Virus record (IMG/VR): IMGVR_UViG_3300013133_000019
Location: 1 to 39,407 of that record
From: a virus
Reading direction: 5' to 3' (one strand)
Length of the DNA stretch: 39,407 nucleotides
Notes under the pieces: model-generated
What the model was told of the DNA's origin: nothing
Seen by the model: only the letters and a program-made list of their open reading frames with translations
Database searches by the model: none
In this document: one piece after another, positions 1-39,407 of the stretch
Numbering within the stretch: the stretch's first letter is position 1
How the letters are laid out: each line of letters starts with the position of its first letter
Program-made: the position numbers and the translations under genes

Positions 1-3000
1 AAGAACAACTTGATACTGAGGGAGAAACAGTAACTCCTTATAAAGGTAAAAGATTTGAAGCACTAGCAGATACCGCATTAAAAGATACAGCTCAAGAAGC
101 TATTTCAGATAATCCTGAAGACCCCAATTATAATGTAAAAGACACTGACCCTAAAAGAACAATACATTTTGTAGTTAAAAGAAATATCTTAAGATTATTA
201 ACAGGTAAGAACTCAGGATCAGAAATTAATTATCCTGGCGCGGGTAAAATTTATTTACGTGCTCAAAGTAAAGGTACTATTCCTGATGATAGACTATTAT
301 CAGATAAAGATCCTAGAAGCTCTAGGAATACATCTGATGTAGTAGCTGTTGTAGTAGATGCTGCAGGTAACCCAGTTAAGTTTGATGATGCAGGCAATGT
401 AAGTCCTAACGGAAACATTGTGTTCTTTAATATTAATAAGCCATATAATATTGAAGCAGAGTACGAAAGAAAACGTGTAGCTGCTATAGTTAAGATGTCA
501 GGTGTATCTGAAGAAGAAGCAATTGATAGATTACTTGATGAGAAGAAAACAGTAAATGGTATTATAGACCATGTAATGTTATCTCCTAGTACTAATTCTG
601 TTATGTTAGATATAACAGGTGGATCATTAGGATATGTTGCTTCACAAGAAGATAAGTATACATTATCAAAAGTTAATCTTAATAATGCACCTTTTACTAT
701 TACAAAAGGCAAAGGTAACATATACCAAATAACTATTCCAAGTATATCTGAAAATCCTATAACATTGTTTAATCCTGAAGTTAGGTCTAACCCTAAACTG
801 ATGGAATTATTTGCAGACTTACTTGTGAATGATGTATTTTTTCCATCAGGTTCACCAGTTACTTTAGCAGCTAAGAAAAAACAACTAAAGAACTTCTTAT
901 ATTTTAGCCTACAGTTTGAAGCAAATCTAGATGTTAAGGGTGGAGCTTTAATACTTTTTGGTCAAGAAACAGATTTAAGTACTGATGAAGCAAAAGCTGC
1001 AGCTAAAGAAAAAATATTAAAAATATTCAACTCACCTTTTGTATCAGGAACATTATCTGCTACTCAAGTAAATAAGAAAAAAGCAAAAGGCGCTAAAGTA
1101 TATACAGATCAAAATGATCCAGCAATTAAACAAGGTGATATACTTGAAACAGATGGAGTATATCAATTGCTAAACTATCCTGGATTATACATTGCTCCAA
1201 AGATTTGGGATCTTAAAGAAAATGAAACAGGTACTGTACCATTTATCAATCTTACCAAAGATGATAAAGGTAGGTATGTTTTATCTACTATTGCTGATGG
1301 ATATATAAGTGACTATGTATTTGAGAACTTCTTAATAGATAAACAGCTTAATGGTAATAATGAAATCGTATTATTAAATCCATATCTTACTTTTACACCT
1401 CTTAACTATAGATCAATTGCAGTTAAAAAAGAACCTGTAAAAGATGCTGTTAATGAAGCTTTAAATAAAACAAATCCTAGTGCTGCTAAAGATTATGAGA
1501 ACATGTCTTATGCACAAAAAGAAGCTTTTAAGATAGCTGAGTATGCAGAAAATAATAAAGGCCCTCGTCAGTCTACTGCAAAAATTGCTGCAGATATTTT
1601 CTTAAATAACTTAAAGAAAGGTAACTATAATGCTCGTACAAAAGAAGAAGTACAAGAAATTCTTGATGAGTTAATTAAAAATGCTGCTCTAAAGAAAACA
1701 CATATTACTCCTATACAAAAGCTAATTGATACAATTGCTTTTTCAGAAACTGAAGTTGAAATTCTACCTGAAATTACTGATGAAGAATATGTACCTGTAC
1801 CTGAAGAAGTAATTGAACAACCTGTAGCAGAAATTACTTTAACAGATGATGAGATTGCTGAGACTGATAGTTTAATTAGTGGTATAGAAGCTACAGGAGG
1901 TGAGGATCAATCTACAGAAGAAGAGGAAGATGATAATGATGGTTATTACAAACGTCAAGCACAAATTGATAACTCTGAAAAAATTACTGCTCAGCAGCTT
2001 AAAGAAGCTAGAGAGTGGTATGAAAGGAGTCCAATTAGTAAAGTCTTTACATTTGAAGAAGCATATAATCTAGTAAATCAACGTAACCCAGATTCTATTG
2101 CACAATGGACACGTAATGGTATTGTGTTATTTAAAGGATCTAATCTAACTGATTTATATCATGAGGCTTTTCACGGCTTTACACAAGCATTTATGACTCC
2201 TGCTCAAAGAGCAGATTTATATAATGCTGTAAGAGAAAAATCAGGAACTTTTGTTACATATAAAGGACAGACTAAATCTTTTGCAGATGCAACAAATAAA
2301 GAAGCTGAGGAATACTTAGCTGAAGGATTTAGAAAATGGATGCTTGCAGGAGCTAAGAAAACTTCACTAGATAAGTCATCTTCTAAGATTGCCAACTTCT
2401 TTGAATGGCTATTTAATAAACTTAAAGCTTTATTTGGCAAATACGAGATTAGTGATATTACAGCCAATGATAAAGCTAATGAGTTCATTGAAGATATATA
2501 TAATAAACTAAGTGATCCTAAAGGTGATTTTGGTATTTATAAGTTTAGTGTAGATAATTTAAATCAAGGGTTTGATGTATTATACAAAGGCCCTCAAGCT
2601 GTAAATGAGGAACTTCCTATTAATAAGAAGATGCCTTATTTAAATAACATGCAGTCTGATTTACTTATGTCATCTATAGATAGTTGGATGGCACAAGTAC
2701 TATCTGTTGAAGCTACACAATTATCAGAAGAAAAAGCATTAAAATTCTTTAATGATTCTATTAAGGCATATGTATCTGGAGAAAAAAGTGCATCGCAAAT
2801 AGAATCAGAAAGAACTAAGATTGCAAAAGAACTTAACTACGGGAAGATAGCACGTAAGTTAAAAAGCAAACAAGGTCGTACTAATTTATATAAGCAAGTA
2901 TATAATATACTAGGTAAGTTATATAATGAAGTATATAATAAGCGTGAAGAGTTAAAACGTAAGACAGATAGAAATCAAGAAGAACAAAATCAATTAGCTG

Positions 3001-6000
3001 CTTTAGAAGAACAAGCTAAAATTCTTTACTGGTCATATACTAACTTTGGAGATATTAATAATCTAGATGCAAATGTTCAATCAGAAGATGGTACGTTTAA
3101 AGGAGTTATTGCATATCATATTGCAAATTCTCCAGCATTTGGTGGTGCTGCTATAGAAGGTCTTGATGCAATAGATCAAGAAGAAACAAACTCTAGAAGT
3201 CCATATGCTGATAGATTAGGTAATGAACAAAGTCTTGTTGATTTAGCAAAAGAAAGAGCAGAGGTTAAGTTTTTATTTAGAAGTGTATTTAGAATAAATC
3301 CAGAAACAGGAACTCCTTATATGAATTCTCTAGGTGCTCCTGAAATAATGCACTTTAGAGATCTATGGAATAAGGTAGCACTGCTATTAGAGAATACATT
3401 AGATCCTGCAGAGATGTATGCTAAGCTTGCAAAATTTGCTGCTTCTGAAGATAAAACTGAAATGACATATGCTGTTGCTCAGCTTATGAATAAGTTGGGC
3501 CCTAAAGGTTTAGATAGAAGTAAGCATAAACATCTACAGGATATAGATGCAGAAAACTTATGGACAAGTTTTTGGAGTATATTCTCTAATAGACGTATTG
3601 CTCTTATGGCAATGACTGCTACTATTACTGAAGATAAAGGAAAAATAAGTTTTGAATCTAGAATTGGTCGTGGTATTAATCCTAATGCTAGAGTAGGTAA
3701 AAAGTGGGATAGTGATTTTCCAAAATCAACTAATAAATATAAAATTGTTATTGATGGTATTCCACAACTTGACTTAAAACAAATAGTAAAAGATTTTTCA
3801 TCATTAAAAAATAAGGTTCAGAAGAGTAGAAAAATAGATCCACAAGATGCATTAGATTTCTTAAGTGCTTTAGGTATTAATTTAACAGCTAATAAGGAAG
3901 TAATTAATGCATTACAAAATGGAGATCCTGAATTTGAAGTACCTGCAGATTTTAATGTATTAAAAACATTTTTTGCTAATAGGTTCAGTGATCTAAGAAC
4001 ATTAGATCCAACATTAGGATCTCTAAAAAATAGTGAATTTCCTTCTTACTTAGAGATATTAGCTAATGATCCTAATATTATAATACAACGTCCTTCAGAT
4101 TTATTTAAAGATAGAAGAAATCTTTCTGTTAAAATAGGTACTGAGGTATATGACATGCCTGAACTAAAAGGAGAAAATAAAAACTGGGGAACCCTACAAT
4201 TAGTTGAAGGTCAGTTTGGATCAGGTATACCATCATTTATGGCTACTACTGCAGATAACAATACGCAGTTTGAGCATTCTTTAAATAGTACTATGTCAGT
4301 AATGGTTACTGATATTAACAATGTTGAATTCTATGATGACTTTTTAAAGTTACCGCATCTTAGACATTTGCATTATGAATTTAATCCTGCTGCAAAAAAT
4401 TATGCATGGTTAAAAAATATGTACTATCTAGATAAAGAGAAAGATGGTAATAACTATGGCAAAAGAAAAATTGTAAATGGAGTTAAGGTAGCTCTAGTAC
4501 TTAATAATATTAGTGGTGTTAAAGTAGATGAAAGAGATGGAGTTGCTTCAGCTAAGGCTGATCAGTTCACTAAGTTCATCCTAGATGTACACTTAATGAC
4601 TCAAGTAGGATTACCTGAACTAATGAGACACTCTGATAAGAGTACATCCTATAGTGTTACATTAAACATTATGGAGCCTCTGGGAGATGAGTTTACAGAT
4701 TGGAGTAAGGGTGCACTATATATGCCTACAATTGCATTTCTTAATGATAGATCTGCATATCATAATGTACTATATAATAACTTCATTATACCTAACTTAA
4801 ACATAGAGCTTACTAGAATAATTGGTCTTAAAAATAAAGAGAAAGAAATTATTGATACTCTTAAGAAGATTAGAGAGCAAAAGAAAAAAGGTGGTAAAGT
4901 AGATCCTACTCCTGTATTTGATATGAAGTATTTAAAACAAGGACAGAAGTTTTTATCATTCCAAGGTATACTTAATAAAAAGACAAAAGAAGACTTACTT
5001 GCTGCATTTGAAAAATATACAAATGATCAGTTAGCTGCAGGCGTAGAACCTATAAAAATTACATTACAAGATTTCTTAAAAACTGATCCTGCACTAGATC
5101 TAAAAATTACTCAAGAAACAAGCGTATACTTCCATAATACTTTGTTTAATCAGACAAAGATTACATATGAGGATAGCGGTAGTGTATTAGCTGATAACCT
5201 TATAGATACTGTTTATAAACAAGCATTAAACAAGAATAAAGCTTTATATGAAAATACAAAAGGTAATCGTGAGTTATGGGAAGATGCTATTTTAAGATCT
5301 TATACGATCAATGCATGGATTCATAACATTGAATCAATGAATGTATTATATGGAGATCCTGCATCTTATGACCATGCAAAAGAAGATTTTCATAAACGTA
5401 ATGCTGGTCTTGCATCTACAGGTAACATATATCGAGTAGATGATGATATGTTATATACTATTAACAATACATTAGGAGGTAGAAAGTTTGAAGATCAGTA
5501 TAGATTAGCTATGGGATTAAAGCCTAGAAGAGCTTATGACGGTACAATGGCTACTGCTGTAATAAAAGATAAGATTACAAAAAGTATTTACTGGGATGAG
5601 ATAGGATATAACTTATATGTACAAGATAAAGAGAAAGCTTTACGTGCAAATAATAGATTATCTGATGCATTAAAAAGATCTGAAAAAGAAATCGATGAGG
5701 CAATTAAAACAAAACTGTTTGGTAAGTCTCATAAGAATTTAAAAATAAAAGATATCAGCTCTTTAAAAAATATTACTCCTGATAGAAAGAGTGTAATGCG
5801 TAACTATTTTGAAATGACTGAAGCAGATGCTCAGGGATGGATATCTATGGATGCATATAGAGCTCTTCTTTATTCTCAAGGTGAGTGGACACCAGGGCAT
5901 CAAAAGCTTTATGATGATATGCTTGCTGGTAAAGAAATTGATCAAGCTAAAGTTGGTATATTCTTCCCACCTATTAAGGCTCAGTATTGGGGTCCTCTTA

Positions 6001-9000
6001 TGACAGATGCATTTAGAGTAGATGCATTTCATAAGTTTCAATTAACTCCAATGGTACCTACCTTACTTCAATCAACACCTAAACTTAAAGCATTATCTGA
6101 AAAGATGATGAAAGAAGGAATTGATTACTCAGTATTCCAATCAGGATCTAAGATGGGTAACATGCAAACAGCTAAGCTTGATGAAAATGATGAGCTTGTA
6201 GGTGAAGCTGACAATGTATATGACAATGATACTCGTGATATTAATGAAGATGTACCGTTTACAGTAAACACCATCTTTGTAAAGTATCTTAAGAATCAGC
6301 TTAAGATTGCCCCTAAGTTTAAAGGAAAGAATACATTCCCTACACAGATTCGTAAAATCATTGAAACAGGTTTAATGGAAAATGGTATTCCAACAGACTA
6401 TAAACCTAATGATGAATTTGAATCACGAGTAAATTCTTGGAATGCGTTAAAGCAATCTGATAAAATTAAAGCGTCAACAAACTATAGAAAACTTATTAAT
6501 TATGAAAATGCAATACGCAAACTAAGTTTTGTTAAACGTGCACAGTTATTTAGTAAAGCTAAAATCAACTTTAATCCTAAAACTGGAGAGATAAGAGGCA
6601 ATCTACAGAACATTGTAGAATTTATTAAAACACAGTTAAGTAAAGAAGATCTTGCAGATCATGAGTTAGATTTCATTAAGGTAGATGAAGCTACAGGACA
6701 ACTACAAGCAGACCTTTCCTACTCGCTATCTTCAGAGTTAATAGAGTCAGTACTGAATGCCCTTATCACTAAGTCCCTTGTTAAACAAAAAGTAACAGGT
6801 GAACCTTTAATTCAGGTATCAGGAGCAATGCTTGAAGAAGAACCTCAGTTTACTAATCCAACAGAGGAGCAACTAAAAAAGTATGGAGGCACTAATGGTT
6901 TAACTTTCTTTAGATTGGAAGAAGGTGGTCAAACTATAGAGGCAATAAAAATTAAAATTGCCATGCAGGGTGACTATGAAAAACTATTATATCTAGATGA
7001 AGTTGCTGTTTATAAGGATGAGTTTGTACCTGACCTTAGTAAAGTAAAAATAAAAGCTAAAGAAGGGGTCGTACCTGGAAAAATTGTAAGAGTATTAGAT
7101 TACAACGCATCACTACAAAATCTAAACAACCTTATCAAAGATGAGGACTGGTTAAATAAAGGAGAGAACCGTAATCTTATATCAGCATTTGGTGTACGTA
7201 TACCTACTCAGTCAGAGAATGCTACTGTATTTGCAGAAGTATATCAGTTCTTACCAAAAGAAGCAGGTAACATTATCATTCTTCCTGCAGAGATAGTTGC
7301 ACAGTCAGGAGGTGACTTTGATATTGATAAGTTAACGTTACAGTTTCCTAATATTAAAAAGCAAGTTACTATAGATGATAATGGTGTTAAATCTACTAAG
7401 GTAGGCTTATACAAGGAGACTGATGATAAGGAGTTACGTGCTAAGTATGAAAAATATAAAAAGGCACAAGCAGAATATCTTCTATTAGGTAATCAATATA
7501 AAACTGAATCTGAAAAGAAAAGAGCACTTGAGCTAATGCAGCTTTTGTCTAAAGGTGATATCATTGAGAGTACTATAAATGATATGATTAAAGAAGGTGA
7601 AGCTCTTACCTTTGAGGAATTTGCATTAACTGATCTTGAAAAATCAGCACAGAATGATGTAATGTATTCAATGATTGATATCCTTAGATCTCCTGCTGCA
7701 TACATTAACCTTGTACGTCCTAACTCTATAGATATCCTAGAGCCTTTAGCAGATGATGCAAAAGAGAAATTTAAAGGATATACACCTAAAATATCTACCA
7801 ACGATGAAGAAGTAGGTAAAGAAATTCAGGTGTCTAGAATTTATGAACCAATCTATAACTTGTTTAAACATTATACTAACAACAGTGCAAAAGCTGGTGT
7901 AGGTATTGGTGCTATTGATATTACATACAATGAGATCTTTAACAGGGTTGGTATGTATATGACTCCTAACAATAGAGAATTTGTTAAAGGATTAGAGTTT
8001 AATAGTCCAGAAGTACAAGAAGCAATTGCTCTTGCAAAAAGACAACGTACTATTGAAAATATAGATGCTAAGAAAAAAGCAAAACGTAAACAGTATGCTG
8101 CAGATAATTTAACAACATATGATCAGGTTAAGCCTAATCTATTTAAAAGTAAAGCCGATAAAGAACAGTACTTCTTAACAGATGCTGAAGAGGCAGAAAA
8201 AAAGAAAGTAGAAGAAGAAATAAACAATTACAAATCTAAATATAAACTAGATCCTATTCGATTATTACAAGAATTCCAAAGACAAACTATCTATCTACCT
8301 CATAACACGATGAAGGTAAAAGATTCTGCAGGTAATTTCTATAATGATTTAGCAATTAGTTTATCACATACTACAGATGTATTTGGTCAAAACCAAATTT
8401 CTGATGTCTTGTCACAATTAGAAAATGGTTGGTTAGATGCTGCAAAAGAACCTTGGATATATTACTTAAGAGGTAATGAGCAATTAGCACCACATCTTTT
8501 ATTTTTAGTACAAGCAGGAGTACCTATTGAGCATGTTGTATCATTTATAGGACAACCAATAGTAGTAGAGTATATGGAAACATTATCTAAACTACAGAGT
8601 CAATTTGGTCAATTAATGCAGTTTGAAGGAGTAAATAATGTTACTAGAAATCAAGCTAAGCTCATGGCTAAAAAGATTATGCTTGAAAAACTAGGTTATA
8701 GTTTAGAAGGATATAAAGGTAAGAATAACAGTGAGAAGTTAAATAAATTATTATCTGAAGAAAGCTTTTTTATACAACCTGAAAATGGAGCATTTAATCT
8801 TGATCAGCTAAAAGATCAAATTGATTATGTATGGAAGAACTATCAACCATATGAAAAAAATGGTAAAGTAAGAATGTCAGATAGAAACATTGATTATTCA
8901 GATGAAAAACTTAATGATCTTCAGAAACAAATACTTATTCATTTCTTACAAGTATCAGAAATGCAAGATAGCATCAGAGATGTTAAAATGAAAACAAACT

Positions 9001-12000
9001 TTGATACTACTCCATCTAAAACTCTTAATAGTGCACAAACAAAAATTTCTCAACTTAAAGAGTTAAAGAGAACTAAAACAGAAAAAGATGGTGACATATC
9101 TTCTCAAAATAAATATTGGAGAGTGCCTTCTCAAATAATTGAAAAAATTGTACCTACTATTAAAAGAAAAGATGCAGATGGAACACTCATTGATACAGGT
9201 AATTTAGATGATGATGCTATTGAATCACCTATTGGATCATTCTATGTACAGCCTATTCAAAACTACTTATGGAGTCCTTTATTTCCTCTAAAAAGTAATC
9301 GTACAATAAATAACTTTATTGATAGTTTAGGATTTATTGAAAAAGATAAAGCTCGTAATAACACATGGATGAGCGATGATGAGGAAGTAATTACAGGATT
9401 TAAAAATGCACTTGTTCCTATTATCTTTCAAAATGAATTCTTATCATTTGATGTAAGAAAACTTATGTCAATTGATTTAGAACCTACACCTGTTACATAT
9501 AGAGATGCTGAGGTAAAATTAGAATCAGTAATTGCACTAACAGCAGGTGGTGCAGTAGCTAAGATGGATAAAGGTCAAATGACGATCTACTTTGATTATA
9601 ATACTTTATATAATCAATTTATCAATAAGGATTATGCTAAAGAAAATTATGGTGGAGATCTAAGATTTCAAACTCTTCCTGAAAATCAGTTCCGTACTTT
9701 TGGTGAGTATGTTAAGTATGTATTTGAGAGAGAATATATTAGAGCAACATTTGCTGAATTAGGTGGTAAAAAAGTTATTGATGATCTCTTTGCAACAGAT
9801 CCTAAAGCTAACTCCTTGTATAAGGATAGTTTAGCTAGAGCTAAAGCTGTAGAAGGAATAGAGAAAAAAGATATCAATAAGATTAGAAAGCGTATAGCAT
9901 TTGAAACTTATATTACAAATAAGGCTCTTGTAGAAGTATATAACATGCGTGCTTTATTCAATGGTATTGATACAGCATATGCCTTTGAGATAACTAAGTA
10001 TCAAGATGATCCTGCATATAGTAAGCTAGTAAAAGAATTTAATATATTCCAAAACCTTACAGCAGATGCTGAAACTACAAAAGGTGGGCAAAATAGAATT
10101 AACCTAGCCTTTGTTGAATCTGTTAATGATGCATCAACAATTAACTCTTATTATGAGCAAGTTGCCCATTTAAGTAACAGTGCGTACTTAACACGATTAA
10201 ACAGTATAAGAAACTTAGGTCTTTCTCCAAGTCAGATTAGAGAGATTGAGAGTACATTTAAGAAGCTTCCTATTATAGCATTTTTACAATCAGGTATGGA
10301 ACCTCATGGTAGATTTGCTTTAAATAGAATTGTTGATGAAAGTGTTGTAAGAATGATGTCTCAGTCATGGGTAGATTCTTTTATTGAAAAAGTTCAAAAA
10401 GAAGAGCTATCTAAAAACTCAAGTATTAGATATAAAACTTTACATGAAACTTTTAATGCATTTGTAGGAGCAAATAAACGATATGACTCTCGTGGTAAAA
10501 ACTATATAATTGATAGAACCAAAGATGGTAAACCAGCATTAAGTTTAGAAGATTTAAGAATTATAAATAGTGATATCAATCCTAAAGAGGCATTGTTTGA
10601 TCCTGCATATATACAATCTAATGGATTACCTTCTAATGGATTTATATCTTTAGGAGATACAGTATCTACAGATATTAAATTTAGAGGTGATAAAACATAT
10701 GAAGGTGTTGTATCAAACATCTCATATGAAAATGGACTTATTGATATTACAATTGATGCTACATCAGGAGGTAAAGTCAAACTATTATTTGATACTAAAG
10801 GTAACATACGTACAGCTTATACATCTAAAGCTGAGAGTCCTACAGATTTTCAAAAAACAACTTTTGCAAAACCTAAATTTGAATTATCTAAATACTTTAT
10901 TAAAGAAGTTATAGGGGAAGATAGAGTTTACACTTCAGTTGGTGATACTGTAACTGGTGTATATTCTTATTCTATAAAAGAAAAATCAGTTTTAGAACCA
11001 ATATCTGTTACAGTAGATAGTATCAAAGATATTGGTTATCTATATAATCAAGGAAAAGAGGCTCAAGGAACAAATAGATATCTTGTAGATGTTACCATAA
11101 CTAGTAGAGAAAAACCAGCTAGTAAAACATTTGTTATAGATACTAATGGTATTATTTTAGGTGAAGTATTTAAAGGTAGATTTAACCTTTCAGATAGACA
11201 AAGCTCATTATCTACAATTGTACTTCCTGCAGATAAAAGAAAAGCAGATCCGTCTCTAGTATTTAGATCTATGGTAGAAATGCAACAAGCTAAAGCAGCG
11301 GGTAGAATTCCTGCAGGAGAGATTGTAGAAGTTTTAAGTTTTTCTAAAGATGCTAGTGGTTTACCTGTATCAGATCTATATGTATTAGATGGTAATACAG
11401 GTGAAGTATCTCCTCTTACTGATAACTTGTACGATGATTACTTGAATATGGAAGAAGATATTCAAGAGCTGCTTGAAAAGAAAAATCGATTTGTAGTATA
11501 TAATGATGCAGTTAAAGGCATGGATACTATAGAACAAGATAGTAGTCCATCAACAAATCCATTAGGAGGTAAAGAAAAACTTAAAGATAGATTTGTAAAA
11601 TATGGTGATTTCAATCTTAAGATAGGTATTCCAACACGTAAAAAATATTCAGGAGGAAAACTAAATGAATACTTTGAGGATGATTATGATTACATAAATA
11701 ATGTACAAAAGCCTAATGCTGAAGCAGTAGAAGCAATTGACAAAATGATTGATTCTATTAAGCTTATGATGGATCAGGGGTATACACCTATCTTTAATAA
11801 CTCAGGATATGGGCAGTACATGATTGGAGCAAGTGATGATACTGGAAGAATGATACCTGATGCTGTAGGTACAGGACAAGAAACATTTAAGTATTTATCT
11901 ACTAGACTATTGGAAATAGGTTTTGTAAACCCTAACTTTGTTAAGGAAGCAGAAGGTGTACCAGCTATTATTAAAGCTACTAATCAGCCTGCTACTGAAG

Positions 12001-12041
12001 AAGATATTGTTGAATTAATGAAGAAGTGTTTCTTGATATGA
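1..12041 (+). CDS. Giant virion RNA polymerase polyprotein with zincin protease motif (5' partial)
   Basis: The reading frame is open from the first complete codon (nt 3) to TGA at 12041, so the gene begins left of the window and encodes at least 4,012 residues (numbered here from nt 3). Residues 720-724 read HEAFH, a zincin HExxH motif. Glutamates at 767-770 in a helix-like stretch ending GFRKWM are candidate third ligands. Near residue 2399 RIPTQ precedes GGDFDID (aspartates about 2438, 2440, 2442), matching the metal-binding DxDxD of two-barrel RNA polymerases of the YonO/crAss type. A conserved-looking NSAKAGVGIGA follows downstream. In known crAss-like phages this polymerase is packaged and injected to transcribe early genes; the protease may cut the polyprotein, which is inference. 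The region after about residue 2700 is not recognised. The next gene overlaps by ATGA. Confidence 0.9.
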   Translation, partial: EQLDTEGETVTPYKGKRFEALADTALKDTAQEAISDNPEDPNYNVKDTDPKRTIHFVVKRNILRLLTGKNSGSEINYPGAGKIYLRAQSKGTIPDDRLLSDKDPRSSRNTSDVVAVVVDAAGNPVKFDDAGNVSPNGNIVFFNINKPYNIEAEYERKRVAAIVKMSGVSEEEAIDRLLDEKKTVNGIIDHVMLSPSTNSVMLDITGGSLGYVASQEDKYTLSKVNLNNAPFTITKGKGNIYQITIPSISENPITLFNPEVRSNPKLMELFADLLVNDVFFPSGSPVTLAAKKKQLKNFLYFSLQFEANLDVKGGALILFGQETDLSTDEAKAAAKEKILKIFNSPFVSGTLSATQVNKKKAKGAKVYTDQNDPAIKQGDILETDGVYQLLNYPGLYIAPKIWDLKENETGTVPFINLTKDDKGRYVLSTIADGYISDYVFENFLIDKQLNGNNEIVLLNPYLTFTPLNYRSIAVKKEPVKDAVNEALNKTNPSAAKDYENMSYAQKEAFKIAEYAENNKGPRQSTAKIAADIFLNNLKKGNYNARTKEEVQEILDELIKNAALKKTHITPIQKLIDTIAFSETEVEILPEITDEEYVPVPEEVIEQPVAEITLTDDEIAETDSLISGIEATGGEDQSTEEEEDDNDGYYKRQAQIDNSEKITAQQLKEAREWYERSPISKVFTFEEAYNLVNQRNPDSIAQWTRNGIVLFKGSNLTDLYHEAFHGFTQAFMTPAQRADLYNAVREKSGTFVTYKGQTKSFADATNKEAEEYLAEGFRKWMLAGAKKTSLDKSSSKIANFFEWLFNKLKALFGKYEISDITANDKANEFIEDIYNKLSDPKGDFGIYKFSVDNLNQGFDVLYKGPQAVNEELPINKKMPYLNNMQSDLLMSSIDSWMAQVLSVEATQLSEEKALKFFNDSIKAYVSGEKSASQIESERTKIAKELNYGKIARKLKSKQGRTNLYKQVYNILGKLYNEVYNKREELKRKTDRNQEEQNQLAALEEQAKILYWSYTNFGDINNLDANVQSEDGTFKGVIAYHIANSPAFGGAAIEGLDAIDQEETNSRSPYADRLGNEQSLVDLAKERAEVKFLFRSVFRINPETGTPYMNSLGAPEIMHFRDLWNKVALLLENTLDPAEMYAKLAKFAASEDKTEMTYAVAQLMNKLGPKGLDRSKHKHLQDIDAENLWTSFWSIFSNRRIALMAMTATITEDKGKISFESRIGRGINPNARVGKKWDSDFPKSTNKYKIVIDGIPQLDLKQIVKDFSSLKNKVQKSRKIDPQDALDFLSALGINLTANKEVINALQNGDPEFEVPADFNVLKTFFANRFSDLRTLDPTLGSLKNSEFPSYLEILANDPNIIIQRPSDLFKDRRNLSVKIGTEVYDMPELKGENKNWGTLQLVEGQFGSGIPSFMATTADNNTQFEHSLNSTMSVMVTDINNVEFYDDFLKLPHLRHLHYEFNPAAKNYAWLKNMYYLDKEKDGNNYGKRKIVNGVKVALVLNNISGVKVDERDGVASAKADQFTKFILDVHLMTQVGLPELMRHSDKSTSYSVTLNIMEPLGDEFTDWSKGALYMPTIAFLNDRSAYHNVLYNNFIIPNLNIELTRIIGLKNKEKEIIDTLKKIREQKKKGGKVDPTPVFDMKYLKQGQKFLSFQGILNKKTKEDLLAAFEKYTNDQLAAGVEPIKITLQDFLKTDPALDLKITQETSVYFHNTLFNQTKITYEDSGSVLADNLIDTVYKQALNKNKALYENTKGNRELWEDAILRSYTINAWIHNIESMNVLYGDPASYDHAKEDFHKRNAGLASTGNIYRVDDDMLYTINNTLGGRKFEDQYRLAMGLKPRRAYDGTMATAVIKDKITKSIYWDEIGYNLYVQDKEKALRANNRLSDALKRSEKEIDEAIKTKLFGKSHKNLKIKDISSLKNITPDRKSVMRNYFEMTEADAQGWISMDAYRALLYSQGEWTPGHQKLYDDMLAGKEIDQAKVGIFFPPIKAQYWGPLMTDAFRVDAFHKFQLTPMVPTLLQSTPKLKALSEKMMKEGIDYSVFQSGSKMGNMQTAKLDENDELVGEADNVYDNDTRDINEDVPFTVNTIFVKYLKNQLKIAPKFKGKNTFPTQIRKIIETGLMENGIPTDYKPNDEFESRVNSWNALKQSDKIKASTNYRKLINYENAIRKLSFVKRAQLFSKAKINFNPKTGEIRGNLQNIVEFIKTQLSKEDLADHELDFIKVDEATGQLQADLSYSLSSELIESVLNALITKSLVKQKVTGEPLIQVSGAMLEEEPQFTNPTEEQLKKYGGTNGLTFFRLEEGGQTIEAIKIKIAMQGDYEKLLYLDEVAVYKDEFVPDLSKVKIKAKEGVVPGKIVRVLDYNASLQNLNNLIKDEDWLNKGENRNLISAFGVRIPTQSENATVFAEVYQFLPKEAGNIIILPAEIVAQSGGDFDIDKLTLQFPNIKKQVTIDDNGVKSTKVGLYKETDDKELRAKYEKYKKAQAEYLLLGNQYKTESEKKRALELMQLLSKGDIIESTINDMIKEGEALTFEEFALTDLEKSAQNDVMYSMIDILRSPAAYINLVRPNSIDILEPLADDAKEKFKGYTPKISTNDEEVGKEIQVSRIYEPIYNLFKHYTNNSAKAGVGIGAIDITYNEIFNRVGMYMTPNNREFVKGLEFNSPEVQEAIALAKRQRTIENIDAKKKAKRKQYAADNLTTYDQVKPNLFKSKADKEQYFLTDAEEAEKKKVEEEINNYKSKYKLDPIRLLQEFQRQTIYLPHNTMKVKDSAGNFYNDLAISLSHTTDVFGQNQISDVLSQLENGWLDAAKEPWIYYLRGNEQLAPHLLFLVQAGVPIEHVVSFIGQPIVVEYMETLSKLQSQFGQLMQFEGVNNVTRNQAKLMAKKIMLEKLGYSLEGYKGKNNSEKLNKLLSEESFFIQPENGAFNLDQLKDQIDYVWKNYQPYEKNGKVRMSDRNIDYSDEKLNDLQKQILIHFLQVSEMQDSIRDVKMKTNFDTTPSKTLNSAQTKISQLKELKRTKTEKDGDISSQNKYWRVPSQIIEKIVPTIKRKDADGTLIDTGNLDDDAIESPIGSFYVQPIQNYLWSPLFPLKSNRTINNFIDSLGFIEKDKARNNTWMSDDEEVITGFKNALVPIIFQNEFLSFDVRKLMSIDLEPTPVTYRDAEVKLESVIALTAGGAVAKMDKGQMTIYFDYNTLYNQFINKDYAKENYGGDLRFQTLPENQFRTFGEYVKYVFEREYIRATFAELGGKKVIDDLFATDPKANSLYKDSLARAKAVEGIEKKDINKIRKRIAFETYITNKALVEVYNMRALFNGIDTAYAFEITKYQDDPAYSKLVKEFNIFQNLTADAETTKGGQNRINLAFVESVNDASTINSYYEQVAHLSNSAYLTRLNSIRNLGLSPSQIREIESTFKKLPIIAFLQSGMEPHGRFALNRIVDESVVRMMSQSWVDSFIEKVQKEELSKNSSIRYKTLHETFNAFVGANKRYDSRGKNYIIDRTKDGKPALSLEDLRIINSDINPKEALFDPAYIQSNGLPSNGFISLGDTVSTDIKFRGDKTYEGVVSNISYENGLIDITIDATSGGKVKLLFDTKGNIRTAYTSKAESPTDFQKTTFAKPKFELSKYFIKEVIGEDRVYTSVGDTVTGVYSYSIKEKSVLEPISVTVDSIKDIGYLYNQGKEAQGTNRYLVDVTITSREKPASKTFVIDTNGIILGEVFKGRFNLSDRQSSLSTIVLPADKRKADPSLVFRSMVEMQQAKAAGRIPAGEIVEVLSFSKDASGLPVSDLYVLDGNTGEVSPLTDNLYDDYLNMEEDIQELLEKKNRFVVYNDAVKGMDTIEQDSSPSTNPLGGKEKLKDRFVKYGDFNLKIGIPTRKKYSGGKLNEYFEDDYDYINNVQKPNAEAVEAIDKMIDSIKLMMDQGYTPIFNNSGYGQYMIGASDDTGRMIPDAVGTGQETFKYLSTRLLEIGFVNPNFVKEAEGVPAIIKATNQPATEEDIVELMKKCFLI

Positions 12042-15000
12042 GTGTTTGCCCTAATATTAATTTGCCTGAATGGAAAGCCTTAGAAAAGGAATTTGGTAGA
12101 TACCAAGCTTATCGTGATTTTGTAGAATCAGGATATGAAATAAGAACTGTACAACAAGTACAGAATAAACTTGATGCTGAAAAAATTTCTAAAGCTACTA
12201 CACCTAGATTACCACATACAAAAGGTATAATGTCAGGTAGTGTTGAAGAGGTCAATATGATTGCATTTAATGCATCTCAAATTGATACTAATTCAGCAGT
12301 ACAAAAGATGGTTAGAGATTCTCAAATTACAAGAGCAATGGAAATTGCACGTAAATTATCTGAGAATCTAGGTGTTAATTTTAATATTATTAGTGGGGAA
12401 AGAGCAACAGAAATAACTGCAGGATCAGTTAACCCATGGTCAGGACAGGCTGCATTTTACTATGGAGGAGTTGCATATTTTGTAGGAGATACCTTATCAC
12501 TAAACTCTGTACTACATGAGTTTGCACATCCACTTGTTAGACAGATACAATTAGAGAACCCTACTTTATTTAATAATCTATATAATAAAGTATCTAGTAC
12601 TAAAGAAGGTAGAGAAATAATTGAGAAGCTTGCAACTACACACCCTAAACTAGTTCCTGGAGACATGATGTATGCAGAAGAAGTTCTTGTACAAGCACTT
12701 GAGCATGCTGCAACAAAACAGGAATTAACTCCTAGTTTTATTCAAGCTATTAAAGATTTCCTATTTGCACTAAAGAAAGTATTAAGAAATGCATTAGGTC
12801 AGATTGATGTATCTAAACTAGATCAGAATACTACATTAGAAGAGTTAGCATCTATGCTACGTAACGATAAGTTTCAGATAGATACAGAACTAGTAACAGA
12901 AGAAGATGTAGTAGCCTATGCACAATCGTTCCAACAAGAAATCAATGAGCTCAAGAACCTAGATAAATCTAAAATTCAAGATGTAATCAGAGATGGTTAT
13001 CGCATTGCATCTAGACAGTTGAGACAGCTACAAGAAGATAAGAACTATAAGGAGCTAGCACGTATTCTAAAAAATCAGTATCAAGGGTTTGATATGGAAA
13101 CGATCATGCAAGATCTTAGTAAGTATCAAAAAGAGATTGATAACATTGTAAATAATGCCATTGAAGAAATGGAGTTGCTTACTAATCAATCTACTGCTGT
13201 AGTTAACACTGTATATAACCTTAGAACAATAGTAGAGAAGATTGAAGCTCATATGAAGGATATCTACAAGAATCAAGATTCTAAAGAAAACCTTCAGAAA
13301 GCAGTTTACTACAAAAAAATAGTTGATTATTGGGAAGCATTTATAGATGATTTAGATACTGCATTAAAGGATCCTGAAGCTAATGTTCCAAGTAATGCTA
13401 AGATTTATGATGTCATTAATAATATTCGTGGACGTTTTAAATCTATTAATGAGCTTACTAATACAATGATGGCTAATGGTGCCAGAGATACATTGTATGA
13501 AGAGTTTTTACCTATAGTAAGAGATGCTGAAGAAAGATATACACAGATTATATCTGACTTAAAAAAGAGAGGTGCTCCTCAGAGGACCATTGATAAATGG
13601 TATAGAGAGTACTATGGTATGACTGAAGCAGAACATGAGGTATATAAAGAGCTTAATGATAAGTATAACAAAGGCGAGTACATGAGCAAATCAGACAAAG
13701 CAAATTATGCTAGTCTTAGACTCATGTCAGCAAATGGTATTGAGCTTACTAAAGAGAAGATGGAAGATCTTCTTAAGAATAATATCAAAGATGCTAACTG
13801 GCTTAACTCATTCATGGAAGGTTACATGTATAATAATGATCCAGTTATTGGAGGATTAGCTTTATATGTAAAAAATAGAATGAATGAGGTATACGTAAAA
13901 GCACAAGCAAAGATGAATGCTTTTTCCATGGATATTAGAGACGATCTAAAAGCCATGGGGTATAATCCTCATAACATAGGTGCATTAGGTGAGGTCATAA
14001 TGTTTAAGGATAATATAGCTAAAGAAGAGAATGGAAAGCTTGTAGCTAAGAAAATATGGACATTCTTAAATCCTTTTAAAGATTATAGATATGATCTTCG
14101 TATATTGAACAGAGCTGTAATGGATGCAGAAGAAGAATATTCTGCAAAAGGATCTGATGAAACTCTTAGTAGGTTATACGAAGCTATTGTTAAGCGTAAA
14201 GATTTTATGCGCAAATACTTTCATCAAGAGTTCAAACCAGAGTTCTATGAAAGAGAAAAGATATTTGAAAAGTTCCCTAATGATATAGTAGGGGCTATAG
14301 CTCAACAAAGAAGAAATGATGTTATAGATAAGATTAGAAAAGAATCTATTACAGCAGATGAGCCTGAATCACAAAAGAATCTAGATCGTTTGTGGAGAGA
14401 ATACAGACAGATCTATTCATTATATGATGAGTTTGGTAATACCAAGGAAGGTAATGAGCTATTAATTTCAGAAAGACTTAGAGAATATAGAGAAGCATCT
14501 AGAGATTTCTTTGAGTGGAATGAGCGCCCTGGAGTATTTCAAAATATATTACATGCAAAAGAAGATGAACTTGCATCTAAATATGGTGTAGGAAGTGATG
14601 AGTATAATAGATTACGTGATGCATGGATTCTAAAAAATACAAGGGTAATTATTAAACCTGAATTCTATGCAGAAAGACAAGATATCTTAGATAAGATAAA
14701 TGCAATACTATCTACTCTGCCTGATACAGCTCAGAAAGAAATAGATTTAGCGCCTTTACATCAAGCAATTATAGATATCAAATCAGGATTTAGAGATGAT
14801 AATGGTCAACCTAATCCTGAAGAAATGACTACTGAAGCTCGCGCAAGAATTAAATTTCTTGAAGAAGAAATAGAAAAGCGCAAAGGTCTTTATAGAGGTA
14901 TTAGTGGTTTGAATAAAGAACAATCTGAAAGACTAAATGAACTAATCACTAAAAAGAATGAAAGCGCTCTTACAGATTTAGAAGGAGCTGAGTTTGCAGG

Positions 15001-17674
15001 ATTATGGCAAATGAAAAGAATGGGTCAGTTATCTGATTATCAAAGAAGAGAACTAGACGCAAGATATAAAGAGCTTAATGATCTTTCATCAAATGATGCA
15101 ACCATATACTATATAGATATTATTAATAACTATTTAGCTACTATGGATACTACTGAGTTTGAAAAACAAACAGGTTCTACAATAATCGATGAAACATCAG
15201 CACATTATATGTTGAGTCCTGTTATTGTAAATAATCTTAAAGCACAGAGTCCTGAGTTTGCAAAATGGTATGACGCTAATCATATCTCCTATCAGACGCG
15301 AGAAGGGGAGATGTTTAAGAGAGTTAGTATTTGGTCAGTTACTAGACCTAACAATCCTAATCATTATGAGACTACAAAAATTAAAGATAGAACAGGGAAG
15401 GTAACAGATGTTATACAAGGAAAACCTGCATTAAAATTCTATCGTCAAGAAGTAAAACCTGAGTTTCAGAATGAGAGAATAGTTGGGGTTACTGTAGATA
15501 ATAGAGGTCACTTCCTTCCTAAAGGTATAAACGATTTAGATAAATCATTACCTGAATGGGATAAGTATGTGAACTATCAATACTATGAATTAAAAGAAAA
15601 GAATCCTAGAGCATTTACTGTATTAGAAAAATCTGTTAGATATCACCTTGACAACCAGCAAGGAATGAATCAACGCGATAAGCTGTATCTAGATTTTCCT
15701 CGTTATACAAAAGGTAACTATGAATCTATTATAAGTAAAAGTATAAATGAAAGAGGTCAGAGATTATCAAATGGTGTTACACAGTTAGCTAAGCGTGTAA
15801 GAGAAACATTCCAGAAAGTTAAAGATGACGCAGAACAAGGATTTAGTTACAAGAATGAAAACAATCTAGTATATCTAGATATGTTTGATGATGAATTATC
15901 TAACGTTCCTGTTACAGGATTATATGATATTGAAGTAGATAATGTTTCTACAGATGTAATAAGTGGATTAAACAGATATATGCTAGGCGCTGAGAAGCAA
16001 AAGAAGCTTATTGAAATTAGTCCATTAGCTAGAGCTATTCAGGATGTAGTAAATGATCCTGCAAATAGTGGTGGAGTTGTAGAGCAAGTTAAGAAGAATA
16101 TGATCTCTAGATTCCTTATGCCTCCTCGTAGGAAGAAGGACACTACTGTGAGAGCTAGAGCTATAAATAACTTTATAGAAAGGGAGTTTGAAGGAATTAC
16201 AATGAAAGGTTGGGGTTCAGATTCTGCTGCCTTAAATAAAGTAGCTAATGTTTTATTTAAGAATGCTTCGTTCCAATTCTTTGCACTTAACATTCCTTCA
16301 GCAATGAAGAACCACTTTGGTGCTAAGTTTCAAACTATGATTGAATCAAGTGCAGGTCAATATCTAAATCCTATATCTGCAGGTAAGGGAGAAGCTTGGG
16401 CTAGTATGGCAATGGCAGACTTAAGCTTTGGAGGTAACTTATATACTAAAGGTCCTAAGTCTCTTACTCAACAGATTATACAAGTATTTGATCCTGCTCA
16501 AGGTAGATTAGAAAATGACTTTAGGGTATCATCTATGTCACGTACTCTTACTAAAGATGTTGTAGAAGGGTCATGGTTATATAGTCCAAGAAAATGGTTA
16601 GAGCTACAAGCTACGTTTCAATTATTTGGTGGTATGATGTACCATAAGAAGATTGAACAAACACTACCTAATGGATCTAAGAAGATGATCAACTATATAG
16701 ATGCTTGGCAATTAAATGACAAGAATCAAATTGTTCTCAAAGAAGGTATTGATCCTAAGTGGGGTATTACTTATGATGATGAAGGTAATGTAAAGATGGG
16801 TACTGAATTCTCATTATTTAAGAATAAAGTACATCAGGTAACTAACAACTTACAAGGAGCATACTCTGAGTTTGATCAACCTGAAGCTCAGCGTTATGTT
16901 GCATTTAGATTCATAAGTTATTTAAGAAGATACTTTACACCAATGGTAATGAATCGTTTTGGATATGCAGGACCATTAGGTAAAGCAAGACCAAGATTAA
17001 ACCCTGGATTAGGAGAACCTGCTATGGGTTATTACATAAGAACTCTTCAAGTACTTAAAGAGACAGTAACTCAAATGGGTAAGAATGTTCCCTACATGAC
17101 AAAGGAAGAGTCTAGAGCAATGATGAAAACATTCTCTGAATTTGCTTTACTATTACTAGTTAGTGCAATTATCTTATTAGCATTTGGTTGGGATCCTGAT
17201 GAGGATGATGAAGACAGATATAAAAGACTTAGAAGTAAGTCAGGTGCTATGCCTTTTTGGGGCATTGTAGATGATGATGATAGACCATTTAATAGCGCAG
17301 GTTGGTTAGAGTTACATGCATTAAATCTAATGATACAGATACGTGCAGAGAATGAGCAATTCATACCTATACCTGAAAAGCTATTAGGATTTGGTGGTGT
17401 AGATAATTACTTAGAGATGCTAGATCTTAAGTCTATTGTTACTGGTCCTACTACAGATACAGCACTTCAAATCTTTGATGATGCAATAGCAATTTTGAGA
17501 AATGAAGATAGTGCTTATTACTCTCGTGATGTAGGTCCTTATTCATTTCAAAAGAAAGGTGGGTGGAAGCTTTCTGCTAAACTTGCTAAAATGCTAGGAT
17601 TTACTGGTAGTACACTTGATCCTGCAAATGCAATTCAGAAATTCTACCAAGCTATGGCAATGGTTAAGAGATAA
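12038..17674 (+). CDS. Large virion cargo-like protein with zincin motif and C-terminal membrane segment
   Basis: I chose ATG 12038, which overlaps the upstream TGA as ATGA, over an upstream GTG at 12026; the product is 1,878 residues beginning MSVCPNINLPEWK. Residues 160-164 read HEFAH, a zincin motif, followed about 60 residues later by AEEVLVQAL, which could give the third zinc ligand. Long charged helical stretches fill the middle. One hydrophobic segment lies at about residues 1702-1718 (FALLLLVSAIILLAFGW), followed by a very acidic patch. Position next to the polymerase and size fit the ejected cargo proteins of crAss-like virions. Membrane insertion during DNA entry is inference. It could instead be a capsid-internal scaffold or protease. 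It is the last gene before the convergent terminator. Confidence 0.88.
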   Translation: MSVCPNINLPEWKALEKEFGRYQAYRDFVESGYEIRTVQQVQNKLDAEKISKATTPRLPHTKGIMSGSVEEVNMIAFNASQIDTNSAVQKMVRDSQITRAMEIARKLSENLGVNFNIISGERATEITAGSVNPWSGQAAFYYGGVAYFVGDTLSLNSVLHEFAHPLVRQIQLENPTLFNNLYNKVSSTKEGREIIEKLATTHPKLVPGDMMYAEEVLVQALEHAATKQELTPSFIQAIKDFLFALKKVLRNALGQIDVSKLDQNTTLEELASMLRNDKFQIDTELVTEEDVVAYAQSFQQEINELKNLDKSKIQDVIRDGYRIASRQLRQLQEDKNYKELARILKNQYQGFDMETIMQDLSKYQKEIDNIVNNAIEEMELLTNQSTAVVNTVYNLRTIVEKIEAHMKDIYKNQDSKENLQKAVYYKKIVDYWEAFIDDLDTALKDPEANVPSNAKIYDVINNIRGRFKSINELTNTMMANGARDTLYEEFLPIVRDAEERYTQIISDLKKRGAPQRTIDKWYREYYGMTEAEHEVYKELNDKYNKGEYMSKSDKANYASLRLMSANGIELTKEKMEDLLKNNIKDANWLNSFMEGYMYNNDPVIGGLALYVKNRMNEVYVKAQAKMNAFSMDIRDDLKAMGYNPHNIGALGEVIMFKDNIAKEENGKLVAKKIWTFLNPFKDYRYDLRILNRAVMDAEEEYSAKGSDETLSRLYEAIVKRKDFMRKYFHQEFKPEFYEREKIFEKFPNDIVGAIAQQRRNDVIDKIRKESITADEPESQKNLDRLWREYRQIYSLYDEFGNTKEGNELLISERLREYREASRDFFEWNERPGVFQNILHAKEDELASKYGVGSDEYNRLRDAWILKNTRVIIKPEFYAERQDILDKINAILSTLPDTAQKEIDLAPLHQAIIDIKSGFRDDNGQPNPEEMTTEARARIKFLEEEIEKRKGLYRGISGLNKEQSERLNELITKKNESALTDLEGAEFAGLWQMKRMGQLSDYQRRELDARYKELNDLSSNDATIYYIDIINNYLATMDTTEFEKQTGSTIIDETSAHYMLSPVIVNNLKAQSPEFAKWYDANHISYQTREGEMFKRVSIWSVTRPNNPNHYETTKIKDRTGKVTDVIQGKPALKFYRQEVKPEFQNERIVGVTVDNRGHFLPKGINDLDKSLPEWDKYVNYQYYELKEKNPRAFTVLEKSVRYHLDNQQGMNQRDKLYLDFPRYTKGNYESIISKSINERGQRLSNGVTQLAKRVRETFQKVKDDAEQGFSYKNENNLVYLDMFDDELSNVPVTGLYDIEVDNVSTDVISGLNRYMLGAEKQKKLIEISPLARAIQDVVNDPANSGGVVEQVKKNMISRFLMPPRRKKDTTVRARAINNFIEREFEGITMKGWGSDSAALNKVANVLFKNASFQFFALNIPSAMKNHFGAKFQTMIESSAGQYLNPISAGKGEAWASMAMADLSFGGNLYTKGPKSLTQQIIQVFDPAQGRLENDFRVSSMSRTLTKDVVEGSWLYSPRKWLELQATFQLFGGMMYHKKIEQTLPNGSKKMINYIDAWQLNDKNQIVLKEGIDPKWGITYDDEGNVKMGTEFSLFKNKVHQVTNNLQGAYSEFDQPEAQRYVAFRFISYLRRYFTPMVMNRFGYAGPLGKARPRLNPGLGEPAMGYYIRTLQVLKETVTQMGKNVPYMTKEESRAMMKTFSEFALLLLVSAIILLAFGWDPDEDDEDRYKRLRSKSGAMPFWGIVDDDDRPFNSAGWLELHALNLMIQIRAENEQFIPIPEKLLGFGGVDNYLEMLDLKSIVTGPTTDTALQIFDDAIAILRNEDSAYYSRDVGPYSFQKKGGWKLSAKLAKMLGFTGSTLDPANAIQKFYQAMAMVKR

Positions 17675-17689
17675 TATCTTACTTAAAAA

Positions 17690-17718
17690 AGAAAAAAAAG
17701 GGGAGACTAAATCTCCCC
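17690..17718. terminator. Bidirectional terminator at the convergent junction
   Basis: A perfect 7-bp stem, GGGGAGA (17700-17706) with TCTCCCC (17712-17718), encloses the loop CTAAA. Eight A residues just left of the stem give a strong U-tract on the minus transcript; the plus transcript gets only a weak TTCTTC tail. The TAG stop of the minus-strand MazG-like gene lies in the loop, so the hairpin overlaps coding sequence. It separates the rightward cargo genes from the leftward early genes. Confidence 0.85.
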
Positions 17719-18120
17719 TTCTTCATCTTTTAGCATGTTAAACTTTAAATACTGCTCTACATTAGGCGGAAAGTACTTAGGTCCCTTAAGAATTTTTCCA
17801 TCTTCACGTAGTACAGGATTACCATCTTCACCTAGTTTACTCATATTACTAGATTGAATCTCATCAAAGATATCTTCTATAATATATTGTAAACCATGTT
17901 TAAGTATTGTTCCACAAAGAATATACATTTGATCTCCTAATGCATCTGCTATAGATACAATATCATTAGTATCACAAGCATCTAGATATTCATCATTTTC
18001 TTCAGCCATTAATCTATGGCGTAGCTCATATTCTTCTTTGCTAATATGTTGAGGCCACTTAGCGTTCTTTTGATTGAACGCCTCGTGAAACCTTGCAACA
18101 GCATCTAATTGTTTTTTCAT
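17707..18120 (-). CDS. MazG-like / PRA-PH-type nucleotide pyrophosphohydrolase
   Basis: A 137-residue protein of the all-alpha NTP pyrophosphohydrolase type. Residues 40-44 (EENDE) and 59-63 (DALGD) fit the E-x2-E ... D-x3-D metal-binding pattern of MazG and PRA-PH domains. Such enzymes split nucleoside triphosphates to monophosphate and pyrophosphate. In phages they are thought to clean the dNTP pool or lower alarmone levels; which one applies here cannot be seen. It is the last gene of the leftward early region, and its start directly abuts the stop of the 426-residue gene. Its 3' end forms half of the convergent terminator hairpin. Confidence 0.75.
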   Translation of the reverse strand: MKKQLDAVARFHEAFNQKNAKWPQHISKEEYELRHRLMAEENDEYLDACDTNDIVSIADALGDQMYILCGTILKHGLQYIIEDIFDEIQSSNMSKLGEDGNPVLREDGKILKGPKYFPPNVEQYLKFNMLKDEEGEI

Positions 18121-19400
18121 TATAGTATAGAATTTACATAATCAACTGGTACAGTAACTTCTTGCCCATCACTAGTTACGATAGCATAGTTATCATTTTC
18201 CAAATATACTTCAATTTCTACGCTATAACCAAAGATGTTTTCTACTTCTGACTTGAGCTTATTAATAATAGATTCGTCATTAACAATTACAGAATTATCT
18301 GCTTCATCTTTTGCAGGATGTAGATTTTCATATGCTTCTCTAACCTCTTCTATTTCTTCTTCAGTAAACTCTTCTTGTACTGGTTCAGGAAGTACTTCTT
18401 TCTCTACGATCTCACCTTCAGGCTCAAAAGATATAGTTTCAAATGTGTTACCTGCAGGATCAGTATATGTTACAACTTCATTACGTGCTTCAGTATACTC
18501 TTCTACAGTAACATAGTTATGTTCTTCCGCTGCAGCATATTTGAGGTCTTCATCTATTTGATCTGCTTCTAAATCAGCAATTGAATTTAGTAAGTCAATT
18601 TGAGCTGGATCTACTGATATTGATGGTGCTTTAGGTAAGATATCCATAGCAGGTGCTGGTACTGTAGTAGCAACAGGATCAGTTAAGGTAAGATAATTTA
18701 TCTTAATGTAGTTATGAACAAATCCTTGTTGATGAATCCACAGCTTAGGATGCGCGGACTTAAGCACTGTTAGAATGTGACAGTACACAGTCCATAAGCT
18801 ATCAGAGTCTGTAGAATAAACATACGACGGCTTAGTATACTCCTTCTTAATACCACTAAGCTGCTCAATAGAGATCATGTCGAAGTTAAAGTATAGATCA
18901 CCTAGGATCTTAGCAACTTGACCACGACTTACTTTGATGTTCTCCATCTTATGTTTTGCATCTAGTACAGATAGATAATACTTTTCTGCATTAGCAATCT
19001 TATCTGCGATGGTTTCTTGTACAAGGGTATCTGCATCACCAGTATGCTTACGTATAAAGGTATTATCTTCCTTCTCAATTACATATGCATTATTCTCCCA
19101 CACAAAACCACCTACTGCACACTGGAACTTAGTTGACTTATCATAAGAGTTAGTCCAGTTAAATGACATTAGAAAGTTTGGATCTTCTGATCTCTTAATA
19201 ACATAGCTACCTCTAGCAACCTCTAGGTTGTTATTAGCTCGATATTCTTCTGCTAATATTTCAAATCCTGCTTTTGCAAGTCCTTTCTTTACTTCATCAA
19301 TAATAAATCCATGTGATATAACAGTATATGTATCTGTTTTCACTGGTAGTGGAACTGCTTTCAGCTCCACATCTTGTACTACTTTAGTTGTTTTTGACAT
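18120..19400 (-). CDS. Unassigned early protein, possibly DUF932-like, with acidic linker
   Basis: A 426-residue protein I do not firmly recognise. Residues about 75-115 (beginning SFNWTNSYDKSTKF, then a glycine-rich VGGFVWENNA) recall the fold signature of DUF932-type phage proteins, but the match is weak. From about residue 240 it becomes rich in acidic residues, proline and valine, a likely disordered linker. It ends with a short alpha/beta-looking segment from about residue 365. It sits between DNA polymerase (stop at 19407, 6 nt upstream) and the MazG-like gene, so it is expressed with replication genes. No catalytic residues are evident. Confidence 0.8.
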   Translation of the reverse strand: MSKTTKVVQDVELKAVPLPVKTDTYTVISHGFIIDEVKKGLAKAGFEILAEEYRANNNLEVARGSYVIKRSEDPNFLMSFNWTNSYDKSTKFQCAVGGFVWENNAYVIEKEDNTFIRKHTGDADTLVQETIADKIANAEKYYLSVLDAKHKMENIKVSRGQVAKILGDLYFNFDMISIEQLSGIKKEYTKPSYVYSTDSDSLWTVYCHILTVLKSAHPKLWIHQQGFVHNYIKINYLTLTDPVATTVPAPAMDILPKAPSISVDPAQIDLLNSIADLEADQIDEDLKYAAAEEHNYVTVEEYTEARNEVVTYTDPAGNTFETISFEPEGEIVEKEVLPEPVQEEFTEEEIEEVREAYENLHPAKDEADNSVIVNDESIINKLKSEVENIFGYSVEIEVYLENDNYAIVTSDGQEVTVPVDYVNSIL

Positions 19401-19406
19401 AACGAT

Positions 19407-21404
19407 TTAATTAAATAAACTTAGTTGTGATTCAAATAAATGAGGAACAATGTTCATTAGTTCTTTATGAATGTTCTCAAGATAATATTGCGTGTTAATT
19501 GTATACTCATCCCAAGCTAGATCTTCTTTCTTGTTAAGTACTTTCTGTAACCAACGTCCTGACTCTAATTGTATTTCTCTACCATCAGATTTGTTAGTCT
19601 TTATTATCTTACATCCATTAGTACTAATATAGTACCTCAAGGTTTTTTGTAACTTCTGCTTCCTAGCAGTACCGTCTACAATTTCATGCTGTATAAATTC
19701 CCAATTACCCTTGATCTTTACACCACCACAATAATCATATATGTTATCGTGATTCTGTGCTAGATAGTCTTCAGGTTCTATTCCATTTAGGAAATAATGA
19801 TATAGCGCCTTACGTATTATCAAAAAGCTTTTGTTTTTATGTAGAGCTAGATCTTCAAACTCAAATCTACCCTTACACTTAACTGGTGCAAAATAATACT
19901 TGTCGTCTTCTTGCCTAAGCATTCTATGAGGATTACTACTTAACTTATCATATTCCTCTTTACTTACTTCCTTATACTTGTGTTGTGCTATATAGTTATT
20001 TACATCAGCAAGTATTAGTTTTTGATACTCATCGTGCTCTAGCTGCAGGTTAGTTATCTTCTCCCACTCTTCACAAATCTCTAGATATTTAGATTTATAC
20101 TCTTCAGGAATCATCATCTCTAGACCATCTGTATTTTGCATAAGAGGAATAGTACCTGGAATACCTTCTGCTAGCATCTCATAGAGCATAGTAAGAGATA
20201 GCTGACCATTAATAGTAACACGCATAGTAAGCTCTGGGTCATATAGGAAGCTGTCCTTCTCATTACTAAGACCATAAGTAGCATTCAGGATAATCTTGTA
20301 GACATAGTTCTTAGGATCCTTCTTAGGTATCTTACGTCTTTCATCAAAGAACCACTCATACTGATCACAGAATTCTTCTTTAGGTAGATGAGCAGGGCTC
20401 CATCCATTTCTAATTATAATATTAGGATAGAAACTAGTAACATCAGATGTCATAATTATCATACCATCTTTAGCTTCATAGATACCAGACTTCCTTGCAC
20501 CATGTAAACCACCTAGAGCATAGTCAGTATGTGCACCACGATACTTAACTGTATGCTTGAAGGCACCTTTAGTGTTATCAGGATAGACTATAAGACGTTT
20601 AAAAGCCTCATGTAATTGTTGAAACTCAGGACGCTTGAAGGATATGTATGATAGTAAAATATCCTTGACGACTATACGCTCACGTATGGTACGCAGTTGT
20701 CTAAGCTCATACTTCTTAATGCCTGTCTTCTCACTAAGGAACTTCATAAACAGCTCCTTACTAATCTTAGTCTCTGATGCGCTATATAGATCTAGTTTAT
20801 ACTCCTCTGATAGTGTCTTACGTAGACGTATTAGTTCTGTACTCCGCACCATTATCTCTTTAGTACTCCTTACATCATTAATACAATACTGTATAATCAT
20901 TGATTGTTCTTCTACAGAAGACAGCTTATGCGTATGATGCAACGGCATATCCACTATATTATCCCAATCCATGTTATACTGAATCCACTTTAGACTACTC
21001 CTTTTAGCTTTATTATCCCAATGGTTCAATCTAAATACGTCTATCTGCTTTATGAAAAGATCTTTAGGGCTATATTCTAAGAACTCACCCGCGTCTTTTC
21101 TAGCAATAGTATCCTGGGCCACTGCATATATTCTCGAGGCTATATCTAGAGAATTCATATAGGCTAGTTCTCTAGCATTAAGTAAGATATATTGTGTTAT
21201 CTGACTATCGAAGTTTAAACCATTATAGCTTATGTGCCACTGATTATTCTTAAGATTATCTCTGAGGAAAGTAAGCAGCTTTACTATATCATTACTGTAA
21301 GCACTTATTGCAAATACTCGTGTATCTTCTTTCTTGTAATCCTCAAATACTGCTACGAAACAATCTACCATAGTCTCGTAGTCCATTACCCAATGTGTCT
21401 TCAT
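19407..21404 (-). CDS. Family B DNA polymerase with 3'-5' exonuclease
   Basis: A 665-residue replicative polymerase. Exonuclease motifs are present: D8-x-E10 (MDYET), D66 in YNGLNFD, and Y173-x3-D177 (QYCIND). Polymerase motif A is SDVTSFYP (320-327), with D321 a metal ligand. Motif B is K370-x6-YG (KIILNATYG). Motif C reads QNTDG (423-427) instead of the usual DTD, but keeps the second aspartate, D426. Only about 50 residues separate motifs A and B, so there is no room for a TPR2-type insertion, which argues against phi29-like protein priming. The start overlaps the stop of the HhH gene by 4 nt. It is short for family B, but all motifs are in place. Confidence 0.93.
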   Translation of the reverse strand: MKTHWVMDYETMVDCFVAVFEDYKKEDTRVFAISAYSNDIVKLLTFLRDNLKNNQWHISYNGLNFDSQITQYILLNARELAYMNSLDIASRIYAVAQDTIARKDAGEFLEYSPKDLFIKQIDVFRLNHWDNKAKRSSLKWIQYNMDWDNIVDMPLHHTHKLSSVEEQSMIIQYCINDVRSTKEIMVRSTELIRLRKTLSEEYKLDLYSASETKISKELFMKFLSEKTGIKKYELRQLRTIRERIVVKDILLSYISFKRPEFQQLHEAFKRLIVYPDNTKGAFKHTVKYRGAHTDYALGGLHGARKSGIYEAKDGMIIMTSDVTSFYPNIIIRNGWSPAHLPKEEFCDQYEWFFDERRKIPKKDPKNYVYKIILNATYGLSNEKDSFLYDPELTMRVTINGQLSLTMLYEMLAEGIPGTIPLMQNTDGLEMMIPEEYKSKYLEICEEWEKITNLQLEHDEYQKLILADVNNYIAQHKYKEVSKEEYDKLSSNPHRMLRQEDDKYYFAPVKCKGRFEFEDLALHKNKSFLIIRKALYHYFLNGIEPEDYLAQNHDNIYDYCGGVKIKGNWEFIQHEIVDGTARKQKLQKTLRYYISTNGCKIIKTNKSDGREIQLESGRWLQKVLNKKEDLAWDEYTINTQYYLENIHKELMNIVPHLFESQLSLFN

Positions 21405-21742
21405 ATAGTAGCTTTTGCAGATTCCATTAGAACAATAAATTCATCTAAGGTTTTCTTACCCACGCCTCTATACTTTTTGAAGTCTTCTATATTATGATTA
21501 ACAAAGAACTCTAGATTAAACTTGCGCGTGTCATTCCACATAATAGTATAATCGTAATCACTGCGTAGTATACCACACAATCTACTACTTATTAATCCTA
21601 ACATATATAACTCATGTATATCTGATTGTAAGGATATATTATACTCTAGTAGTTTTTTCTTCTGAGCTTCTGCTAGCTGCGCTTCATATTGTTTTACAAT
21701 TTTAGAAGCGTTCTTGTACTTTCTTTCTGTTATCATGGTCAT
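21401..21742 (-). CDS. Small helix-hairpin-helix protein, alpha-CTD-like
   Basis: A 113-residue protein. Its C-terminal half (about 85-105) contains IEDFKKYRGVGKKTLDEF, a helix-hairpin-helix of the kind found in the RNA polymerase alpha C-terminal domain and in DNA-repair proteins, which binds the DNA backbone. The N-terminal 35 residues look coiled-coil-like. The start could be either in-frame ATG, 21742 or 21736. It lies directly downstream of a terminator (21782-21806) and overlaps the polymerase start, so it heads the polymerase transcript. A role in transcription or as a polymerase accessory is inference. Confidence 0.75.
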   Translation of the reverse strand: MTMITERKYKNASKIVKQYEAQLAEAQKKKLLEYNISLQSDIHELYMLGLISSRLCGILRSDYDYTIMWNDTRKFNLEFFVNHNIEDFKKYRGVGKKTLDEFIVLMESAKATI

Positions 21743-21776
21743 GTTCAGTTAAGCTGTTCCCCCGATTTAATTAGAC

Positions 21777-21806
21777 AAAAATAGAGGGGACTATTAATCC
21801 CCTCTA
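21777..21806 (-). terminator. Rho-independent terminator after the 151-residue gene
   Basis: A perfect 9-bp stem, TAGAGGGGA (21782-21790) with TCCCCTCTA (21798-21806), encloses a 7-nt loop. Five A residues at 21777-21781 give UUUUU on the minus transcript. It lies about 20 nt after the stop of the 151-residue gene and before the HhH gene. Confidence 0.85.
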
Positions 21807-21824
21807 CCACTTTAACACTACTTA

Positions 21825-22280
21825 TTACTTAATCTCCATTCCTGAAGCATCTACAAGAGATGGTGTCTCAGGAATAACGAGATCAGTTTCTTTCTTACGA
21901 GCTTCTTCAATATACTGCCAATAATTAAATGCATCTGCATTAACTGCAAAAAACTTGATGAAATCTATAATTTCTTGTTCATCAATAACATAATACTCTT
22001 GAAATGTTTCAATGGTGCGACGCTCTTCTTTGTAAGGTTTTCCATTTTCTCTCTTACCAAGTTTCATGTACATCATATCACCATTGTCATCTAACTTTGG
22101 TACGTTATGAAACACTTGTTTCTTTACTTTACTAATAACTGCAAGTAGTCCTGTATTAGTATCGTACATTGCTTCTACATAAGGGCAATCTTCTCCAACT
22201 GGGATAAGCTTAAAACTTTTTGCCTCACCCCAATAATTACTTAAGGCAATCATGTTCTTGCCATAGTTTTCTAATTTCAT
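21825..22280 (-). CDS. Unassigned 151-residue early protein in its own transcription unit
   Basis: I do not recognise the family. The protein is 151 residues, soluble-looking, with a mixed beta N-terminal part (MKLENYGKNMIALSNYWGE), a charged loop at about 75-90, and a helical C-terminal third containing EQEIIDFIKFFAVNADAFNYW. No cysteine pairs or membrane segments are seen. A likely host-type promoter (22302-22332) lies just upstream and a strong terminator (21777-21806) just downstream, so it may be transcribed alone and abundantly. That pattern would suit a structural or stoichiometric factor more than an enzyme; this is inference. Confidence 0.82.
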   Translation of the reverse strand: MKLENYGKNMIALSNYWGEAKSFKLIPVGEDCPYVEAMYDTNTGLLAVISKVKKQVFHNVPKLDDNGDMMYMKLGKRENGKPYKEERRTIETFQEYYVIDEQEIIDFIKFFAVNADAFNYWQYIEEARKKETDLVIPETPSLVDASGMEIK

Positions 22281-22289
22281 AATAAATGA

Positions 22290-22871
22290 TTATTGTTTTA
22301 ACAAATGTATGGAATTATCTGATATTTCCAATAGAATAGGTTTGGTTATTAGACTCTCTTGATCCTGTGCAGGTGGACTGCACAACTCACCAACTTGTAC
22401 TAGTAAATCTAGATCGCAATCTAATAACTCTGAGTATTGATAAAAATGTTTTTCAGGATACAAATAACTATCTATATAAGCAGCGTTATATGGATTACCT
22501 GAATAAAAATTAATTATCTTGAACTTAAACTCACTGGATAACTGGGAGTACTCTCCTCTCACTACCTTGTAGTAGTCGCGGCTATATTCTGTAAAATCAA
22601 ATACATAGGCCACCATATTGTCAGGTAGTAGAAAGTAATCATAAAACATTGAATTGGATAATAAGTATCTTTCTTCAAACTTCTTGTACTCCGCATCTTT
22701 TCTATTATGGTAGATACATATAAGCTTGTTGTCACCAATCTCATACATATCTTCCCATCTTAGAAATGTTTCTACAGGCACAATACTTGAGCCCTGCTTA
22801 ATCCTTAGTAATGGATACAGAAAGAGTTTACTTTTTTGATAATAGGTTTTATATACATTTTTAATATCCAT
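22290..22871 (-). CDS. Unassigned 193-residue early protein
   Basis: The family is not recognised. It has many tyrosines and aromatic residues, a predicted beta-rich N-terminal half (YPLLRIKQGSSIVPVETF), and a middle segment with YYKVVRGEYSQLSSEFKF. There are no membrane segments, zinc ligands or catalytic motifs. It follows the RecB-like nuclease gene by 11 nt and its 3' end carries the promoter of the next gene. The coding call rests on length, ATG start and tight packing with neighbours. Confidence 0.75.
   Translation of the reverse strand: MDIKNVYKTYYQKSKLFLYPLLRIKQGSSIVPVETFLRWEDMYEIGDNKLICIYHNRKDAEYKKFEERYLLSNSMFYDYFLLPDNMVAYVFDFTEYSRDYYKVVRGEYSQLSSEFKFKIINFYSGNPYNAAYIDSYLYPEKHFYQYSELLDCDLDLLVQVGELCSPPAQDQESLITKPILLEISDNSIHLLKQ
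22302..22332 (-). promoter_or_regulatory. Possible Bacteroidota-type promoter for the 151-residue gene
   Basis: On the minus strand the element ATTG (22332-22329) is separated by 19 nt from TACATTTG (22309-22302), which fits the Bacteroides TTTG/TTG at -33 and TAnnTTTG at -7. The ATG at 22280 would follow after a short leader. The unit ends at the terminator 21777-21806. Confidence 0.5.
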
Positions 22872-22882
22872 AGTTAAAGTGT

Positions 22883-23935
22883 TTATAATAAAACTTCTTG
22901 CGCTACGAATTCAAAAGGTAATGTATAATCACGATTATCATAATGATATTTAGCTTCTAGTAATACCTTACGAGTATCATCTTTCCATTTACTTATTGTT
23001 TCATCTGAAACTTTAAATGCATAGACTTGATTATACTTGTCGCATACTATAAAGTTAACCTCAATGGTCCAGTCGTCAGTTATCACATCCTTAAGAAAGT
23101 GCGCAACTAATCTAAGGTAGACGCCTATCTGCAACCAATACTTCCAATACTCCACAGACTCAGGGAATTCTTTTAAGGATTTATTAGATGTCTTTAAGTC
23201 ATTGATGGTTACTCTCTTTGCGTTAACATCTACGACAAGATTATCTATGATACCCTTAAGTCCAAATTCAAATGGTATACGTGTATCTATATCTTCAATA
23301 GGAGCAGTAAGCTCTACTTCATTGTATATACCTAGGACATCGCTAGCAATCCTATCTAGTCCTAGTAGTGATACTATTTTAGAATTAGATTTGATAATTT
23401 GAGCTGCTTCTGAACATTTGTATAGAGTTGCTTGATCTATTATATCTCTATTACGTTTATTCTTTAGGAACTCATAGTATTGAATAGATTGATCTGTAAG
23501 AATTTTGTCTAATCTCTTTTCGTCTCCTGTTTTTTGTACACCATCTTTGTCTGGTTTCTTGTCATCAACTAAGTTTTGATGAAGAGGATACTCCCTCATG
23601 GCTGCAAGGATAACTTCTTTTTGGTCTTCTAAACTACCTTCGCTATCTGTAGTTACAGCATGTACAATATCGATAATATCTTTTACACTTGCAGTAGGTA
23701 AATTATCAGCTGCTAAAATAAACTTATCGTCAAACTGTGCACTATCTAGAATCAGATAATGTATAAGCTTACCTTCGATAAGATGCAGATCGTTTCTAAC
23801 TTCTTTCTCCTGTAAAATATATTCTCTATAAAATATAGATGGCGCATATAGTAATCTGTTCAAACTACTATAGCTAAAATTGAAGGGAGAATTATAAAAG
23901 TCTCCCTCCATTTGTATTTTTCTAATAGGCTCCAT
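22883..23935 (-). CDS. PD-(D/E)XK nuclease of the RecB/Cas4-like (DUF3799-type) family
   Basis: A 350-residue nuclease. GKLIHYLI (about 55-62) supplies the RecB-family histidine (H59). D231 in LKGIIDNL and D246-L-K248 in TINDLKTS form the PD-(D/E)XK metal-binding core. Q269-x3-Y273 (LQIGVYLRL) matches the conserved Q-x3-Y of this clade. Related phage proteins act as exonucleases in recombination or end processing. Within the operon it overlaps the end of the 355-residue gene by 14 nt. With the Sak4-like ATPase and SSB encoded in the same region, a recombination role is plausible. Confidence 0.82.
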   Translation of the reverse strand: MEPIRKIQMEGDFYNSPFNFSYSSLNRLLYAPSIFYREYILQEKEVRNDLHLIEGKLIHYLILDSAQFDDKFILAADNLPTASVKDIIDIVHAVTTDSEGSLEDQKEVILAAMREYPLHQNLVDDKKPDKDGVQKTGDEKRLDKILTDQSIQYYEFLKNKRNRDIIDQATLYKCSEAAQIIKSNSKIVSLLGLDRIASDVLGIYNEVELTAPIEDIDTRIPFEFGLKGIIDNLVVDVNAKRVTINDLKTSNKSLKEFPESVEYWKYWLQIGVYLRLVAHFLKDVITDDWTIEVNFIVCDKYNQVYAFKVSDETISKWKDDTRKVLLEAKYHYDNRDYTLPFEFVAQEVLL

Positions 23936-24989
23936 TATCGTATTCTATATTAGAATTAGGCACTAATCTTGAGTTGCAAAATTTACCTTCGTATTGATTA
24001 TGTGTATCTGCATAATAGTATAGTATCTTCTCCATTGATTCTTCTGTTAATTTACCATACTCTTTTAAGAGCTCTGCGATTTTGTCTACATCTGAATTTT
24101 TAATATTGCTTTGAATATATCTGATATCTAATTCGTAGAACTGTAAAAATCCTTGGAAGTTTCTATGACCTGATTCTCTTAACTGGGCTATCTTTTTAAG
24201 ATTCTTAGTGAGCAGTATATAATTATTTAGAATGCTTTCTTCATAATTAGAATTTGCCATCATCTCTATTGCAAGTATATGATTGCTAGTGTCTGTGCTA
24301 TCAAACATTGCTTGAAGCTCATTCATCTTTTCATCAGTAATAATCATGGAGTCCCCGTTGATATAAGGGAGAAGATCGTCTTGGTGTCTTATCTTGGATA
24401 ATAGACTTGGATTCTTCAAAGATAAATAATTTTTTGAATTATATCCATAGCCATACCATAAATAATTACTAGTAGTTTCTTTGTAATCTTTCAAGAACTT
24501 TTCTACATCTGCCTCAGATATAACTATTTCCATAGAAGAATGTCTGTCATACTCTTGTAATTTTTCCATGAACTCCTCATATCTGCGATCCCCTCTAAGT
24601 TTAAAATAATCTCTAAACTTAGTAAACAACGCATAACTGTTGTCATTAGTAGATCCTTTAACAATACATCTATAGTTTTTGTACTGAACTTCTTGATTAC
24701 TTAGATACGCTGCAGATTTATTTTTTGGTAATCCGTTAATAAAAATATAATCTGCTTTCTCACTTGACCTTATAAAAGATATCCCAAGCTTCTCACCAAT
24801 AATCTTTAGTTTAAATCTAGGTATACTTACATCAGGTAAACAATATAATTGCTGACCTTCTTTAAAGATATACTCCTTATCCATAGAAGCTTTAAGTATA
24901 TCTTTGTGCTCTGCCATATATTCTATATCGGCAGTTAATCTCCAATCATTATCAGGTGTATATTTTAATACTACAACTGGCTTTAACAT
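23922..24989 (-). CDS. Unassigned 355-residue early protein
   Basis: I do not recognise this protein. Residues about 60-110 form an alpha/beta-looking stretch (KIIGEKLGISFIRSS, then KADYIFINGLPKN). The rest is mainly helical and rich in tyrosine and asparagine. No Walker motif, zinc site or membrane segment is visible. It starts 1 nt after the stop of the AAA+ ATPase and overlaps the RecB-like nuclease by 14 nt, so it is co-transcribed with both. It may be a partner of either, but nothing in the sequence decides this. Confidence 0.78.
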   Translation of the reverse strand: MLKPVVVLKYTPDNDWRLTADIEYMAEHKDILKASMDKEYIFKEGQQLYCLPDVSIPRFKLKIIGEKLGISFIRSSEKADYIFINGLPKNKSAAYLSNQEVQYKNYRCIVKGSTNDNSYALFTKFRDYFKLRGDRRYEEFMEKLQEYDRHSSMEIVISEADVEKFLKDYKETTSNYLWYGYGYNSKNYLSLKNPSLLSKIRHQDDLLPYINGDSMIITDEKMNELQAMFDSTDTSNHILAIEMMANSNYEESILNNYILLTKNLKKIAQLRESGHRNFQGFLQFYELDIRYIQSNIKNSDVDKIAELLKEYGKLTEESMEKILYYYADTHNQYEGKFCNSRLVPNSNIEYDNGAY

Positions 24990-24990
24990 A

Positions 24991-26178
24991 CTATTTCATT
25001 ATTAATTCATTAACTTCAGGAATAAAAGTTAGCTTCTGAAACTTTGTTTTATTTCCTGTAAACAACTTCTTAGCAATTACAAATTTCAAATCATTTGTAA
25101 ATACGTTGTCATCAACTATAAGCGACTTGATTCTCTCAATTATTTTAGCATCTATAGGATTTGACTCCGCATAAAATAACGCATAATTAACAAGACGACT
25201 AGTTAACATGCTCGCTATATCTGCTCTGTACCCAGAACCATCATGAACTATATCTGTCATCTCACTGATAATAGTTTCATGCGCACCTTCAGTAAGCATT
25301 CGTTTAGGAGTAATTAATTTATCTAACTTATTAGCAATAAACTGTGTAAACAAAGTACCTACTTCAACACCTACAGAACCCTCACCAATTTGTTGTATGA
25401 GTCCTAGTTTAGTTTCGTAATTCTCAATAACATCGAGACAGTTAAAGAAGTTAGTAATGGATCTAGCATTAACATTCTCATTTACTACTTCAGGATGCAT
25501 TAACATGAAGTTTATACATCTACCATCAACTTCATTAGCTTCTGCCCACTCAGCCCATCTCTCTACGCTATATTTAATTTCTACACTAACAAAACGAGTA
25601 CGTTGAGCATTGTCAATACTATTTACTAAATACTTACCATCGTCAGGGTTAGCAGTTAGAATTATATGCCAGTTCTTAGGAAGCTTCCATGAGATATATT
25701 CTTGTCTGTCTACTAGTTCCATTACTGCTTGTATGAATCTTACATCTGCTCTATTCCAGTCATCTAGTAATAGTATACCACCTCCTGCTTTATCTGCAAT
25801 CCATTCTGGTGGACAGTATGACATTCTCTTTTCTCCTGTAAACTTAAACTCCTGTTTAATATGTTCATCTACCGCAGTCTCATCTACCCACTTTTGAATT
25901 TTAATTCCTGACGGTGTATCTTTTACTAATTTGAATTGTCTAATAGGAAATCCTACTAGGTCACCTAACTCTTCTATCTGAGCTAAGTTTAGTTTAACAA
26001 AGCTTAAACCTTGTTCTTGTGCAAGTTGAATCACGGCACTTGTCTTACCCATACCTGATTCACCAATAATTTCTACAGCAATAGGATTTTTTCCTTTCTC
26101 TTGAATGTGCTGGTTGTTTTTAATTATGTGTTCTAAGAACTCTTTTAACTCTTTACTTTCTAGTCTAACCTTTCCCAT
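24991..26178 (-). CDS. MoxR-type AAA+ ATPase (AAA_5-like)
   Basis: A 395-residue ATPase. Walker A is GESGMGKT (39-46), Walker B is GGILLLDDWNRAD (LLLDD at about 136-140), and sensor 1 is IILTANPDDG (asparagine about 177). The helix-rich C-terminal half lacks other domains. MoxR-family ATPases work with VWA-domain partners to remodel or insert metal into target proteins; the VWA gene lies just upstream, separated only by the small zinc-ribbon gene. The start ATG at 26178 lies inside the end of that zinc-ribbon gene (14-nt overlap), indicating coupled translation. The substrate is unknown. Confidence 0.88.
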   Translation of the reverse strand: MGKVRLESKELKEFLEHIIKNNQHIQEKGKNPIAVEIIGESGMGKTSAVIQLAQEQGLSFVKLNLAQIEELGDLVGFPIRQFKLVKDTPSGIKIQKWVDETAVDEHIKQEFKFTGEKRMSYCPPEWIADKAGGGILLLDDWNRADVRFIQAVMELVDRQEYISWKLPKNWHIILTANPDDGKYLVNSIDNAQRTRFVSVEIKYSVERWAEWAEANEVDGRCINFMLMHPEVVNENVNARSITNFFNCLDVIENYETKLGLIQQIGEGSVGVEVGTLFTQFIANKLDKLITPKRMLTEGAHETIISEMTDIVHDGSGYRADIASMLTSRLVNYALFYAESNPIDAKIIERIKSLIVDDNVFTNDLKFVIAKKLFTGNKTKFQKLTFIPEVNELIMK

Positions 26179-26344
26179 CTTTTTTGTTTTCAGTTAAATT
26201 AATATATCGATTTACTCTTGCAGGTATTACTACATTCCAGTTGCACTTATTGCAACATCTATCTTCTTTAGACTCTACTTTAATAGGCCAAGGATTATTA
26301 CCATACTTATCATCCATCTTGGCACCACAAATACAACATTTCAT
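26165..26344 (-). CDS. Small zinc-ribbon protein (59 residues)
   Basis: Read directly from the sequence. ATG at 26344 overlaps the VWA gene stop as ATGA, and TAG ends at 26165 within the AAA+ gene. The protein has two cysteine knuckles: MKCCICGAKM (C3/C4, C6) and RCCNKCNW (C30/C31, C34), followed by a VVIPARVN segment. This looks like a family of small phage zinc proteins of unknown function. Its place between a VWA protein and its AAA+ partner suggests it belongs to the same module. The ATGA junction and perfect cysteine spacing make it a real gene. Confidence 0.82.
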   Translation of the reverse strand: MKCCICGAKMDDKYGNNPWPIKVESKEDRCCNKCNWNVVIPARVNRYINLTENKKDGKG

Positions 26345-27528
26345 ATATCTAGTTTTATACTTTCTCCAGGTAATTCTTCATTGATTTGACTTGCACTACT
26401 ATGCACCCATAAGATTTTACCTTTTGCATTTACAGGAGGAGAGGCTTCCCCATCTGTAAAGTATATAAGGCAACTGATCTTATTGAAATGTTCATTATAG
26501 TAATCTATTACTGGTTGGAAACTTGTACCACCTCTGCCATGTATTTTATAATCTTCATTAGGATTATACTTACCTACATGTGAGATAGCTGTATCACACT
26601 GCACAATAGTCACTTCATTACCTGTTTTAGTTATATGATGAATCTCTTGTAGAAATTCTACGAGTTCATTTTTACTTACAGAACCTGAAGTATCTATACC
26701 TACTAGTATGTGTTTCTGTTGCTTGATCTTGAGTCCTGGATTCTCTTCATATCTCTTACTAAGTTTTCTCCTAGTCTTCTTCGTATATGTTTTAGTAGAC
26801 CTACCTGTAAATCTTCTAACATAAGATCTCCAATCAAACTTTTGAGGTGGTATATTAGTTAGCTTCTCAATTATATTTATAATCTCTCCAGGTAAATGAC
26901 CTGTTGATTTTGATACTTGCTCAGCTACTTCTTTTAACACGCCTGCTGTTTGTTCTCTAATTACTTTTTGGGTACCTTCATCTAGATTATCAAACTCCTC
27001 CCAATCATGATTAGTTAAAGTTATTTCTGTACCGTCATCTAAAGTAACTGAGGACTCACCATTTTCAATTGCACTTTTGATTTTCTCTTGTATCTCTTGT
27101 TTAAGGTTATGAAGTTTATCGTAATAATACTTAGTACCTTGTTTCTCTTCAAGCTTAAGTTCTGGAAATGTACTTGGTAGTAAGGCTCCTTCTGGTAGCC
27201 ATATGCTATCGATATATTGATTTATCTCAATATCCATAGCCATGTTAGCAATCTTTTTATCTGATAGATGTGTAAAATCAGATAGATGAAAGAATGCTAT
27301 ATGCAATAGTTCGTGTTTAAGAAGACCTTTCTTTTGATCATTAGATAGAGTGTTCCAAAATTCAGGATTAATAGTTAGACTAAAGTTAATTCCTGTTACT
27401 GATACACATGCTGTTCCTACTTGTTTATCCCATGTTTTATTCATTGCGGCTAGCATGAATCCATAGAATGGTTCAGAAAACATTAAATCTTTTGTTACTC
27501 TTGCTAATGAATCTTCATTAGTATTCAT
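26341..27528 (-). CDS. VWA-domain protein with zincin-like N-terminal domain (DUF2201-like)
   Basis: A 395-residue protein of two parts. The N-terminal domain has LKHELLHIAFFH (H72-E73-x2-H76), a zincin HExxH motif, followed by NMAMDIEINQYI, whose acidic residues may give the third ligand. The C-terminal VWA domain has the metal-ion adhesion site D279-T-S281-G-S283, a later threonine in GRGGTSFQP, and the aspartate in YFTDGEASPP. This architecture is typical of VWA partners of MoxR AAA+ ATPases, and that gene lies just downstream. Whether the HExxH is an active peptidase cannot be told. Its start overlaps the preceding stop by 1 nt. Confidence 0.87.
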   Translation of the reverse strand: MNTNEDSLARVTKDLMFSEPFYGFMLAAMNKTWDKQVGTACVSVTGINFSLTINPEFWNTLSNDQKKGLLKHELLHIAFFHLSDFTHLSDKKIANMAMDIEINQYIDSIWLPEGALLPSTFPELKLEEKQGTKYYYDKLHNLKQEIQEKIKSAIENGESSVTLDDGTEITLTNHDWEEFDNLDEGTQKVIREQTAGVLKEVAEQVSKSTGHLPGEIINIIEKLTNIPPQKFDWRSYVRRFTGRSTKTYTKKTRRKLSKRYEENPGLKIKQQKHILVGIDTSGSVSKNELVEFLQEIHHITKTGNEVTIVQCDTAISHVGKYNPNEDYKIHGRGGTSFQPVIDYYNEHFNKISCLIYFTDGEASPPVNAKGKILWVHSSASQINEELPGESIKLDI

Positions 27529-27749
27529 CAGTCTTCAATTTTTAAAGTTTTAATAATTTTATTTAATTCAATTAAACTAGCTTCTTCAGCTGCTTCATAA
27601 GTTTTAAATCCTTTGTTCCAATGTAATACAGCTAAGTAATTTGGTTTATAATAAATCACATATCCATAATCACCACCATATTCAGGTTCTACAAGCTGAA
27701 CTAATCCTATATAATTATATTTATTTCTTATTTCTTTGAAGCTATTCAT
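27528..27749 (-). CDS. Small unassigned protein (73 residues)
   Basis: A small soluble protein with a beta-rich N-terminal half (GYVIYYKPNYLAVLHWN) and a C-terminal helix beginning YEAAEEASLIELNKII, a pattern seen in many small phage proteins that I cannot assign further. TGATG couples its stop to the VWA gene start. It may regulate or assist that module; this is inference from position only. Confidence 0.7.
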   Translation of the reverse strand: MNSFKEIRNKYNYIGLVQLVEPEYGGDYGYVIYYKPNYLAVLHWNKGFKTYEAAEEASLIELNKIIKTLKIED

Positions 27750-27761
27750 ATTTATTTTTTT

Positions 27762-27818
27762 TTATTTAGATTCAGCATATTCCATTGCTAATCCCCAATG
27801 ATTAATATAATCTTCCAT
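27762..27818 (-). CDS. Possible 18-residue micro-ORF
   Basis: ATG at 27818 begins 1 nt after the stop of the GIY-YIG-like gene and reads MEDYINHWGLAMEYAESK before TAA. It occupies most of an otherwise non-coding gap of about 70 nt. The abutting start and the lack of any other feature favour translation, but it is short enough to be chance. Confidence 0.3.
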   Translation of the reverse strand: MEDYINHWGLAMEYAESK

Positions 27819-27819
27819 A

Positions 27820-28245
27820 TCACTTTGTTTTATAAAATTTACCTAAAATGTTAGAGTTGAGATATAATGGATTGTCAAGCACATCATTGCAGAATAGATG
27901 CTTAGCCTCCTGATAGGTGAGCTCTGTTGCACTGAAGCATATCATTAGTATCTCACGTTTGATTTGTATTCCAGCTTTACTTGCTGCCTTCATTACGTCA
28001 TTGCTACTATAATACTTATGATAATCTAACTTAGATACTTGCTTGTACTTTTTAAGGCGCTTGTCTTCCAGTGCAAGAGTAGCGCGCTTCCCTAGCTTTA
28101 CCTTACGGTTAGCATAGAAGTTCTTTTTACCTATATACATTACAGCATTACCATTTATAATTGCTGTCATTTGGTAGACAAACCCTACTGCTCCTTCAGG
28201 TATCATCTCATCGGTGAACTCAACACCATTATATAACCAACTCAT
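27820..28245 (-). CDS. GIY-YIG-like endonuclease
   Basis: A 141-residue protein. G21-F-V-Y24 followed by MYIGKKNF (Y37-I-G39) resembles the GIY ... YIG strands of this nuclease family. The later LTYQEAKHLF could give the catalytic glutamate and YLNSNILG the conserved asparagine. The basic middle (KVKLGKRATLALEDKRLKK) suits DNA binding. Homologues range from homing endonucleases of T4-like phages to host-DNA-degrading enzymes. No split gene is seen beside it, so homing is not indicated. It overlaps the primase stop by 4 nt (ATGA). Confidence 0.6.
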   Translation of the reverse strand: MSWLYNGVEFTDEMIPEGAVGFVYQMTAIINGNAVMYIGKKNFYANRKVKLGKRATLALEDKRLKKYKQVSKLDYHKYYSSNDVMKAASKAGIQIKREILMICFSATELTYQEAKHLFCNDVLDNPLYLNSNILGKFYKTK

Positions 28246-29219
28246 TTTAATAATTTTACTAGTGTATTATATATTATAATACGCACATTACTCAGACCAT
28301 AATCTCTTACAGAATCTGATACATCCTTGGACATCTGTAGATGTACATAGTTTATACCATACTCCTCTTTATATCTGTGCATTGCTTTTATACCTGCTAC
28401 GTCATCATCTAGGATGGTGAATATAGCTTCATACTTACTTTTGAATTCCTTAAGGAGCTCATCAGGTAGCATTGTATTCTCACTGTCAGGCGCAATTACA
28501 TCTATGTGATTAAACTTCATAGCCACAATAGCCATTGCATCTTTAAGTGAACTGCATATCATAAGATACTTTTTACCTTTTAATTGATCTGAACCTTGAA
28601 TATAATTTGCAACTTTTATAAACTTCTTACTTGTAAGTCCTGGCTGATATATTTTGGATAGAATACCATCTTGAGTAAAATACCCATAGATACCATGTCT
28701 TTCTATTTGAATCTTTTCCTGATTACCTTGACTATCCATTCTTTTCATAACATAATACTCTAATGGTTTTACGTTATATTCATCTAAAATCTCAGAGCTT
28801 ATTCCAAACTTAGTCCAATATGCTGCATCTGCAGTATTCCAAGATCTTACCTTGCAGTAAGCAACTTTGTATCTACTATGTGCAGTTATTGATTTAGCAT
28901 ATGCTACAGGTAGATCCTCATTGTTTATATAGTTTTCGTAATCTGACTTGATTCTCATAGCGGCATCCTTATAGTCTAATCCATAAAGTTCTGCAACTAA
29001 TGCTACACCATTACCTCCTTTTGAACTTGAGAAATCTTTAAACATATATTCACTTTTTTCACCTACATATATACACATAGAAGGAGTCTTCTCTGTTTTA
29101 AATATGGAAAGCATCTTAAGTGATTGCCCTGTTAGCTTCTCTGTCAAGTTAAGGTAGTGCTCAAATATCCATTGTGATGGTACATCCTCTACAAAAAATA
29201 CATACTTTCTTGCTACCAT
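28242..29219 (-). CDS. DnaG-like primase with degenerate zinc domain
   Basis: A 325-residue primase. Residues 38-47 (SIFKTEKTPS) match the CHC2 zinc-domain stretch of DnaG/T7 primase, where the family has CPFH-x-EKTPS. The second knuckle is DFSSSKGGNGV (62-72), so the zinc ligands are absent. A TOPRIM-like core follows: ICSSLKDAMAIV (221-232) and ILDDDVAGIKA (269-279), retaining the acidic DDD cluster. The usual TOPRIM glutamate appears replaced by serine. Primers for the DnaB-type helicase and family B polymerase would be its role. It starts about 9 nt after a terminator hairpin. Confidence 0.82.
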   Translation of the reverse strand: MVARKYVFFVEDVPSQWIFEHYLNLTEKLTGQSLKMLSIFKTEKTPSMCIYVGEKSEYMFKDFSSSKGGNGVALVAELYGLDYKDAAMRIKSDYENYINNEDLPVAYAKSITAHSRYKVAYCKVRSWNTADAAYWTKFGISSEILDEYNVKPLEYYVMKRMDSQGNQEKIQIERHGIYGYFTQDGILSKIYQPGLTSKKFIKVANYIQGSDQLKGKKYLMICSSLKDAMAIVAMKFNHIDVIAPDSENTMLPDELLKEFKSKYEAIFTILDDDVAGIKAMHRYKEEYGINYVHLQMSKDVSDSVRDYGLSNVRIIIYNTLVKLLK

Positions 29220-29231
29220 ATCAGAAATAAT

Positions 29232-29256
29232 AAAAAAGGGGAGTATTACCTCCCCT
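29232..29256 (-). terminator. Rho-independent terminator between SSB-like and primase genes
   Basis: Stem GGGGAG (29238-29243) pairs with CTCCCC (29250-29255) around a 6-nt loop. Six A residues at 29232-29237 give UUUUUU on the minus transcript, followed by more A/U. It lies about 20 nt after the SSB-like stop and just ahead of the primase start, so it probably reduces transcription into the primase. Confidence 0.8.
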
Positions 29257-29274
29257 CTTTAAGATTAGTTTGGT

Positions 29275-30021
29275 TTATAGGTCGAAGTCTGAAAGATCTA
29301 TTTCTACAGCAGGCTTCTCTACTTCAGGCATTTCTACATTAAGATCAATATCTTCTGGAGAAAAACTTTGTACTTGTTTAGTTTGTGCTTTCTTAAAGTG
29401 ACGTGCTTCATCAAACTTAATAACTTTTTTCTTAGCATTAAGCAAACCTTTATATGGGTTATACCATACATCATCTATTTGTTCACTCTTTACAAAATAT
29501 AAAGTCTTCTTGATGTTACCATCTTTTGCAAGATATTCCTCGCCACCAATACATACTTCTAAGTATGTACCTTCTGCAGGTTTTTCTTCATTCCATTTCT
29601 CAATCCACTCTTCAATTGTAGTTAGGTTATTATTATATTTCTTAAACCAATCTACAATACCTAGTTCCATACATAGATTCAAAAGATCTTTTAGAATTTT
29701 GGAATCACGAGTTTCATTCTTATTAGTTCTTGTGTTGAATCCGTCTTTATAAGGATAAGAACTATACCTTACATTACCCACAAGACCCTCATGTTTAGGT
29801 CCATCAGGATCATCCTGATTAATTGGATAACCTTCAAAGTCAGGTGAAGGCTTTACTGTCTCCATTTTCAATACTAAATATAAAGCATTCTCTTCAGGCT
29901 TATAATAATCTCTAGCCCATAGTTCTAGCTTATTAATCTTTGCTTTGTAATTACCTGGATTTATACCTTTATAACCTCCAGATGTCCCGTTTCCACTAGG
30001 AATTTCAATACCTAATCCCAT
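29275..30021 (-). CDS. Single-stranded DNA-binding protein-like (SSB)
   Basis: A 248-residue protein. The glycine-rich start (MGLGIEIPSGNGTSGGYKG) leads into an OB-fold-like region (about 25-75) with YKAKINKLELWARDYY and LYLVLKMETVKP. The C-terminus is acidic and ends EIDLSDFDL, as is usual for phage SSBs that recruit replication partners through the tail. It lies between the Sak4-like ATPase and the primase, a common SSB location. A terminator just downstream lets it be made in larger amounts than the primase. The OB fold is inferred. Confidence 0.7.
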   Translation of the reverse strand: MGLGIEIPSGNGTSGGYKGINPGNYKAKINKLELWARDYYKPEENALYLVLKMETVKPSPDFEGYPINQDDPDGPKHEGLVGNVRYSSYPYKDGFNTRTNKNETRDSKILKDLLNLCMELGIVDWFKKYNNNLTTIEEWIEKWNEEKPAEGTYLEVCIGGEEYLAKDGNIKKTLYFVKSEQIDDVWYNPYKGLLNAKKKVIKFDEARHFKKAQTKQVQSFSPEDIDLNVEMPEVEKPAVEIDLSDFDL

Positions 30022-30038
30022 TTTTTAAACTGTTTAAA

Positions 30039-30812
30039 TTAATCAATATATACTTTATTCCAATGAGTCACTAACCCTTCATCATTCATTTCAGATACTA
30101 TAATATCTTGATTTCTTAAATGAATAGGTCGTGCTCCACATGCTACGTCATCTTTAGTCTTAAAGGTTAATACGTTTTGATTACCCTTACGATACAGATA
30201 TCCTATAGCATCGGATTGCGAAGATATAATTCTTTTTATTTTACCTGTTAAATCTAGATCCATAGAATTTACTTCAATACCTTTAGTTTCAATCATAGCA
30301 TCTTTAACGTGACCAAGTAATATAACTCTTGGCGCATATGTTTTAATTTCTTCTATGACTTTAGTAATTGCATCGCGTAAATATCCATAGCCTTGACCAT
30401 TAGGTAAGTTAAGAATAGTTCCATAGCTTAATTTGTCTGAAGTAGGATCAATAGTTCCATCTTCATTCTTCTTAATCCATCTTGCTTTACCCATTGGGGT
30501 TTTCATATAAAGCTTCTCTGCTTCTTTGACACACATGGTTTCTAATGCTGTAATTGTATCTACTGCAATATAATCATAAGGTCTTCCTGCATCAATTATA
30601 GCTTTACCAATTTCACGAATCTCAGTAACTGTTGTAGCCTTGAGCTTCATTGCATCTACATAATCTGAACCTGATTCTAAATCTAATATCAAACAGTTAG
30701 GTAGTTCTGCTAGCAGACTTGTCTTACCTACCTTTGGCTTAGAGAATATAATCAAATTCTTAGGACTCTTTGTTGCCGCGTTAACTTTTGCTGTTGGTAA
30801 TACGATAGACAT
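30039..30812 (-). CDS. RecA-fold ATPase, Sak4-like recombinase (AAA_24)
   Basis: A 257-residue ATPase. The P-loop is SKPKVGKTS (about 24-32), with the usual first glycine replaced by serine, as in Sak4-like proteins. LPNCLILDLESGSDYVDA follows as a Walker-A-prime-like strand, and YDYIAVDTITALE is the Walker B. RVILLGHVKD is a further RecA-core strand. Sak4 proteins promote single-strand annealing with a cognate SSB, which fits the SSB-like gene 17 nt downstream. Some related proteins are annotated simply as phage nucleotide-binding proteins. Confidence 0.8.
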   Translation of the reverse strand: MSIVLPTAKVNAATKSPKNLIIFSKPKVGKTSLLAELPNCLILDLESGSDYVDAMKLKATTVTEIREIGKAIIDAGRPYDYIAVDTITALETMCVKEAEKLYMKTPMGKARWIKKNEDGTIDPTSDKLSYGTILNLPNGQGYGYLRDAITKVIEEIKTYAPRVILLGHVKDAMIETKGIEVNSMDLDLTGKIKRIISSQSDAIGYLYRKGNQNVLTFKTKDDVACGARPIHLRNQDIIVSEMNDEGLVTHWNKVYID

Positions 30813-30814
30813 AA

Positions 30815-31354
30815 TTATTGTTTTATAATATCATTTAACCATTGCTTCTTGCTTACAGGCTTCTTTAACATTATAGCTGCTAGATCTCTAATAGTAATTT
30901 GATCTAGTGGTAGATCTTGATCAGGATTAGGAATCTCTTCATCTATATTAAAGATGTCTACACCTATTGGTTCAGGCTTTGTTATCTTAGATATATACTC
31001 CTGATCAATAAGTTCCAACTCATCTACAGGAATAATATATCTTACATTACCTGTTTCAGGATGAGGTGTTGATGTACGATACTCTGTTTCATAATATGGA
31101 TTCCATTTCCATTTCCATAATCTGTTTTGTGAATCTTCAGAGTCATAACTTTTGCTTACAAAATGCGTATAGATATCCTTACCTTTAACAAAATCTTGTT
31201 CAAAGAAGGATACTACTTGCTCCTTTTCACCTATAGGTATATAACAAATCCTTGGTATAAACAAAGGATTATCAACACCTAGACGCTCAAAAGATTTTTT
31301 GTGCAAAGCTTTAAGATCTTCGATCTTTTCTTTAGCTGACTTTTCTTTTATCAT
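30815..31354 (-). CDS. Unassigned 179-residue replication-region protein
   Basis: The family is not recognised. It begins with a charged helix (KSAKEKIEDLKALHKKS), has a tryptophan-rich middle (RLWKWKWNPYYETEYR) and an acidic proline-containing stretch (DEEIPNPDQDLPLDQ). It ends in a short helical segment (TIRDLAAIMLKKP). It lies 2 nt upstream of the Sak4-like gene and after the DnaB-type helicase, so it is part of the replication operon. Confidence 0.78.
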   Translation of the reverse strand: MIKEKSAKEKIEDLKALHKKSFERLGVDNPLFIPRICYIPIGEKEQVVSFFEQDFVKGKDIYTHFVSKSYDSEDSQNRLWKWKWNPYYETEYRTSTPHPETGNVRYIIPVDELELIDQEYISKITKPEPIGVDIFNIDEEIPNPDQDLPLDQITIRDLAAIMLKKPVSKKQWLNDIIKQ

Positions 31355-31369
31355 TTTACTTTATTTAAT

Positions 31370-32365
31370 TTACTTACTCTTTTTTGCTGAAGTCTGACGA
31401 GGTGGTGCTTCCATCTCTTCAATCTCCATTGTCTTGTACATTGATTTGAAAAAACTCATCTTGGTATTACCATTTCTACACTTTAAAAAATGAAAAACTA
31501 AAACTGTATCATCTGCTATTATAAATCTCTCAGGACCATAGATTTCTATGTGTTTCATAGCTGGTCTATTGATTCCTATAACTAAATCAGCATGCTGCAT
31601 TAAAGCATCTGCTCCAAATATATCTGTCTCAAGTATGTAATTACCATACTGTCCTTCTATATTTCTTTCTGGAGATTCTACTTGTCTACCTAGCTGAGAT
31701 AGGATGATAAATATAATTGGATACTCTCTCTTTAACTTGGTACATATCTCACCTAATTGATATAAAACTTCTTGTTTGTTTATTCCCTTAAGTAAGATAC
31801 TATGGTCTAATGTGATTACAGTATTACAGAAGATCTTATCACCATGCTCGTTTGTAATAGCATGATCTTCCATATACTTATGAATTGTAGCTTCAAATTG
31901 ATCAATACTGGGAGGCATTTCTACTTCATGAACTGGATACTTACTTGCTTCAATTGCATACTTCTTACATGTTTCAAAGTCTGCCATTTGCAATGGGCCC
32001 TCTGCCTTATCAGCATTAGATAAATACTGATAAGACTTCTTTGTTACACTACAGAATTCTCTTAGTCTTGATTTTGCTGATACCATTTCAAGTGTAAATT
32101 CTAGAACCATAATATTCTGTCCTTTATTTAACCTGAAACCTTCACGTATGATTTGATCTTTAATAAGTGTCTTACCTGTTCCAGGTCTTCCACCTATAAC
32201 TACCATAGAGTGCCACTCTATTCCATCTACACCTGCTTCGTTTACTTTATTCCATGGAGTTCTATATGTGTGTATAGTTCCCTCCATTCTTCCCTTCATA
32301 TAATGAAGTGCTTCGATAAAGCCTTCTCTCCTTGACTTATAAGGAAGTGCTTCTATGTTTGCCAT
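31370..32365 (-). CDS. DnaB-type replicative helicase (SF4)
   Basis: From ATG 32365 the protein is 331 residues; an upstream TTG at 32383 would add six and is less likely. Walker A is GGRPGTGKT (about 58-66), followed by NIMVLEFTLEM, the strand and acidic helix typical of DnaB. NTVITLDHSILL is the Walker B region and FIILSQLGRQ the motif with the gamma-phosphate-sensing glutamine. The classical DnaB N-terminal domain is missing, so this is a core-only helicase. It would unwind DNA at the fork with the primase and polymerase encoded downstream. A possible promoter lies just upstream. Confidence 0.9.
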   Translation of the reverse strand: MANIEALPYKSRREGFIEALHYMKGRMEGTIHTYRTPWNKVNEAGVDGIEWHSMVVIGGRPGTGKTLIKDQIIREGFRLNKGQNIMVLEFTLEMVSAKSRLREFCSVTKKSYQYLSNADKAEGPLQMADFETCKKYAIEASKYPVHEVEMPPSIDQFEATIHKYMEDHAITNEHGDKIFCNTVITLDHSILLKGINKQEVLYQLGEICTKLKREYPIIFIILSQLGRQVESPERNIEGQYGNYILETDIFGADALMQHADLVIGINRPAMKHIEIYGPERFIIADDTVLVFHFLKCRNGNTKMSFFKSMYKTMEIEEMEAPPRQTSAKKSK

Positions 32366-32380
32366 GATAATTGATTTATA

Positions 32381-32411
32381 CAAATATAGCTATTAATCCT
32401 CATTAATCAAA
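32381..32411 (-). promoter_or_regulatory. Possible Bacteroidota-type promoter for the helicase operon
   Basis: The minus strand reads TTTG (32411-32408), 19 nt, then TATATTTG (32388-32381), matching both the -33 TTTG and -7 TAnnTTTG elements of Bacteroides promoters. The helicase ATG at 32365 follows 16 nt later. The -33 element overlaps the stop codon of the upstream winged-helix gene. Confidence 0.6.
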
Positions 32412-33011
32412 CCTTGTTGAAAACTTAGGGCGCATATAATCTTCCTCTGAATTGAGAATAATATCGCAGTAGTTAGCTAAATCAGATAAGTAAGATTTAT
32501 CCTGATCCTGCTTTCTTATAAAGTACTGTGAGGTTCTCATAAAATTATAACCTTGACGATGATATTCATCTACATATCTTTCTGTTGCCTCTAGGATAGT
32601 ATCCCAAGAGTAGTCATAATTATTAAAGAACCACTTGAATGCATTCTTAAGATTGTTAATATTTGTTCTGGCATACTTACCTGTTGGTAGTTTTATTGCA
32701 GGAAATGTTTCATTGTATTCTTTAATCTTCTGCTCATAATCCTTACCCATTATTTCTTGAGCTCCATTTTTAGCAAGCTTCTTGAATAATCCTTCCAAAT
32801 GATTAACTATCCTAGCACCTTTACTTGTAATGATTATCTTATCATCTTTAGTTACGATGACATACTCATTGTATATTAAAGCCTGTAGCTCTAATGCAAC
32901 ATTAATCTTCTTTGTCTGGATGTTATCTCTCATACATGCTAATAGATAATACTGATTAGGATTGAGATTATACTTGGCAATAACATCAAATAATTCTTTC
33001 TGTGCTAACAT
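32403..33011 (-). CDS. Putative winged-helix replication protein
   Basis: A 202-residue protein. The first 65 residues look like a winged helix: helices around YNLNPNQYYLLACM and ALELQALIYNEY, then a beta wing VIVTKDDKIIITSKG. The C-terminal half is helical with many aromatic residues (NAFKWFFNNYDYSWDTI). Placed directly before the DnaB-type helicase, it could be a helicase loader or replication initiator; this is inference. No motif shows this directly. It overlaps the preceding gene by 7 nt. Confidence 0.65.
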   Translation of the reverse strand: MLAQKELFDVIAKYNLNPNQYYLLACMRDNIQTKKINVALELQALIYNEYVIVTKDDKIIITSKGARIVNHLEGLFKKLAKNGAQEIMGKDYEQKIKEYNETFPAIKLPTGKYARTNINNLKNAFKWFFNNYDYSWDTILEATERYVDEYHRQGYNFMRTSQYFIRKQDQDKSYLSDLANYCDIILNSEEDYMRPKFSTRFD

Positions 33012-33220
33012 ACGATCCTGATATAATGTGAATTAGTTAGACCTCCTGTGTTGTTTAATCTTTCATATTCTTTAGAGGTCATGGTCCATCCTATTTCTTG
33101 TGCTGCTAGGATAAACTTATCCAAAGGTAAACTATTTGGAGTAAGATTTAATTCTTCGCAGTACTCTTCTATACGATGATCATTTTCTAATACATAGATT
33201 GTTACCTTGCTCATTACCAT
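33005..33220 (-). CDS. Small unassigned protein (71 residues)
   Basis: A short protein with a beta strand (VTIYVLEND), then helices containing IEEYCEELNLTP and DKFILAAQEIGWTM. I cannot assign it. Two in-frame starts exist: ATG 33220, and ATG 33214, which overlaps the UDG stop as TAATG. It overlaps the next gene by 7 nt, so it is translationally packed between UDG and the winged-helix gene. Confidence 0.65.
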   Translation of the reverse strand: MVMSKVTIYVLENDHRIEEYCEELNLTPNSLPLDKFILAAQEIGWTMTSKEYERLNNTGGLTNSHYIRIVC

Positions 33221-33918
33221 TTTATATCATAATTAAAGTTTTGTTTTATTATATCTGTGGCCTGCTTAAATACACCATTGCTATCCCAGGTACCTCCTGT
33301 ATATGCAGCAGATGCAGGATGCTTACATTCTAATATATAATTAGTATCTGCATCTACATATGAAATATATTTCTGAGCTACTTTACCCATGAATATATAT
33401 GTAAGGCCTGTATTATATTTTAATACATCCATTATGAAAGTAATGAATGGCTCCCATAATTCTGCATGCACTCCTGCTTTACCTACCTCAGTAGTTAGTG
33501 CTGTATTTAACATAAGTATTCCCTGCTTAGACCAATCAGCTAGATCATAATAGTGCATGTGTTCTATTCCCTCATCTTCTAACCCCTTGTAGATTGCTTT
33601 AAGGCTAGGTTGTACTTGTGATGGGTGCTGTGTATACTTACAACTAAATGCTATACCATCTGCTACTCCTTCTCTTGGGTAAGGATCTTGGCCTACAACA
33701 ACTAACTTAAGATCATCGTATGGGCACTGCTCAAATGCTCTAAATAAATGCTTTATAGTAGGAGTAAATCTCTTACCTGCTAACTGGTGCTGTGCTAGCT
33801 TTCTTAATACATTTAAGAACTCTTCACTAAGAATAAAAGACTTAAGCTTATTAGCCCAGCCTGATTCTTTTAACTGCTCGTACAACTTTAATTGTACTTC
33901 TTTTAACTTATCATCCAT
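33214..33918 (-). CDS. ung: Uracil-DNA glycosylase, family 1
   Basis: I chose ATG 33918 (234 residues, MDDKLKEVQLKLYEQ), which leaves space for the divergent gene; an upstream in-frame ATG at 33957 would add 13 residues. The catalytic water-activating loop is VVVGQDPYPREGVADG (GQDPYP at 76-81). The minor-groove loop, usually HPSPLS, reads CKHPASAAYTG, keeping the histidine. GILMLNTALT is the conserved LLLN strand. The enzyme removes uracil from DNA. In an AT-rich phage it protects against cytosine deamination or dUTP misincorporation. Confidence 0.93.
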   Translation of the reverse strand: MDDKLKEVQLKLYEQLKESGWANKLKSFILSEEFLNVLRKLAQHQLAGKRFTPTIKHLFRAFEQCPYDDLKLVVVGQDPYPREGVADGIAFSCKYTQHPSQVQPSLKAIYKGLEDEGIEHMHYYDLADWSKQGILMLNTALTTEVGKAGVHAELWEPFITFIMDVLKYNTGLTYIFMGKVAQKYISYVDADTNYILECKHPASAAYTGGTWDSNGVFKQATDIIKQNFNYDIKW

Positions 33919-33926
33919 AAATTTTA

Positions 33927-33934
33927 TATATTTG
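33927..33934 (+). promoter_or_regulatory. Possible -7 element for the lone forward gene
   Basis: TATATTTG on the plus strand matches the Bacteroidota -7 motif TAnnTTTG, 16 nt before the ATG at 33951. No clear TTTG is found at the expected -33 position, so support is partial. Confidence 0.3.
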
Positions 33935-33950
33935 CTTATAAATATTTCAA

Positions 33951-34256
33951 ATGTCAACAGAAAACCAACACGTACACGTATTCCCTTTAGATGCTATTGT
34001 TTCTATTGAGATATCAGGAGCTTATTATACAAGAGTATCTAAGCTATTAGCTGATATGCTTATGCAAAAGCCACAAGAAGAACTTGTAAAGCTTATGTCA
34101 GATCTTAATCAACGAGCTCCTGAAACTGATGAAGAGTATAACATCCTTACTCTTATCATTTTGGTTAATGAAATTGAGAAAGCTGTTAAGGATCAGGAGA
34201 AGTTTGAACTTGTTAATCCTGATGATTATGAAAAATCTGACGAAGATTCAAATTAA
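33951..34256 (+). CDS. Unassigned 101-residue protein on the opposite strand to its neighbours
   Basis: It begins MSTENQHVHVFPLDAIVSIE, has helices YYTRVSKLLADMLM and NILTLIILVNEIEKAV, and ends in an acidic tail (YEKSDEDSN). The composition looks like a real soluble protein, with no membrane or zinc motif. It is divergent from UDG, with about 32 nt between ATGs, and its last 44 nt overlap the end of the convergent 134-residue gene. It is the only forward gene in the early region, so it has its own promoter or depends on antisense read-through. Confidence 0.72.
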   Translation: MSTENQHVHVFPLDAIVSIEISGAYYTRVSKLLADMLMQKPQEELVKLMSDLNQRAPETDEEYNILTLIILVNEIEKAVKDQEKFELVNPDDYEKSDEDSN

Positions 34257-34617
34257 GATCATCGCCAATTTCAACAGCAGCTTGAATAGCAAGACTGAGC
34301 TCTTCAATACTGCAATCTCCAAAAGACTTACAGTACCCTTCCCAACAGAGTCCTGCTCTTTCTTTTACAATGTTTTGCATTTCTTCAAATGAGTGACCTG
34401 ACTCTGCTGCCATCTCTCTTATTGATACTTTGAGCTTAGATATCTGTGCATAGGTGCCATTATCTACATGCGCATCAAAGAATACATCTACAGACTGTCC
34501 TTCTTCCAAGGAATCGACAAAAATTTTGAAGAGGGAGGAATCACTTGTGTCTTTATGCACAAGCTTTCCTTCTCTCTTTATAAGTTTAATATTTAATACA
34601 CCTTTTCTCTGTTTCAT
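34213..34617 (-). CDS. Unassigned 134-residue protein, NinB-like size
   Basis: The N-terminal half is beta-rich (GVLNIKLIKREGKLV). The middle reads KVSIREMAAESGHSFEEMQN, and the C-terminal half is helical (EELSLAIQAAVEIG). Size and layout resemble NinB-type phage recombination proteins, but I see no diagnostic residue, so this stays open. Its start overlaps the upstream 83-residue gene by 4 nt, and its 3' end overlaps the opposite-strand gene by 44 nt. Confidence 0.7.
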   Translation of the reverse strand: MKQRKGVLNIKLIKREGKLVHKDTSDSSLFKIFVDSLEEGQSVDVFFDAHVDNGTYAQISKLKVSIREMAAESGHSFEEMQNIVKERAGLCWEGYCKSFGDCSIEELSLAIQAAVEIGDDLNLNLRQIFHNHQD

Positions 34618-34865
34618 ATAGCGTTTTCTAATTTAATTGCTTCTTCTATATTAACATCTTCTAGCATTACAAATCTTGATGATTTGAAATACTCATATGG
34701 AAATTTTGATGGTAACTCTAAGAGTCTAAATCCTACAATAGATTGTAATTCCATATGCGCAACATGTATAACTGTATATTCCTGCCCTTCTACCACCCTT
34801 GCGTTGGATGGTAGAATTGCCGGTTGATTAGCATCATCTATGCATAATACTCTAAAGTGTTTCAT
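34614..34865 (-). CDS. Small beta-rich unassigned protein (83 residues)
   Basis: MKHFRVLCIDDANQP starts a beta-rich protein with GQEYTVIHVAHME and IVGFRLLEL, ending in a helix. The layout resembles small SH3-like phage proteins of unknown role. It overlaps the upstream zinc-finger gene by 14 nt and the downstream gene by 4 nt. Confidence 0.72.
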   Translation of the reverse strand: MKHFRVLCIDDANQPAILPSNARVVEGQEYTVIHVAHMELQSIVGFRLLELPSKFPYEYFKSSRFVMLEDVNIEEAIKLENAI

Positions 34866-35343
34866 TTTTTATTCTTGGTCTTTTTGTTTTAGTTTCTATA
34901 TCAATTATTAGTTTAGCAAAACGTTTAGTATCAGAACACTGCTCACACATCTGTGATCTTTTATCACCTGAAAAGTGGGACCCACATTCCATGCATGCTC
35001 TGATATAATAACCTTCTTTAAAACTACTAGGCAGTAGAGTATATTTAATTGGTTTATTTGTATTGACAAGTTTAGATTTGATAGCTGACTTCCACTGTGC
35101 ATGCTTTAACTGAAACGTTTTACCTTCTCCATCTTTTATATAGAGCTTAGCTAAATACATTCCATCATGCATTTCTCCAGAGAACTTATCTCCTATTACA
35201 TAATAATTTCCTGATGGGCATAAGTGATCTATCTTAACTAGATCTACTATATCAGGGCCCAAACATAATACCCCTGTCATATCATCCCACAAATCGCAGG
35301 ACTGAAAAGGGTAGGTAATTACTGTACCTACTTCTTGTTCCAT
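34852..35343 (-). CDS. Zinc-finger-containing unassigned protein (163 residues)
   Basis: The C-terminal third has ACMECGSHF and QMCEQCSDT, two C-x2-C knuckles 13 residues apart, a typical four-cysteine zinc ribbon. The N-terminal part is beta-rich and carries HAQWKSAIKSK. The tail is basic (KTKRPRIKNETL), which would suit nucleic-acid binding. Function is unknown. It overlaps the ClpS-like gene stop by 1 nt (TAATG). Confidence 0.75.
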   Translation of the reverse strand: MEQEVGTVITYPFQSCDLWDDMTGVLCLGPDIVDLVKIDHLCPSGNYYVIGDKFSGEMHDGMYLAKLYIKDGEGKTFQLKHAQWKSAIKSKLVNTNKPIKYTLLPSSFKEGYYIRACMECGSHFSGDKRSQMCEQCSDTKRFAKLIIDIETKTKRPRIKNETL

Positions 35344-35567
35344 TAATAATCGATTACTTGTGTATTAAAACCAACGCTATCAAGCATCATTGCTATTTCA
35401 GCTAGCTCAATTGTTTCACCTTCTTTAATTGTATAGCGTCCTTTCTTATCTATAATTATTGCGCACTGTTCAGCTTGCAATGGCTCAAAGCTACAATACC
35501 TGATGAGGCATGCTATAGCTAGTGTATTATCAAAATTAGAATTCTTTATGATTGATAATCTAGCCAT
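35343..35567 (-). CDS. ClpS-like small protein lacking the N-degron pocket residues
   Basis: A 74-residue protein. SFEPLQAEQCAIIIDKKGR lines up with the ClpS helix and strand that in E. coli read SYDVERATQLMLAVHYQGK (recalled from memory). The following IELAEIAMMLDSVGF fits VAETKVAMVNKYAREN. Before that, KNSNFDNT matches VNDDYTPM, but the two aspartates are S and N and the histidine is K, so the N-end-rule pocket looks lost. ClpS links N-degron substrates to ClpAP; this version may bind Clp without delivering substrate. That is inference. It overlaps the helicase stop by 22 nt. Confidence 0.6.
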   Translation of the reverse strand: MARLSIIKNSNFDNTLAIACLIRYCSFEPLQAEQCAIIIDKKGRYTIKEGETIELAEIAMMLDSVGFNTQVIDY

Positions 35568-36664
35568 ATTATTTTATCTGAATTTAAATGAGCTAATGCA
35601 TTTTCAACCCAGGTTTCATCAACAGTATTCTTGTAGCAAAGAATATGAACTCCTGCTGTATCATCTGGATTGAGGCGCAACAATCTACCAAGCTTCTGCG
35701 ATGCCTTTCTATTATTAGAATATGCATGCATGATTATACCTGATTTAAGATCTGGAATATTTACACCCTCACTTAGTTGCTCTACTGCAGATAATAATTC
35801 TATATCACCTTTCTTAAATAGCTCAAGGTTTTCCTTAGACTTTGGGTTGTTGCTATGGTAACTATGTGGTGACAATCTATCTGCTTGTGCCTGTGTATTT
35901 GCAAATAAAAGAGTTTTTGTTTTACGTCTAGCTAATAATTCTAAAACTTTTATCTCTTTACTTGTATAATCCATCATTGCACGCATGCGCATTACCCTAA
36001 GTATCTGTTTGTTTTTAGGCTTATCTTCTTGATCTATACGCGTAGTCCAGTAATTATAATTCTTTCTCTCTGATGTTTTCCAAGTTTTGCTGCCAGTTTT
36101 AACTTCTAGATCATTAGTTTCTGATAGATCTATTAAATGAACATAGATTCTATAATCATTAAGTATCTTATCATCAACTGCTGAGTCAGTTTTATATTCA
36201 TATACTTTGGGACAGAACTTGTTACACATAATTCCTTTCTCACCCTTGTTATATTTAGGATAAGTACCCGTTAATCCTAGTATGATTATGTTCTGTCTAA
36301 GTGCCATGGTAAGATAATAGTCATGACTATTCTTAAGACTATGACACTCATCAAGATAAATTACATCATAATCATACGACTCCTTGTTTAGAGATAGATA
36401 AGTTGTGAATGTGATACTTCCTAGTAGATGAGCATAATCGTGCTTAACAGCATCCATTTTCCAGCTATCAAATATAGATACTTTGGGTGCTACTACAAGG
36501 AACCTTGGTTTGTGAATTGTCTTACTTATTTCTTCCATGTGCATAAGACCTAATAAAGTTTTACCTACACCCATGGATATTTCTACACCTGCGTTATTAT
36601 GTGGCAGGATTGTTTGCAATGCTTCTTCTTGTATTTGACTTTTAGTTTTAGTTAGATGTTCCAT
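35546..36664 (-). CDS. SF2 DNA/RNA helicase
   Basis: A 372-residue helicase. Motif I is EISMGVGKTLLGL (MGVGKT 31-36), motif II VIYLDECHSLKN (DECH 105-108), motif III GLTGTYP, and motif VI QKLGRLLRLN. SAVEQLSEGVNIPDL gives motif V. The protein is close to the bare two-RecA core, without accessory domains. Phage SF2 helicases of this kind take part in recombination, replication restart or RNA unwinding; the sequence does not decide. It overlaps the DnaA-like gene by 17 nt. Confidence 0.88.
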   Translation of the reverse strand: MEHLTKTKSQIQEEALQTILPHNNAGVEISMGVGKTLLGLMHMEEISKTIHKPRFLVVAPKVSIFDSWKMDAVKHDYAHLLGSITFTTYLSLNKESYDYDVIYLDECHSLKNSHDYYLTMALRQNIIILGLTGTYPKYNKGEKGIMCNKFCPKVYEYKTDSAVDDKILNDYRIYVHLIDLSETNDLEVKTGSKTWKTSERKNYNYWTTRIDQEDKPKNKQILRVMRMRAMMDYTSKEIKVLELLARRKTKTLLFANTQAQADRLSPHSYHSNNPKSKENLELFKKGDIELLSAVEQLSEGVNIPDLKSGIIMHAYSNNRKASQKLGRLLRLNPDDTAGVHILCYKNTVDETWVENALAHLNSDKIIWLDYQS

Positions 36665-37151
36665 ACTTCTGTAATAATCTTAATTCAATTATGTTGTACA
36701 ATCCTATGTAATGTTTCTCATTGATGTCAAACATATTGTTTACTGCTTTAACAGCATGTAGAATTGTACAGTGATCTTGACTAAGGAATCTACCTATTGC
36801 TGAATAACTGTACCCTATCTTGTATGCTATATGTGAAAAGATATGTCTAAGCTCTACTAATTCTTGAGCTCTACTTTTAAAAAGAATACCTTCTGATATA
36901 TCAATAGTGCGATAGTTTAACTTTAAGGTCTTAGATGGATTCATTTCAAACAAGTAAGTGTTTACTTCAAACAATAAATCATTTAAAGATATGTCTGTCA
37001 TTCTATACTTACCAGAGATTTGATAGCTTACAAATGCTTTGATACCAAATCTTTCTTCAAACTGTTGCTTAAATAACTCTACCATTTTCTCTGCTTCTAA
37101 GATTCTATCTTTTGTTAAAGCAGCTACAGCATAATCGTCGTTCTTTTCCAT
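36648..37151 (-). CDS. DnaA domain IV-like DNA-binding protein
   Basis: A 167-residue protein. Residues 119-133, IGRFLSQDHCTILHA, match the DnaA-box recognition signature of DnaA domain IV (G-x-DHTT-V-x-HA), preceded by helices ELVELRHIFSHIAYKI. There is no AAA+ domain, so it binds DNA but cannot by itself form the ATP-dependent DnaA filament. It may mark the phage origin, repress, or compete for host DnaA boxes. The 87-residue gene overlaps its start by 28 nt. A TACATTTG element lies 9 nt upstream of its ATG. Confidence 0.78.
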   Translation of the reverse strand: MEKNDDYAVAALTKDRILEAEKMVELFKQQFEERFGIKAFVSYQISGKYRMTDISLNDLLFEVNTYLFEMNPSKTLKLNYRTIDISEGILFKSRAQELVELRHIFSHIAYKIGYSYSAIGRFLSQDHCTILHAVKAVNNMFDINEKHYIGLYNIIELRLLQKYGTSN

Positions 37152-37387
37152 TTATTAAACAAATGTATTAACATGCATATGTCAGCTATATCATCTATAG
37201 TAACATCATCTGTATCAATATATACTGTCCAATAATCGTTTTTAACTTTATCACTTGGACAAGATGTTAAAGATATGGATTCTGATAAATCATAAGTATA
37301 ATAATGGTAACTTGTTTTATCTCCACTTTCTTCTTTAGGTATATAATGTTTTGTAAACCCTTCTTCTTCTAGTTCCGTCTCTTTCAT
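37124..37387 (-). CDS. Small unassigned protein (87 residues)
   Basis: An acidic N-terminus (MKETELEEEGFTKHYIP) is followed by a beta-rich middle (YHYYTYDLSESISLTS) and a helical end (DIADICMLIHLFNKW). There is no recognised domain. Its ATG overlaps the stop of the membrane protein gene upstream as ATGA. Its end overlaps the DnaA-like gene by 28 nt. Confidence 0.65.
   Translation of the reverse strand: MKETELEEEGFTKHYIPKEESGDKTSYHYYTYDLSESISLTSCPSDKVKNDYWTVYIDTDDVTIDDIADICMLIHLFNKWKRTTIML
37160..37167 (-). promoter_or_regulatory. Possible -7 element before the DnaA-like gene
   Basis: The minus strand reads TACATTTG, identical to the -7 element at 22302-22309 and sharing the ten bases ATACATTTGT with it. 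No -33 TTTG is seen at 19 nt. It is 8 nt from the ATG, which would give a nearly leaderless message, so support is weak. Confidence 0.3.
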
Positions 37388-37623
37388 TCTGTTTTATTGT
37401 ATAAATATTCGTAATAATCTTTTTGGGGCTTGCTTAGATTCTTGCGTTCTACAAAATCTTTGGGCTCATCATACGTATGTTTGATTACCTCTATCTTATC
37501 TAGATGATTAAACTCTTTATTGTCTCCTGATTTAAATGTCAGAAGCACTAGTAGCACCATGAAGAATAAAAAATACAGGATATGTAGCATAACATTACGA
37601 TGATTAATTTTACTTTTAATCAT
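37384..37623 (-). CDS. Small membrane protein (79 residues)
   Basis: A basic N-terminus (MIKSKINHRN) precedes one hydrophobic segment, MLHILYFLFFMVLLVLLTF (about 12-30), then a charged soluble tail. This layout predicts a single-pass inner-membrane protein with the tail outside, or a signal anchor. It starts just 23 nt after the terminator at 37647-37681, so it heads a new transcript. Function is unknown. Confidence 0.75.
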   Translation of the reverse strand: MIKSKINHRNVMLHILYFLFFMVLLVLLTFKSGDNKEFNHLDKIEVIKHTYDEPKDFVERKNLSKPQKDYYEYLYNKTE

Positions 37624-37646
37624 ACAGTATAAAGTATTTAAGTGTG

Positions 37647-37681
37647 AAAAAAATAGACAGACTATACACCTTTAATCTGTC
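37647..37681 (-). terminator. Rho-independent terminator
   Basis: On the minus strand GACAGATTA pairs with TAGTCTGTC (9 bp with one G-U), over positions 37681-37656, with an 8-nt loop. Seven A residues at 37647-37653 give a U7 tract. It ends transcription coming from the radical SAM and lipoprotein genes. Confidence 0.85.
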
Positions 37682-37710
37682 CAGAGAATGCGGTTGGAGG
37701 TGAACGCAGC
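37647..37710 (-). ncRNA. Possible small RNA or structured 3' UTR with CACCUCC loop
   Basis: This is a roughly 64-nt stretch between the stop of the 33-residue gene and the terminator U-tract, visibly richer in G and C than its surroundings. The minus strand forms TGCGTT (37708-37703) paired with AACCGCA (37695-37689, one bulged C), leaving a 7-nt loop of exactly CACCTCC. The terminator hairpin follows at once. The loop equals the anti-Shine-Dalgarno core of 16S rRNA, so it could pair with GGAGGUG in messages. Expression is not shown. Confidence 0.35.
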
Positions 37711-37812
37711 TTAATCTTTTTTAAAGTGCTCGTCTTCATATGGGGCATTCTTCACTTCATATGCTAGCCATACCCATATTCCTACATAGATAATAATTCC
37801 AATTGTTATCAT
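37711..37812 (-). CDS. 33-residue single-pass membrane protein
   Basis: ATG at 37812 overlaps the lipoprotein stop as ATGA. The protein has an N-terminal hydrophobic helix, MITIGIIIYVGIWVWLAYEV, and a charged tail ending DEHFKKD. The exact ATGA junction and the clear membrane helix support a real gene. Function is unknown. Confidence 0.65.
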   Translation of the reverse strand: MITIGIIIYVGIWVWLAYEVKNAPYEDEHFKKD

Positions 37813-37970
37813 ATCTTTCGTGCTTTATTAATTTTCTTTTGCATCCTTTTAGTTTGCTTATTAACTATCTTTTGTCTTTGCTTTACTGTGCTTGGGTTAA
37901 TTCTAATATTATAAGACGGACCTGTTCTACATGAAACCATTAAAATTAATATGATAAGTATCTTATACAT
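37809..37970 (-). CDS. Small putative lipoprotein (53 residues)
   Basis: From ATG 37970, placed 2 nt after the radical SAM stop, the protein begins MYKILIILILMVSC, a signal peptide ending in a lipobox-like MVSC with cysteine at residue 14. The mature part is strongly basic (many K, R and Q). An upstream in-frame ATG at 38000 would put ten residues before the signal, so it is less likely. Small phage lipoproteins often block superinfection or act in lysis; here that is only a possibility. Confidence 0.65.
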   Translation of the reverse strand: MYKILIILILMVSCRTGPSYNIRINPSTVKQRQKIVNKQTKRMQKKINKARKI

Positions 37971-37972
37971 GA

Positions 37973-38839
37973 TTAAAATATATAACGTATTGTGTTCCAA
38001 GGTATTATCTCATCATGTAATTCAGTCCATTCTTTTATGTACTTAGCTTTAAGTGCGTGATGATATCTAAGATTCTCTCCACCATATTGTGATGTTTTTG
38101 TTTCTTGAATATCAGGTCGCCATAATAAACTCTCACCAGGTAATTGATACTCTAAGTTTTCTAAATGCTTGCCTTCATTATGAGTAAGAAAGATTACTTC
38201 AGCTTTTGTCATTTGAGGATGCCACAAGTCTCTCCTAAAGGTAGCTTCTACTTGTTTAAATAACTCCTTGTAGTCTTCTAACCAGCCATCATATACAATA
38301 ACAGGACTAAAGTTTAAATGCACCTCATATCCTGCTGTTTGAAATCTAAGTACTGCATCTAATCTTTTCTGAATGGTACTTGTATTTGGCTCTAGTATTC
38401 TACTAAGTTTATCAGGCATTAGACTAAATCTGATACGTATCTTGTAGTCAGGATTATACTTTAGTAGATCTTCATTCACATACTTAGTAGCAAAGGAACC
38501 CATAGCACGAGGATGCGCTTTAAAGAAATCAAATATCTTCTCCCACTCATGATACTTAGCATGCAGAGCAAAGTCTTCATTACATGAGATATCATATGTA
38601 ATATACTTATCATGTGTTTGATTAGGCTTCTCTGCATCTGCAAACCACGCGTGATGATCTATTGCAGTAAGTATATCCTCGGTATTTCTAGCAATAGATA
38701 AATCAGTAGACTTGTGTCTCTTCATGTAACAATATGTACAATTATACAAACAACCATGACCAAAGGTAGGAGAGATATAATCTGTACTCCTACCACTAGG
38801 TCTGATATCCATGCTTCTCCGTTTAGTATAAGTTACCAT
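37973..38839 (-). CDS. Radical SAM enzyme, spore photoproduct lyase-like
   Basis: From ATG 38839 the protein is 288 residues; the longer frame to 38848 would start with TTG. HGCLYNCTYCYMK holds the cluster cysteines C30, C34 and C37 (CX3CX2C). SPTFGHGC before it and the pattern of later strands (RIRFSLMPDK, HLNFSPVIVYDG) resemble spore photoproduct lyase and related DNA-repair enzymes, which use a 5'-deoxyadenosyl radical to reverse thymine photoproducts. For an AT-rich, thymine-rich genome such repair would be useful. The substrate is inferred, not shown. Confidence 0.8.
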   Translation of the reverse strand: MVTYTKRRSMDIRPSGRSTDYISPTFGHGCLYNCTYCYMKRHKSTDLSIARNTEDILTAIDHHAWFADAEKPNQTHDKYITYDISCNEDFALHAKYHEWEKIFDFFKAHPRAMGSFATKYVNEDLLKYNPDYKIRIRFSLMPDKLSRILEPNTSTIQKRLDAVLRFQTAGYEVHLNFSPVIVYDGWLEDYKELFKQVEATFRRDLWHPQMTKAEVIFLTHNEGKHLENLEYQLPGESLLWRPDIQETKTSQYGGENLRYHHALKAKYIKEWTELHDEIIPWNTIRYIF

Positions 38840-38844
38840 GATAA

Positions 38845-39072
38845 TCAATCTAAAGATAAACTATATGACAATAACTCACTGTGTAATAGATCTCTTACTT
38901 GTATGAGTGCATCAATTACTTCTTCTGGAGTATCATCATCAGCATATTTAGTTCTTGATCTTAGTTCTTCATCAATAGTCCATAGAACCATTTTATATTT
39001 TGAACCATTCATAGCACTTTGCAACTCCTCTGCATCTTCGTAAGGATCAAACTCTAATATTACTTTTGCCAT
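38845..39072 (-). CDS. Small acidic phage protein of unknown function (75 residues)
   Basis: It begins MAKVILEFDPYEDAEELQSA, then has NGSKYKMVLWTIDEELRSR and a helical acidic end. This arrangement is familiar from many small phage proteins of unknown function (an INGSKY-like motif followed by LWDID). It is placed 5 nt ahead of the radical SAM start and 5 nt after the 40-residue gene. Confidence 0.8.
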   Translation of the reverse strand: MAKVILEFDPYEDAEELQSAMNGSKYKMVLWTIDEELRSRTKYADDDTPEEVIDALIQVRDLLHSELLSYSLSLD

Positions 39073-39077
39073 AACTT

Positions 39078-39200
39078 TTATTGTATTAGATAATCAAGTA
39101 AAAAATAAAAAATTACATTACCTAAAGCAGATCCAAGACATATTCCTAAAAAGAACATATCCCATCTACTAAATATTGGCTCATCATCTTTCTCTTTCAT
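39078..39200 (-). CDS. 40-residue membrane protein
   Basis: ATG at 39200 overlaps the stop of the upstream 50-residue gene as ATGA, and TAA ends at 39078. A charged start (MKEKDDEPIFSRWD) precedes a hydrophobic helix, MFFLGICLGSALGNVIFYFL. It is probably a single-pass inner-membrane protein of unknown role. Confidence 0.65.
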   Translation of the reverse strand: MKEKDDEPIFSRWDMFFLGICLGSALGNVIFYFLLDYLIQ

Positions 39201-39349
39201 ATCTTGTCTTTTTTAATTAACAACATTATAAGTACTAACTCTAAGAATGCAATAGTATAATTACCTTTATAGGTAAAATATGCACCCGATAATACAACAA
39301 GATAAAAGTACATCTTGTCACACAATATAAAATCAATTAGCTTTTTCAT
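39197..39349 (-). CDS. 50-residue membrane protein
   Basis: ATG at 39349 starts 1 nt after the preceding stop, and TGA ends at 39197 in an ATGA overlap with the next gene. Two hydrophobic stretches, MYFYLVVLSGAYF and IAFLELVLIMLLI, suggest a small two-pass membrane hairpin. It could form a complex with the adjacent 40-residue protein, which is inference. Confidence 0.65.
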   Translation of the reverse strand: MKKLIDFILCDKMYFYLVVLSGAYFTYKGNYTIAFLELVLIMLLIKKDKI

Positions 39350-39350
39350 A

Positions 39351-39407
39351 TCAAATTCTTTTAAGTATTAAACATCCATCTGCATCTAACGCAGGTTCAG
39401 GAACTGC
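39351..39407 (-). CDS. 3' end of a gene running in from the right edge
   Basis: The frame is open from the window edge to TGA at 39351, giving the last 18 residues (AVPEPALDADGCLILKRI). The stop abuts the ATG of the 50-residue gene with 1 nt between. Too little is visible to identify it. Confidence 0.5.
   Translation of the reverse strand, partial: AVPEPALDADGCLILKRI

Follow-up and report, generated by a model that had tools for sequence, protein, structure and literature searches.

For the most abundant gut phages it is not yet settled how several giant proteins, with a total mass near 700 kDa in PhiCrAss001, pass out of the virion through a narrow tail in an ordered way. The stretch of DNA analyzed here, a virus record of 39,407 bases (the window), begins with a giant gene that bears on it. 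Reading frame +3 has no stop between base 3 and the one at 12041 (plus strand, 4,012 codons), its 5' end being open at the left contig edge, and encodes a giant chain with a zincin and a virion RNA polymerase. The earlier note on this DNA had read HEAFH and a polymerase core with RIPTQ and GGDFDID as parts of one chain open through the left edge, and this agrees with the coordinates of the single window chain (HEAFH at residues 720 to 724, RIPTQ at 2399 to 2403, GGDFDID at 2436 to 2442), with a GC content by codon position that is protein-like across the entire frame, and with a relative, L004, which is 84% identical over the overlap and carries the complete gene of 4,265 residues. The window chain is thus without about 250 N-terminal residues. 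In L004, a distinct gene, coding for at least 980 residues, stands ahead of the giant gene.

The chain starts with a beta-rich N-terminal region (residues 60 to 480, bases 180 to 1442, pLDDT of about 80 to 95 over much of the region), which is confined to the window clade and close relatives; its profile matches only L056, L071, and L086 among the targets. An acidic linker predicted to be disordered (residues 557 to 662, bases 1671 to 1988, pLDDT of about 30) leads to the zincin-like domain (residues 661 to 860, bases 1983 to 2582), in which HEAFH is encoded by bases 2160 to 2174. The RNA polymerase core, delimited by homology to phi14:2 gp66, covers residues 1763 to 2897 approximately (bases 5289 to 8693) and holds the catalytic segment from RIPTQ to GGDFDID (residues 2399 to 2442, bases 7197 to 7328). 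It is followed by a poorly shared beta-rich insert with the look of tandem small barrels (residues 3550 to 3800 approximately, bases 10650 to 11402) and a conserved C-terminal block (residues 3895 to 4012, bases 11685 to 12038). Cys4009, fourth from the C-terminus (bases 12027 to 12029), is the sole cysteine among the 4,012 residues; the other window genes have about 1% cysteine. Pfam and PHROGs scans of the chain returned no family.

The next gene on the plus strand (bases 12026 to 17674) encodes the giant protein of a module that we call DN, a homologue of crAss001 gp49. It overlaps the giant chain gene, its likely true start, ATG 12038, lying inside the last codons of the latter, and its only cysteine is residue 4 from this start (MSVCPN..., bases 12047 to 12049). 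The DN protein has a second HExxH motif (HEFAH, bases 12515 to 12529), which recurs in several relatives, not all. Past the DN gene lies a long block of opposite-strand genes with a replication look, and the region has the layout of a Crassvirales transcription block, in which the giant genes for an upstream protein (UP), the polymerase (RNAP), and DN are convergent with a replication block. On the minus strand, bases 37973 to 38848 encode a Radical-SAM-like protein with the motif CLYNCTYCY.

With the window chain alone as query, the only PDB sequence match is phi14:2 gp66 (PDB ID 6VR4; phmmer E=7e-22), independent evidence for the polymerase that the earlier note had placed in the giant chain. 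Two separate stretches align to residues 949 to 1097 and 1328 to 1566 of 6VR4, and tblastn matches annotated crAss-like RNAPs. Relatives were collected by a profile search, a single-sequence search having given one locus. All 87 of 87 relatives conserve D2438, D2440, and D2442, and the RIP motif and a number of lysines vary hardly or not at all. By its sequence, the window chain belongs to the crAss-like virion RNA polymerases and has a zincin domain ahead of the polymerase, and its double-psi barrels are predicted from the homology to 6VR4. An N4-type (T7-like single-subunit) polymerase is ruled out by the match to a DxDxD two-barrel enzyme. Packaging in the virion and injection have been demonstrated for relatives (PMC10172136; PMC7886860) and would, by analogy, apply here.

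About 1,500 residues after the core had been called unexplained. Some 1,570 residues follow DFDID; up to residue 2,870 or so the chain still aligns with the solved phi14:2 polymerase, and on to about 3,500 it is conserved in most relatives, which leaves the part from about 3,500 to 3,850 as poorly shared, ahead of the small conserved block at the C-terminus. The C-terminal model gave no significant Foldseek match against the PDB, the absence of 6VR4 there saying little, and the second-look aligner found only small-barrel matches with Z below 5.3, none convincing.

In the zincin-like domain, H720, E721, and H724 are conserved among relatives together with the following glutamate pair E769/E770, a candidate third ligand. 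The AlphaFold2 model of residues 1 to 1100 (mean pLDDT 69; about 83 to 89 over most of 720 to 780) places HEAFH and the glutamate pair in conserved helices (717 to 730 and 765 to 781) behind two short strands. Foldseek found nothing significant for this model in the PDB; the second-look aligner matched residues 661 to 810 to PPEP-2 (Z 5.6) and to a lethal factor zincin (Z 5.2 to 5.5) over 99 to 130 residues. The conserved HExxH plus glutamate and the modest likeness of residues 669 to 805 to PPEP-2 and lethal factor (Z 5.2 to 5.6) bear out the protease domain of the earlier note, and the modeled HEAFH region probably belongs to the zincin-type fold class. Among the complete polymerase chains of our discovery set, 43/59 have the zincin, 1,378 to 1,777 residues before DxDxD.

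A giant chain of zincin and polymerase is an already known layout in crAss-like phages. The zincin-to-polymerase stretch was found by tblastn in many deposited crAss-like genomes, with 24 records covering at least 80% of the query, and both motifs occur in the chains of cr118_1 (4,946 residues), cr4_1 (4,491 residues, TAG-recoded), cr130_1 (5,801 residues), and cr272_1 (6,386 residues). The same layout reaches 6,386 residues, and crAss-like single-chain polymerases are not confined to about 2,200. Neither the size nor the fusion is unusual: many deposited phages share them, and giant RNAPs of up to about 6,000 residues are described as a hallmark in review (PMC10136315). The cr118_1 giant chain (L001:9850-24690) has a UvrD-like helicase motif at its C-terminus, which is probably why it is labeled "DNA helicase."

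The known systems differ from the window in how the parts are joined. Phi14:2 gp66 has a homologous core with DFDID, and phi14:2 likewise has the gene order UP-RNAP-DN, but gp66 is a protein of 2,180 residues without a zincin, to which the window chain adds the zincin, the N-terminal region, and the C-terminal insert. In the Suoliviridae (cr118_1 QOR58373, cr4_1 YP_010112556, cr1_1, cr130_1, and cr272_1), the zincin lies about 1,430 to 1,620 residues before DFDID in chains of 4,300 to 6,386 residues, where the whole UP is fused and the N-terminal cysteine is missing; in the window clade, by contrast, UP is split and the complete relative L004 has a cysteine at both chain ends. The p-crAssphage proteins gp45, annotated as "RNAP associated protein fused to zincin protease," and gp44, annotated as "RNAP catalytic subunit fused to unknown RNAP subunit," hold the same modules as the window, with the zincin ending UP. 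However, the p-crAssphage RNAP is fused to DN and not to the zincin, and there is one cysteine pair, at the UP/RNAP break. N4-type virion polymerases also carry zincins (PMC5512222; PMC12633501). N4 gp50 is an injected, cysteine-free polymerase of about 3,500 residues, but it is T7-type, with the zincin after the polymerase, and forms a single chain without couplers. Polyvalent proteins resemble the window chain in having a zincin-like metallopeptidase inside a large multidomain protein delivered to the host; their survey names no crAss-like chains.

The module map was anchored on crAss001, where gp47, with the zincin near its C-terminus, is UP, gp50 is RNAP, and gp49 is DN, all separate cargo proteins of the virion. 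The zincin profile matches gp47 at its C-terminal end (residues 2132 to 2237, E=2e-12). The profile of the window clade upstream protein, UPa, gives a weak but significant match to gp47 with filters off (E=3e-8) and no match with default settings. Matches of the DN profile are crAss001 gp49, phi14:2 gp65, and, in the fused Intestiviridae chains, the C-terminal part. The number of polypeptides that make up UP, RNAP, and DN ranges from one to four, depending on the phage. All three are separate in the Steigviridae; UP is fused to RNAP in the Suoliviridae and Flavobacterium phage Fpv1, and RNAP to DN in the Intestiviridae and Crevaviridae. The window clade has UPa, then UPb fused to RNAP, then DN, UPb being the remainder of UP including the zincin. 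At one extreme, L124 (L124:1775-18700) joins UP, RNAP, and DN in a single chain of 5,642 residues, among the longest seen, with an N-terminal end resembling the p-crAssphage UP (E=6e-45), a C-terminal end resembling gp49, and 0 cysteines. At the other, L016 (L016:15853-23387) has DN split into genes of 757 and 1,758 residues, and a new, third terminal cysteine pair stands at the split.

What looks new is the placing of the cysteines, exactly at the ends where one chain stops and the next begins, in giants that are otherwise nearly cysteine-free. In the chains compared, the pattern at the level of sequence is a cysteine near almost all ends that face another module and, with few exceptions, none at fused borders or free ends. 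Polymerase chains nearly always have a cysteine within the last few residues, often in unrelated surrounding sequence. In the discovery set (66 chains, below 90% identity), the facing ends with a cysteine number 43/46 for the UP C-terminus, 47/51 and 60/62 for the RNAP N- and C-termini, and 56/56 for the DN N-terminus, compared with 1/15 free UP N-termini and 1/47 free DN C-termini. The rest of these chains has 7.6e-5 cysteines per residue, which rules out simple cysteine richness as the cause. The rule was fixed before a held-out set of IMG/VR loci was scored, and there 86/94 facing ends had the cysteine, versus 0/39 free ends (Fisher p=5e-26, kinship ignored). The eight misses are wrong starts in L131 and L158, a broken frame in L123 (two ends), and four recoded Suoliviridae-type chains in which the cysteine stands 16 to 50 residues from the end.

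GenBank families outside the discovery of the rule obey it as well. The Steigviridae have two pairs, the Suoliviridae and Fpv1 one at the RNAP/DN break (only one of the 4,401 residues of Fpv1 gp33 is a cysteine), and the Intestiviridae and Crevaviridae one at the UP/RNAP break. The rule still holds in crAss001, cr112, cr128, and DAC17, whose UP gene lies on the other strand. The recoded cr272 and cr7 have lost the avoidance of cysteine, and their coupler positions are still filled; some RNAP+DN chains have 5 to 27 additional cysteines.

On a tree of 140 chains, a cysteine is present at 93/93 junction N-termini versus 1/15 fused ones, and at 103/104 junction C-termini versus 2/31. Cysteine and chain break agree in 107/108 chains at the N-terminus and in 132/135 at the C-terminus, the misfits being errors of the length rule (L056, L012, and L041) or L145, with a cysteine 50 residues from the end. 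Supported branches have four concordant and no discordant N-terminal events (sign test p=0.125) and one concordant C-terminal event. By such event counts the evidence for the rule is good but not overwhelming, and the L016 split and the L124 fusion add support.

Most exceptions can be traced to frameshifts, fused types, or, in L016, the further split of DN. L071, L086, and L087 have UP fused and hence no break at the N-terminal end; in L071 and L086, the N-terminal domain lies deep inside the chain. The UP cysteine of L074 is 21 residues from the end. Apparent breaks without cysteines proved to be broken frames, not chain ends, in L080, which is frameshifted relative to the intact L010 (98.8 to 100% identity), and in cr108, inside the GSD/FDID motif. 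The cr108_1 gene (L095:15824-16115) is interrupted within the catalytic motif (GSD / DIDKM), which is what an intron would produce. In L065 (L065:4856-15225), the polymerase frame is broken between two conserved regions into 2,181 and 1,276 residues with a 1-base overlap and no cysteines, either by a frameshift or as a genuine two-gene polymerase; we read it as one chain broken midway. L029, whose true C-terminal end with its cysteine is on the following frame of 361 residues, and L123 are, like L065, read as broken frames too, though these three have no near-identical intact copy. One clear loose end of the rule is p-crAssphage gp47 (L098:1197-3770), an ejection-type cargo protein with an unpaired C-terminal cysteine.

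We infer a disulfide bond between the terminal cysteines. The reading that we favor, with somewhat more confidence than doubt, is that the window encodes crAss-like transcription cargo packaged in the virion, whose terminal cysteines form head-to-tail disulfides joining the chains into a strand for injection. The cargo would comprise the zincin and polymerase chain, the DN chain, and a UP chain beyond the contig edge. Single terminal cysteines would pair a C-terminal with an N-terminal end in place of a peptide bond, giving one continuous strand of about 5,400 to 8,000 residues packed in the head. Its passage through the tail would follow a set order (UP-RNAP-DN or the reverse) and would accompany or precede that of the DNA. 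Host cytoplasmic thiols would then reduce the couplers, and the polymerase would refold and transcribe the early genes. The near-total avoidance of cysteine elsewhere would, as in N4, prevent wrong bonds. With similar confidence we extend the proposal to the Crassvirales and their relatives, in which the giant cargo proteins would be covalently coupled tail to head, the reducible strand functionally replacing peptide fusion.

Comparable observations exist for N4, where gp50, gp51, and gp52 have 0 cysteines, the cargo polymerase is one chain, and the authors explained the absence of cysteine by tail passage (PMC3915230, PMC2784036, PMC3715699). The PhiCrAss001 virion has other disulfides, and extrusion of its cargo in a partly unfolded state has been proposed (PMC10172136). 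Several crAss-like genomes encode thioredoxin-like proteins, which is suggestive only. Counting against couplers, oxidation would need a late or catalyzed step in the anaerobic gut, the related sequences are non-independent, and independent tree events are few; to these are added the extra cysteines of some RNAP+DN chains, the more distant cysteine of the four recoded chains, and the unpaired one of p-crAssphage gp47. In the literature searched, neither a precedent for disulfide coupling of ejected phage proteins nor a description of the terminal cysteines came up.

The cysteines might instead make other contacts, such as shared zinc sites, homotypic disulfides, or anchoring to a common portal or ejection protein, which we consider rather doubtful. 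Several copies of each cargo protein are estimated per virion (PMC10172136), so homotypic contacts are possible, and the exact position of the cysteine differs by a few residues between chains, which would suit a docking tail; but the cysteines are limited to module breaks, occur on both sides of them, and are gone on fusion, and homotypic or anchoring roles would predict neither this loss nor the absence from free ends. It is very improbable that nucleotide constraints at gene junctions, or miscalled gene ends, produced the pattern. Although the RNAP and DN genes mostly overlap or are separated by no more than 40 bases, the cysteines are kept across gaps of 550 to 650 bases, with both TGT and TGC codons, and in the four phages with UP on the opposite strand, whereas unrelated minus-strand genes score 1/32 and 3/32. 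In crAss001, gp47 and gp50 are on opposite strands and yet the cysteine is present at both facing ends, so that a DNA junction motif is rejected.

The earlier note had suggested self-cleavage into virion proteins. It appears unlikely that the zincin processes the giant chain while the virion is assembled, releasing several virion proteins with a free polymerase among them. In favor of it, nearly all fused relatives retain HExxH plus glutamate, the position of the zincin coincides with the gene break of crAss001 and phi14:2, and processing by zincin domains has been proposed for polyvalent proteins (PMC5512222). The zincin-fused N4 virion RNAP is packaged uncut (PMC5512222), the zincin-bearing gp47 and the polymerase gp50 of PhiCrAss001 are separate genes whose products were both detected in virions (PMC10172136), crAss001 retaining its zincin in spite of this gene split, the jaberico UP chain has no HE[AGST][FWYL]H and phi14:2 gp67 no HExxH, and a cutting of fused chains would not easily account for cysteine pairs solely at true chain breaks. 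The suggestion is unsupported, and self-cleavage before packaging is disfavored. A role apart from chain processing, with the zincin injected as an effector to cut host proteins in early infection, has a better though still minority chance: it was proposed for the zincins of polyvalent proteins (PMC5512222), and the closest folds, PPEP-2 and lethal factor, cut other proteins, but no host target is known and the fold match is modest (Z 5 to 6). The zincin is found at the UP/RNAP border in both fused and split phages, and it may act after injection; it might cut its own chain, act on host proteins, or give only structural help.

If the coupler reading is right, the phages would inject their polymerase modules as a train in fixed order, to be uncoupled in the host cytoplasm, a compact natural means of linking and releasing large proteins. 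The coupler rule predicts the order UP-RNAP-DN, accounts for the avoidance of cysteine elsewhere, and, in these badly annotated genes, lets real chain ends be told apart from introns and assembly errors. The recorded mass spectra of reduced and non-reduced PhiCrAss001 virions (PMC10172136) allow a direct test. The predicted linked tryptic pairs are gp47 CNS with gp50 CITTNSTIEELAAK (M 1812.823; 2+ 907.419, 3+ 605.282) and gp50 ICGANTLYEL with gp49 CAIIPQVR (M 1992.017; 2+ 997.016, 3+ 665.013).
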